From contig NC_092808.1 of NCBI RefSeq assembly GCF_040954645.1, positions 114,926,049 through 114,990,048 on the forward strand: DNA of 64,000 bases, given 5' to 3'. The DNA is from Diabrotica undecimpunctata. Lineage: Eukaryota; Arthropoda; Insecta; Coleoptera; Chrysomelidae. The position numbers and the translations under genes were made by a program. The notes beneath the pieces were generated by a model that saw only the letters and a program-made list of their open reading frames with translations, was not told the origin of the DNA and ran no database searches. Position 1 is the first letter of the stretch. Each line of letters opens with the position of its first letter. Of this stretch, positions 1 through 64,000 are shown one piece after another.

Positions 1-262
1 AATATTGCAAACACAAATTTGACGGATCATTTGTAGCTAACTTCATGGGCTTTTAGACTTTCTTCAGTTTCTTCTTAGACTTCTTAGACTTTTTCTATAC
101 TTTTGCGTCTCTTTGTATTTGATTTGAGCTTTCCAGCCATAGATAAGAGGGTTAGGGTTAGGTTAGGTTAGGTGTTTCCAGCACACTAGCACACAGGGTT
201 AGCACAGTTTACAAAAAAAATTTTGAGGCCTACTGTCTGGAATTACCTTTGTTAGCTTAGCT
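1..262. repeat. Segmentally duplicated upstream region of zinc-finger locus 1
   Basis: Two parts of this stretch recur elsewhere. Bases 1-45 resemble 43628-43671, and the segment around 110-130 (ctctttgtatttgatttgag) recurs near 61566. The other copy is therefore split by the hAT and P elements at 43672-61434. The sequence leads into the start codon at 263 and is probably promoter and 5' UTR of the zinc-finger gene. No TATA box was identified with confidence. Confidence 0.6.
148..172 (+). repeat. Short interstitial TTAGG-type array
   Basis: About five GGTTA units occur here, the first two with an extra G. TTAGG is the canonical insect telomere repeat. The stretch lies inside an insertion of about 60 bases that is absent from the duplicate copy near 61580, where 'gagctttt' runs directly into 'ctttcagcacag'. 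It could be telomerase- or repair-derived filler, or chance. Confidence 0.6.
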
Positions 263-574
263 ATGGAAGTAAAAGCTGAAATTAAGGATGAGTTTGTTGA
301 CGATAACTTAAGATATATAAAAAATCAGGTATCCACATCCCTTAATCTGGATGACTTAGTGAATGAACCAGAAGATAGCTCAGGTAAGACAATAGAATCC
401 TAGTAAACAATGTGATTTAATTCCTATTTTTATTAGTTATGGCAGTAAAAGCTGAAATTAGGGAAGAGTTTTCTGAAGTTGACTCAAAATATATAAAGAG
501 ACAGAGTTATGTAGAGTTATCTACATCTCCCAATCTGGGAGTCTTGAAGAATGAACCAGACGAATATAATTCAG
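263..574 (+). CDS. Two acidic 5' exons of C2H2 zinc-finger gene 1 (exons 263-383 and 437-574)
   Basis: Exon A starts at ATG 263 and ends at 383 before GTAAG. Exon B begins after TTATTAG (acceptor 435-436) and ends at 574 before GTGAG. Exon A leaves phase 1; exon B supplies two bases and again leaves phase 1, so the pair reads through without a stop. Each encodes about 40-45 residues of one acidic module (pattern VKAEI-x-EEF ... LKNEP-x(2,6)-SG). A third-exon phase of 1 matches the zinc-finger exon at 20248, whose first codon completes as Gly. The gene is probably a nuclear DNA-binding protein, with these exons as a non-finger N-terminal region. The link to 20248 needs a 19.7-kb intron full of transposons, so the join is inferred. 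Confidence 0.6.
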
Positions 575-1029
575 GTGAGATCAATAATAAAAGTGTGAAT
601 TTTTTATTCTTTACTATGGTTTTAAATACATTCAGTAGATTTCAGCTGTATATAAGCTTGATTTTTTTTGTATGTTTTGCTATAAATATAAATGTCACAA
701 TAGTGTTACATTTTGGGGCATTTCTGTCTTAGTATGTTTTCTTGGTTCATTTCATGACACTTTAGATTATTGGGTACTATAGTGGGTCCCTCCTTGACTT
801 TACAGTACAGGTTCTTATGACCAACAGTGACGCCAAATTTTATCAGAATCAGGTTTGAAGCAAATTTATTTTTTTTCCCATAGGATAACTATAAATATAC
901 TCAGTTCGCTAATCCCAGTCTGAACTGTCTAGTGAATTTAGTAATTATTTTTTTGCGAAGTTAGTTACTTTTTGACAGACTAGAAGTAGCTGGAAATTTC
1001 TATACATTACATGTACTCAAACAGTTCAA
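575..1029. other. Intronic sequence, duplicated up to about 895
   Basis: There is no supportable gene. Bases 575-895 are closely similar to 61950-62256. From about 895 the two copies diverge abruptly, because about 1.7 kb (895-2597) is missing from the right copy, with a TAA microhomology at the junction. Confidence 0.55.
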
Positions 1030-1386
1030 AAGATCCGTGTGTGTCAAAGGGCGATGGAGCGTGCTATGTTGGGCGTTTCACTACGAGACAAGATCCCAAA
1101 TCGCCAGCTACGACAAAGAACAGGAGTGGCTGATGCAGTAGAGAGAGTAGCAACACTAAAATGAAACTGGGCAGGTCATGTGGCTCGAATGACAGACAAT
1201 AGATGGACAAAGCGGATACTGGAATGGAGACCAAGAGATGATGCCTACCGAAGTAGAGGTCATCCACCAACACGGACTGACGATCTAAAATGTTGTCATA
1301 GGAATTGGATGCAAGAGGCACAAGATCGAAATAGATGGAAAATTATGAGGGAGATCTATGTCCAGCAGTGGATAAGCGAAGATTGA
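1030..1386 (+). pseudogene. C-terminal remnant of a non-LTR retrotransposon reverse transcriptase
   Basis: The frame from 1030 reads as the post-catalytic tail of an RTE/CR1-like ORF2. It has an arginine-rich stretch followed by the signature NWAGHVARM and a W-x-K-R segment, typical of the C-terminus of insect endonuclease/reverse-transcriptase LINEs. A TGA interrupts the frame just before NWAGHVARM, and the last codon is followed by a TGA at 1384. All catalytic motifs are missing, so this is a dead 5'-truncated fragment. It occurs only in the left copy of the duplication. Confidence 0.7.
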
Positions 1387-2630
1387 ATGATGACATGTAC
1401 TCATAGCTTATTTTATTAGAGTATTTTGTCGACCTTTTTTGCAAGCTTATACTTATATTCTATTATTCATATCAGAAACTAGTTTTGGATGACACAGCAT
1501 TTTACCTTTTTTTATCTAACGTACTTTATTATGTGGATTATATAACAAAATATTGAGTATGTTTTGTGATTATATATCATTTAAAATATTGCTTATTCAG
1601 CGTTATTATCATCACTTAAAAAAATTTGCTGGATAATATTAAAATTTATTCGTTTATTGAAACTATTCTCAAGAAACTCAAGCTAGCTACCAAAAACTTG
1701 TAAGTTGGTTGCCAACATTTGGCGCAACTTAACGGTATAAACTAAATGAGCCTAACTTTTTTATAAAATATATTTTTTTACATATCATAATAGAAACTTA
1801 CTTTCTTCATACATGCCATAAATTTCTAAGCGAATTTAATTTTTGAAGCTGTTATCATTTAAGTCAGTTGTTAATTTCCTTTTGCGACTTTGCTTCTTTA
1901 AAGTGAGGGTTTTATTAGGCCCAACTTTCTATTTACTTACATTTTTTTCTGAGGCTTTCAGACATTTGGTTGTTAACTGAAATATTTTTGTTATTAAGAA
2001 CATCTGTAACATTTACCTAATTCGAGGAATACATTTTAATGATCAACTTACCTCAACAGAGTTTTCATTTGGCAAATAATTTAAAAAAATGGTAGGCATT
2101 TTAAATAAACTTTTGTGCAATTTCAATACCTTGTAATTTAACAGCATCCTTACTCATATAAAAATATTAACTTTTAATGAACATTTTATCATATTTGTTA
2201 GAGAAAAACTTACCAGTGCATTAGCTGATGGAACAAACGGAAAATTTTGAATATCTATAATAATAAAATTCAAAATAGAACTAACTAATTAACTAAACAG
2301 AACTAACAAAAGAATTAAACAAAAATAAGAAAACAATAAAACTATATTAAATAAAATAAACAATGCGAAAAATACAAATATTTACTACAATATGTTAAAT
2401 TCTAACAACTCAAATAATATATTTTAAATATACATGAAGAATTTTATGGGTTTAGTATACACTTCCACTATTTAGAATTCTTGTTTTTTCAAAGGAAGAA
2501 GTCTGCAATAGTAGTATATTTGAGCTATTAATATTGACAAGGTTTCCCACTATGAATCTGTCAAAATATGCAGGAGCTAAGCGAATGGACCTTAACTTAG
2601 GAATTAATATTATTGACATTGTGTAGCAGT
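1387..2630. other. AT-rich sequence with no gene seen
   Basis: No frame with recognisable protein motifs, and no structural RNA signal, was seen. Most of the block is absent from the right-hand duplicate copy. Homology resumes at about 2598 ('taacttaggaattaat'). Confidence 0.5.
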
Positions 2631-4572
2631 CAGGGGTTCTAAAACATTTTTTTTTCGAAAAATACCTTTATGTGAATAAAATAAAAATAATTTTGTATAA
2701 AACATTTGTATAATAATGTAGTTAAGCACATAAATATGTTAAACATTAATAAATATGTAAGTACCTGCATAAATAATTAAAATGTGTTTAAACTGTGGAT
2801 TTTACATTTCTTCTGTACTCCTGTCTTCCTCATTTTCACTGCCTCTGTTGTCATTAAGGTTTATTATAACTGGGTCGATATTGTCCAGATATACCACATC
2901 TGTTTTTCCATGCTAATTATGTGTTGCATGTAGTTATTCCATTTTTGTGGAGTAACTTCATAGTATTCTTCATGTATTAGATTTTCTACTTGTTTCTTCT
3001 TAAAGTTTGTGTTATGTCTTGCCACAAATATTTTTATTTCACTCCATGCCAGCTTTATCGGATTTAGTTTACAGTGGTATGGAGATAATTTTAGCGACTT
3101 AACATTCTTACTTTTTGCAATGTCATCTACAATACGCTCATCATACTGCGATTTTAAATGGGCTACAACGTCCAACAGTTCAGATTTTAGGTAATCTTCT
3201 TCGAAATAAATATCCGAATATTTGGAAGAAGTTTAGTTTTAAACCAATTTTCAAAAAGAGGTCCAACCATTTCGTCATGGTAGTCTGCTGTATTTTTCTT
3301 TGCTAAAAAAGTTAGTTTGGCTCCATTGTCTGTAGTGAGTCCACGAACGAAAATGCATTCCTATGTATACTAAAGTGTCCTTCCATTGATAATTGACACT
3401 GTGACTAATATTTATCCATGATTCATCCAAATATACAATGTTTTGTATGTACAATGTAGTTTTGTTCCCAAAATGTACAAATTTCTCGCAAATATTGGTG
3501 GCGCCAATTACAGGTTTTTCTATCAACATTGACTTTCTCTCCCGTTTTGTGTACACAAATCCCATGTCCTTAATTAGTCTATGCAGTGTAGTTCTAGAAA
3601 AATTAGGTAGATGTTCGTCTTTATGTAGTGTTGTGGGTGCATTCTTATGAAAAAATCATGCACTATTCAACGAATGCTACTCTTTGTTCCTTCGTCGTAA
3701 GTTTTATCACGCAATAATAAAGTTAGCTTGTTCTTGGATCGTCTGTTTTGCTGGTTGTAATCCAAGTGCCGAGGAATTTTCTTACAGAGTAAATTGTTTT
3801 TTCGGAAATGTCGGTTTCTACTGGCTCTGTTTGTATTATTTTTATGTTTTATGTATTATGTTTTTTATTAAGTCAATCATTTTCTTGATTTACACGATAA
3901 TTCACCACGTTGTCTAACCAATGACAATGCCTTCCCCTGGGGATGTTTCAGAGTACTGTTCTCCATTAATAAATTCATAACACAAAAAACCACAATAATA
4001 ACTATAGTCTATGAACTTCAATGAATCAAATGAACTAACTAAAAAATGAGCTAACTGAACTAACAATTAACGAACTGCAATGAATCAAATGAACTAACTA
4101 AAATAAATTTCATATTTAGAATTTATACTAAATTTTAATGAGGGTGTAAACACATTAAAATGACATTAATTTCAGGTTGGAAATCAGTCGTTAAGAATAA
4201 CAAAAAACTGCAATTAGAATCCAAATTTTCCAAATAAGCAGTGAGCTACTCAATACAATGTTAGTAATAATTATAAGCTCATTTGATATTCGTTGTTATA
4301 ATTTAATTTAGGTGAACTGACCATCAACAATTTTAATTTTATTTATTCTCAACTGTATTGAACTAAACTAATCAACAATATAAAACGTTACTTAAACTTG
4401 ACTGACAATCTATTTTATATTTTTCTTGACATTACTTCAGAGCTATATATAAAATTGCTGATTACTTTTCGAAAATGAGTATCACTCACAAAAAAACAAT
4501 GAAAAATATTGTTGTCTACAATGCTATTGACTATAACGAGTTACTTTTAATTTAACATTTTTAGAACCCTGG
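2631..4572 (-). mobile_element. Tc1/mariner-related element, DD82E-like, left copy
   Basis: The left terminus CAGGGGTTCTAAAA at 2631 is mirrored by TTTTAGAACCCTGG ending at 4572, allowing one or two differences. A clear TA duplication was not seen at the outer edges. The interior holds a broken transposase on the minus strand (2864-3720) and an AT-rich region with no gene from 3920 to 4550. A second copy with the same left terminus lies at 62297. Confidence 0.6.
2864..3720 (-). pseudogene. Degenerate DDE transposase (DD82E-type), left copy
   Basis: The N-terminal half (3565 down to 3275) contains YLDESWI, the first catalytic Asp region. The C-terminal half (3175 to 2864) contains YHCKLNPIKLAWSEIK. 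Compared with the copy at 62602-63129, this one lacks about 130 bp that would carry the second catalytic Asp (MDN motif), and it is frameshifted around 3230. The third catalytic position, usually E in 'NPIE', reads K. From the other copy the spacing between the second Asp and this position is 82 residues, which fits the DD82E branch of the Tc1/mariner superfamily; that family name is from memory. The gene is inactive. Confidence 0.65.
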
Positions 4573-4917
4573 TAATGTTCATTTGAAAATTCCTTCGAAG
4601 GAAATCGGAATCGCCGCGCTAAAAACTCATATACGGATTGCATTGCTGTATGTTCGTGTACTGTAAAATCAAGGAGGGACAGACTATAGTGTAGAGTATG
4701 GTATGAAGAAAAAGGATTTGCTCTTTAGTAATCTGAAGTATTGAAATTTGAAACAAATGTATTCTGCTTCTTAACATACATATAGCCATAGTTGCAACTA
4801 AATAAAGTTTTTTTCTATGAAAGATTGAAACATTTAATTCTTGTCAGTTTATTAGAGTAAACACTAATAAAGTGTTTCTATTGTAGCGAGATTAAATAAA
4901 ACAAGCGGTTCGAATTT

Positions 4918-6903
4918 GGGCGGACGTAATTTCGGCCGGAAAAAGAGCAGGTACTAAAAGCCGGTAGGTAAATTCGGCCGGAGGTTTTAAGTTGCTTCCT
5001 TATCTCATAGGTATTTTCGGCCGCAAATCAAATAAAATAACAGAATGCTTTATATTAAAATATTTCTTTATTTCAATAAAATTATTACATCAACTTATTT
5101 CTATAAATTAAGTAAACTATAAATTTTTAAAAAACGTTTTGATGTGATACAGATTTAACGAAATTAATTCTAGAAATATTGTCAGATCGAAGCATATTTA
5201 CCATGTTTTCGATAAATTTTAGTTTGTTTTTTACTTGTTTGTCTTTAATTTTTGCTGGAATATTTAAATTTTTTATTTTTAAATATGCATCGATCTGACA
5301 ATCTTTTAATTTTTCTATAAAAATAAATATAGAAGGGTGACTTGAATAAAAACTAGAATTAAAGTGCGAATGGAATGATTCGCAGGCATTTGTGGTTCTT
5401 TTAATTGATGGGTTTTCATATGCCCATATATTTGGTGGAAAATGAGATTCTGGCGCTATGTAGTTTTCTAATAAATAGTCTGCGTATTTATCTATAAGTT
5501 TATGGTCCGGTTTGTATGACATGAGATCAAATATGAAACAATCTTCAACTTCAGAGGGGTCTAAATAAGTTAGCCCAAAAGTATGAGTAAGCCATTTGCT
5601 TTCCTCGCAGTTTTTATCTTTATACATTTGGGTTAACCCTAATGATTGTATTTTCCTATACCACGCCTGGTGCAAGTGGAATCTACAACCATTTAGTTTG
5701 GTTTTGGGAAAGACAACTTTTAATGCGTTATGAATTGCGATTTCAAAATCCACAAATACCTCCTTCGGTTCAAAAACAATATTATAAAGTTCAAAAATTT
5801 TAGATTTTACCAACAGAAAAAGTCTCATATATGTGTCACTGGTCTTATTGGGCAACAGACAATACAAAAGAGGAACATAATGCCCATTTTCCAGTCCATG
5901 GATGGTAAATAACTGATAAAAATATTTTGTACAATAAGAAAATGTGCCATCCATGTAAAAATCTTTCATTTTACATAAACTTATTATATTTGTATGGCAA
6001 GAAAAAACAATGATATTATCAGCTGTGCTGTTAATAAACAAAAAATTTTCACCTGTTGTGGTTTTCGGTCCATAACTATCGAGTACAGAATGTAAATCGT
6101 GAATATCCTTAGGCAGGGCTGGTAAGAGCTTACGGCGGCTGTTGTACAAATTTCTTCTTATTAGACTGACATCTATCGATGACAAATTCTCTGGCAAATG
6201 ATTTGAAAGAACGCTTTTAATAATTTTTGAAGGTTTCTCCGATATGTCTTCCTCAGCTTTGCGCTTGCATGAAGTCGTCACTATTTTTCTCTCCAACGTA
6301 GTTTCATCGGACTCGTGGTTGTGGATTAATTCTACTGGATTGGACTTCTAGTAACTGTGTATTCCGCACCAACAGTGTACAGTTTGGCTAAACATCTTAA
6401 ATTTTTCTTTATACACCTCCAACGTACTTCACAACTTTTTAATACGTCCTGTTTACAAAACTGAAACTTTTCTACAACTAGTAAGTCACAACCGCGTGAA
6501 CTCTTAATTACTGAAACAGATGCCATCGTATACAAATAATATATTTTATGCTTTCTATCGACTAGTAGCTTCAAGATAAGTTATAATACTGACTAGCTAT
6601 AATAATTTTATACCTGTTATTTGTGAATTTTATACATTTAAAGGAATAATCTTAAGTAGGTACAACATAGTTATTAGAATAAAGAGATAAGTAAATTAAA
6701 GGTATTTCCGACAGGTACACAGGATTAGGTATTTCCAAATAAATACACAATTAATATTTTACAGAAACTATGAAGCGTAATTACCAATATTTTAATCTCA
6801 TCGTAAACATCAACCCCTCGGCCGAAATTACCCCTGTCATAAATGGTACCCCTTGATTTATGCAGGTAGGCCAAGGGATTACCGGCCGAAATTACGCCCG
6901 CCG
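4918..6903 (-). mobile_element. Mutator-like element (MULE) with terminal repeats and target duplication
   Basis: The ends are GGGCGGACGTAATTTCGGCC at 4918 and the mirrored GGCCGAAATTACGCCCGCCG ending at 6903. They form about 22 bp of inverted repeat with two differences. Subterminal TTCGGCCG motifs recur at 4970-5025 and 6820-6835. The direct repeat TCGAATTT flanks the element (4910-4917 and 6904-6911), matching the 8-10 bp duplications of MULEs. The insertion landed inside a solo LTR. The single gene inside is frameshifted. Confidence 0.85.
5127..6526 (-). pseudogene. FLYWCH-finger MULE transposase, one frameshift
   Basis: From ATG 6526 the reading frame encodes a FLYWCH-type zinc finger: a LLVVEKFQF start, WRC and LRC cysteines, then a stop at 6332 after SPIQ. 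The expected His-x-His (HNHE) lies in another frame just beyond, and that frame continues from about 6350 to 5127 as a 389-residue MULE transposase. Visible catalytic features are YMDGTF (first Asp, about residue 115), VFVDFEIA (second Asp, about 183), the C-x2-H at GCRFHLH and NACESFH (Glu, about 305). The TTG at 6296 is not a real start. A single small indel near 6340 separates finger and core, so the gene is probably a recent pseudogene. A small intron is a less likely alternative. Confidence 0.8.
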
Positions 6904-7015
6904 TCGAATTTATATAAATATATTTATTTATAAGTTTACAGTTCGGTACTCTCTTATCAACTAAACTTAACTCCTAACATCGTTACATATATATATATAT
7001 ACCAAAGTTACTATG

Positions 7016-7028
7016 TTCTAGAACATTC
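7016..7028. promoter_or_regulatory. Heat-shock-element-like site in the solo LTR
   Basis: TTCTAGAACATTC is three perfect alternating nGAAn units, the consensus for heat-shock factor. It lies about 15-30 bp upstream of the TATA tract in the LTR's reading direction (minus strand). A second two-unit site (GAAGTTTC on the minus strand) lies about 65 bp further upstream. Function is inferred only from the motif. Confidence 0.45.
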
Positions 7029-7152
7029 CCACCTCTAATTCGCCTACGTGACGGGTTGTTCTCTCTCGCACTCGATATCCCTGGAAACTTCTAGTCGCTT
7101 TCGAGATGCAACCGTTACAGTGGTCATGCTGAATGCATGTTCGTAACACTAT

Positions 7153-7854
7153 AAATATACACTTTGCATTTATTTACTAGACAATAGAGGGTACTGCGAT
7201 GTTGCCACTAACTTCAGTATTTTAGCTCTGGTGGAAATATTTTTAAAAAATTTAATATTTGAGATGTAAGTGCATATTATGTATTAGGTATATTATGTAT
7301 GTATGTATGCTAACCAATAAATACTAATATATATTTTAATTTCTTCTGGATTAATTTATAAGTGTTATTGCAAAAATAGAACAGAAAAGGAGATTTTACC
7401 TAGGTAATACTAAAAATAGAATAATTACTAGATTAAGTACATTTTTTCATATGTCAAGTATGACTAGATTTTGAAATTTTTATCCGGATGCTTTTTTTTA
7501 ATGAGAATAAAGTGAATCTGGTTAATTAAATAGTTTTATAAAATTGCACCCCAAATCATTGGTGTTTACCAGGGAGCCTGTGAAATAGGCACATTCGTAT
7601 TAGACGTTATTTTTACTGGGCCTTAAAATAAGTAATAGTTAAATATATTTTATTAATAAATGAAACGTTGCAGAAACTCTTATACTTTAATATTAGGCAC
7701 ATCATCCGAAGCATTGAAAGGCACATCTTCGACCTAAATTATGAAATGCAACAAAAAAAATTTATTGGAAATAACCAATATTATAATAACCTATAAAATA
7801 ATATTAACTAAAAGTAGTAAAAATATTAAAATTAATAACTTAAGAGAGAGTTAT
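7153..7854. other. AT-rich intergenic sequence, nothing recognised
   Basis: No reading frame with recognisable motifs and no repeat boundary was identified. Confidence 0.4.
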
Positions 7855-7970
7855 CATCATCATCGGTGGCATTACAGCTCGTCATGAGTCAAAGCCTTCT
7901 TCAGAACAATCTTCCATTCGCCCCTGTCTCTGGCAACTCTTCTCCATGCTTTAACTCCGATGGATTTTAG
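7855..7970 (-). pseudogene. LINE ORF2 C-terminal tail
   Basis: The minus strand from about 7968 reads AWRRVARDRGEWK, then LTHDEL and a stop at about 7874. This is the usual very end of insect non-LTR reverse transcriptases. Only about 35 residues remain. Confidence 0.6.
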
Positions 7971-8422
7971 TTAGAGTATCAAATGTCAATAATAATTTCC
8001 ATAAAATGGCTTATAAGATAATCGGAGGCTGGATAGGAAAATGATATTGAGAATCGTATAAATTTTTATGTTTTTAGTAATTACTAAATGGTTACACTCT
8101 TTTAAAAGACAACTACCAAAAAGTTTATATTTACCTCTTACACGAAACTTAAATAGTGAGCACTTGCAAAATAAAGCAATTGTTTTTTTTTTTCAAATTA
8201 AAAAATCAACGAAACAGTTTTTTTGTACTTTTTATTTATTCCAAATAAATAATACATTAATTACGGATATCTGCATTAAATAACAAAGTATATTAAAATA
8301 TTTTTCTCTTTGTTTACATAAATTACAAAACCTAAGAAGACTTTTATTTCTTAATTCAAATTAGGATATCGATAAAAAAATCCAGGTAACCCAATATATT
8401 TCTGTACTGTTATTTTTTTTTC
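7971..8422. other. AT-rich sequence, nothing recognised
   Basis: Low-complexity A/T sequence. The open frames are short and lack motifs. Confidence 0.4.
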
Positions 8423-8717
8423 TGTAGCTTCAGAGGTTTAACTAACTTTATTTAACTTCAAAACTCACATAATTACAAATATTACAAATTCTAATTACAT
8501 TAATAATTATCGCTTACAATTCGCACTAATATCGCTTACAAAACAATTTGCCAATACTAATAAAGGCCGCCTCAGCGGCTTAAATAAGGAGAATTACATG
8601 TTCTGGAAAACCTTTCGCGACGTTTTCCGCGCGCCGAGAATATCTCCGCATCGATAGAAACAGTGCGTGGAAAATTCTCGACTTAGCTGAAACAAAGGGC
8701 GACAATCAGGGGTGACA
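8423..8717 (-). mobile_element. LTR-like sequence, probable solo or truncated LTR
   Basis: Read on the minus strand it runs TGTCACCCCTG...GAAGCTACA (about 295 bp). The 5' half is GC-richer with several nGAAn/nTTCn pairs, followed by a CCGCTGAGGCGG palindrome and an AATAAA near the 3' end. This order is typical of insect Gypsy-type LTRs. No target duplication was found at the assumed ends, so the borders are uncertain. Confidence 0.5.
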
Positions 8718-8955
8718 ACCCAGAACCTTTTAAAAACTTTCACTCCCACTTGGTAAGTTAACAAAATTTGTTAAACTTTAGGATATCTCGCTGACAATTG
8801 CATTTTTATTTTGAAAACTATATAAGAGTTGAATGTTATTAAAATGAGGCAATAATACTGGTTATTTTCCAAATTATTACTTAGAATAGTCATATTTTAT
8901 AAATTTGCATTGATAAATGTTTTGAACATAGACTTTTATTTTTATTCAATCCTAT

Positions 8956-9380
8956 TGTTATGTTTTTATTAATTCTAATTTATTGTTTTTATTTATTTAT
9001 TAAAGGTTCTACACTTATAACACTTAAAAGTTTATTTAAAGTCTTTATTTGTACTAATTTATTTTATAATTAATTTATTATAATACGTGCGTTACAAATT
9101 TAAAAACGCGGCGCGATCTTCCAAAAACTAACTGTTCCTCCAAATAAAATGTCCCATTTATATATAAAATGCCGTTATCTAGAAGGATCTGGCAATGAGT
9201 CGATGACCTTCCACCCATTAGACGACAAGGTGACTCATAGACTGGTATTTTGGCTAAGGGACTAGAGGTTTCTGCCGGCAGGTAAACAAGTATCGCCGAA
9301 ATGACTAGAACAGAAAAGATATTAGCAATAAATATGTTTACAGTTTTTAGTCATATGACACGTCATTATTTATCGTAACA
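8956..9380 (-). mobile_element. Solo LTR of a second Gypsy-type family
   Basis: The 425-bp unit begins TGTTACGATAAATAATG and ends ATAACA on the minus strand. It is flanked by an exact CTAT duplication at 8952-8955 and 9381-9384. A TATA box (TTTATATATAAA, near 9160) and AATAAA motifs are in LTR order. It shares its first eight bases and the target sequence with the solo LTR at 4882-7148, but the rest of the sequence differs. Confidence 0.7.
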
Positions 9381-9534
9381 CTATCCCAATCTCAATCCAG
9401 ATAACCCTTATCTGGCGCAATGGAACTGACAGCTGCATTTTCATAATAACTTGGTATTATTACTTTTGTGGAATATAATAAGGAAGGAAAAATCTTCGAA
9501 GTTTAAGCTATCGTCTGAGTTTAAACCAGGACCT

Positions 9535-10240
9535 TAATATTAGGAAAACTAAATTCATAGTTGTCAGCCGTGCAAAATTAGATCCCGGGGCACTAATGGC
9601 AGGTAGCGAAGAGATCCAGAGAGTCGACAGATTCACTTACCTCGGAACTACCCTCAACTCACAATGGAACTACGCTCAAGAGATTAGATCCAGAATTGAA
9701 ATGGTACGGTCTACATTTATCAAGTTGAGATCCTTGCTGTGCTGCATTGATCGCAGTTTGGGAATCAAGATGCGAATAGTGAGGTGCTACATTCGTCCAG
9801 TGTTACTATATGGAGTTGAAGCCTGGACACTGACGCAATCCACAGAAAAGCAGATTGAAGCCTTCTAGATGTGGATCTATAGGAGGATACTAAAAATATC
9901 GTATGTGGACCATGTCACCAACGTTGAGGTCCTACAGCGCATGAGAAAAGAAAAAGAAGTGCTTAATTTGGTGAAACAACGTAAGCTTGAGTACCTCGGG
10001 CACGTGATGCGGAACAAAGAAAAATATCGAATTCTTCAACTCGTTATGCAGGGTAAAGTATTTGGAAGGAGAGGACCGGGACGTCGTCGTATATCGTAGT
10101 TGAAAAACCTCCGACAATGGTTTGGGATGACCTCCGCGGAGCTGTTTCGCAGAGCAGTCAACAAAACCATGATAGCCTTGATGATTGCCAACATCCGGAC
10201 CGGATACGGAACTGAAGAAGAAGAAGATGGCATTGAACAA
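9535..10240 (+). pseudogene. LINE reverse transcriptase C-terminal half, two stop codons
   Basis: One continuous frame reads LNIRKTKFIVVS, RFTYLGTTLNS, YGVEAWTLT and LEYLGHVMRN, and ends in NIRTGYGTEEEED near 10225. This is the classic post-catalytic region of RTE-like LINEs, including the 'thumb' and C-terminal domain. TAG codons at 9866 and 10097 break the frame. The catalytic FADD region is absent, so the insertion is 5'-truncated and inactive. Confidence 0.8.
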
Positions 10241-10479
10241 CGCTACCAATAAATTGTTCGACAGGAAAATAAACTCTGTTAAAAGCTATATAGTTAAATA
10301 TTACCCTCAAAAGTTACAACTATAGATTTTTTTATCTATATAATCAATTTTATCTTCCCTTTGTACCCTACGCTTTATCCTACAAATATGTATAACAGAC
10401 GAGGATTCAATGTTTTCCCTGAGATAATTAATGTCGTATTGAGTATCTACATCCCTAACTGAGCCTTTAATTTCTATCA

Positions 10480-10839
10480 AATGGTTTGGTATATATGCTC
10501 TTAAATTTTGTTTTTTTTTTGTGATTCATTTTTAACAAGATTATTAGTTTCTAATCGTGATGATAGTAAAACTTTGATACGATTTCTGCCAATACATTTT
10601 ATCTGTTTATTGATTGTTAGTTTCAAAATTTTAACTGCCTCTGTCATGGAATGTAGTCTACCCAAATTTTCGCTTCCAATTTTTTTAATATATGCCCAAA
10701 TATTATCTAAATTGTACTTATGTAAGACCAGTTTGAAACATTTAATATCCTTTTTATTTTCTATAGGAAGAGTCGCAATTTTATTTATATCACTTGTTTG
10801 AAAATTATTATATTTTATCGCACAATTTTTAATGTTCAC
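10480..10839 (-). pseudogene. Possible non-LTR retrotransposon ORF1 (gag-like) fragment
   Basis: The minus-strand frame encodes about 110 lysine- and asparagine-rich residues with the segment IKCIGRNRIKVLLSS followed by NNLV. This resembles the RNA-binding core of ORF1 proteins of Jockey/I-type LINEs. There are no zinc knuckles, and neighbouring sequence does not continue the element. The assignment rests on pattern only. Confidence 0.3.
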
Positions 10840-10849
10840 ATCAATAAAG

Positions 10850-11780
10850 TGATCTTTCGTCTGAAAGGATATCCTTTTTGAGCCGTGTTCCTCTATTACG
10901 GGGAAACAATTTAGTTTGTTTATTTACAAATTCACTAAATTATTAAATTTATTTATTCACTAAGCTATTAAATTTAATAAGTTATTAAACCACTATAGAA
11001 TTAACTTTTTATAGACTATATTTGACGTTTATAAATTAATGTAATTTTTATTTCTTAATCAAAAAGGATGTATTACGAAATATGTTCATTTTGCTTTATG
11101 ATATTATCGGAGCCCTATATCATTTAAAATAAAAAAAGGGCCATATATTGGGATACAACTCTTTTGCATTTTTTATGAGAGTAAAATTTTATTATAAAGT
11201 AAAATGCAGTTTTTTTTACTTACTCGTATATTGTCTTTATTGTGATAATATATAATCTTGTTTTAATATAATTTAGAAGTTTGAATATTACACAACGTGT
11301 GTGTATTTCCAATTTTAAGTGAGAGCGTACCGCCTACCGCATTTTTTTTACCTTTATTTGGACATTGTCTGAATATGTATACTCCGCAAATTAGTTCATG
11401 ATAGAAATAGCAAGCAATTTTACTTAAATTTTACAATGAATCATTTATTTAAATTTACACTCCGGAAACAAAAAATCCTTTTTGGTTCGCTTTCCGTATC
11501 AGTTATTTTTAATGGGACTGATTGTATTTTTATTTTAATTTTGTTTAGGGTTCTTAATACCATAGTGAAAAGTAATCACATTTTTATCTCGAAAAAGAAA
11601 ATATAACGATCACATTACAGCTACAGAGGGAAATGAATTACATTTACTTTTAAGTAAAGTGCATGCTCAATTTTTAATTGTAATTAATTTGTTCCCAGCT
11701 CTGATATCTAATAAAAAGTCTATATTCTACCAAAGTATCGTTATATTATACGCGTTGACAGTAGACGCAAAAATTTTAAC
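10850..11780. other. AT-rich sequence, no gene seen
   Basis: No protein motif, terminal repeat or RNA gene was recognised. Confidence 0.4.
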
Positions 11781-11789
11781 AACGCATAC

Positions 11790-12450
11790 ATTTGCCTTTA
11801 GGTACTGAACTTAAGAGAGTATGCAAAATATTCTTTATGAATACCCTAGATATTTCCGAGAAAACCATCAGGAAAAAGAACAACAACTGTACTGTCAAAG
11901 GCATTCAGGATGAAGATCTTAGAGGAAGACACAATAATCATCACCAGATTAATCCATCTCTACGACGACGTCAGGGATCATATTAGCTCCATTCCGAGAA
12001 TCGAGAGCCATTATTGTAGATCTCGTTCTAAAAGCGAATACATAGAAGGCAGTCTTACAATTTCTGCTTTACACCGAAATTATGTTAATAAATGTGTTTC
12101 TGAGGATAAACAATATATTCCACACCAAATGCATGATCACATTTTTGTGATAGACTTTAATATCTCCTGTCAGTCCAAGAAAGACCAGTGTGAAGAATGT
12201 ACATTCTCTAATAATGCTGACGATAAACCAAGTTTACAAGCGAAACAAAAACCAGCTGAAAGAGAAAATTCTTTCAAGATCAGAAAAAGAAAAAGACAAA
12301 CAAAAAGTTACTGAGATATTTATAGTTGCAGTATATGACTTGCAGGCTGTAATGCCTTGTCCACAGGGCGAAGTCTCTAGTGTTTATTATATTTCGAAAG
12401 TAACTGTACTTAATTTTACAATTACCGGTTTGTGGCTCTTTTGTGTTGAA
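11790..12450 (+). pseudogene. Degenerate N-terminal part of a widespread insect repetitive protein family ('YDLQAVMP' family)
   Basis: Three frames in sequence rebuild one protein. They are RVCKIFFMNTLDIS...LRGRHNNH (to about 11950), then IESHYCR...FNIS-x(5)-KKDQCEEC (to about 12310), then VYDLQAVMPCPQGEVS-x(4)-ISK (to about 12450). Two frameshifts separate them. The order and spacing match a multicopy insect protein family of unnamed function that I recognise from these signatures; the later part of the family looks transposase-like. A C-terminal piece of the same family lies at 32340-32720 on the other strand. Confidence 0.6.
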
Positions 12451-12654
12451 GTAGCGATATATAGCGAGTATATTTTAATATACAATACATACAACACAAT
12501 ACAAAATATCAAGTTTTAAATTTTCAAGATTTTGGTTTTACGTGGTAGATCAACTATTAGATGGTCGGTAAGGAATAAACAAAAGATAATAGATCATGAA
12601 TGTGTTGCTTGTGTGAGTCCATTTTAAAAGAGGTAAAAGAAATTAGACTTACTC

Positions 12655-12760
12655 ACAATCAATTTAATTTTACTACCCAAGACGACCGGTTTCGCTTTCT
12701 AAGATTTGCAAAGCATCATCAGGTCAGTGGTACAAAGTAAATTATATGCTGAAATTATAA
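12655..12760 (-). mobile_element. Penelope-like element terminal repeat (solo)
   Basis: On the minus strand, CCTGATGATGC...AAACCGGTCG followed by TCTTGGGTAGTAAAATTAA is the recognisable start of Penelope-like terminal repeats in insects. No adjacent reverse transcriptase or GIY-YIG region was found, so only the terminal repeat, or part of it, remains. Confidence 0.5.
12673..12733 (-). ncRNA. Hammerhead-ribozyme-like motif in the Penelope terminal repeat
   Basis: Read on the minus strand, the core CUGAUGA is followed by a 5-bp stem II (GCUUU/AAAGC), then GAAA, a CCGGUC segment ending in the cleavable triplet GUC, and a stem I. Stem I forms as GAC/GUC, a 3x3 internal loop, then UACC/GGUA. The very short palindromic stem III (ACCGGU) is the type I form known from Penelope-like elements, which may act as dimers. 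One extra U lies between CUGAUGA and stem II. Activity is untested. Confidence 0.5.
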
Positions 12761-13778
12761 AAAAGCCCATATTAGGGTGCTGTCTTACAAAGATATAGAC
12801 CAAAAAATTATAGTAATTATGCCAATATTACGTGTCTGTGTTTATTAATATGCATAAAATTACTTTAGCAGACAAAGTAACAACCCACAAATTGGTAAGA
12901 GAAAAAATCTGTAGAATTGTAATAAATTAGAAATAAACAAAATACTACTTACATTCGGGTACAAGAGTTTTTATATAGTGATTGGTTATACATAGTTCAA
13001 ACTATCCCGTATTGCAGATAATGGGTGATCTTCGGTCAATGTTGTAACTGTCTGACAATTAAGGAGGAAGTTTCTTAAGGGGAGGGATGTTAACATATGA
13101 TATAGGAGTAAGGTATATGTTATTGTTTGTTGAAAGAAAAGTGATGTTTTATATTATTTAAATTATTAAAGTTATTTTTATTTATTAAAGAGATATATTT
13201 TGAAATATGTGTTAAATTATTGAAAATATTTTTATACAGAAAGAGGACAGTTATATGACAATGAATGAAAGTACTTGTACTATTTTATGGGTGTGCAATT
13301 TCTTTTGACTTGTAATTATCAACTTTTGGATAAAAGCATTTGGATAATGTTCATTTGGACATTTGTGTACGTTTCGTTTAAAATATTGTAATAATACTTT
13401 AAACGTGGTTCTCATTTACGTAGCGGCAACCGTTGTGGACGTCTACAATCCCCCCTCTCAAGTTACAGCGAAATAGAGATCAAAATCGCTTGACTTTTGT
13501 ATCTCGTCATATTTTTATATTCACGTGTCTCCTTGACGGTGTTTTGAGGTTATGAGAAGAAGTCCAGGCACTGTATTTTTTCAATTTGACATAATTTTGT
13601 GCAACAAAAATTGGTGAGTACAGAATACATATCTAATATACAAGATCGTACAATAAAATCAAATATATTATTTTGGTGTCTTGAGTAAATTACGTGAAAA
13701 TAACCGTACACATTTGTATACGTGGTGCAGAAATGTCAAAATAATTTTGTTTTTATTTTCATTTTAGAATAAGGCACC
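12761..13778. other. Sequence 5' of the piggyBac gene
   Basis: No second gene was found. The part nearest 13779 ends in a good 3' splice site (ttttcattttag, 13755-13766) just before the start codon. The transposase transcript may therefore have an upstream non-coding exon in this region. The 5' terminal repeat of the piggyBac element could not be identified. Confidence 0.4.
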
Positions 13779-15596
13779 ATGTTTAGAGAGATACCTACAT
13801 CATCATTTTATAGCAGAAAAACAGAGAAAGTAACCAGTTCTGTGCAAAATCCAAACAATTCAGATTTGGAGGAAATTGAAATTGAGAATGATGGCCAATC
13901 AGAAGAAGAATTGGATTCCTTATTGGAATTGCCAAATAACAGAGATACCATGGAAGAACTTTCCGAATCAAATGGTAGCTCTGATACTGATAGTGACTAT
14001 GATGACATTCCTCTGGCTTTGAGATACAGACAACAAAAATACAGTAAGAAGAGGGCAACCGATTCAGCATTGTCATCTGAGCCTCCTGTACCAATACAGA
14101 GTTCCGAAATCTGGTATTCAGAAAAGGATAATGCCTTTATAAACAATCCACCAATTTTTCGAGGTAACTATCAAGTCAATATAAATGGCGATACGCCATA
14201 TTCCTTCTTTGTGAAACTATTTCCTGATGAAATTTTCGAGCTAATTACTACAGAAACAATTCGTTATGCGCTTCAATCTGGAAAACATTCATTTTCGGTT
14301 AGCATTGCTGAAATAAAACAATTTTTTGCTATCAACATCATGATGACATACATAAAATACCCTGCCTATCGGATGTATTGGTCATCCGTTCCAGGTCTGA
14401 GTTTTTATCAAATTGCTAACACTATGTCCCTAAAAAGATATGAAGAGATAAAAAGATATTTACACTTCAACAATAACGATGAAATTTCTGAGAATAATGA
14501 TGACGCATTTATAAAAGTACGATCTTTTCTTGATTTACTGAGTAGAACATTTGCTGATGCTGCAACACGAACTGAGTATATAGCTATTGATGAGATGATA
14601 ATTCCATTCAAAGGAAGAAGTAGAAATAAGCAGTATATTAAATCTAAACCCAAGAAATGGGGATTTAAAGTATGGGTACGAGCTTCAGCAAATGGCTATG
14701 TATCAAAATTTGAGATGTACCAGTCCTCAAACAATCAAAATAAATCAGAATTGGGTATCATTGGTGATACAGTTGTGAGGCTGTGTTCAGGATTAGAAGG
14801 TCTCAATCACAAAATATTTTTGGATAATCTATTCACTTCTATACCATTAGTCATCTACCTAAAAGATGCAGATATACATGTAGTAGGAACTGTCAGAGCT
14901 AACAGAATACACAAAGCTAGCGAAAAACTGACGGATGGTAAGATTCTTAAGAAAAAAGGTAGAGGTTCATGTTCCGTGACAACATCTGAAAACAACATTA
15001 CAGTGCTACGATGGGCAGACAATAACCTTGTTCATATGATTTCATCTTTCGCTGGTAAGGATCCTCAAGATACTGTAAGAAGATGGGATAGGAAAAAAAA
15101 GACTTACATTGAGGTTCAAAGGCCACAGGCTATTATTCAGTACAATCGGTTCATGGGTGGCGTAGATTTATCAGATAGAATGATTGCTCATTATCCACAT
15201 GCCATCAAAAACAAGAAGTTCTATCTGAGAATTGTTTTTCATTTCATGAATGTTGCAATTATAAATGCTTGTTTGTTGTTCAGAGAAGCCAAATCGTCAA
15301 AAATATCTTTACTAGAATTTAAAGCATCTATTGCTTCAACTTTAATTGAGTTAAATGGAAATACAAGAAAACGAGGAAGACCCTCATCCGAAAATTCTGC
15401 TTCAAAAAAGAAAACGACGTGGACAAAAGTTGCACCTGAAGTTCGCTTGAATGGATTGGAACATTATTCAATGAAAATGGACTACAAAAATCCACCAAGA
15501 TGTCATGACAGAAATTGCAAACGCAGAACAAGATATAGATGCAAGCAGTGTCAGGAAAGTGTGTGCCCAGAGTGCATGGAATCGTTTCATCAATAG
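13779..15596 (+). CDS. piggyBac-type transposase, uninterrupted
   Basis: This is a 605-residue protein with an acidic, serine-rich N-terminus (residues 20-75). It has the DDE/DDD core of piggyBac transposases: YIAIDEMIIPFKGRS (Asp about 270), IFLDNLFTS (Asp about 349) and FMGGVDLSDRM (Asp about 463). A C-terminal cysteine-rich zinc-binding domain (CHDRNC...CKQCQESVCPEC) normally binds the terminal repeats. The length is usual for the family and no stop or frameshift is present. The ATG has an A at -3 context (caccATG). The enzyme would cut and paste DNA at TTAA sites in the nucleus. An end-like CCCTGAAGAGG next to TTAA lies at 15757-15771; the matching left end was not found. It is either a fairly young element or a co-opted copy. 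Confidence 0.9.
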   Translation: MFREIPTSSFYSRKTEKVTSSVQNPNNSDLEEIEIENDGQSEEELDSLLELPNNRDTMEELSESNGSSDTDSDYDDIPLALRYRQQKYSKKRATDSALSSEPPVPIQSSEIWYSEKDNAFINNPPIFRGNYQVNINGDTPYSFFVKLFPDEIFELITTETIRYALQSGKHSFSVSIAEIKQFFAINIMMTYIKYPAYRMYWSSVPGLSFYQIANTMSLKRYEEIKRYLHFNNNDEISENNDDAFIKVRSFLDLLSRTFADAATRTEYIAIDEMIIPFKGRSRNKQYIKSKPKKWGFKVWVRASANGYVSKFEMYQSSNNQNKSELGIIGDTVVRLCSGLEGLNHKIFLDNLFTSIPLVIYLKDADIHVVGTVRANRIHKASEKLTDGKILKKKGRGSCSVTTSENNITVLRWADNNLVHMISSFAGKDPQDTVRRWDRKKKTYIEVQRPQAIIQYNRFMGGVDLSDRMIAHYPHAIKNKKFYLRIVFHFMNVAIINACLLFREAKSSKISLLEFKASIASTLIELNGNTRKRGRPSSENSASKKKTTWTKVAPEVRLNGLEHYSMKMDYKNPPRCHDRNCKRRTRYRCKQCQESVCPECMESFHQ

Positions 15597-15826
15597 ATCA
15601 TCCGCCCATTGGCAACATATGTGTACGTTTTCATTTTTGACTTTTACAATGTCAAATTTGACAATATTTTTTTTTGCAATTTTTCATGTATCCGGATGTT
15701 AATAATTAAAATATAGAAAAATATTGGACTTTTTATTATTCAAAGAATTAATTCGTCCCTGAAGAGGTTAAAAAGAAAGAAGAAAAAAGGAAACACCAAC
15801 CGGGCCAACGACAGAGATAAGATGTG

Positions 15827-17134
15827 ATTACTATTTTAATGGGAATAAGGTTAAAATTAAAGGTTAAAATAAGTTTATTGGCGTTTGAATCTTTGATCTT
15901 GCACTGATAACTTGTTTATACTCCAACAATTAATAGAAAAAAGAATAGTAGTTGGTACCAAAGATCTAGTCTTCATCGACATAGAAAAGGCGTATGATAC
16001 AGTTCCAAGACTTAAATTGTGGCAAGCTTTACAACAACTCGACATTAGTCCATACCTTTTAGGAATAATCACAGAAGTATACAGGGATAACACTACTTAC
16101 CTAAAAATCGGAAATAGACTATCAGAGCCAATAAAAGTAACTAAAGGACTAAAACAAGGATGCAGTATGTCACCCTTACTGTTTAATTTATATATTGAGG
16201 CAACCCTCCAAAATTGGAAAAACCACTGCCAGGAAATGGGAATCCACATAGGAAATGACGTAGTGTTCTCCCTGAACTTTGCGAAAGACCAAGTCGTCCT
16301 AGCTCAAGATTCTTATGATCTAGAATTTATGATGAAGCGTCTATACAGAGAATATGTAAAATGGGGGTTACAAGTCAGCATGAAGAAAACAGAATATTTA
16401 GTTATCAATTCAGATGCAAGGTTTGAAGTTTTGATCGACGAGGACGTGGAAATCAAACAAGTGGAAAAATTTAAATATTTAAGTGCACTCATTGCTAAGA
16501 ACGGCTTGAGACAAACCGAAATTAAACACCGAATTAATCAGGGACGTAAAATTGTAGGATCTCTGAACTCCTTATGGTGGGATCGCAAGATTTCCAAAAG
16601 GAACAAAAAAAGAATAGGGCAAACCATGGTTGAATCAGTTCTTTGTTATGGCTCTGAAGTATGGACAATTAATGCAGACCTGAAGAGAAGATTGTGAGCA
16701 GTTGAAATGGATTATTTGAGAAGAAGTGCTAGAACATCATGGCAGGAAAGGAAGACCAACGAATATATAAGAAATAACATGATTGCTACACAAACGGTCA
16801 TTGACAGAATAGAAAAAAGAGGTTCAAAATGGTTTGGACACCTATTGAGAATGCCTGACGAACGTTGGCCCCAAAAACTTCACAAATGGAAGCCCCCTGG
16901 AAGAAGAAAAAGAGATAGAACTTGACGCTCATGGAATGAAGGAATTAGAAGAGCAATGGAATCAAAAGGTTTGGAGGAGGAGCATGCCTTAAACCGGCAG
17001 GATTGGTGGAGAAGAACGGGAATACGGCGATAGCTGTCTCCAAAATGTATTGTATTTACAAGTTGGATTAATGTCAAACGTCAATAAACTTATTTTAACC
17101 TTCAATTGTGGTTTATTCCCATTAAAATAGTAAT
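15827..17134 (+). repeat. Reverse-transcriptase remnant bounded by about 60-bp inverted repeats
   Basis: The left arm 15827-15887 (ATTACTATTTTAATGGGAAT...) is mirrored by 17075-17134 (...ATTCCCATTAAAATAGTAAT), with a small number of differences. LINEs do not normally have inverted ends. The arms may be 3' tails of two copies in opposite orientation, or the ends of an element that captured the sequence. A third copy of the arm is at 36480-36535. Confidence 0.65.
15905..17033 (+). pseudogene. Non-LTR reverse transcriptase with altered catalytic motif
   Basis: The protein runs from the fingers (FIDIEKAYDTVP, with the first catalytic Asp) through KGLKQGCSMSPLLFNLYIE to the region normally reading F/Y-ADD. 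Here that is NFAKDQVVLAQDS, so the first Asp of the pair is Lys. The C-terminal part (YGSEVWTIN, WFGHLLRMP, GRRKRDRT) is complete, but TGA codons occur at 16695 and 16923. The endonuclease and N-terminal reverse transcriptase are missing. It is inactive by both truncation and a lost metal ligand. Confidence 0.8.
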
Positions 17135-18299
17135 TACTTTAAAATGCAACAGGAAAATAGCTTCAGAACAATAGATAAGATTTAGATAAGAGAAAGGAGT
17201 GTTCCAAAAAAAGAGTGTCGTCAGTCTTACAGTGGCCTCCCCACTTTCGGAGTACGGTACATGCGACAGTCAAATGCACAGAAGTAAGAGAGGGTGGTTT
17301 TAGTTGGTAGGCAGGATAATAAATACCTGAATCTTTGGCACTGCTATCTTGAGTACTTTAAATTAAACTAAAACCCAAATTTTAGGGACTCACAATGGAG
17401 GTAGCATAAAAAAATTTCCATACCCAACCCTCAGAAAAATTGTGAGTACGCCACTGGTTATGCAAGGGGCACTATTGTTTATAAATATTAAAATCATTAA
17501 CTAAAAACGCCTAAATAGTTTTTTAAAACTAAATAGGTTTTTTATTATAGATATATTACTTATAGAGTGTAAATTTTATGATATCGTACTTCCAAAATAA
17601 AAGTTGCAGTATCTACTATTCTGTAACTCTGTAAGTTTCAGCATGACCGGTTCAAAATTCAAACCGATAACATTTATATTAAATTTTGTTATAATCTGCC
17701 AAAGTGTTGTACAAAGTAATTTATATGGCAACCTTTTAGTATGACGTTTCGTTTGAAGCGTTTCGAAGCCGAACGTAATGCTATCTATCGATGATAAATA
17801 CTACCGTTGTTTCAGATGGAGCCATCTCCCTACATTACAATTGGAAGGCGACAGTTCAAGACATAATTCTTGTTTAACGAGATTTTTCATATGTTTAGGA
17901 AAAAATATTTAAGGTTTTATTGCAAATATTTTCCACTTTTACAGTTTTATATATGTTGTTATTAAAAAAATTTTCGGTTTCTTACCGGTAACTTTATTAT
18001 AAGCCGAAACATATTATTTTTTCCTATTGGGACAAAACTGTAAATTCAAAAATTTTCAAAAAATTCATAAGTATTTCTTATAATTATATCTTGATGCTGT
18101 AAAAAAACAAAACAAAATCCTATGTTTGGTTTTCCCACTTTATACTTGGAAAAAAGTAGTTTTTTTGAGTTTTTTCAAAAACGAAAACATGAAGTTTGCT
18201 TAAAAGTTGTCAAAATACTTCTAGTCATCACATATACCTTCTCAAATTTTTTCAGATTTTTTGAATTTGGAGTTTGTCTTTTGGGGGGTGCAGATCAAC
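17135..18299. other. Intergenic sequence without recognised genes
   Basis: A slightly GC-richer patch at 17210-17300 and the motif 'tacgccactgg' near 17450 look like parts of old repeats but could not be assigned. The frame at 18122-18313 is phenylalanine-rich low-complexity sequence, unlikely to be a gene. Confidence 0.35.
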
Positions 18300-18607
18300 C
18301 TAACATTTTGTAAGCTTTGGAGAGAAGTGTTTTACGATTTACGGTGTCATACGCTGATGGAAAGGTCCACGAATGCCATGCCCAGCATTGTTCCCGGATC
18401 AAGAGTTTCGTCTATGGTTGCTGGAATGCGATTTGGGTCCCTACTCTCGTTGATTTTGAAAAAGTGGTATAGCACCGAGATCGGGCGATAACTTTTAGCT
18501 TCCGATGGATCTCTTCGAGATTTGACTAGAGCGATGACATGAGATTTCCTCCACAGCTTCGTGGAGTACATGCCATTGTTGACCAAGTCCAGTAAAAAAT
18601 AATGCAT
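18300..18607 (-). pseudogene. LINE reverse transcriptase fragment (fingers region)
   Basis: On the minus strand: FLLDLVNNGMYSTKLWRKS, SYRPISVLYHFFK and RIPATIDETLDPG, then after a frameshift AYDTVNRKTLLSK, which contains the first catalytic Asp region. This is the start of the reverse transcriptase domain of a Jockey-like LINE. About 100 residues remain. Confidence 0.75.
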
Positions 18608-18871
18608 TAAGAATACATGGGAATGTGCATGTAATAATAAACCATGTAAAATTTGTTCAAAACAATTTTCTGCGTATTCTGTAAAAATGTATCTAAACTA
18701 GAGAGAGATTACACAGTATTACTTAATGAGAAAACAAAATTCGAATTATTAAAAATTTTTTTATATATGTAATAATAATTAATGACTAATAATCTATACA
18801 TAAAAATTGCCTATTATATACTGTCCTATTATGTACCTACTAGTTGATATGTGCGCACAGAATATTAAATA

Positions 18872-20177
18872 TAACGGGTGGTTTTTTAGAGGTATAGAAA
18901 TAGAAGTTGGCAACACGTTTTTAAGGGGCGGCCATTTTGACAGCTGTCAGGTGATTATTATTTACTTTAGTTTGACATTTCAATATGAATAGACTGACGC
19001 CTGAACAACGCTTTCAAATTGTGTAAATTTATTTTGAAAATCATAGTTCTGTTCGGAATACGTATCGCGCACTACGTCCATTTTATGGTATATATAATCG
19101 CCCATCAGAGCAATTAATTCGATCAACTGTGGAACGTTTTCGCACCACGTTCACTCTTAATGATAATACGCATTCACAGAGACGTCGTACAGTGCGTACA
19201 GAATATGTTGTTGCTGCTGTTGAGGGTAGTATAGAGGAAGACCCGAATCAGTCTATACGCCATCGTGCACAGCAGTTGGATATGTGTCCATCCACTTTAT
19301 GGAAGATTTTGCGAAAAGATCTTGGTTTGCGTGCTTACAAAATTCAACTCGTGCAGGAATTGAAGCCACACGATCACCTTGCAAGGCGTAGATTCGGTGA
19401 ATGGGCCCAAAACGAAATTGCCGTTGATCCCGACTTTCATAAGCGAATTTTGTTTAGCGACGAAGCTCACTTTTGGTTAAATGGCTACGTCAACAAACAA
19501 AACTGCCGTATTTGGAGTGAAGATAATCCTCAAGTGTATGTTGAGAAACCACTATATCCAGAAAAATTGACTGTTTGGTGTGCTTTGTGGGCTGGTGGAA
19601 TCATTGGTCCGTACTTCTTCAAAAACAATGCTGGCCAGAACGTTACAGTCAATGGTGACCGCTATGGAGCCATGATTACTGACTTTTTTATTCCTGAATT
19701 GAACAACCATAATGTGCAGGAGCTGTGGTTTCAGCAAGACGGCGCAACATGTCACACAGCTCGTGCCACAATGGATTTATTGAGGGAAACGTTTGGTAAC
19801 CGCATAATCTCGCGTTTAGGACCCGTGAATTGGCCTCCAAGGTCGTGCGATTTAACACCGTTAGACTATTTTCTGTGGGGTTATGTGAAGTCGCTAGTCT
19901 ATGCCAATAAGCCTGAAACGATTGGCGAACTGGAGGACAACATTCGCCGCGTTATTGCCGGTATACGGCCACAAATAGTGGAAAAAGTCGTCGAAAATTG
20001 GACCTCCAGATTAGACTACGTCAGAGCCAGCCTTGGTGTACATATGCTAGAAATCATATTTAAAATATAATGTCAAAAAATTATCTTTCAAATAAAGTTA
20101 ATTTCCTGTTCATATAAAAAATAATCTTTGTTTTATTCCACTTTAAAGTTCTATATCTCTAAAAAAAACACACGTTA
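18872..20177 (+). mobile_element. Mariner-family element (DD41D type)
   Basis: The ends TAACGGGTGG...TTTTTTAGAG and the mirrored CTCTAAAAAA...CACGTTA flank one transposase gene. They form about 28 bp of imperfect inverted repeat with TA on both outer sides (18870-18871 and 20178-20179). At 1.3 kb it has the normal full length for the family. Confidence 0.8.
18985..20070 (+). pseudogene. Mariner-like transposase with one nonsense codon
   Basis: The frame from ATG 18985 (MNRLTPEQRFQIV) hits TAA at codon 14 (19024-19026), then stays open for 347 more codons to 20070. The helix-turn-helix region is followed by the catalytic core: FSDEAHFW (first Asp), WFQQDGATCH (second Asp) and CDLTPLDYFLW (third Asp). 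With 41 residues between the second and third Asp this is a DD41D transposase. The nonsense change is a likely CAA to TAA. An internal start at 19129 would lose most of the DNA-binding part. The copy is young, with one disabling lesion seen. Confidence 0.85.
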
Positions 20178-20247
20178 TATTGGGATTAGTATATTGCATT
20201 AAATTTTTCCTTAAAATAAAAAATATATATTTTGATTTTTATTTCAG

Positions 20248-21698
20248 GCTTTCTTGAAGAAGACAACACATCAGAAATTATGAAAACAATATCGGTATGT
20301 TCATGTAATAACGAACCTCCTACGAGCCAACTTGTTGAAGAAAAAAGAACAAAATGTGAAATTTGTTTTAAGCAACTTGTCCATAGGTCATCAAACAAAC
20401 ACATGTTAGTTCACACAGGAGAAAAATCTTACAATTGCAAATTTTGTTTTAAGAAGTTTTCTCAGAAAAAGAATTTGAAAACACATCTTAGATTGCACAC
20501 TGGAGAAAAACCTTACAAGTGCGAAATTTGTTTAAAGCAGTTTTCTCAGAAAATTAGTTTGAAAACACATCTTAGAGTGCACACGGGAGAAAAACCTTAC
20601 AAGTGTGAAATTTGTTTTAAGCAGTTTTCTCAAAAATCTTCTTTGGGTGGACACAAAAAAGTTCACACTGAAGAAAATCCTTATAAGTGCGAAATTTGTT
20701 TAAAGCAGTTTTCTCAGAAATATAATTTGAAAATACATTTAAGATTGCACACTGGAGAAAAACCTTATAAGTGTGAAATTTGTTTTAAGCTGTTTACTCA
20801 GAAAACTGCTTTGGATGTACACAAAATAGTTCACACTGGAGAAAATCCTTACAAGTGCGAAATTTGTTTTAAGCCGTTTTCTCAGAAAAGTAGTTTGAAA
20901 ACACATTTTAAATTGCACACTGGTGAAAAACCTTACAAGTGTGAAATTTGTTTTAAGCTGTTTAATCAGAAAGCTTCTTTGGATGGACACAAAATAGTTC
21001 ACACTGGAGAAAGTCCTTACAAGTGCGAAGTTTGTTTTAAGCAGTTTTCTCAGAAAAGTAGTTTGAAAACACATTTTAAATTGCACACTGGTGAAAAACT
21101 TTACAAGTGTGAAATTTGTTTTAAGCTGTTTAATCAGAAAGCTTCTTTGGATGGACACAAAATAGTTCACACTGGAGAAAATCCTTACAAGTGCGAAGTT
21201 TGTTTAAAGCAGTTTTCTCAGAAAAATAGTTTGAAAACACATCTTAGATTGCACACTGGAGATAAACCTTACAAGTGTGAAATTTGTTTTAAGCTGTTTA
21301 CTCAGAAAAATAGTTTGAAAATACATCTTAGATTGCACACTGGAGAAAAACCTTACAAGTGCGAAATTTGTTTAAAGCAGTTTTCTCAGAAAATTAGTTT
21401 GAAAACACATCTTAGAGTGCACACGGGAGAAAAACCTTATAAGTGTGAAATTTGTTTTAAGCTGTTTACTCATAAAAATTCTTTGGATGTGCACAAAATA
21501 GTTCACACTGGAAAAAAACCTTACAAATGTGAAATTTGTTTTAAGCAGTTTTCTCAAAAATCTTATTTGAGTGGACACAAAAAAGTTCACACTGAAGAAA
21601 ATCCTTATAAGTGCGAAATTTGTTTAAAGCAGTTTTCTCAGAAATGTAATTTGAAAACACATTTAAGATTGCACACTGAAGAAAAACCTTATGTGTGA
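20248..21698 (+). CDS. Zinc-finger exon of C2H2 zinc-finger gene 1 (16 fingers)
   Basis: A TTTATTTCAG acceptor (20246-20247) opens a phase-1 exon beginning FLEEDNTSE, then 16 tandem C2H2 fingers (C-x2-C-x12-H-x3-H) with TGEKPY-type linkers to a stop at 21696. The gene probably encodes a nuclear sequence-specific DNA-binding regulator. Finger pairs 7-8 and 9-10 are near-identical, finger 3 matches finger 13, and fingers 4-5 resemble 15-16, showing duplication inside the exon. The stop is produced by a 2-base loss in the last linker; two further fingers follow out of frame. The upstream partner exons are probably 263-574. Confidence 0.85.
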
Positions 21699-21860
21699 AA
21701 TTTGTTTTAAGTTGTTTTCTCAAAAATCTTCTTTGGATGGACACAAAATAGTTCACACTGGGGAAAATCCTTACAAGTGCGAAATTTGTTTTAAGCAGTG
21801 TCCCCAAAAATTTCATTTGAAACACATTTGACGTTGCACACTGGAGAAAAACCTCAAGTA
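21699..21860 (+). pseudogene. Two decayed fingers beyond the stop of zinc-finger gene 1
   Basis: After the frame change near 21690 one complete finger ([17 protein letters not shown]...) and most of another ([15 protein letters not shown]) can be read in a different frame. A second 1-base loss follows near 21823. The ancestral array therefore had at least 18 fingers. Confidence 0.75.
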
Positions 21861-22054
21861 CAATGAAAACCTTGTAGTAACCTAGTAATCAGTATCCATA
21901 AACAAATAGCGGCAGCAGAATGGTCGCGTTTTACATTGGCAGTGATCTAACTCGTTCTGAAACATGGACAGAAAAGTAATACAAAATAAACCGGCATTTC
22001 GTCGAAACCGAATTCGTATAAAAAATTGGTTATGTGGTGTAATGAAGTAACTGA

Positions 22055-22320
22055 CTAAGGTTTTTCATAATCATATTCGTCGCTTATATCTACGTCACTT
22101 TGATACGTGCCACAATCGGGGGCATTTAAAGATGACTCAAACAGCAGATCTTTCACATATGCTGGTCTTTCTCTTCTGATGTTTGCATGTGCTGAAAGCT
22201 CGATATAGTGGCTCTTCGAAAGAGCACCTAGAAGTATTACTTTACTTGCACACATTTGCCATAATGCCATACTGTTATTCCAACGTAAGCAATATAGCGT
22301 GCGATTGTCGATTGGAGGAC
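22055..22320 (-). other. Unrecognised coding-like remnant
   Basis: The minus frame ends with an acidic tail (DVDISDEYDYEKP) before a TAG at 22055 and contains ANIRRERPAYVKDLL. The composition is protein-like rather than random, but I do not recognise the family. Its upstream part runs into the opposite-strand LINE fragment at 22318, so it is truncated. Confidence 0.25.
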
Positions 22321-22515
22321 CGAGAATTAGTATCCTGAGGTTTGCCGATGACACATTAATAATCGCTTTAAAACAAGAAGAAATGGAAAACAATGTCTGG
22401 ATGAGAAAAGCAAAAAATATGGTCTACAACTAAATAAGAATAAGACAAAAATCATGCTTTTAGACGGAGCACAGAACAATATTAAACACATTAAAGACAT
22501 TGGGGGTGACTGAAA
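22318..22515 (+). pseudogene. LINE reverse transcriptase fragment with FADD motif
   Basis: Reads ILRFADDTLIIALKQEEME, the catalytic motif, then after a frameshift near 22410 GLQLNKNKTKIMLL. Only about 65 residues remain. Confidence 0.7.
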
Positions 22516-22549
22516 TTGTAGTGGTGACTAGAATTGTGTGTGCTGGTAA

Positions 22550-24450
22550 ATTTTGTTTCAGATTATAATGTAGTCAAAGAAGAAATGAAACTCGATTGAT
22601 AGTCGATAAAACTTTATTGTTCTGTACACTTGTAGCGTCAATGATTGACTGAGAATCCGCTAAGGGCAACTGTTATACACCTTGACTTATGGCGGCGTTG
22701 CCAGTGGGTACAATATTGTCAGGTGTATTACAAATTAAAAGTAAAAATATACTGAACATAACTTACCCCTTTGAAGGGACTTCAAAAAACATACAAATAT
22801 TGATGAAAAGAAATACAATATAGTAATTCAAAATTAAAATGGAATTGTCTTTAACGGAATTTAACACTAAAATAAATTGTTAATTCACTGTGTCTTTTTC
22901 TATAGGCAAAGGACACAAATGTCTCACGGAACGGATCACAACTTTTGAAAATATTTCCACTTCTGCCACTCAAGAAACTCCATCCTTTCCAGGGAACAAC
23001 CGTAGAATTCTTCCCATTGGCCACTTGTCTGGACGTTGTTGATCATTCTTGATGAATACTAGTGCACCAACAGCAACCGGAGTAGCCTGGTTTTTCCATT
23101 TATATTGAAAGCGCAGTTGAGAAATGTATTCTTTTGTGAATTATATCCCAAATTGTTGGTATAATTGTTGAACAAATCGTAGTCTAGACAGCCTGCTTGG
23201 CGGAACTTCATATACTTTAGGTTCAGGAAGCATTGTAATTGGACGACCAATTAAAAAATGTGATGGAGTAAATGATGGAAGAAGCGGATTAAAATTTTCA
23301 TAAATTAAAATTCTATTCAACATTGTTTGCTGTAAAAAATGTTTTGTGCTTTTTACTGCTGCTTCCCATAGACCACCAAAGTTGGGCGAATATGGTGGTA
23401 TAAAATGACAATGAATATTGTCTTTTGATGCATATTGAGTAATAGCATTTTCTTTTTTTAACAAGAATTTTCGAAACTCTTTTAATTTATTTCTCGTTCG
23501 GACAAATGTACTACCGTTATCTTATCTGAATAGACATCTGAAGGTACTCCTCGTCGAGAAGTAAAACGTTTGAGACAAGATAAAAAACATTCTGTTGTGA
23601 AATTTGATACCAATTCTAAGTGAATTGCTTTTGTGCTAAAACAAACCAAAACACAAATGTAACTGTTCAATATTATTAGATCCCGTCAAAATCAAAAGGT
23701 CATCTACATAAAAATCATTGTGAATAGTTTAAGATGCAATTGGAAATATGTTTTCATATTCTGTAACTACTTGATTGAGACATTTTATTGCTAGATAGGG
23801 AGCAGATTTTGTACCATATGTAACGGTATTGAGTTGATACGAGGATATCATCAAAAACAACTCTTATTTTTGATGTTCTACTTATTTGCTTCAAAACAGC
23901 ATGATGTGGTAAATATTAGTGTGAGCTTGTTAGATTGTCTACTGAAATTTTAGTCATGACCGAATTGTATGTATTGAATAAATTGTTTTTATAAATTATA
24001 AAATACAGTGTTTGATTTAAAACGTTTTTCAAAGACAAGAAATATTGAATTGCTTTCTCGTCTGAGTCGCCAGGAGTACCTATATGAGTTTTTCCAAAGA
24101 CAAGAAACGTTGCACTGCTTTCTCCTCTGAGTCACCTAAGAGTATACGAGATCATTTTAATGGAAATTTTACTATAAGTTGACCATTTTAATAACTCCTC
24201 ACAATGCAGTTCATCCGTTGACATTTCAATATTGAGTTCCCAAAATTTTTTTAATTGATGATCTTGTATAACAAAATTTTTTGAAAAATTGCAAATAGAA
24301 TAATTTATTGAATTATTTATAGCACCAGAAACGATCCACCCTTATTTGGTATTTTGGAAAATTGGGTTTTTTTTCCTACAGTAATTTTTTCATCCAATAT
24401 TAAATCCCAAAATAATCTAACTCATGAGCATATCAATCTCATTAGCAACA
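22550..24450 (-). mobile_element. BEL/Pao-type LTR retrotransposon fragment
   Basis: Minus-strand order: a protease/RT junction region (24450-24150), degenerate reverse transcriptase ending in YVDD (about 23690), then a direct jump into the integrase core (23670-23480) and the integrase C-terminal part (to about 22880). A polypurine tract near 22780 precedes LTR-like sequence with AATAAA (22550-22770). RNase H and much of RT are missing through a deletion between YVDD and integrase. Several stops are present, so it is a non-functional old copy. Confidence 0.7.
22880..23670 (-). pseudogene. BEL/Pao integrase remnant
   Basis: Two adjoining frames contain STKAIHLELVSNFTTE and RRGVPSDVYSD (core, second Asp region), then IPPYSPNFGGLWEAAVKSTK (Glu region) and the BEL C-terminal pattern KWPMGRI-x(5)-GKDGV ending in CPLPIE. 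A frameshift lies near 23475 and stops lie at about 23140 and 22975. Confidence 0.7.
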
Positions 24451-24559
24451 CACGTTAGCCAAAGCTAATAGTATTAACCTACCGGACAAGTAGGAACAGT
24501 CAGGCCAAGCATCAATAGATTGATATAAAGGATTTCGAAAACGGCATCCAAATTTGAGC

Positions 24560-25860
24560 CTACGAACCCCCGAAGGTTTCGAGCCTACAACCCGCAGAAG
24601 GATTTAATCCTGCTAATGTAAAATTATGTTTTGAAAAACTAATGAAAATATTTGATATAAATGAAAAGTGTTTAATATCGGTTGACTGTTAAAAAGATTC
24701 AATAGGAGCTGTACTTTTGCAATAAGGTCAACCAGTAGCTTACATATCAAAAGCTTTAACTTTAACACAACAAAACTACGCACAAATTGAGAAAGAACTT
24801 GGAGTTCTGGTGGCATTCGAGAAATTTCATAAATATGTATATGCTTTAAAGTTTGATATAAAAACTGATCACAAACCATTGATATCCATAGTAAAGAAAC
24901 CTTCAATGAATGCGCCACCACGACTTCAAAGAATGTGATTTAAATTGCAGAGGTATGATTATAATGTGATGTATAAAAAAAAGAAAAGAATTATATATAG
25001 CTGATACGCTATCGAGATGTTGCTCGGAATTGCCTGTAATAAAGAATGATTTAGATATTGAACTTGAATCACAAATTTGTTTAGTAAGATTAAACATCAA
25101 TGTTTCAAATAATCAACTGCAAAGAAGAGACTAGCAAAAACAAAACTTTAATTGATCTAAAGATTTTCATAAAAAAAGGTTGGCCAAAACAAATAAATAA
25201 TATACATAAAGATTTAAAAGCATTTTTTAAGATTAAAGATGAATTAACCTTTGATAGTTTGCTGATGAGGAATAGTCAAATTATAATTCCTGATGCAATG
25301 AGGAAAGAAATGTTAAAAAGAATTCACTATGGCCATCAAGGAATAAATAAATGTAAAATGTTAGCAAGACAATCATTATATTGGCCTTCCATGACAGTTG
25401 AAATTGGGAATGAAGTTAAAGGTTGCCCAATTTGAAAATGCAAAAAGAGAACCTTTAATTCCACACAATATCCCAAAACTCCCCTAGGAGGAAGTTGGCT
25501 CTGATATATTTTACATAGGTCAAAAAATTTAATGGTGGTAGATTATTATAGTAAATATCCAGAAATTAGTCTGTTGAAAGATACAACCAGATTAACTATA
25601 GTTACACACTTAAAATCGATATTTGCTCGTCATGGAATATCAAAAATCTTTACTCTGATGGTGGACCACAATATATAGCCAATGAATTTGTTAAATTTTG
25701 CCAAGAATGGGAATGTAAAAGCATAAAGTCAAGCCCAGAAAATCATAGATATAATGGTCTAAGTGAAAGATATATTCAAACCTACAAAAAAGCGTTAAGA
25801 AAATCTCATAAAGATGGTAAAGATACACGCATGTTTTTGAAAAAACTAAATAAAAATAAT
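24560..25860 (+). pseudogene. Gypsy-type pol fragment (RNase H to integrase core)
   Basis: Plus-strand order: RNase H (QNYAQIEKELGVLVAFEKF, TDHKPLISIV, 24700-24960), then the zinc-binding H2C2 domain of integrase (RIHYGHQGINKC...CPI, 25310-25435), then a badly decayed integrase core to about 25860. Several stops and frameshifts interrupt it. It abuts the BEL fragment in tail-to-tail orientation near 24470. Confidence 0.7.
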
Positions 25861-26064
25861 TTTTTTTTCTATAAAAATATCTCTTATTATGTGTACCGGT
25901 TCATATATCAACCAAAAAAATCAGTATTAAAAAGAAAAAAATTAACTTTGGCCACAAAGGGTTAAGTGTCAAGCTGTCAAACTCATTTGAATGAAGCTAT
26001 CTTCATCGGAACCGTCCATATTTTCTGATTTGTGTCATTGTGTCTATGATGTGGTTTGTTTACT

Positions 26065-26095
26065 ATGGAATTTAACGTTGAAACAAAGAAGATAG
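26065..26095 (+). CDS. Possible first-exon start of zinc-finger gene 2
   Basis: ATG at 26065 begins MEFNVETKK, in a context (gtttgtttactATGGAA) very like the start of the other loci (tttgttagctATGGAA). The reading then enters an insertion whose 14-bp inverted end starts at 26096. The matching continuation (GTTGAAATTAAGGAAGAG) begins at 30783, just past the other end. The original exon would be split by 4.7 kb. Confidence 0.4.
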
Positions 26096-28110
26096 ACGCT
26101 TATAGAAGACCAGTTCAAATGGGCGATTTGGTTACGGTTTAAGAGGGTGGCTGCATAAACTCACAGCGTGGTGCCGTGGCCGTCGGCTTAAAACTATCTT
26201 GAAAATTTCATAATGAAATATGTAGTTAGGGGGAAGTGGGAAAGGAGTACGAACGGGTAACTTTGCATCTACGCCTAAACAAATTTCGATGCCATTGATT
26301 TGCAAACTGTCTTTTTTTTTGTTTTTTCACAATAAAATCTTTATTTTCAATATATTAAATTGTTAAATTTTTAATTTTAAAACTTAAAAATGTATGATAT
26401 TTACAATATTCAAAGTATTTATTTTTTTAATTGTATAACTTTGAATTAAAAATTGGTTTGTTCCAACACAACGAAAAACCGTCACATAACTTTTTATTAT
26501 ACTGTTTTTCTGCCCAGAAATTAACGAAACAATTTTAAAAAATTTCAATTTAAAAAAAAAGTATTCAATGAAACTTTTTACTAAATTATGAAATTTTCCA
26601 TTTCGCCAAAACTTCCATTTCATCCATAATTTTTCAATAACAACAAAAAGCATTCCTGATTTATTTTTGAAATAACAAAATAAACTTTAACAGTACATTT
26701 TAATGAATAGTACCTATATGTGAAAGTTTTTACGCTGTATGGGTACTATTTAATCTTGTTTTAAAATAACAACTAATAGTATCTAATACGGGCTTTACAC
26801 CAACAATAAATTCACGAAGAAATTCATGAATTTATTCATCAATTTCTGTGTCAATAAATTCGTGAATTTCTTGGATGTAAAAGTTTCTTTGACTTCAAAT
26901 AAATTTTTACATCAAGTGTCATTATTTCAGTAGTACCAATGGTTTTATTATTGGATGTTATTTATTGTTGTTTGTTTGAATAAAGATATTTTGGATTTGG
27001 AAATATAATCAGAAAACAATATCGTTTTAAAAAGAAAATAGTGATTAAGATTGTACAAAAAATTATGCTGAATTTGGTAAAGAGTAAGAGCTTGACCAAG
27101 AGGTAAAAATTAGTGGAAATTACATGTAATTAGTGAAAACTGTTGATTTTGGACACAGAAGATAATTTCAAATAACTTTAATAAGGACAACATAGCTACA
27201 GAAACAGAAAAAGCGGTAATTTTATTTTTTTTTGTATGATAGAACAAGAAAATCTAGCATTCATTACATACTAAAAATTAACTGCTGTTAGCAGAAATGT
27301 TAATCAATTCATTGTGACTTTTAGAATGATGAAAGCCTTTATTTAAATACAATACCTGCCTGCACCAAGTCGAAGTAAAGAAGAAAGAAAGGTACAATAC
27401 TTTTTATAATCTTTTAACCACTATTCATAATATATTCTCAAGAGATACCTAATAAAAATAAATGGGTATGTTTATTGTTAGAATATTGAGATGTGTACAA
27501 TTCTAATCAAAAAGAGAAGTTGTAAAGAAATGAATACTTAAAAACAAATAAAAAAAACCAGTAATACTTTACCACTAGTTTGTGAGCTGATTATTTACAA
27601 TTTTAATAATTTGTCTAACATATTACAATTTACTTTATTGAATAGTAGGGTAGGGTAGGACTAAACTAAATATATAAAAATACAATCATTTTTAAATATA
27701 ATATAATTTAAATGGTAAATGAAGAATCATAATAACAGGAATAAAAGCTAGTTTTAATATTTGTTATACACAAACTATTTTTTTTCTAAATAAAAAATTG
27801 TATTTACAGATTTTATTCCTAGGATATGGAATCCTGCATTTTTAAAGAAAGATAGTCAACTTTGGAAGGAAACTATGAATAATAAAGTATAAGAGTAAGA
27901 AGATTAATAGGAAAGAATAAAATTAGTAGCAGGCCAAAGTCTTTATGTAGAAAAAGCGGAGAAGAGAACACAACAGAAACATGTCAGAGAAATGGAACTG
28001 GCAGAAGACATGAATTGAAAAGAAATAGATTTATTAGGTTTAAAAATTAGATTATTCAAAGAAAAATTTAATAAAAAATTTATAAAGAAATTATATGTAT
28101 ATTAATGATC

Positions 28111-28296
28111 CTACTGAGGTTTTCCCATAAAAAAATATTTTATAGGGCTCTCAAACATCTTCAACTTAAGTTCAATAATGTCTTTATTTAGCAATTCATC
28201 TTCAAAATTGTCTCCACTTTGATTTTTCAATTGAATCATTTCAACTGTACAGCCACTTCCATTGACTAAAATGGGAAACTTTCTTCTTCCATACAC
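28111..28296 (-). other. Unrecognised short frame inside the Harbinger-like element
   Basis: About 61 residues ending FESPIKYFFMGKPQ. It could be the end of an accessory protein of the host element, but no domain is recognisable. Confidence 0.2.
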
Positions 28297-28934
28297 ATTT
28301 TGTTACATATCTGGGATTCATTATACAAAATTTCAGGATGTCTTAGTGAATTGTTTCAGTGGACTTCTGAATGTGAATTTAAAACGTTATCAATAATATA
28401 GAATAATCCATATCTGGTTCTAAAAAATAGATCAATGGACTCGATGCAAACTTAATTTAACAATCCTATCAATAATACAGAATTATCCATACCGGTTCCA
28501 TCAATACTGGGTTCAAAAAGAAAATATATCCAGCGAGTATCAGAATTTAAAATCAATCTTTGATGTATTTAGAGCATTTATTGTAAATTTTTAGAATTCC
28601 ATGATACATCCTTGATATTATTTGGATAATTAATGATTTATAACTCTTTTTTGCAAGTTGCTGGTTTTGAGAATCATGAGTCGAATATGAAAACCTAGCT
28701 ACTATCTCCATACTTTTCATTTTGCAATCTTATAATACTTGGCATTTCAAAGAAAACCATCCTTTCCTGTTTCAGAAATCAAAAGCACCCATATCTCTTG
28801 GAAAATGTTGTTTAATCAATTTTTAAACTTTCAAGATGATAAAAACATTTACCTAATGACTAGACCAAGTAAAAGATAAGGGTGAAGAAAAAGGTAGAAT
28901 TATATAATCTTTTATTAACAAATATTTAGGTACT

Positions 28935-29900
28935 ATATACAAGGTGGTCCAGAATTATGTACATTAATTTCTAGAGCTCATAGTACGTCCAAAAATAAGG
29001 GTACTTCTTTATGTACACTTTTTTATAAAACAATAATAAGGGAGATACAACCCTTTAAAGGGGTGAATTGAAATTCTTATTTTTTCAAATATCTTCCAAA
29101 CGGTTTTGAATACGGAGTTCATATTTTGGGAGTGATTATAAGACATTAGGATAATTAATTTCATGTCACCACCTACCACATCCTATATTAATACAGGGTA
29201 GTTTTGGAGGGTAAGTGGGGGTTATTGCGTCACATGTTTTTTAATTTTTACATATTTTAAAAATTGTTTCCTTAGACTTTTCTACGCAAAAAAGGTGCGC
29301 TTGTAATATATTTCGATAGATATCACCGTTTTCGATTTATTTAAACTCGAAGGTATACATGTATTTTATTGTAATCGTTACATTTCTTAATATTCATCAA
29401 GTATGCTTTGGAATTGACACTTGTGTTAGCAATAATATTACAAATTAATGGAAAACTTAATTAATACTTAACATTTAATTAATGGCGAAAATAATATTTC
29501 ACAATAACTGTTCAAAATGTCCTCCATTTTGTTGAATACATAATCTTATTCTTTTATTTAGCGAACGCATTAATCCATTTAATGTTACTGGATCGTTTTG
29601 TAAATCGGTAAATACTTGTTCAATTTTGTCTCTTAACTCATTTACTGTATTAATTGGAGTGTTATACACTTTTGATTTCAAATAACTCCATACTGTAAAG
29701 TCCATTGGATTAAGATCACAACTACGAGCAGGCCAATGAATCGGTGCATCCGCACCCCGGCCTATCCACCTATCAGGGAAATGTTCATGTAACCACCTTC
29801 TACAAATTCTTGTGTAATGTGGTGTAGCACCATCATGCATGAAAAACATGTTTCTTCGTATTTGTAATGGAATATCTTCCAAAATATCATGTATATAATA
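28935..29900 (-). mobile_element. Truncated mariner-like element
   Basis: One end begins near 28935 (tacaaggtggtccagaatta), typical of mariner-like termini. The transposase C-terminal third is on the minus strand. The other end, including the N-terminal coding half, is missing. Confidence 0.6.
29499..29882 (-). pseudogene. Mariner-like transposase, C-terminal part
   Basis: The frame contains FMHDGATPHY (second catalytic Asp) and WPARSCDLNPMDFTVWSYLK (third Asp), with 43 residues between them. The first Asp and the DNA-binding region are absent because of truncation. It ends naturally with GGHFEQLL and a stop. Confidence 0.8.
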
Positions 29901-30778
29901 TAATATATTCTCAAAGCATTAAATAAATAATATTTGAAAAAAAGATGTAAGAAAGAGAAAAGTAAATAAAACTAGAGTTTTCTGTTTCGAAATTGTATGT
30001 TTTTCCTAAAAAAAAAATACATAATATTATTTTCTGTCTTTTATTATAGAATATTAAACTTACCTCTTTTCCATAACTATTACTTGACACGACTTAAAAA
30101 TGCAAAGTTCAATTTGGTTCAAATGGTTCAATAATCAAAAGCAAAATAATTATTATCCCTACTTCGCGCCAAATCTACACAGGTTGGTGACACTGAATTC
30201 ACGTCCAATAAATGTGAAAAATAGAACATGTTCTATTTCGTCAATTTCTTCACGAATTTATTCATGAAGTTATTCACGGCAAAATTGGATGTCAAATTGT
30301 GCTTTACACACGTCAAATTTGACCTTGAAGCGACTTCATGAATTTCTTCATGAATTTATTGTTGGTGTAAAGCCCGTATAAAACATAATTTTCACAATGA
30401 ATGAATATTGGTGAAATTATTACAATATAGTCTTAAACTGATTTATAATTAAGATTTGTACATATTTCAATTAAAAATTTGAATTATAATAATTTTTTTA
30501 AAAAGATTAATTTATTAAAAGTTAAAATAATATTATTTTCTTTAAACAATTTTATAAAACGCAAAAATTTAATCCTATTCTACGACCACGCGGCATCTAC
30601 ATATAAAAATATCTAAAGTTGCATTTATTGCCCCACTCTTTCATATTTTAGAAGCAAACCGCTTCTTAGTGGTACCACGTGCAACACGTGCGTTCCACTC
30701 GACCGACCCACTTTTCTTTATCTATGACCCATCTTTTGCTAACACTCAAAAATAACAGTGAATAATTCTTCTATAAGC

Positions 30779-31075
30779 GTTGGTTGAAATTAAGGAAGAG
30801 TCTTTTGAATATGACGAAAGACATATAGAGAGTCAGCTATCCACTTCAATAGATCTTGGACACTTGAAGAATGAACCAGAATTTAACTCAGGTAAGGCAA
30901 TTAAGAAAATAGGTTAATTAAAAGTGATATACTTAATCTCTATTTTTATTACCTCTGTCAGTAAAAGTTGGTGTTAAGAAAGAGTACGTTGAAGGTAACC
31001 TACGGTTTATGGAGAGTCAACCATCCACCTTTGATCTGGAATGCTTGAAGAACGAATCAGATGAATATAACTCTG
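30779..31075 (+). CDS. Two acidic 5' exons of zinc-finger gene 2 (30779-30891 and 30962-31075)
   Basis: Both are phase 1 to phase 1. The first runs from a ttcttctataag acceptor to GTAAG and encodes LVEIKEESFEYD...LGHLKNEPEFNS. The second runs from ctctgtcag to GTAAG and encodes VKVGVKKEYVEGN...LKNESDEYNS. The first lacks an in-frame ATG; it may be an internal exon or the back half of a split first exon. Joined in phase they lead to the finger exon at 33958. Confidence 0.6.
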
Positions 31076-31164
31076 GTAAGATAAATGATAAAACTATGGG
31101 ACAATCAACGATGTAATATACTACATCGTACTAAAAGCTAAAGTAAAGTATATTACATCGTTGC

Positions 31165-31215
31165 CCGTTGGGGACAATGATTAGTTTAGGGCAATAAACA
31201 TAACGGTTTTTTTAA
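31165..31215 (+). repeat. Single terminal sequence of the TTGGGG(A)CAATGATTAG repeat family
   Basis: GTTGGGGACAATGATTAGTT with its continuation matches the inverted ends of the element at 57339-58480. No partner end was seen nearby. Confidence 0.5.
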
Positions 31216-31219
31216 TTGG

Positions 31220-31619
31220 GCCTTTGTATGTTTTATTGGATCCTTTTAACACTTTAGGTTATTGAGTACTAGTACAAGTATCTAAGCTTTAAGAACTTAA
31301 AATGTAAGTCAATTAAAAGGTTAACTCGTTATAGAGATACTGATATACTGTAAAGATTAAAAATGTTCTGCAAAAACTATTAGAAATGTATTATAACCAA
31401 TAACAACATCCTATACTCCAGCCAAGAAATAATGAAATAAGTCCTATGCCTTATATCATAAGTTATCATGTAAGTTAGCTGTCCTTATGAGTTTTACCAA
31501 GAAGCATATCTGTAGCGGAGAATTTATTTTTTATTTAGCATTATGGTATATTAAGAACACAAAAACAATATTTTTATAAAAAAAAACATTAAATGGAATA
31601 TTACAAACATCTAATATAT
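31220..31619. other. Intronic AT-rich sequence, nothing recognised
   Basis: It lies between the 5' exons and the finger exon of zinc-finger gene 2. No motif was seen. Confidence 0.4.
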
Positions 31620-31940
31620 TAATATATTCTAAAACATTTTCGATCTCATTCAGGAATTCCATCTTCTTAGTTTTTCTTGCTGTTCTGTCAATATATTACT
31701 CTCACTTATCTCTTTACTTCTTTTGTTAGAATTCCTTTTTGCTTTTGTTCAGTTTCTGGTAAAATTTTCTCGTCTCTATTGGCTTACTTAGATCTTGTAG
31801 TTCTTAAGTTCTTTGTTCATTTTTTCAAGTTTCTCTCTTCTTTCTGCAGGGGGTTTTCTTTTCTTTCTTGTATAGTTTTTTATATTCCTCCTGTGCTTGT
31901 TGGCTTCTGTATCCCTGTTTCATCATTAAATATCGTGGGC
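31620..31940 (-). pseudogene. LINE ORF2 linker fragment
   Basis: On the minus strand, charged segments such as KLNKSKKEF and LEKMNKELKNYK resemble the region between endonuclease and reverse transcriptase in RTE-like LINEs. Frameshifts and stops are frequent. The opposite-strand open frame at 31677-32114 is its shadow. Confidence 0.45.
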
Positions 31941-32339
31941 ATACTGGAAAACTCAGTAGTGTTGAGTGTCAAAAAAGTGTTGAGAAAAACGCATTTAAAT
32001 ATTATTAAACTTCTTAAAAATCAGGTACACTGGCTATTCAAGTTTTGGTACCTGGATATGATTTTGAAAGATATTAACCACAGGTGGTGTGCACATGCAT
32101 GTAACAATATTTGAAAAACATTATTTTATTTATGAAAACAGTGAAAGATATGGAGTTACTTGATTTTCCTTGTTATTGAATGTACCTCTTTAATATAACA
32201 GTTCATACATTTAAATCTATAAATTAATATTTATGGGGTAAAACCTTTTAGAGAAAAGAGTCTTTAATCTTTATAATATTAAAAAACAGATATACAGAGA
32301 GTTAATTTCAGACACTAACTCAGAAATAATTGTGATCAC

Positions 32340-32720
32340 TTATGTCCTCTTCAGTATCACTGTCCTGAACAGCTGGTTCAAGTATGACAACTATTACAAG
32401 TTTTGATGTGGGAAGAGACCTGTACCAATCTCAAAATTCATCTGGTATAATGTTGTTTTTGCACAACTTCTTCATTCTTGTTCTGAAATCTGATAGGTAG
32501 CTGTTCTTTGTAAAGCATGGGTAAATCTTTTGGTTGATTTGTTGGCCTCTATCCGAAATATATTTAACCAATCGTTCAGGGAATACACAATTACTTCCTT
32601 TTTTGCTTTTTCTATCGTACTATGCATGGGTTCAGCTTGCTGATTCCAGAAATTTATGTTCTATAATATCAATATGTGAATTGTGCACTGCGTATAACAA
32701 AATGGAAAAGACAAATCGAG
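32340..32720 (-). pseudogene. C-terminal remnant of the 'YDLQAVMP' repetitive family
   Basis: Minus strand: IDIIEHKFLES, then RKSKKGSNCVFPERLVKYIS, KKLCKNNIIPDEF, WYRSLPTSK, and an acidic end DSDTEEDISDHNYF. The order matches the end of the family whose N-terminal half is at 11790-12450. Stops occur near 32650 and 32430. The two pieces are not parts of one copy, since strands differ and 20 kb separates them. Confidence 0.5.
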
Positions 32721-32729
32721 AGATACAAG

Positions 32730-33957
32730 AATAAAGTTGTTTTTACATTTATAAACATTCAGAGATTTTACTGTTCTACCTACTTTTATGGTGTACCTTC
32801 TCACCTTTATTTTTGTCGCTCCAACACTTGCTTAAACTCATCGTTTAACGGTGCTATACATCACACGGAATTTACCTTAAAAGATATCGAAATAGTTATC
32901 TGCCAGAGTTATTTTAGCTTAACGCAAGACGTTAAAAATAATTTCGGTGGTACATCTCAGGGCTGATTAATTTATTAGGGGTACAATGAAGAGCTACTAA
33001 GCTATATTTTAATTATGAAAGATTAAACTGTGAAACCTGACTAAGAAAGCTCAAGTTCTCTATTAACTCACAGACGAGAAAAGGCGATATCATATCTACT
33101 TATAGAATTATTAGGGGGATTTTGGAGGACATCAAACTTTTTTAATATCGGCAAAGATGTTAGACTAAGAGGTCATAGCTATAAATTAAAAAACAAGTCT
33201 TAAATCTATTGTAGGGAAAAATTTTTTGATTAACCAAGTTTTTGACAATTGGAACAGTATAGTAGAATTTCATAGTAGAATCTACTAGTTTAAATAGTTT
33301 CAAAAACAAGTTTGATGAAAACTAACTGAATATTGTACCTAATCTTATGTTAACTTTGTAAAATGTTTGTAATTTTTTTTATGGAAACTGTTAATAATGT
33401 AAGGATATATTTTATATGTTTTCTCTTCATCAGAGTTTTCTCTTCATCAGAATACATTTTGAAATTTTATATATATTTAGTAATGTTTGCATTTTTGTAA
33501 TTTGCTATTATTGTAAGAACTTTTTCTAAGAACTAATTCTTTTGGATATTATTTTCACCTTTTATTTTTATCTTGTTTCTCTTTAGGCTTGTTTATTATT
33601 TCTCCTTTGGCTAGATATCATTGTATAATAATAATACTCATTAAATTACCTTTCAAAGGTTATAATTTTTTTTGGCGTGATTAAAAGTTTATGAAAAATA
33701 TATAGTTCAAATTAAAAATTGTTTGTTGTGTATGCAAGTTTAATTTTTATTCATTGAAAGTATATGTTTTATTATACTTTCGTTAGTAATAGTCATTAAT
33801 AACCTTTTAATGGATCAAATTTATCGAAAATCATTAAGTTTAGATTGTGCAAAATTTTCCTAATTCTAGTCAATAGACATTGGATTTTTAAAATTTTCTG
33901 TTCCATTGCATTAATTTTTTTTTATTAAAAAAATATATATTTTGTTTTTTATTTTAG
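32730..33957. other. AT-rich intron sequence of zinc-finger gene 2
   Basis: No gene was seen. The final 60 bases form a T-rich tract leading to the acceptor of the finger exon. Confidence 0.4.
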
Positions 33958-35048
33958 GCTTTCTCGAAGAAGAAAACACTTCAGAAAGTATGAAAGAAAT
34001 ATCGCTACGTTCATGTAATAAAAAACAATGTATGGGCCAACCTGTTGAAAAAGAAACATTTAAATGTGAAATTTGTTTTAAGCAGTTTTCTTCAAAATGT
34101 AATTTGAAGAAACATTTGACATTTCACACTGGAGAAAACAAATGCGAAATTTGCTTTAAGCAGTTTTCTCAAAAATCTCATATGAAAGAACATTTGAGGA
34201 CACACACAGGAGAAAAACCTTACATGTGTGAAATTTGTTTTAAACTGTTTACCTATTCATTTTCTTTGAAAGAACATTTGAGAATGCACACTGGAGAAAA
34301 ACCGCATAAGTGCAAAATTTGTATTAAACAGTTTCCTACAGTAAGTAGATTAAAAAAACATTTGAGAGTGCACACTGGAGAAAAGCCTTACAAGTGTGAA
34401 ATTTGTTTTATGCAGTTTTCTCGAATGGATGTTTTAAAAAAACATTTGAGATTGCACACTGGTCATTACAAGTGTGACATTTGTTTTAAGCAGTTCACAG
34501 TAAAAAATTGTTTGAAAACACATATGAAAGTGCATGGAGAAAAACCTTACAAGTGCGAAATTTGTTTTAAGCAATTTGCAGTAAAACGTTTGGTAACAAT
34601 ACATATGAGAGTGCACACTGGAGGAAAACCTTACAAGTGTGAAATTTGTTTTAATTCATTTTCTCATGCTGGCGCTCTGAAACTTCATATGAAATTGCAC
34701 ACTGAGGAAAACCACAAGTGTGAAATTTGTTTTACACAGTTCGCAACAAAAAGTTGTTTAAAAATACATATGAGATTGCACACTGGAGAAAAACCTTACA
34801 AGTGCGAAATTTGTTTTAATTCATTTTCTTATGCTGGCGCTCTGAAACTTCATATGAAATTGCACACTGAGGAAAACCGCAAGTGTGAAATTTGTTTTAA
34901 ACAGTTTGCAACAAGAAGTTGTTTAAAAATACATATGAGAGTGCACACTGGAGAAAAACCTTACAAGTGCGAAATTTGTTCTAAGCAGTTTGCATATAAA
35001 TCTTCTTTTGATAAACATGTGCAAATTCACACTGGAGAAAAACCTTAA
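33958..35048 (+). CDS. Zinc-finger exon of C2H2 zinc-finger gene 2 (12 fingers)
   Basis: An ATTTTAG acceptor (33956-33957) opens a phase-1 exon starting FLEEENTSESMKEIS, paralogous to the exon at 20248. Twelve C2H2 fingers follow; several linkers are shortened (HTGHYK, HGEKPYK, HTEENHK). Fingers 8-9 and 10-11 are a near-identical duplicated pair. The stop at 35046 falls inside a linker (EKP-stop), and a weak thirteenth finger (LREICLELFSQS) continues in frame after it, so the natural C-terminus was probably longer. It is likely a nuclear DNA-binding regulator. Confidence 0.85.
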
Positions 35049-35399
35049 TTGCGTGAAATTTGTTTGGAACTATTCTCTCAATCAGTTAACTTTAAACAAC
35101 ATATATTGAAGAAAAACCCTAAAAGCGTTGTCATACAAATCACTTCTTGAAAACTGGGATAATTTTATTTTCTTAATGATTATTTGTTTCTTATGAAAGA
35201 ATGTCATTCAATTTTATTCTCTAATTTCAGAGGTCTTAGATGAAAAATTGTATTGTAACAAAAATAAATCTACCAAAGAAATAAATCTATTTCATTATAT
35301 TCCTTAAAACTTGCATACAAAACCTGTCAACTATTAAAATACCTGAGAAAATAAAAAGTTTTTACTTATAATACTGCATATGAGTATGTACAGTAATTG

Positions 35400-35830
35400 T
35401 CATTGTCTTTTCGTGTATCCTAATGCTTTTCTAATTACATATCTCCATAGAGAGCATCTCAATATCAATCCCCTTATCGACATGTCCTCTCTAGACGTCT
35501 CCCTCAAGTCTTCTTCTTTCTTCCGCTCCTACTCCTCCCAGGAACTGGTAAATCAGCATTTTTTCGTATTTGGTGATTAACGTCTCGACGTTGAACATGC
35601 TTAAAACTCTCTCATTTTGGTCTTAATTGGTGCCACTTTTAGGCTTCCCGTACTACTGTCATTCTTAATTTTACCCATTTTTGTCACTCTACTCATCCAT
35701 CTAAGCATTCACATTTCCGCCACATGCATTTTTTGTTCCAATTAATCTTAAACTGCCTAAAGTTTCGTACATAATAGCTACTCTTATGGCAGTTTTATCG
35801 AATTATCTCTCTCCTATTTTCATGGTGTGA
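35400..35830 (-). pseudogene. Old LINE reverse transcriptase C-terminal remnant
   Basis: Minus strand, scattered over frames: MHVAEM-x-MLRWMS, then a VAPIKTKMRE-like segment, and a basic end (GRSRSGRKKKT-x-GRRLERT). This order is the usual C-terminus of insect LINEs. There are many stops. Confidence 0.55.
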
Positions 35831-36479
35831 CAAGTAGTTTTATGCTCCTGTATTAGGCCAATTAAGTTACTTTTTTACTCTACACAACTGTATAATAGAC
35901 GGGTTTGACAGTTGAAATGTGTACTAGAGATATTACAAAAAGACTCATCTAGTGATTCATATTTTAATTAAGCTATTTTTAAATAAACAAGCTCCTTATT
36001 TTGCTCATAACTTAAAAACTTTTCTAGTTAGAGATTTGACGTCACCAAGTAAATTAAAGTCGGTTAATAAACCAAAAAGTTATTGCAAAATGAACAACAA
36101 AATCGCTGTTTTTTAATATTTTTATAATTTTTTATTGTTTATTAAAATTTGTTTAAATGAACCTGAATTTGAGGATCTACTGTGTTTAAACTGTGTGCAA
36201 AGATGTTCCACATTGGTTAAATAGTTTTTGCAAAATTTAATTCCTTTATAAAATTTTTTGAAAAAAGAGCTAATTTCCAAAGTTAATCAGGATAATTTGA
36301 ATGTATGGATCTCATTTATCTTAGGCTTATTTTCTTCATTAACACTGACATAAGAAATTGTATTAAAACTGCAATTTTTTGTTTTTAATATCTTTTAGTT
36401 ACCTTTTAATTATTTCAAAACTACACAACATACTAATGTTTGTATTTTGAGAACGATTTCCGAAGTGGAAATTGAAACG
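35831..36479. other. AT-rich sequence, nothing recognised
   Basis: No gene or repeat boundary identified. Confidence 0.35.
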
Positions 36480-36535
36480 TCAATAACCGTACTTTAACCT
36501 TTAATTGTAGCTTATTCCCATTTAAATAGTAATTA
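36480..36535 (+). repeat. Third copy of the 60-bp repeat found at 15827 and 17075
   Basis: ACGTCAATAA...TTTAACCTTTAATTG, then TTATTCCCATTTAAATAGTA, matches the 17075-17134 arm in the same orientation. No reverse transcriptase lies next to it. Confidence 0.6.
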
Positions 36536-36946
36536 TGGAAAATAAAGTAAAAAAATTACATTTAAGCTCCATTCGCTCAGCTCGGGCATATTTTGACAGA
36601 TTCGTAGCTGGAAACCTAAAACACAAAAGTTCCTATTTCACACTATTAACCATGATACTATGATTAAGAAGATAAGATATTGCGCATAAGTCGTGACGTA
36701 ATTGGAGACTTGCACGTTCGTAATGTCAGTTTTTTGTATGTGTCAATAAATAATCTTTATTAAATAGTTTGGAGATATCCTTTTGTGTACGATTATTGTA
36801 ATTATTAAACCTTTATTTAATATTATTATTTTGCTAATTAAATAATTTCATCACAGAATGCATAAAAATCCCATTTAACTTTAACAAGAATTCAAATCTG
36901 ATCTCCAATGACGGCATGCGCGAACACGACCGATTTTGTGCTACGC

Positions 36947-36978
36947 ACAAACCATACATACTCATATGTATGGTTTGT
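36947..36978. other. Perfect hairpin
   Basis: ACAAACCATACATA, a 4-base loop CTCA, and the exact complement. The 14-bp perfect stem lies just before the LTR-like region. Confidence 0.8.
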
Positions 36979-36989
36979 GGTGCTACGGG

Positions 36990-37460
36990 AAGATCCTATC
37001 TTGTTAGTGTCATCCTGGTGCCTTAGTCGTGGACTAATACGCACCCTGATGCGCATCGCCCCGCCTTTGAACATCTTTATATTTTTCTATTGGCCGAGAG
37101 ATCTGAAAATGCCATATAAATATTAATATACTTATAAATATGCGACATTTTTCAGCTCTCGGTCAGTCTAGTCTCGGCTCCCAAATAGGGTCTCTGCGCC
37201 CTGGGTGTCCGATGTCGGGGCGCTGCTCCAGTTCTACGAACACTTTAGACTCTGTGGCTGGGCCTTGCCCACCTCCTAAACCGAGTTTCATTTATTTCCT
37301 GTGTAATAAATACCTAAGATGGAAGATACGCAGAGGGTACTTCGAATAGACTGGTCGAAGGCCCTCTGTAAGGCACCGTGGGAGTGTATAAGAGGCCATA
37401 TTTTGACAAGCCCTTACATCCCATATGGTGATATTAGTCATAGTATCATGCTATTAACAG
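36990..37460 (+). mobile_element. LTR- or promoter-like GC-richer block
   Basis: A TATA-type motif (ccatataaatatta, about 37110) is followed by an initiator-like TCAGTCTAG (about 37162), a GC-rich leader, and AATAAA (about 37304). This order resembles an LTR. Terminal TG...CA ends with a target duplication were not found. An old promoter or other repeat is possible. Confidence 0.35.
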
Positions 37461-38519
37461 CTTAAATAAAGTTTTATTACAGACTTCTTTCATTGAAAAA
37501 AAGAAGAATTATTACAAATAGTGGAAGTGTATACTAAACCCATACAATTTTGGGTAGTATACAATTTAAAAAATATATTTCAGTATGAATTGTTGGAAAA
37601 TTACTAATATTTGCTTTATTTGTTATATTATCATGTATTTGCTTTGATAAATCCTCTTTGCATAGGAAAGTATAGTATACTTATTTTGTAAGACAACAAA
37701 ATCACAGTTTATGTTGATTCTATCCTATGAAAACGTCAACAACAATTAAGTATGCCCTCTGATTGACTGGTGGCGTGCCTGTTAAATTTTGTGGAGTTTA
37801 TTTCCTCAAAATTATAGGGCGCGTTCAGCAGGCGGAGCTGCTCCACAACTGTTGAGTAAATGTCTGCAAAATGAAACCGCTACCGCTCCGCTACTTCCGG
37901 AGCGGCCTGTCAAATTTGGTAGCGTAAAAATGTATCGCTACCTCCATCCAACATGTTGAGAGAAATGTCATTCATGACATTTCTGTACTAAAATTGAGGG
38001 TTAGGTGTTTGTTTGTTTTGTTTTTACGTTTTTACTTTCAGCCATATATTACTTTATTATATGGACATATCCATTGAATTTATTTAACTTGTTTAGAGGT
38101 ATTTCTTGATTGGATTTCTAATTCCTTTCCAGCTGTTTCCTAATAACAAAAAGGTGATCCATTATTTATCTTTACAATTTAATGACTGTTTCTTTTCACT
38201 TCATATATTAGCTATTAAAAATGTTTACGTCGAAATTGATCATTACTTATAGTTAATGTTATCTAAAAAGAAAACTCTGAAAACTTTTGTTTTCTACATC
38301 TCTATAACTTTTATTATAATTTCTTCCCACTACAGCTATTTCAGCATTTTGTCTTTCTTAATTGACAAACAAATGTCTGCTTTACACTTTATAGTCTCTG
38401 AACAAATAAAGAAGGGGAAAGCTGTATGTCTCAAATTGGTCATTCAGAATTATATCTGTATATTTTAATACATCTCACTGCCATGAGAAGCATAATGTGA
38501 TACACGGATAATACGATTT

Positions 38520-38720
38520 TACAGCCGCGAGAATCAAATATCGAATACACACGCATTTGTAATGCTCACACATCACAAATTATGAAAGCTCTGAGAAGCA
38601 ATTGTGGTCTCTCATATCAAAGTATCATTAATGCAGTTAAAACATAGTCGGCTGTAAGCAACAGAAACTATATTTGGCCTCTGAAATATGTGAACCAATG
38701 TTTGATTCTCACAGCCTGAA
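38520..38720. repeat. Small palindromic MITE-like unit
   Basis: CAGCCGCGAGAATCAAA near 38522 is mirrored by TTTGATTCTCACAGCCTG near 38701. The unit is about 195 bp and has no coding potential. Confidence 0.45.
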
Positions 38721-39440
38721 AAGTGGGTTACTGATAAAAACTACTTAAGTCAACTATTATATATTTATTTTTTAACGAAAACTATTATTTAAATACATTG
38801 TTATTTTAATAAGAAATTGACAAAAACTTTATATATTAAAAAAATATTGTTTTCATTACACTATTTAGTTTCTCTTGTTTTTTTTAACTCATTTTCACAG
38901 TATAAAGAATTGCACAGAGTACACAGTGAAATCAACAAACACCTACAGGCTAACAGTTGGAAATAAATAATATTCATTTAGAGCAAAATTGTATTTTTCT
39001 GTAAAATGGCCTATATTGTGGAAATGGACATATAATTGTAATAAACGATATTACATTGATAAACACGGTCGCATGAATCATATGGACTTGTTTTTGTGTG
39101 AATCGGCATGTGATGCACACTGCTGTAATATACAATATCAGTCAACAAGGCTGCGTGAATCATATAGTGATTCTCACCTCTAACTAACACAAATTAAGGT
39201 TTTTTTTTAAAGAAATGTGTAGATATATACTTAGATTTTAATTTTGTGTGTATATAGAGTTAAAAAGATATACAGCCAGAAGGGTCCTTTTTTTTCACTA
39301 TGGTGCAGTGTGAGGGTTCATAAATTTCTTAATTTAAGGATTTGAAATTGTTCACTAAACTAATTATTATGATATAAAAAGTGAAGTGTGCATGTAGACT
39401 CTGTTTTTTGTTGTTGAAAGCTCTTTTGTGTTCTGGTATA
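38721..39440. other. No gene recognised
   Basis: AT-rich, with a patch of repeated 'gcatgaatcatat'/'gcgtgaatcatat' words around 39070-39160. Confidence 0.35.
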
Positions 39441-39447
39441 CATTTGT

Positions 39448-39636
39448 TTAAGGTTCTACTGGTTTAACAGATGTAATATTGTATGTTGGGTTTTTGATTA
39501 AGTTTGTTATACCCCACTGTATAAATGTTTTTTTATGTTGGCTCTGGTGCTTATTATATTTGCTTAAGTAATTGTTTGTTCTGAAAGCTGGTGATATTCC
39601 TCTCTGTTTCTGGTTTTTTAGTTCTGTTGTTATCAT
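39448..39636 (-). pseudogene. Possible Penelope-like element fragment
   Basis: The minus frame has GISPAFRTNNYLSKY and then QWGI-x(2)-L, resembling the linker before the GIY-YIG nuclease of Penelope-like elements. It is short, and no catalytic residues are visible. Confidence 0.25.
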
Positions 39637-39849
39637 GCCTATAGATGTAATTATTGTTTCAATTCGTTGATGGTTTTATTACTTACATATCAAAGTCTTT
39701 CTTTCAGGCACTATATAGCTTTCCTTATTTAGATGATAATTGTGTGTAATGTTTAATCTAATTGTCAACTATCTAATATGTTGTTTTCAAGTAAGTGAAA
39801 ATTTACTATATATTTACTGACGATTTAAAATGCTTTAAAATAAACAAAT

Positions 39850-40640
39850 GCCAGGCCGAAGTCTGCAAAAGGATATTGATCGCCTCTAAGTGGAGCACAC
39901 AAAATGGTATTTGGATGCGTCAAAATGTCATAGTTTTCATTTGCACCTTCCTCATCCCCCAATAATATTCGAATATAGTAAACACAATTTAACCATATAT
40001 TCTACTTTTGAAACCAAGGATCTAGGTGTGAACCTTGACTCATAACTATAAATCACACATTTCCACAACAATACAGAAATCTATGAAGCTACTTGGATTT
40101 GTGAAGAGAACCATCAAAGATTTTTCTTACATCTCTGCTATTTGATCTCCTTCTCCATGGTTAGATCCCTTTTCATTTACTGGTCTACAGTTTTGTCCTC
40201 CTATTACATTGCATCTAAACTGAAACTTAAGATTGTCCAATTTTCTGTCATGCCATTGTATGGATGCATGTATACTGTGAATATGTTGCATTAGAATGTA
40301 TACTGAACTTCTCTTGAGGTATATAGAAATCAAAAAGACTTAATAGTTCTATTTAAAATTATCAACAGCCTGTGCACCTGCTTCAAACTTCTCTCCAAAA
40401 TATTTGTTTATTATTCTCCAATATTGCAACTAGGTATGTGCAGACTTTTTATATTCTTTTCATAGATTCAATTACTCTTATAACAGCTTTACTCCCAGAA
40501 CTCTTCTATTAGCTAACTCTTCAAAGAAGCTCCAAATTTTTAATCTATCAGTTTTCCCCTTCAAAAGTGATAATTCTGATCCAACTTTGTAATACTTTCG
40601 ACTTCAGCTTTTGTATTGTGTTTAGTGTTACATTATCTGC
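39850..40640 (+). pseudogene. Old Jockey-like LINE reverse transcriptase C-terminal half
   Basis: Read across frames: LQKDIDRL, KDLGVNLDS, a SMKLLGFVKRTIKDF-like segment, LFKIINS and a closing FKEAPNF/FKSDNSDP-like region. This is the order seen after the catalytic site of Jockey/CR1-type LINEs. It has many stops and frameshifts. Confidence 0.6.
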
Positions 40641-41000
40641 ATGCATTAGATAACTTAATACCATTATACCTTGTGACTTTTTCTGAATTGATTTGTTATC
40701 TTATTTTGTGACTGTATATGTTATTTTTTTTTGTAATCATACTATTCATATATTCTTCTTCCAAATCAGTTTATTGTATTAACTACATTTATAGCACTGT
40801 AAATAAAACTTGTAAAATGTTGTAAATAAAATGATATATTTTTAGTAGCTTTTGTTTTATTAAAATTAATTATTTTACAGAGGAAAGTGTGTTTATAAGC
40901 CAAATAAGAAAAGTTTGTAAATATAACATAAATATTAATGAACCAAAATATATACAAGTATCATCGTTCTATTTGCCTTTTCGCCACATTAATAGATGTT
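40641..41000. other. AT-rich sequence; may include the LINE 3' end
   Basis: The 3' UTR of the LINE at 41151-42866 extends into the right edge of this stretch. No poly(A) tail was recognised. Confidence 0.35.
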
Positions 41001-41150
41001 CCACTTTTTATCTAAAGGAATTGTAGGGTATTGAATTGAAATGGGTATAACTCCTAAATTTCCTAGTTGCTGAGTATATATACAATAGCACTAAAGGCCT
41101 TAGAGGCCCATGGCTTAAAAAGTTTGTTCTTTCTTCATTTTCGCTTTTCT

Positions 41151-42866
41151 TTATGTACTGAGATCTTCTCTGGCTCGATATGTGATTTTTCTCCATTCCT
41201 TCTTGTTATTCATTTTTCTTTTCTGGCCTTGTAGTCCAATTTCTTCCATATCTTTTTCTACCTCCTGATTCCATCTATTTTTTGGCCTTCCTTTTCTCTT
41301 TTTTAAAGTTATAGTGTAGTTCATTACCCTTTTTGAAGTCCTCGTGTTCGGCATCCTTTCTAGGTGACCTCGCCATCTTAGTCTCTGTGCCTTTATGACT
41401 CCTATTATGTTAGGTTGATTATATAATTTCTTTAACTCATCATTTGATCTTCTTATCCATAAACCGTCCCTTATTATTCCTCCATATATCTTCCTCAGGA
41501 TTTTCCTTTCCCATATCTCCAGTAAATTTTGTTCATTTTTTGTCATTGTCCATGTCTCACTGCAGTACGTTACTATTGGTTGTATAGTTGTTTTGTATAA
41601 CTGTATTTTTGCCTTTCTTGATAAAAACTTGCTTTTCAACATTCCACTAAGAGCATGTACACTTCTATTGCCTGCCATTATTCTAGCTTGTATTTCTTCT
41701 TTAATGTTAGGTTTGCGTGATATTATTGTACCTAGGTATGTAAATCTTTCTACCATTTCGAATTCGTATGATAATCTTTCTTCTACTTCTACTTTAAACT
41801 TTTGTCCATCCCTGAACTGATCATCTGTCCACTGCATACATTTTGTTTTAGTTTCATTTATGTAAAGTCCCATTTTCTTTGCTGCTTTTACTATTCTCTG
41901 TACTATCTCCTGTAGCTCTTTTTTTCCTCTTGCCAGCAACACTATATCATCCGCAAATGCCAAAACTTGGTGTCTTTTATGATATAGGAGTCCTTCTCTA
42001 TTGATTTTCGCTTCTCGCATTATTTTTTCTAGGCATAAATTGAAGAGTAATGATGACAAAGGATCGCCCTGCCTTAATCCTTCGTTTACTATAAATTTGT
42101 CCGATACATGATTGTTTACTTTGACTCTGTTTTCTGTATTCTCTAAAGTAAGATGTATCATGTTACGCAACTTTCTGCTAACTCCCAGTTCCTCAAGGGT
42201 CTCTTTTAATTCCTTCCTTTTTATTCTATCGTATGCTTGCTGGAAGTCGATGAATAGCGCTATCGTTGGTAAGTTGTGTTCATAGCTTTCTGCTTGTAAT
42301 TCTCTGATTATGAATACTTGGTCCGTTGTGCTTCTCCCTCGTCTAAATCCGCATTGGTATTCGCCTATTATATTTTCAACTTCTTTTTCTAGCTTATCTT
42401 TTATGGATTTTGATAGGATTTTATATACGGTATTTAGTAACGCTACTCCTCTGTAATTACTGCATTCTGTTTTGTCTCCTTTTTTGTGTAATGGGCAAAT
42501 AATGGCTTCCTTCCAATCTTCGGGTATTCGTTCTTTTATCCATATCTCCTTTATGATCTTGTATATCCAATTATTTAGCAGTTTTCCACCATATTTCATC
42601 ATCTCTGCTGTTATGTTATCGCTTCCAGGGGATTTGTTGTTTTTCAGATTTTTTATGATTTCCTCGATTTGTTCTTTGCTGGGTGAATTATCTTCTATGT
42701 CTTCTAAGTGTTCGATTCTTGCTTCTGTTTCCACGTATTCTCTTTGGTTTGACTTATTATTGCCATTTAGTAATTCATCAAAATACTCTTTCCATCTTTC
42801 GGCAATTTCTGTTTCCCCGCTTATATTATTTCCTGCTTTGTTTTTGACGAATATGGGAATTACCTA
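41151..42866 (-). CDS. RTE-like LINE reverse transcriptase, 5'-truncated but uninterrupted
   Basis: The frame is open from about 42866 to the stop at 41151, about 570 residues. Order: linker (WKEYFDELLNG), fingers (KNNKSPGSDNI, YRGVALLN), FRRGRSTTDQ, LFIDFQQAYD (first Asp), GLRQGDPLSSLLFN, VLAFADDIVLLA (catalytic pair intact), thumb (FTYLGTIIS), CSETWTMT, and the C-terminal WRGHLERMP...GRPKNRW. No start codon exists, since the endonuclease and N-terminus are missing. It reads as a recent truncated insertion inside the element at 37817-43402. It cannot retrotranspose by itself. Confidence 0.8.
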
Positions 42867-42971
42867 AAATATTTATATGTAGTTTTCAAAGAACTAATAA
42901 TCTTTACTAAAACCTACTTCATCACATTCCCTACTCATGCGAAAATGCTTTACAAAAAGATCTCCCATATA

Positions 42972-43190
42972 TTATTGGTGAATGGTTTCCTCATAAAAAT
43001 TTTGATTAGGAGGCACTTGAGCTCTCTCAACATTATTTAGCTCTAATTCTTCATTTTGTGTCAACTGATCCACAACATTTCCAATTAGCTGGATATTATT
43101 TTCCTCGTCCGCAAGTTCTTCCACTAATACTCTAATTATGTCATTCCTTTCTATATTCCTATTATATGAATGTGACGTAAAGTTAAATAA
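42972..43190 (-). pseudogene. Possible Harbinger transposase C-terminal tail
   Basis: Minus frame NIERNDIIRVLVEELADEE... ending NFYEETIHQ and a stop at 42972. The 'RN-x-I' pattern and acidic tail resemble the end of PIF/Harbinger nucleases. It lies next to the right terminal repeat. Nothing upstream remains. Confidence 0.35.
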
Positions 43191-43405
43191 TATTTAAAAG
43201 TCAAGCTAAATTGGCAATCTACTGACAAACGTAAACAAAGAACAAAAATATTTAATTTTTAAAATGACAAATTATTTGACATTGACAGATAAGGTAGCGG
43301 TAGCGGAATCCAGCAGGTTTTGACTTATGACATTTGGTCCAGCGCTAACCGATGGATTCGGAAGTAGCGGAGCGGTAGCTGCTCCGTCTGCTGAACGCGC
43401 CCATA

Positions 43406-43663
43406 GATTATAGTGCTTTCTGGCAACTAGTGTTTTGACAGTATTGCCAAGTTTATCCGCTTTTTTTCTAACTAACTGCAACTAATATCAAAAGAAACAA
43501 ATATTTCTTCGTCCTGTGTTTTATATAAATTAATTTTTTTTTAAGTACCAGATTCCATAAAATAATATAAAAATGTATTGTTTCAAAGCATATTTGAGGC
43601 ATAAAACATATACATAATAAGGACATGGCAATACCGCAAACGCAATTTTGACGTTTCAGTTGT
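43406..43663. other. Sequence between the two large elements; right part is duplicated
   Basis: From 43628 the sequence matches the window start (aata-x(2)-gcaaac-x-caa). This is the left flank of the hAT and P insertions and belongs to the duplicated upstream region of zinc-finger locus 3. Confidence 0.5.
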
Positions 43664-43859
43664 AGCTGTAGCAGTGTTGCCAATCGGCGCATAATTATGC
43701 GATTTGCGCATAATTTAATTCCCAGCGCATAATTTTCGCATCCTTCATAAAATCGCACAATTTCGCATAATCCAGCTAAGCAAAAGAAAAAGCCAAGGCC
43801 AAGCCACAGCTTACAACGTTTATAAGAAGAGTCCGCGTCTTCTTTTTTCCTTTAAAAAA

Positions 43860-45382
43860 AGATGTTTGTACTGACCTGACATTTTATAGTTATACAGCAT
43901 TAACTTTAGCAAATAAAAATTACTTTATGGAAGAAAATTTCCATTCTATGGCGGCATTATATCGAAAATAAATTTACAACATGTAAAAATTGATTTTCGG
44001 CCACCTGAGTCACCTTCATTAAGAGTGGTTTAGGGTTAACCCGGGAGTGGACGGGTGGTCTGAAAAAGTCACCTGTGGAGTCCATCAGGACCAAAATTTA
44101 AATGACTTACAAATTTCAGATAACATTCACATAATGTTTTTAAGTATTTTGTCGGTTTACGTGTCTATTACTTAAGGACCTTATGTTATTCTATTTTTGT
44201 TGTTTTATTTTTCAAAAAATATAGGAATTAATCTAAAACCTTTAATTTTCTGCTTTGTTTAACTTTTATTAGCACTTGGTAAACAAATGTTTTCCAAAAT
44301 TCCTACAGATGTTTTATTAAAATACAAATATTAACCTACACAAATTTGGTTATAACAATAAACAGAAAAATTCTCTGCTCAAAATACAACTTTGAATTTT
44401 ACTCCAAATTGTTCTCTGTGCATTCAGAGCAACATGCTACAATGTTCTCCATACACAACCAGGACAGACAAAATGTGCAAAAATATCGCGTTTTCTATCT
44501 TTTTTAGTATTTGCAATTTCTTTTTTTTATTGGTGGTCATTTCTAATGGGCCTGGTATAGGGGTATTTGATAAGTGTAATGCTGGTTGTTGTACAACTCA
44601 AGCTAAATGAGGGTTCAAAGCTTTCCTCATATTTTATTTTGTCATATTCCTAAATCTTTCAAATATTTTTCAGCAATGTTTAAATTCTTCTGAATTGTTT
44701 TTTTTATAATTCGAACGAATTGACAGCAGCAACATTCATGAGGCCATAGAATAATACCATAGGTTAACATCTAGAAGTGTATCTAACAAAATTATAGGAA
44801 TCTCTATTCCTTACTTTGTCAGATCATAAAATGTAATAATTTCTATATATGTAATAATTTGTAAGAAACCGAAAAAAACTGCATAACAAGTATATGAATC
44901 TCAATTTCCCATAGTAACAGGAGTAGGCGGGTGAGGTCTGCCAAGACATATTAAATATCTCAAAACCAAAAAATAAATTTGTTTTAAAAATTTCACCATT
45001 ATTTGGAGGGAGCAATTATTGAAAGGTACTGAAAAGGAAAAGGTCATTTGTATAATATAAATAACATTTACATTAAAATCATTTTTCATTCTTTGTAGTA
45101 AGAATCTAACTATAAAGTGCCCTGTTATTCCCCAAGCAAATATTTCTCACCAGAAAAATCCCCCTATCTGACAATACCCAATCAATACACATTGAAGGAA
45201 AGGTTTCACATATATTTGAGTAGGTAGGTACTTCACATTTGTATTTACAGGGATTTCACATTAAATTACATATATAAATATAAGGCACAAATTGAAAAAA
45301 AAAATTAATTATTCAAGTGTACTTCTTCAACTGTTACTTTGTGTGTTGTGTTTGTGCAAAGAAACTAAAAAATATATAGAAA
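43860..45382. other. 5' non-coding part of the hAT element
   Basis: No second gene was seen. It contains the promoter region of the transposase gene, with no clear TATA box identified. Confidence 0.4.
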
Positions 45383-45441
45383 ATGGATAAGTGGCTTTTC
45401 AGTTTTAAGGTAAATATAAAAAATAGTTAAAAGTTACAATC

Positions 45442-45505
<64 letters not shown>

Positions 45506-48225
45506 GAGAAATCACATAAGCATTAACCATAACTAAATTTGTACCTTCTAGGATGCATGTTCAATAGTTTAAAATAATTATTTTTTGTTCACATCAAAAA
45601 ATCATTTCCTATACAATAATTAATGGTACTTATTGGTTTTTTTAAGTACCATATAGTTTACAATATCTTTATGCTTCTTCAAAAATCAAAATTACCAACA
45701 TATACCTGCTGTGAATGAGAGGTAAAAGTTCAGTAGATTTTGTATAGATCTTTTAAGCTTCTTAAAATTAAATTTTGTGTTTTAATAAAGCAAATTGTTT
45801 TTTAGAGTAAACATCAGGAAACAGAGACAAATAAGCAGAAAGATTCCCCAGTACCACTTGATGTAGAAAAGCCAGGTTGCAGTCATCAAGTTGAAGGCTC
45901 CCCTATTTATCCTGCTCCCACACATTCTCATATTATGAGTGACAATGGCGATACTATGGTAATGTATTGAAGCAATTGATAATTTTATAAAAATTACATA
46001 AAAACACAGACTTCATATCGTATTTATTTATTAAAATTATATAGATAATATAATTAAATTAAACTATAAACTACAAATATCAGATATAATTACAGAAATT
46101 AGGTATAATATGAGAAAGATTTAAAACTACTACAGTAGTGAAATACATTTGTATTTGACTTTGACTAATATTTTATTGATTTACACCATCTAAATTATGA
46201 TTATATTTTTAGAATGATCCTAAACCAGCAAAAAAGAAAATAAAAATAGAGAAAGCATCAAAGAGTGAAAAAAAGAAGACTTTTAACAGCTCTTGGAAAA
46301 GTGTACCACAGTTTAAGAATTGGTTAGAAAAATCAATAAAACAACCATCATCTGAGGGTAATGAGTACGCCTATTGCAAGGTATGTGATTGTGATATTGT
46401 AGCTCATAAAAGTGTATTACTAAAACATTCAATAAGTGAAAGGCATAAATTAAATTGGACAAAAGTGGCGAGCAATACTAAACTCACTGAATTGTATAAA
46501 CCAAATGCTGATGATGTAGCTGTAAAAACGGCAGAGTTAAAGTTATGTGCCTTGTTGGCAAGCAATAACCTGCCATTTTTATTAGTAGACACCCTAACTC
46601 CTTTAATTCAAAATATATGTTATGACTCGAAAATTGCTAAACAATTACACTTAAAACGAACCAAAGCTAAGTCAATTATTTGCAATAACTTGGGGTATAA
46701 TTTTCTTGAAGAACTATATATTAAATTAAGGGAGCCAGGATGTTTTTTTTCTTTGGTTATGGATGAAACTACTGATATTTCAGTAAAAAAGCAATGTGCA
46801 TTCACTACTATAATTTATGAAAATAATTCAACCAAAACACAATTTTTTGATCTTGTCGAGGCTCATGGATCAACAGCTAGTGATTTATATGGTATTCTAA
46901 AGAACTGTTTAACTTCAAAGAATATTCCACTGACTAATTTTGTAGGGTTTTCATCAGATACCACCAATGTTATGGTTGGAGAGTTTAACTCTGTATTTTC
47001 CAAGTTAAAAGAAGAATTTCCACACATAGTATGCATTAGATGCTCATGTCATATGGCACATTTAGCTACATCAAAAGCCTGTTTAAAATTACCTAGGCAT
47101 GTGGAAGATCTGCTACGGAACATAGGCAGTCATTTTAATAGGAGTGCTTTGAGGAGACACAAATTTATAGAGTTCCAAAATTTTTTTCAAGTGAAAATTC
47201 ACAAGATACTCTCTCCAGCCATAACAAGATGGTTATCTATTAAAGAATGTGTCGATAGAGTACTTGAGCAATATGAGCCACTTAGAGCATATTTGACAGA
47301 GTATGTATTTGAAGACCCGTCAATTACAACAGAAACAATGTTGGAAACCATGTCAAATTTGTTCACACCGGTGTATCTAGAGTTTATGTCATATTCTTTA
47401 GGACTAATGACAGATTTCAATTTACTCTTTCAGTCAGAAAAACCACTTCTTTGTAAGGTTCAGCCACAAACTGAAACTCTGTTGAGAACGCTGTGTTCTA
47501 ATTTTATAAAGATGTCTGTAATAAAAAGAACCAACGACATATTTAGACTTAACCATGAAAACCCTACAAATTTTGTTAGTTTACATGATATTTATATAGG
47601 AGTTGCTGCAACAGAAAGCTTGAAAGAATTAAAAAAAAAGCCAAATTTGAACCAAAAAGAATTTGATAGTTTTTTTAAATGTATTTTAGAATTCTATATA
47701 GAGTTAGTTAGTAATATTAAAAATCGATTCACCTTTAACGACCCTATCTATAAAATAATTTCAATATTGGATCCCAAAATTGCACAAAGCTTTGAAATAA
47801 AATCATTACAATGTGTAACTAATCAATTCCCTATTTTAAAAGAATATGTTAATATTCAGGAGTTAGATAATGAATGGAGAAGACACGCTTTATTAGACTT
47901 TGAAAAATTAAATTTAAATTCAGATGACTGTGAGCAATATTGGTCTCAAATATTTAATTTAAAAAATGATGCTAATGCTTTTTTATTTCCGAATTTAAAA
48001 AAAACGCTACAGCTACTTTTTGTTTTGCCATTCTCTAATGCTAGTGTAGAACGTATATTTAGTGATTTGTTTAACATAAAAAGTGACAAACGGAATTTAT
48101 TAAACTCTTCAACAGCAAAGGCTATTTTGGCAACCAAAGCAGGAGTTGAAAAGAATGGCGGTTGCTTAAAATTCATACCATCCAAAAAAATGCTAGGCCA
48201 TAATACATGGAAAGACAATCAGTAG
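45383..48225 (+). CDS. hAT transposase, three exons (45383-45409, 45806-45958, 46213-48225), 730 residues
   Basis: All introns are phase 0 with GT..AG ends: MDKWLFSFK | SKHQETETNKQ...GDTM | NDPKPAKKKIK.... The joined frame is open to 48225. A BED-type zinc finger (YCKVC...LLKHSISERH, residues about 114-135) would bind the element ends. The RNase-H-like core shows MDETTDIS (first Asp, about 243), SSDTTN (second Asp, about 307) and the hAT CSCHMAH motif (about 337). The C-terminal dimerisation domain reads LFVLPFSNASVERIFSD. It acts in the nucleus as a cut-and-paste transposase. Lack of lesions and the perfect target duplication suggest a young, possibly active copy. The exon structure is inferred from phase and splice sites. 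Confidence 0.88.
45445..45502. repeat. (TA)n microsatellite in hAT intron 1
   Basis: About 29 uninterrupted TA units. Confidence 0.95.
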
Positions 48226-49430
48226 CTTGTATTTTAATATAGTATGTTTCTACTTTAAGTATACCTATGTTTTTGTTTTAATAGAATAATTTACATTAGT
48301 TTAAGATATTTAATCTGTTGTTTACTTGTAAGTACCATTCATAACTGATTATTAAAGCTAAAATATTACAAATGATGTATATTTTTCAAAATATCCTATT
48401 TTCCTGATAATATTTTAAGTAAAGAAAATAACTTGGCAAATAATTTGCAAACTTTTATGTCTTCAGTTTCTGAGGAAGACAAATTAGTTGAACATGTTCT
48501 TTTTGTATTCACATTTTACCGATCTGAGGTATATGCAACAGTTTTCAATTGCAAAGGTACATTTTCTTTGCTGATATGAATAACAGGAGTATCATTGTTA
48601 TCCTCAAAAGCACATAAGTAAACTCCTTCCACAATAAGTTGTCTCTAGGAAACATAGAAAAATACCATGGAGGAACTAGACAGGTTCATCAATTGCTCAT
48701 GACACAGGACACAGTACATAAGGTATTCTGAAATAAAATAAAAAAAAGTTAAACTACATAATTATAAAAAAAGTATTACAAATATGTAGGAAAGAGTCAT
48801 AATTATAATTTTTATTGTATTCAGTTTCCATAGATATTTTACTAGAACCTTGCAGTTCCCAGTTGCCACTTTAAGAGCATATTTTCATATGCCTATGATG
48901 ATGGAATAGTTCTTATTCTTAGTACCATATAAGCATTAAAAAGTGAACAGGTTCCACAATCAAATGACTTGTAGTTAAATAGGATAAAAATATATATAAT
49001 TATGTACTCACCTATTAAAATTAATCCAGTCTAGATGCGCCATATTCTTGTTTTTAAGTTATAACATAACCATCAAGGGCAAGGGTGTACCAGTATCACA
49101 CACTTTTTTTGGGCATTTCGCATTTTAAGGCACTCTAACCTAGCCAAGCTTTTATATGACAGTTAACATACTCTTAAATCAACAAATAAAAATTAAACCT
49201 CAATCCTACTTATTTTCTTTTCAGTTTCTTGTTTATTTTGTTTACCATCATTTACCATTTTGTTTATTTGTTTTGTGACTGTGACACGCTTTCAATCCAT
49301 TTTCAATCATGATTTTCAATCACTATTACAATGACAACTGACAGGACGTGACAGATGACAGTAAGGACATAAAAATAAGGTTTGTTTGATGTTTGTTGAT
49401 TGCTTCACACGTTTTACAACACAGCGCATA
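48226..49430. other. 3' non-coding part of the hAT element
   Basis: No gene was seen. Short direct and inverted words near 49400-49460 belong to the terminal region. Confidence 0.4.
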
Positions 49431-49509
49431 ATTTTGGACAAAATCGCATAATTTTTGACAGGGAGGTGCATCTTTCCATGCCCAGCCATTGGTAACACTG
49501 AGCTGTAGC

Positions 49510-49548
49510 CACAGTATATTGCTTATAAAGAATCAGTAAGTTCACTCT
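49510..49548 (+). repeat. Left terminal inverted repeat of the P-type element
   Basis: 39 bp, pairing with 61396-61434 at 38 of 39 positions. Confidence 0.9.
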
Positions 49549-50053
49549 CGCATTTTCACGGTTCCAATTTCGAATCCACTCCTGGAAGATATGCGCAATA
49601 GATTTGGCGAAAAATGCCGCTGTTGCAAGATTTAAAATATTCCATCAGTTTCAAAGAATATTTCAAATTTATAATAAAATAATTATTATAGAAGTTCTTC
49701 AAAAAGAGGAAAATTAATTTCATAAATGGTAAAATTCTTTACATAGCCACTATACACACTTCTAAAGTTTGAAAAATCATATTGCCTAATTGACTTAATA
49801 TATTCTCAAATAATTAATCATAAGTATCTATCCATTGATTGATTACATTTGGCAACATTGATTTTACCCAAACACGTGTTTGTGTTTATGCTGTGAAACT
49901 AGAAATTACAGTTATTTCAGTAATTTATATAATATAAATTTCATTTATTTGTTGTTATTTAGTTGGTTTTATAAGTTTATTTCGTTTTTAATACATATTA
50001 CTGTGATATTTCTCCAGTTTTCTAAGTGGTTTTATTATTTTAAACGACGGATT
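49549..50053. promoter_or_regulatory. Probable promoter and 5' UTR of the P transposase gene
   Basis: The palindrome AAACACGTGTTT at 49870-49881 contains an E-box (CACGTG). The sequence around 49930 is TA-rich. Upstream in-frame codons without a stop continue to 49880 but look like T-rich UTR. No start site can be fixed. Confidence 0.35.
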
Positions 50054-53000
50054 ATGATGAATTCAGCTAAAACAAGTGTTTATTATTGCTGTGTATGTAG
50101 AAAAAATTCCAGGGACCATAACAACTTGAACTTGAGTTTCTTCAGGTTTCCCAAGGATGAAAATCGGTAAGAACTAAATTCTCTATTTAATATAATTGAC
50201 CTCATCGGTGTTGTATTTTTAGGTTTGCAGAATGGAAGAAAATTGTTCAATGTGAAAAACTTGCCATGTACAGTGCTCAATATTGTTATGATCACTTTAG
50301 AATATGCAGTTTACATTTTGAGGAACCTGCCTTTGCAGGAATGCTTAAAAGCAGGTTGAAAAAAAACGCAAAACCATCTATTCATCTTGTGAGATTAAAC
50401 ATTCCAGTTCAAGGTATGTTCTTTCTTTCAGGTGAATAATGAGAGAACTCATTTTTGTAATTTTGTAGGCACACCTGTGGAGAAGTTACAATCATTTGCG
50501 AGTACTCCGGAATCATTGGCATATAGAATTGAAGGTATGCATATATTTTTAAAACTAATTGTTGGATATTTGTGGGAAATTGTAAGTTTTGGCCATGAAT
50601 TTGGTAGATAACTGTCTAAATCTAAACTCTAGAAATAATTCATCTATTTTGGCTAATAGAGCATTTGTCTGGGTAGATTTCATACAGCCTCTTTCTAAGC
50701 TTAATGCTTGAAATTGGAGTCTAACGTTTTAATTGTGTATGTGCTGGTTTTATGAAGTTACTTCAAAAATCTAGATGGGTCTTACTAAGCTGTAATGGCT
50801 TAAAAAAGAGTAGATGGGTCAGCTCTACAAGTTCTGCTAAAGGATCCCATGATATTTATACCTTTAATAGATTTTCCAGTTATATTTTCAATACGCTTAT
50901 CTGATAGGTTGTTAAATTGTTTTTTTTTTTAACTAAATAATCTTACTTTTATTAACCGAAATTTGAAGATTGTGGAGGTTACACCCTTCATGAATATCTG
51001 ACAAAAAATAAGGGTTAATTGGAGTGGAGTTCAAAATGAGGTTTAGGCTTTATATAGTTGAACTAGGCACTAGCATAAGAGAGTAGGGTCACATTATCTG
51101 GTATCAAATTATGTGAATGAGAAGAATTCAACTGAAAAAATCATTTATGATAAATTCAATGCTACTGATCAATATAATTTCAATATGATTTTAATATATT
51201 TTACTTAATATGATACATACGTTATTCTTTCTAGGGACATCAGCTGTAGAGGAATTGCAGGCAGTAGCAAGTACCTCTGCGGAATCTATGATGTATAGTA
51301 TTGAAGGTATGCATATATTTTTAAGATTAATTGTTGGATATTTATGTTAAATTATAAATTTTGGTCATGCATTTGGTAGATACCTAACTGTCTGTATCTA
51401 AACTCTAGAAATCATTCATCTGTTTTGACTTCTATAGCATTTGTCTACATAGATTTCATACAGCCTCTTCTTACGCTTGAAATTGGACTGGGTCTAACTT
51501 TTTAATAATTTATATGCCGTTTTTTTGAAGCTACTTCAAAAATCTAGATGAGTTTTACTAGGCTGTAATGTGCTTGAAGAAGAGTAGATGGGGCTGCTCT
51601 ACACCAAGTTCTGCAAAAGGATCCCATGATATTTAGACCTTTAATAGATTTTCCAGTTATATTTTCAATACGCTTATCTGATAGGTTGTTAAATTGTTTT
51701 TTTTTTAACTAAATAATCTTACTTTTATTAACCGAAATTTGAAGATTGTGGAGGTTACACCCTTCATGAATATCTGACAAAAAATATGGGTTAATTGGAG
51801 TGGAGTTCAAAATGAGGTTTAGGCTTTATATAGTTGAACTAAGCACTAGCATAAGAGAGTAGGGTCACATTATCTGGTATCAAATTATGTGAATGAGAAG
51901 AATTCAACTGAAAAAATCATTTATGATAAATTCAATGCTACTGATCAATATAATTTCAATATGATTTTAATATATTTTACTTAATATGATACATATGTTA
52001 TTCTTTCTAGGGACATCAGCTGTAGAGGAATTGCAGGCAGTAGCAAGTACCTCTGCGGAATCTATGATGTATAGTATTGAAGGTATGCATATATTTTTAA
52101 GATTAATTGTTGGATATTTATGTTAAATTATAAATTTTGGTCATGCATTTGGTAGATACCTAACTGTCTGTATCTAAACTCTAGAAATCATTCATCTGTT
52201 TTGACTTCTATAGCATTTGTCTACATAGATTTCATACAGCCTCTTCTTACGCTTGAAATTGGACTGGGTCTAACTTTTTAATAATTTATATGCCGTTTTT
52301 TTGAAGCTACTTCAAAAATCTAGATGAGTTTTACTAGGCTGTAATGTGCTTGAAGAAGAGTAGATGGGGCTGCTCTACACCAAGTTCTGCAAAAGGATCC
52401 CATGATATTTAGACCTTTAATAGATTTTCCAGTTATATTTTCAATACGCTTATCTGATAGGTTGTTAAATTGTTTTTTTTTTAACTAAATAATCTTACTT
52501 TTATTAACCGAAATTTGAAGATTGTGGAGGTTACACCCTTCATGAATATCTGACAAAAAATATGGGTTAATTGGAGTGGAGTTCAAAATGAGGTTTAGGC
52601 TTTATATAGTTGAACTAAGCACTAGCATAAGAGAGTAGGGTCACATTATCTGGTATCAAATTATGTGAATGAGAAGAATTCAACTGAAAAAATCATTTAT
52701 GATAAATTCAATGCTACTGATCAATATAATTTCAATATGATTTTAATATATTTTACTTAATATGATACATATGTTATTCTTTCTAGGGACATCAGCTGTA
52801 GAGGAATTGCAGGCAGTAGCAAGTACCTCTGCGGAATCTATGATGTATAGTATTGAAGGTATGCATATATTTTTAAGATTAATTGTTGGATATTTATGTT
52901 AAATTATAAATTTTGGTCATGCATTTGGTAGATACCTAACTGTCTGTATCTAAACTCTAGAAATCATTCATCTGTTTTGACTTCTATAGCATTTGTCTAC

Positions 53001-54047
53001 ATAGATTTCATACAGCCTCTTCTTACGCTTGAAATTGGACTGGGTCTAACTTTTTAATAATTTATATGCCGTTTTTTTGAAGCTACTTCAAAAATCTAGA
53101 TGAGTTTTACTAGGCTGTAATGTGCTTGAAGAAGAGTAGATGGGGCTGCTCTACACCAAGTTCTGCAAAAGGATCCCATGATATTTAGACCTTTAATAGA
53201 TTTTCCAGTTATATTTTCAATACGCTTATCTGATAGGTTGTTAAATTGTTTTTTTTTTAACTAAATAATCTTACTTTTATTAACCGAAATTTGAAGATTG
53301 TGGAGGTTACACCCTTCATGAATATCTGACAAAAAATATGGGTTAATTGGAGTGGAGTTCAAAATGAGGTTTAGGCTTTATATAGTTGAACTAAGCACTA
53401 GCATAAGAGAGTAGGGTCACATTATCTGGTATCAAATTATGTGAATGAGAAGAATTCAACTGAAAAAATCATTTATGATAAATTCAATGCTACTGATCAA
53501 TATAATTTCAATATGATTTTAATATATTTTACTTAATATGATACATATGTTATTCTTTCTAGGGACATCAGCTGTAGAGGAATTGCAGGCAGTAGCAAGT
53601 ACCTCTGCGGAATCTATGATGTATAGTATTGAAGGTATGCATATATTTTTAAGATTAATTGTTGGATATTTATGTTAAATTATAAATTTTGGTCATGCAT
53701 TTGGTAGATACCTAACTGTCTGTATCTAAACTCTAGAAATCATTCACCTGTTTTGACTTCTATAGCATTTGTCTACATAGATTTCATACAGCCTCTTCCT
53801 ACGCTTGAAATTTGACTGGGTCTAACTTTTTAATAATTTATATGCTGATTTTTTGAAGCTATTTCAAAAATCTAGATGAGTTTTACTAGGCTGTAATGTG
53901 CTTGAAGAAGAGTAGATGGGTCTGCTCTACACCAAGTTCTGCAAAAGGATCCCATGATATTTATATCTTTAATAGTTTAATAGAAAAAAAAAATATTTTT
54001 ATGATCAATTCAATGCTGCTGACCAATAATATACTTTGAATATGCTT

Positions 54048-54126
<79 letters not shown>

Positions 54127-57090
54127 ATTCTTTCTAGGGACATCAGCTGAGGAATTACAGGCAATAGCAAGTACCTCTGGGGAATCTATGCCATATAGTA
54201 TTGAAGGTATGCATATATTATCAAAATTAATTGTGACTCTGACAACAATTTTTATATGAAAGATGTATCTCATTTATTGAAGTGAACATGAAATACTTTT
54301 TTCAAATAATATTTTGAAATTTGACAATGGTCTTACTGAGAAAAACATTTGGAGGCATTTTATATCTAGTATAAACAACAAAAACTCGTTTGTCCCAGAA
54401 GCTTATAGATGCATAAATTTTTTCATTTTTAAAAACTTACAATAACAATGTTAAAACTGTTAAGTTTATAGAAAAAAAACAAGCCAAATTTTCAATTAAT
54501 GAATTCAAAATTCAATAAAACCAAATCTTTCAAGGCCAACCAAAATAGGCCTTTTATGGGGATATCCAAAATTAGTTTTTACATACATTAAGAAGAGAAA
54601 GATAAGTCAATGGATTCCCTAAAACATTCGTTTCTTGATGTTGAATTATTTATTTATAATTTTCAGATGCCGAAAATGTTGGAGAGTGTGTTTTCTCCCC
54701 AACGACAGCAAATATATCTTCAGATATATATCAAGAGAAAGGTCACAAATCAAAGGGTAAGGCAAATATATAATGACATTCAATTTCTTCATATTTGTGA
54801 TGAATCTAATAATCAATTAGTGCCTCCAACTTCTTATTAGAGTATTTGATAGTAGAAACCCTGGTAAATCACTTGTTACCTCGTTTTAATGAAAATTTAC
54901 TTATTTCTTAACTACTTACTTACTTATTAACAGCATTCAAATCAAGACTATTTTTTAGGCATCCAAACACCAACAAAATTATCATTTGGAACTCCCAGGA
55001 AAGCCCGTTTGAGAAAAACAATTAAAAACCTTCGAAGGAAATTAATTAGCCCTCAAGCTCAAAACACAACACAAAATCATAATCTAACAATGGAGAGTGT
55101 TTCTCGATTTCTCCAAGAACATGTTACACCAAACTTAGCTAAGTTCTTAAAGGTGCAGTTATCATTGTCAAAGAAATCGCCAAAAGGATCAAGGTATTCC
55201 AATGATTTCAAGCAGTTTGCCTTAACAGTACACTTCTTGGGGCCTAAAGTCTACAAGTTTCTCTCGAAAATATTTCGATTGCCTTCAAAAAGTACATTAC
55301 AAAGGATTACTGCCAAATGGAATATAAGGTCTGGGTTCAACCAATTTTTATTTGACGCTCTTAAAATAAAAGCTGAAATGCTACCCAACACTTTCAGAGA
55401 TTGCATTTTATGCCTGGATGAAATGTCTCTAAAATCTCAATTATTTTATAATATAGCTCAGGATGAGATTGTTGGATTTCATGAAACGCCGTTGAAAAAG
55501 TCATTTAAACCTGCTCAAAATGTTTTGGTGTTGATGGCTAGAGGCATTAATCAAAACTGGAAACAGCCAATTGCTTATTTTTTTGTTAATTCAAGTTGTC
55601 CAGTTTATGACTTAAAAACCATTCTTTTTGCAACTATTAGAAAATTGAAAGATGTTGGGATGAATGTTCTCTCGGTTGTATCAGACCATGGCAGTAATTT
55701 TTCCAGCTTAATTAAAGAGCTTAATATATTAGTGGATAAACCCTATTTTATTTGTGACTCTGCCAAAATTTTTTATATAATAGATGTACCTCATTTATTG
55801 AAATCAACTAGAAATAACTTTTTCAAGTATAACTTTAAATTTGACAGTGGTCTTACTGATAAAAAATATTTGGAGACATTTTATGTCCAAGACAAACAAC
55901 AAAAATTTCGTTTGGCCCCAAGGATTACAGATTGTCACATTTTTCCATCGAATTTTCAAAAAATGAAAGTAAAATATGCAGCCCAAGTTTTTAGTGCAAC
56001 ATTGGCAGCAGCAATCAATGCCTACATTTCTTTCCAAAAACTGCCAGCAGCAGCCATAACAACTGCAGAATTTATAGAAAAAATGGACAAACTTTTTGAC
56101 TTAATGAACTCTTTTAAATTCAGTAAAGCCAAATGTTTTAATAGGCCTTTTATGGGGACCTCTATACAAATAAAATTTCTGAAGGAAATGTCAGAATTTT
56201 TCAATACTTTGACAGTTCTTCAAGGCAACAGAGATGTAACAAAAAGAATAAAATTTACATTTGGCTGGAGGTTAACCATATCATCTTTGCTAGGGTTATG
56301 GGATGTATTGAAGGCCAGGCAAATTAACCAAATTTTTACAAGGCGATTGAACCAGGATTGTCTTGAGAATTTATTTGGTAAAATCAGACAGCAAAGTGGA
56401 AATTGCCGGAATCCAATACCAATTCAATTTCAAAGAGCGTTCAAAAAAATGTTTGCGGTTAGTTATTTTAATAATTCTGAAGGTACAAATTGTCTTGATG
56501 AATTTGATAAAATTTTGGCCAATATAACACCAGAAGTAATTGAAAGATGTCAAATACTCATACCTGAGCCAAATATTTTCAAATCTTTGAAAATAGAATC
56601 TAGAGACTACACCAATTTAAACATAAGCGAAAAGAATGGTTTTGTATATGTAGGAGGCTATTTCATGAAAAAAATTTTAGAGAAACACAAATGTCCTTCA
56701 TGTTTACAATATGGTAAAGAACAAACTGATTTGAGTGAATCAACAATATATAGTTTTTTTAAGGCATACCCAAATGCAGAAAATGATACATTTGGTAATT
56801 TACAAATGCCCAATATGAATTTTATAACATACATCCATGCCCTAGAGAATGTGTTTTGTGAATATTTTCCAGAAATGGCTACAAGTCAAGACATTGGAAA
56901 AAATTTAAAAAATATGCTTTCCAATATAGAACCTCCAAAACCTTGTCAGGAATTTCCGGTAGATTATCTAATAGCACTGTTTGTGAGAGTAAGAATTTAT
57001 TATACTATTAAATTTTTAAACCAAGACATCAGATCTTCAACTAAGACCAATAAAAGTAATTTAAAACTGAAAATTTTAACTCATTCTTGA
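50054..57090 (+). CDS. THAP-domain P-element transposase gene, ten exons, predicted 982 residues
   Basis: Exons: 50054-50166, 50223-50413, 50469-50534, 51235-51306, 52011-52082, 52787-52858, 53563-53634, 54138-54206, 54667-54756, 54959-57090. They sum to 2949 nt, an exact multiple of three, with no stop. Exons 1-2 encode the THAP zinc finger (YYCCVCRKNSRD, FFRFP, EWKKI, CSLHF). Six homologous small phase-1 exons (22-24 residues, GTSAVEELQAVASTSAES type) form a linker. The last exon holds the RNase-H-like core: CILCLDEMSLKS (Asp about 423), VVSDHGSNF (Asp about 514), the insertion-domain PHLLKSTRNNFFKYNF, and QDCLENLFGKIRQQSG (Glu about 738). It would move P-type elements in the nucleus. The start could be 50054 or 50057. 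The exon chain is inferred but strongly supported by phase. Confidence 0.87.
50469..54206 (+). repeat. Tandemly amplified exon-intron unit (776-bp period) in the P transposase gene
   Basis: A 72-bp exon followed by a 704-bp intron recurs at 51235, 52011, 52787 and 53563, exactly 776 bp apart and nearly identical. A diverged founder-like unit precedes (50469, 66-bp exon, 766 bp to the next). A shortened unit follows (54138, 69-bp exon), where most of the intron is replaced by a (TA)n tract. Every exon is phase 1 to phase 1, so any copy number keeps the frame. Confidence 0.95.
54054..54123. repeat. (TA)n microsatellite
   Basis: About 35 TA units in the last amplified intron of the P transposase gene. 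Confidence 0.95.
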
Positions 57091-57338
57091 ACACCAAAAC
57101 ATTAAGCAGGTACAAGAGAACTGAAATTGAACATAAAAATGAACGCTGAAGAAATGAATCTAATCAAAGAAAAAATGAAATTATTTCAGAATGAGTGGAC
57201 AATAGAAAAGGAAGAAATATTCAACCATAAGAAAGAGAGGAGAGAGACAAAAAGTGCGCAACAGTGCTAGTTAGAAAAAAGAAAGAACAAACACATTCTG
57301 AAATGAACCTCCAAATTAAAACGAGTCACAAAACACAA
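57091..57338. other. 3' flank of the P transposase gene
   Basis: A-rich and non-coding. A polyadenylation signal was not located with certainty. Confidence 0.35.
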
Positions 57339-58480
57339 AGTTGGGGCAATGATTAGTTTAGGGCACCCATCATAACCAAACTTGTATTTGGCATTTAATG
57401 TAAGCTTAAATGGTGTCACAGTTTTCATATCTTCATTTTTTTTAATACTCTCACATAAAATTATAGAAATGCATTGAAATTATATAAAAATTCATAGATT
57501 TTAATTAAATTAAAGATAATAATTAAAAGCATATACAATAAAAACTTCTTCGGAAATTTACAATTTATGATTCACAAGTTCACATTTTACTTACTATGGC
57601 AAGTTTATACTTTTATTCAAAATTTGTAGCTTCTCATAAAACAAATTATTATTTCGTAAAAGTAACTTTAAACATTCATATACATATTTTACAAAAAAAA
57701 ATTGTAACACCGTGCGCGATGCCTTGAGGAAAATATACAGTAGACTCCCTCTATAACGAGAACTGAAATGACAGACTAATTACCTCGTTATCAGCCGATC
57801 TCGTTATATCAGACAACAATAATACTGCGCATACATATGAATATGTAATTTTCTAAACCATTAACTTCCTACAGTGAAGCCATTCGGAGCAATATAAGAT
57901 GCTAATAAATATTGTTTGAATGGCGTTTTTGAAAAAAAGTTATTTAGTTTTATTGTCAATGAAATATATTAAAACATAAAAGAGTTGTTTACTTTTATTA
58001 TCAATGATATACGTTAAAACAAAAAATATGTACTTATATTTTTTCCAACTACATAATGTATTTTCAAGGATAACATAAACTATTGCTTCTGCAATTTTAA
58101 GAACTCTGTCATTTTTAACTGCTTTAAATGGTCCAGTATCATTCTATCATATTTTTTAAAGATGTGAAACAGTTGTATTTATTCATTGTAAAGAAGTTTA
58201 TTTCGGGCTGGAGTTAAGTTTATTGAGGGGCTGTTTGAAAAGGTATTTATTTATAGCCACGACCCGACCAAAAACGTAAAAAACACGTTTTTGGATCTTA
58301 TTTTCTGTCGTTATAACCAAATTTGCCTCGCTATAGACGGTTATAGTTCAATAGAATGTCACGGGACATCTAATGTATCACGTTATAAGCGAAACTTCGT
58401 AATAACCGTGTTCGTTATAGAGGGAGTATACCGTATTTGGTTATGCTGAGTGCTCTAAACTAATCATTCCCCCAAAGTTC
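57339..58480. mobile_element. Inverted-repeat element (TTGGGGCAATGATTAG family), non-coding
   Basis: The left end (AAGTTGGGGCAATGATTAGT..., 57339) and the mirrored right end (to 58480) match over about 40 bases with several differences. It contains a pogo-like MITE. A single end of the same family is at 31165. Confidence 0.6.
57738..58433. mobile_element. pogo/Tigger-like MITE
   Basis: The termini CAGTAGACTCCCTCTATAAC and the mirrored counterpart (CGGTATACTCCCTCTATAAC) are flanked by TA on both sides (57736-57737 and 58434-58435). 'CTCTATAACG' ends are typical of pogo-related elements. There is no transposase. Confidence 0.7.
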
Positions 58481-58581
58481 ATTAAGTCAAAGTGAAATAG
58501 ATTTGTACTAAGTAGTACTTGTAGAACTGCAGTACTGATAAGCTTGAAATCATAAAGAATTTCTACATCCTTTGGAAATCA

Positions 58582-58850
58582 ATATATCGTTGTTCCAGAA
58601 GTATAAACACATAATTGTAAAATTTTGAAAAATGACTTTATTGTGTTGGAGGTCAAAACTGCATTTTCTATATATCTTTAAATCATCATAACTGTACTTT
58701 CGGAATCACCGGTCATGGCGAAATTCGTAAGTACAATTACGACGATTTACAAATATGTTAAAAATTAAGTTATGATTCCTCCAACACAATAAAGTAATTT
58801 TTCAAAATTTTACAGTTATGTCATTATACTTCCGGAACAGCGATATATAT
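58582..58850. repeat. Palindromic MITE-like unit
   Basis: ATATATCGTTGTTCCAGAAG at 58582 and its mirror ending at 58850 extend for about 70 bp of imperfect inverted repeat. It has no coding potential. Confidence 0.7.
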
Positions 58851-59167
58851 GCTATCACTTTGCCATCGTTGTCTGAAAGTGGAATCTGATTTTGTCTTTC
58901 AAAATTAAGATTCGACTGTTACTGTTCCTGTCTGTGAGTAAGTATCTTAGCTAGGTGTAACATATGTTCTACTATTTTATATTCTGCAAGAATTTGAGTA
59001 TTACCTTATTTGCAGAAACTATAAAACAGGCCTCCTAAAATCCAGCTTTGGTTTGATTCTTCATGCTTTAGTCTTAAAAACAAAAATTAAATTTTAAACT
59101 TAAAAAACTTAAGCTATGTAAAAAACATAATTTTCTTGAACCTTTTTAAACAGAATATTAAATAGCT

Positions 59168-60545
59168 GAGAAGATTTATATCGCATGTTAGGATTCGATC
59201 AATTAACTTTGTACTCAGCCTTTTAAGTAAAAAAATCAAAATTTGTCTTATGGTAAATCTATTTTTATTCATAGTACCCTATCATATCTCGTATGTCGTT
59301 ATACGTTCATTAATATTGAATTTACTGTGTAGTGCCCTTTTAATAGTCGCCTTGTTTATTTTTTCTATCTGAATATATTCGTTATATCCTCCCCTTTCAT
59401 TTGCCATGTCGCATGTTAGGATTCAATCAGTTGTTTATTTTGTACCTAACCTGAGGCCTTCTTTAAGTCAAAAAATCAAAATTTGTCATATGGTAAATCT
59501 ATTTTTATTCATAGTACCCTATCATATCTCGTATGTCGTTATACGTTCATTAATATTGAAGATACTGCGTAGTGCCCTTTTAATAGTCGCCTTGTTTATT
59601 TTTTCTATCTGAATATATTCGTTATATCCTCCCCTTTCATTTGCCATGTCGCATGTTAGGATTCAATCAGTTGTTTATTTTGTACTGAAAATAAGGCCTT
59701 CTTTAAGTCAAAAAATCAAAATTTGTCTTATGGTAAATCTATTTTTATTCATAGTACCCTATCATATCTCGTATGTCGCTATACGTTCATTAATATTGAA
59801 GATACTGCGTAGTGCCCTTTTAATAGTCGCCTTGTTTATTTTTTCTATATGAATATATTCGTTATATCCTCCCCTTTCATTTGCCATGTCGCATGTTAGG
59901 ATTCAATCAGTTGTTTATTTTGTACTGAACCTGAGGCCTTCTTTAAGTCAAAAAATCAAAATTTGTCATATGGTAAATCTATTTTTATTCATAGTACCCT
60001 ATCATATCTCGTATGTCGTTATACGTTCATTAATATTGAAGATACTGCGTAGTGCCCTTTTAATAGTCGCCTTGTTTATTTTTTCTATCTGAATATATTC
60101 GTTATATCCTCCCCTTTCATTTGCCATGTCGCATGTTAGGATTCAATCAGTTGTTTATTTTGTACTGAAAATAAGGCCTTCTTTAAGTCAAAAAATCAAA
60201 ATTTGTCTTATGGTAAATCTATTTTTATTCATAGTACCCTATCATATCTCGTATGTCGCTATACGTTCATTAATATTGAAGATACTGCGTAGTGCCCTTT
60301 TAATAGTCGCCTTGTTTATTTTTTCTATATGAATATATTCGTTATATCCTCCCCTTTCATTTGCCATGTCGCATGTTAGGATTCAATCAGTTGTTTATTT
60401 TGTACTGAACCTGAGGCCTTCTTTAAGTCAAAAAATCAAAATTTGTCTTATGGTAAATCTATTTTTATTCATAGTACCCTATCATATCTCGTATGTCGCT
60501 ATACGTTCATTAATATTGAAGATACTGTGTAGTGCCCTTTCATTT
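59168..60545 (+). repeat. 240-bp satellite-like tandem repeat organised as 480-bp dimers
   Basis: Nearly six units start at about 59168, 59408, 59648, 59888, 60128 and 60368. The last four full units alternate between two variants ('gtactgaaaataaggcc' and 'gtactgaacctgaggcc'; 'gtcgct' and 'gtcgtt'), so 480-bp dimers have been copied. The 68-residue open frame in each unit is a by-product of the repeat and has no known motif. Confidence 0.93.
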
Positions 60546-61395
60546 AACGTATCACACGCTCCAATGTCGAAAGTGTATTTTTTCTGCCTCAACAACGTTT
60601 TTACAGCTTTTAATTAATTACATTTAATTTTGGTAGATGTTGGTAGTTCAGATTTCTTTTCTAGGTGGCGTAGTTACCTTACTGAATAAACAGTGTGACT
60701 TTTCATCCTAGCCTTTTATATAGATAGATTCTTCCAATTTTAAATGTACGTAAAAATATGAGTTTGACTAACTACGTTATGAACGTAGTGATCCTACAGT
60801 GGGATCTTTAGGCTATATGACTTTTTTCATTTCATTATTTTGTTATTAATAAGTTGTGATTGTGAAAATATATATATTCTATTCTAACTTGTATTCATAG
60901 TTCGCTACTTGTGTTTTTATAATCCTATTTTTATTATAACTGGTATTGTAAAATTCAAATTTTCAAAATATAATTTATAATTCGAATGTATTATTATTTT
61001 TTCATCTATAGAAATTAGTTTCCTCATTAGCTCTTCGTTTTATGAGATTTCTCACCAGTAACAGTGAATACAGTGTGATTTTCTAATGAATACAAAAAAT
61101 TAATATTCGATTAATCAAAACTGATGGATTCAACATAATACATTTTGAAGGGCAAACAGTAATAATTATTTTGGGAAACTATTGATAATTGTCGAAAACG
61201 CTAAATTTAGGAAAGTATTCATTATTCCGAAAATCTAATTAAATTTTATTTCGCCACAAGTCACTTTTTTCCTATTTATTTTCGAGCAGTGTATTAAAAA
61301 TTATATTGAGCAGTGTATCAAAAACTGGAATTTATCTGCGCGTGGAAGTAATGCGCGTGAAAAAAATGGAACATGAAGAACAAAGGACTGGCGGC
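60546..61395. other. Right subterminal region of the P-type element, non-coding
   Basis: AT-rich, with no gene seen. Confidence 0.4.
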
Positions 61396-61434
61396 AGAGT
61401 GAACCTACTGATTCTTTATAAGCAATATACTGTG
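61396..61434 (-). repeat. Right terminal inverted repeat of the P-type element
   Basis: Mirror of 49510-49548 with one mismatch, followed directly by the CTGTAGC target copy. Confidence 0.9.
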
Positions 61435-61441
61435 CTGTAGC

Positions 61442-62256
61442 ACGCTGTAGCCCTTTAGCTAACTTAACCGACACAACCAACATTTTCTGCAGAGAATTCT
61501 TTGTTTTATATTGTAAATACCAAATTTATACTTTTGCCTAAAAATCTACTTTTAAAAGCTTTCTCTCTTTGTATTTGATTTGAGCTTTTCTTTCAGCACA
61601 GTTTACAAAAATTTTTTGAGGGCTACGTCTAGAATTACCTTTGTTAGCTATGGAAGTAAAAGCTGAAATTAAGGATGAGTTTGTTGAAGATGACTTAAGA
61701 TATATAAAAAATCAACTATCCACATCCCTTAATCTGGATAACTTAGGGAATGAACTAGAAGATAGCTCAGGTAAGAAAATAGAATCCTAGTAAACAATGT
61801 GATTTAATTCCTATTTTTATTAGTTATGGCAATAAAAGCTGAAATTAGGGAAGAGTTTTCTGAAGGTGACTCAAAATATATAAGGAGGCAGTTATCTACA
61901 TCTCCCAATCTGGGAGTCTTGAAGAGTGAACCAGTGGAATATAATTCAGGTGAGATAAATAATAAAAGGGTGAATTTTTTATTCTTTATTATGGTTTTAA
62001 ATATATTTAGCTGTATATAAGCTTAATTCTTTTCTGTATGTTTTGCTATAAATGTCACTATAGTGTTAACTGTTGGTGCATTTCGGTCTTAGTATAATGT
62101 TTTCCTGGTTCATTTCATGACACTTTAGATTATTGGGTACTATAGTGGGTCCCACCTTGACTTTAAAGTACAGGTTCTTGTGACCAACAGTGATGCCAAA
62201 TTCCATCAGAGACAGGTTTGGAGCAAATATACTTTTTTTTCTATAGGATAACTGTA
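61442..62256 (+). repeat. Segmental duplication, right copy (counterpart of about 46-895)
   Basis: Matches the left copy through the upstream region, both acidic exons and their introns. It lacks the TTAGG-bearing insertion and the 1.7-kb block at 895-2597. Confidence 0.8.
61650..61949 (+). CDS. Two acidic 5' exons of a third zinc-finger gene (61650-61770 and 61824-61949)
   Basis: Same structure as 263-574: ATG at 61650, GTAAG donor, ATTAG acceptor, GTGAG donor, both phase 1. Residues read [18 protein letters not shown]... and then [18 protein letters not shown]...[10 protein letters not shown]. The matching finger exon must lie beyond the window. If the gene is alive, its original upstream region is now 18 kb away, behind the hAT and P elements. 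Confidence 0.6.
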
Positions 62257-62296
62257 AATAACTTAGGAATTAATATTATTGACATTTTGTAGCTGT

Positions 62297-63133
62297 CAGG
62301 GGTTCTAAAACATTTTTTTTTTTCGAAAAATACTTTTATGTGAATAAAATAAAATAATTTTGTATAAAACATTTGTAAATGTATTTAAGCACATACATAT
62401 GTCAAACCTTAATAAATATGCAGGTACCTACATAAATAATTAAAATGTATTTAAACTGTGTATTTTACATTTCTTCTGTACTCCCGCCTTCCTCACTTTC
62501 ACTGCCACTGTTGCCATTAAGGTTCATTATAACTGGGTCGATATTGTCAAGTAAATTATCCATATACCACATCTATTCTGTTTTTCTATACTAATTATGT
62601 GTCACATGTAATTATTCCATTTTTGTGGAATAACTTGAGAGTATGCTTCATGTATTAGATTTTCTACTTCCTTCTTAAAGTTTGTGTTATGTCTTGCCAC
62701 AAATCTTTTTATTTCACTCCATACCAGCTTTATCGGATTTAGTTTACAGTGATATGCAGGTAATTTTAGCAACTTAACATTTTTACTTTTTGCAATTTCA
62801 TCTACAATATTCTCATCATACTGCGATTTTAAATGAGCTACAACATCCCACAGTTCAGATTTTAGGTAATCTTCTTCAAAATAAATATCCTTTGAACGCA
62901 ACCACTCCTTTATTTCTTCATTATTTTCAGAATTGTTCGGAATTCTTTCCAACTTTCTGGAGTGATACGACACATTGTCCATTACTATTACAGTTGTATC
63001 AGGAATATTTGGAAGAATATTTAGTTAGAAGAATATATAGTTTTAAACCAATTTTCAAAAAGAGGTCCATCCATTTCGTCATGATAGTCTGCTGTATTTT
63101 TCTTTGCTAAAAAAATTATTTCTGCTCCAATAA
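62297..63133 (-). mobile_element. DD82E-like Tc1/mariner relative, right copy, cut by a piggyBac element
   Basis: The left terminus CAGGGGTTCTAAAACA is at 62297. Homology to 2631-3320 continues to 'gctcca' at about 63129, where piggyBac-like terminal sequence starts. The far end is not in the window. Confidence 0.65.
62602..63129 (-). pseudogene. DD82E-like transposase, right copy
   Basis: It contains MDNVSYHSRKLERIP (second catalytic Asp) and YHCKLNPIKLVWSEIK, where the third catalytic Glu is Lys; 82 residues separate the two positions. Upstream, YHDEMDGPLFENWFK is in another frame, so there is a frameshift near 63020. It keeps the segment deleted from the left copy, but both share the Lys. 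Inactive. Confidence 0.7.
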
Positions 63134-64000
63134 CCCTTGTGTGCATACCCGGGTGCACACCACGACTCATTTTTTCATATAAGTTGATTAAAAATTAAAA
63201 TTTTTCTTTGAACGCCCTAATTGTCGTTATATAACTCAATTTTAAGGCAATGGTTCATTTTGGGATATTTTAGAATTTTTTTAAGCACAAATAATCGAGT
63301 TCAAATTATACATATGACGCAGACACACCCGGGTACCCCATAGAAAAATTCAATTTTGAGTAATTTATTTGGTTCATGCATATGAAATAATAATAATAAT
63401 GAAAATTTATGTTAAAAACCAAAAAAAAAGATTTATTTATTGCATTTTAAACACTTAGCAAAAGTTACTGCATGTTCATCACAGATAGGCTTATCACATT
63501 CAAAGCAAGCCTTTCGTGTTTTCCTTATGTTCTTGATTGTTTGTTTGTCACAAATATGAACCGATGACTTTCTTCCTGATGCATCTCTTTGAATCGCTGC
63601 ACCTGGAGCAGTCTCCACGGGAGTTACTGGCCGACCGATAACACTTTCAATAGCGATCTTGGTGTTATAATTTCTCATTATTTGAATGTTAAAATGAGGT
63701 ATGAAGCTAGTGAAGCAACATCTAGCATGTTAAAAAACATGACCACTGGCCATCTCAAAGTGCGACGTTTTGTAATATATCTACTGATCATTTGGTCCAT
63801 AGTGTCGACGCCAGCTTTATATTTATTGTAATCTGTGATAATATGAGGCTTCCTTTTGGCATCATCGTTTACAGCTATGTCGGAATGCAACGTTGATAAC
63901 AATATAACTGCTTAATTTTTTTTTTTTTTCGGAACATATGAGCACATTTTTACTCTTTCATGGTATCCAAAAACAGTAGAGTATACTTCTCTCGATTTAT
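63134..64000 (-). mobile_element. piggyBac-type element, partial (runs off the window)
   Basis: CCCTTGTGTGCATACCCGGG with its palindromic continuation (GGTGCACACC) at 63134 has the CCC start and hairpin character of piggyBac ends. The flanking ATAA could be a mutated TTAA. A related sequence (ACACACCCGGGTACCCC) lies at 63322. The transposase end is on the minus strand. Confidence 0.6.
63433..63902 (-). pseudogene. piggyBac transposase C-terminal part, frameshifted
   Basis: First frame: YNKYKAGVDTMDQMISRY (third catalytic Asp), then WPVVMFFNMLDVA, ending at a stop overlapping 63678. The next frame continues with a cysteine-rich zinc domain (CFECDKPICDEHA...CLKC). A 1-base shift separates them. 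The family differs from the copy at 13779. Confidence 0.75.

Follow-up and report, generated by a model that had tools for sequence, protein, structure and literature searches.

The P element of Drosophila melanogaster is 2.9 kb long, has four open frames, 31-bp terminal inverted repeats (TIRs) and 8-bp target-site duplications (TSDs), and splicing of its third intron decides whether the full transposase or a truncated 66-kDa protein is made (excerpts of PMC7776569). The same excerpts list 13-bp TIRs and 8-bp TSDs for the zebrafish THAP9 transposon, and they describe the THAP domain and most of the dimerization domain as not resolved in the P transposase structure (PMC7776569). For Anopheles gambiae, the consulted parts of PMC1562414 describe P elements with THAP transposases of 876–895 residues (three reference elements), three putative exons (with one additional intron in one family), TIRs of 27–31 bp, 8-bp TSDs, and non-autonomous relatives. 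P transposase serves as a model of DNA transposition, and the structure does not show how its THAP domain and most of its dimerization domain join the catalytic core.

The window, the whole analyzed stretch of 64,000 nt from Diabrotica undecimpunctata, contains a complete transposon of the P superfamily (Table 1). The spliced coding sequence of its transposase gene is open over 2,949 nt (982 residues, 10 coding exons with GT/AG borders). The sequence-only reading had proposed a P-type transposase, and domain searches agreed. An N-terminal THAP domain was recognized at 3.1e-14, and the catalytic frame contained PF12017, PF21787, PF21788, and PF21789 at residues 60–125, 134–264, 288–401, and 473–505, respectively, so that the HTH, the halves of the split RNase H, and the GTP-binding insertion were found in the expected order. 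The solved Drosophila P transposase (6p5a) was matched at 6.4e-44. In this alignment the DEM, SDxG, and NQDxxE blocks correspond, which places the catalytic acidic residues where the Drosophila enzyme has them. The 90-nt exon in front of the catalytic exon showed no likeness, by eye, to the modules described below, and the gene model of a three-module copy (P0123) has the same junctions. Several donors and acceptors are possible between exons 9 and 10; the GT/AG pair 54756/54959 was kept, for which the frame was computed and with which P0123 agrees.

Table 1. Positions of the transposon in the window, its termini, its predicted exons, and its repeats.
Feature	Position	Strand	Remarks
Left target-site duplication, 7 bp, CTGTAGC	49503..49509		Right copy at 61435-61441
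Complete P-superfamily transposon, 11,925 bp	49510..61434	+	Ends approximated against other genomic copies; TIRs and TSD read directly
Terminal inverted repeats, 39 bp, one mismatch	49510-49548 and 61396-61434		Read directly
Exon 1, start codon and first portion of THAP domain	50054..50166	+	PF05485 on exons 1+2
Exon 2, remainder of THAP domain, phase-1 end	50223..50413	+	PF05485 on exons 1+2
Module exon E1, 66 nt, 22 residues, phase 1-1	50469..50534	+	
Module exon E2, 72 nt, 24 residues, the first of four that are identical	51235..51306	+	
Three identical 776-bp units (exon and chimeric intron)	51235..53562	+	0 differences between units
Module exon, second identical copy, 72 nt, 24 residues	52011..52082	+	
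Module exon, third identical copy, 72 nt, 24 residues	52787..52858	+	
Module exon, fourth identical copy, 72 nt, 24 residues	53563..53634	+	Followed by intron of parental intron-5 type
Module exon E6, 69 nt, 23 residues, phase 1-1	54138..54206	+	
Exon of 90 nt, phase 1-1, 30 residues	54667..54756	+	AG/GT borders, open frame, P0123 junctions
Catalytic exon with HTH, RNase H and its GTP-binding insertion, C-terminal region, and stop codon	54959..57090	+	Pfam; 6p5a alignment
Second tandem array within the element, 240-bp units	59222..60540	+	Counted by 70-bp core

The element has the TIRs of a canonical P element, but the TSD comprises 7 bp instead of 8 bp; among 10 loci looked at, this length was found in all eight copies with both ends recognized. 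A blind search for TIRs with an 8-bp duplication between 47.5 and 60 kb yielded no candidates. The right end lies outside this interval, and the ends became recognizable only by comparison with other copies. Eight further loci are deletion derivatives with long pieces that are 98–99.8% identical, and from the sequences the element appears to have been mobile recently. Internally deleted derivatives also occur in the Drosophila P element. The 240-bp units number six in the window element and four in a second intact copy, introduced below.

Six homologous small exons encoding 22–24 residues each had been noticed between the THAP domain and the catalytic core, and coordinates could be assigned to all of them. 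The array lies downstream of the THAP exons and ahead of the catalytic exon, each module exon is preceded by AG and followed by GT, and all six run from phase 1 to phase 1. The linker exon has been amplified in frame, as had been proposed. The modules are thus adjacent homologous exons of compatible phase, a tandem exon duplication. Exons 2–5 are identical and spaced by 776 bp; the units formed by exons 2, 3, and 4 with their following introns show no difference over 776 bp in any of the three pairs, and the exact periodicity extends without a mismatch over 1,750 bp. The module exons would, to judge from the DNA, be included in the mRNA. Among the public gene models, P0123 (D. undecimpunctata, copy C) contains three modules followed by the next exons, its junctions being those predicted here, P0126 (D. 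undecimpunctata, copy A) contains three modules and then reads into an intron, the donor of which is GG in copy A, and P0125 (D. balteata) contains two modules. P0123 and P0126 may be purely computed, and the THAP part is altered in both.

The introns had been described as near-identical. This was true for introns 2–4, which are identical, whereas introns 1 and 5 each diverge in one half. Between introns 1 and 2, 39 of 327 sites differ in the 5′ half and 3 of 360 in the 3′ half, and intron 5 diverges from introns 2–4 in its 3′ half. The divergence is one-sided because introns 2–4 are chimeric. Of 65 diagnostic sites in the window intron 2 (equal to introns 3 and 4), the first 24 are of intron-5 type (one being of neither type) and the other 41 of intron-1 type. 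Two chimeric introns of a second intact copy were compared at the same sites, and each of the three distinct chimeric introns has a single switch, from intron-5 to intron-1 type, which lies between columns 280 and 342 of the alignment. It is within this interval that the longest stretch of identity between introns 1 and 5 is located in copy A (47 bp), copy C (27 bp), and the window (22 bp). By these site patterns the 776-bp unit is a recombinant, its 5′ part being of intron-5 type and its 3′ part of intron-1 type. As the single switch is at the same place in all three distinct units compared, the array would have been born by unequal recombination between paralogous introns.

The second intact copy (C10:9936584-9947248), which is located on a different contig, has five modules and 958 residues. 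Apart from two substitutions and one 24-residue module that it lacks, its protein equals that of the window; the module part of the linker comprises 117 residues there and 141 residues in the window. Its two 776-type units differ from one another by one substitution and one indel, and from the window units by 3–4 substitutions. Because the window units are identical with one another and yet differ from these units at 3–4 sites, a later in-register change of length is the likely reading. Had all three window units existed before the two elements diverged, a complete lack of differences among them would have a probability of roughly 0.035.

As the sequence-only reading had suggested, a comparison with other copies was informative, and it revealed that linker length varies: the six copies with a read array have 6, 5, 3, 3, 2, and 2 modules. 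Smaller unit matches (e.g., at C5 67.50 Mb, C7 22.81 Mb, C9 59.95 and 57.61 Mb, C3, and C6 101.25 Mb) and 13 of 15 loci that contain E1 only lie outside this count. At least two copies are intact (62 of 2,190 candidate matches scored); in the unit-match search all 38 of 38 were scored. The decayed three-module copies A and C have the arrangement E1-intron 1-E2-intron 5-E6 and thus both parental introns, and the introns of the two-module copies B and D mix intron-1 and intron-5 states. Across intact and decayed copies the linker thus seems to lengthen and shorten in steps of entire exons, the reading frame staying unbroken. The natural pair of intact proteins, one linker block and two substitutions apart, together with the shorter decayed arrays makes the role of linker length measurable.

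Taken together, we consider it likely that this recently mobile P-superfamily transposon carries symmetric linker exons in a tandem array, the length of which was changed by unequal recombination. One founding crossover of intron 5 with intron 1, at the stretch of greatest likeness between the introns, would have made the unit, and in-register gains and losses of units would have followed, perhaps during repair of excision gaps or by sister-chromatid exchange. Since both ends are in phase 1, each gain or loss would add or remove one 24-residue linker block and keep the frame. The proposal that the expansion is recent fits the last step, as the window units are identical. With regard to older steps, the copies B and D may be ancestral or products of contraction. 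The divergence between introns 1 and 5 in the window (41/327) exceeds that between the window and copy B over the 5′ portion of intron 1 (12/258), which speaks against a simple gain from two to three modules after B had split off. A simple series 2-3-5-6 was considered and dropped for the first step because the introns of B and D are mixed. In the catalytic exon, the window and copy B differ at 90 of 2,135 sites; a distance of 8.6% between the two is probably too high because B contains an insertion.

The linker between the THAP domain and the dimerization, HTH, and catalytic parts is probably disordered: a fold model of it was of low confidence (mean pLDDT 38, six sequences, P0123 without part of the THAP domain). 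Most likely, constraint on linker length is weak and the array is subject to neutral drift. In matched pieces, the window and the C10 copy differ at 2 of 2,661 coding sites, compared with 11 of 3,819 non-coding ones (p 0.09); this gives no significant sign of selection, and both coding changes alter residues. On the branch leading to the intact pair there are 11 nonsynonymous and 10 synonymous changes. For the tips A and C the respective numbers are 24 and 6 (p 0.06 relative to that branch), and for tip B they are 31 and 15.

Other roles of the array were weighed against neutral drift. Each extra module brings an extra intron, retention of which could yield a THAP-only protein that occupies the element ends and represses transposition, so that longer arrays would make less transposase and array length would tune activity. 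Retention of intron 1 in the window would indeed give a THAP protein of 148 residues, and with retention after E2 or E6 the frame would meet a stop no more than about 16 residues past the module. Fifteen further loci match bases 7–336 of the unit only; the two of them that were read are deletion copies with THAP and E1 in which the 148-residue frame is open, and public models of such a protein exist (P0124, six members). The third-intron control of Drosophila would be a precedent, the truncated 66-kDa protein being a repressor. However, most introns would yield stops if retained, and the 15 loci have lost DNA and thus say nothing about splicing, and we regard this explanation as unlikely. It is likewise improbable that the module is a selected functional motif, additional copies of which would raise activity by supplying further binding sites or by letting THAP reach farther from the core. 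In both intact copies all modules are in frame and have intact splice sites, and E1 and E2 differ at 17 of 66 exon sites compared with 39 of 327 sites in the adjacent intron (p 0.006). But intron conversion could account for this contrast, identical exons hold no signal of selection, and E1 and E6, the sole modules in the alignment, have one change on the branch to the intact copies, which alters a residue. We would give little credence to a self-adjusting version, in which recombination during the life cycle resets the module number and thereby the ratio of transposase to THAP-only repressor or the reach of the THAP domain; if true, element activity could be tuned up and down by whole, reversible, frame-preserving steps. 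The concern that a single real unit was multiplied in the assembly is largely answered and such an error very improbable, since, although the window's three units match base for base, the units of the C10 copy differ from each other and from them, chimeric introns stand beside parental ones in both intact copies, and neither parental intron is missing from the three-module copies, so that at most the number of identical window units (three) could be wrong.

The preferred reading, an exon array altered by unequal recombination, would show how such an array can originate in a single intron-intron crossover and then expand within a mobile gene. Among the papers listed for the topic, mostly without subscription journals, none deals with such an array as judged by titles and abstract openings. 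The proteins P0123, P0126, and P0125 belong to the same family and have three, three, and two modules, but they stem from partial or decayed copies and are named only "uncharacterized" or "unnamed". The Cylas formicarius protein LOC132706519 (P0082) shares the THAP domain, a P-type core, and imperfect internal repeats in the linker, with a self-repeat score of 75 versus a maximum of 43 in 20 shuffles. In contrast to the window, its repeat is a different and diverged one, has an offset of 62 residues, and is known from the protein alone. The other five of the six THAP-bearing full-length listed proteins, and Gonioctena P0128, were within the shuffle range for linker repeats. The Anopheles gambiae P elements have proteins of comparable size, and the consulted parts of their description report no exon array (PMC1562414). 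The zebrafish transposon shares the THAP9/P type and the presence of TIRs. The Drosophila P element and its transposase 6p5a have in common with the window element the THAP domain, the HTH, the split RNase H with GTP-binding insertion, and TIRs, but the window element differs by its 10 coding exons, six of which are repeated modules, its 39-bp TIRs, its 7-bp TSDs, and its length of 11.9 kb.

The six module exons that the sequence-only reading had described in the transposase gene were found at the positions claimed for them (Table). They are 66, 72, 72, 72, 72 and 69 nt long, every length being divisible by three, and all six are entered and left in phase 1 and are bordered by AG on the 5′ side and GT on the 3′ side. 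The claimed likeness of four exons also held, as exons 2–5 are identical and spaced by 776 bp. This period corresponds to a unit of a 72-nt exon and the chimeric intron following it, and the 776-bp self-repeat is free of mismatches across 1,750 bases of the window. An (AT)37 run lies in intron 5 just upstream of the module 6 acceptor; AT runs are also present in the genomic copies X, A and C, and none was found in copies B and D and three copies on contig C9.

Together with the four other exons, the module exons gave an open frame of 982 residues. Exons 1 and 2 encode the THAP domain, and the last exon encodes the P-element HTH, both RNase H parts and the GTP-binding insertion, so that the array sits between THAP and the remainder of the transposase, as had been stated. 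In a comparison of the last exon with the solved Drosophila P transposase, frame residues 67–507 were aligned with the acidic blocks in register. In the public protein model P0123, which belongs to a three-module copy, the junctions from E1, the first module exon, to the catalytic exon are those predicted here. This supports the predicted splice map, though P0123 is perhaps itself computed.

Positions of the features in the window and of further copies in the genome
Feature	Position	Remarks
hAT-transposase-like open frame	46213-48225	stop to stop, 670 residues
Target duplication CTGTAGC	49503-49509, 61435-61441	7 bp
Window element	49510-61434	CACAG...CTGTG
Exon with THAP part	50054-50166	
Exon with THAP part	50223-50413	
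First module exon (E1)	50469-50534	
Unit 1	51235-52010	0 differences from other two units
Unit 2	52011-52786	0 differences from other two units
Unit 3	52787-53562	0 differences from other two units
(AT)37 run	54051-54123	
Last module exon (E6)	54138-54206	
Exon between module array and catalytic exon	54667-54756	
Last exon	54959-57090	P-element core domains
Inverted-repeat pairs	57341-58475, 58582-58848	3′ part of element
240-bp tandem array	59222-60540	non-coding 3′ part of element
DDE_3 (mariner-like) transposase fragment	62602-63024	minus strand
Copy X	C10:9936584-9947248	10,665 bp, intact, five modules
Copy A	C4 at 92.9 Mb	decayed; three modules E1, E2, E6
Copy C	C4 at 109.45 Mb	decayed; three modules E1, E2, E6
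Copy B	C7 at 108.1 Mb	decayed; two modules
Copy D	C10 at 4.29 Mb	decayed; two modules, acceptor AG of first lost

The comparison with other copies that had been proposed revealed 6 modules in the window, 5 in X, 3 in A and C, and 2 in B and D. In X, E1 is followed by three identical 72-nt exons and E6, and its protein of 958 residues equals the window protein minus one 24-residue module, plus two substitutions. As judged from these sequences, the P-type transposase gene does contain a tandem array of exons that varies in length and preserves the frame. An unrooted tree grouped A with C and X with the window, with B apart, and both inner branches were found in 100/100 bootstraps. The distances to the window were 0.2% for X, 3.0% for A, 4.0% for C and 8.6% for B, the last being probably inflated at an insertion; the catalytic exon differed at 90/2,135 sites in B, 43/1,685 in A and 36/1,251 in C.

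The origin of the array was analyzed with 65 diagnostic sites that distinguish intron 1 (type 1) from intron 5 (type 5) in the set of A, C, window and X. Of these, 29 are absent from the window's own intron 5 and 33 from that of X, and there the type-5 state is defined by A and C alone. In window intron 2, to which introns 3 and 4 are identical, and in X introns 2 and 3, the first 24 sites are of type 5, with one site among them being neither type, and the other 41 are of type 1. Every chimeric intron compared has a single switch from type 5 to type 1, between columns 280 and 342, and the longest identical tract of introns 1 and 5 lies inside this interval (A 47 bp, C 27 bp, window 22 bp). The one shared switch and the location of the tract indicate that the unit was founded by a single unequal exchange, in which a type-5 intron recombined with a type-1 intron. 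Because A and C are without the unit, we infer that the exchange occurred on the branch leading to the window and X. It was not the last event, because the unit now differs from intron 5 at 9/339 sites in its 5′ part and from intron 1 at 3/360 sites in its 3′ part.

After the founding exchange the unit would have multiplied, to two in X and three in the window. The X units differ mutually by one substitution and one indel, the window units by none, and X units differ from window units by 3–4 substitutions. Units of one element thus resemble each other more closely than they resemble units of the other, as expected if they were copied or homogenised after window and X separated; otherwise, the chance of no difference among the window units would be roughly 0.035. 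The non-coding 240-bp array, counted by its 70-bp core, has 6 units in the window and 4 in X, which shows that tandem repeats of this element change number in general. Gap repair after excision, a process known from P elements, could be the natural cause in both arrays, and sister-chromatid exchange would also fit. In summary, the origin of the module array by exchange between introns is well supported.

The 5′ part of the B and D introns is mostly type 1 and the 3′ part mixed, which would fit either an ancestral two-module state or the reciprocal, shortened product of a like exchange. Proteins of other leaf beetles give only hints on the older module number: a D. balteata model (P0125) has two modules, and Gonioctena models P0128 and P0054 have one module-like stretch, its likeness being judged by eye. 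The beetle P-type protein P0082 (Cylas formicarius) has imperfect repeats in its THAP-to-core linker, possibly an independent case. Two THAP + zf-AD proteins, P0121 of D. undecimpunctata and P0122 of D. virgifera, align to the N-terminal part of the transposase with identities of 84% and 67%, and they perhaps represent a host gene that gave or received the THAP domain.

Window and X differ at 2/2,661 coding and 11/3,819 non-coding sites (p 0.09), which may hint at selection on the two intact copies; both coding differences alter a residue. The modules themselves contain too few sites for a selection signal. Drift of the array in a linker tolerant of changes in length is the view with the best support. 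Alternatively, linker length might affect how THAP reaches the element ends, or the array might act as a splicing rheostat with THAP-only products. Both alternatives are directly testable, since nearly identical 5- and 6-module proteins exist.

Internally deleted copies were also found. Three loci on C9 (L049–L051) are deleted from near the 5′ end into the intron preceding the last module, leaving one module. Eight loci (L023–L030) have deletion junctions from about 50040 to 56484 (six) or from 49988 to 56503 (two). Their long kept pieces are 98–99.8% identical to the window element, some have further losses, and seven retain 1–2 of the 240-bp units, with none found in the eighth (70-bp core). 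Sizes, covering six of the eight, are 4,053–4,059 bp (four loci), 3,737 bp (one) and 2,707 bp (one, with further loss). The two forms look recently mobile. At 15 further loci, unit bases 7–336 alone were matched; the two that were read (L052, L053) have a deletion junction from 50799 to a point inside the 240-bp array and retain a 148-residue open THAP frame. In this family of L052, L053 and 13 loci, the 3′ end is kept along with THAP and module 1, the frame being known from L052 and L053. The family is reminiscent of the KP repressor elements of Drosophila.

The window is a stretch of contig C6 in a genome of 1.74 Gb, and the element ends were located by comparing genomic copies. The inverted repeats are 39 bp long with one mismatch. 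The hAT-like frame lies just upstream of the element. The inverted-repeat pairs in its 3′ part, with arms of 40 nt (90% complementary) and 71 nt (92% complementary), may be nested small elements. Ten loci were inspected, and the target-site duplication was 7 bp in all eight with both ends recognised; the other two, with a single end recognised, are outside this count. In contrast, the P elements described from Drosophila, zebrafish and Anopheles duplicate 8 bp (PMC7776569, PMC1562414), and the beetle element differs from them in its 7 bp.
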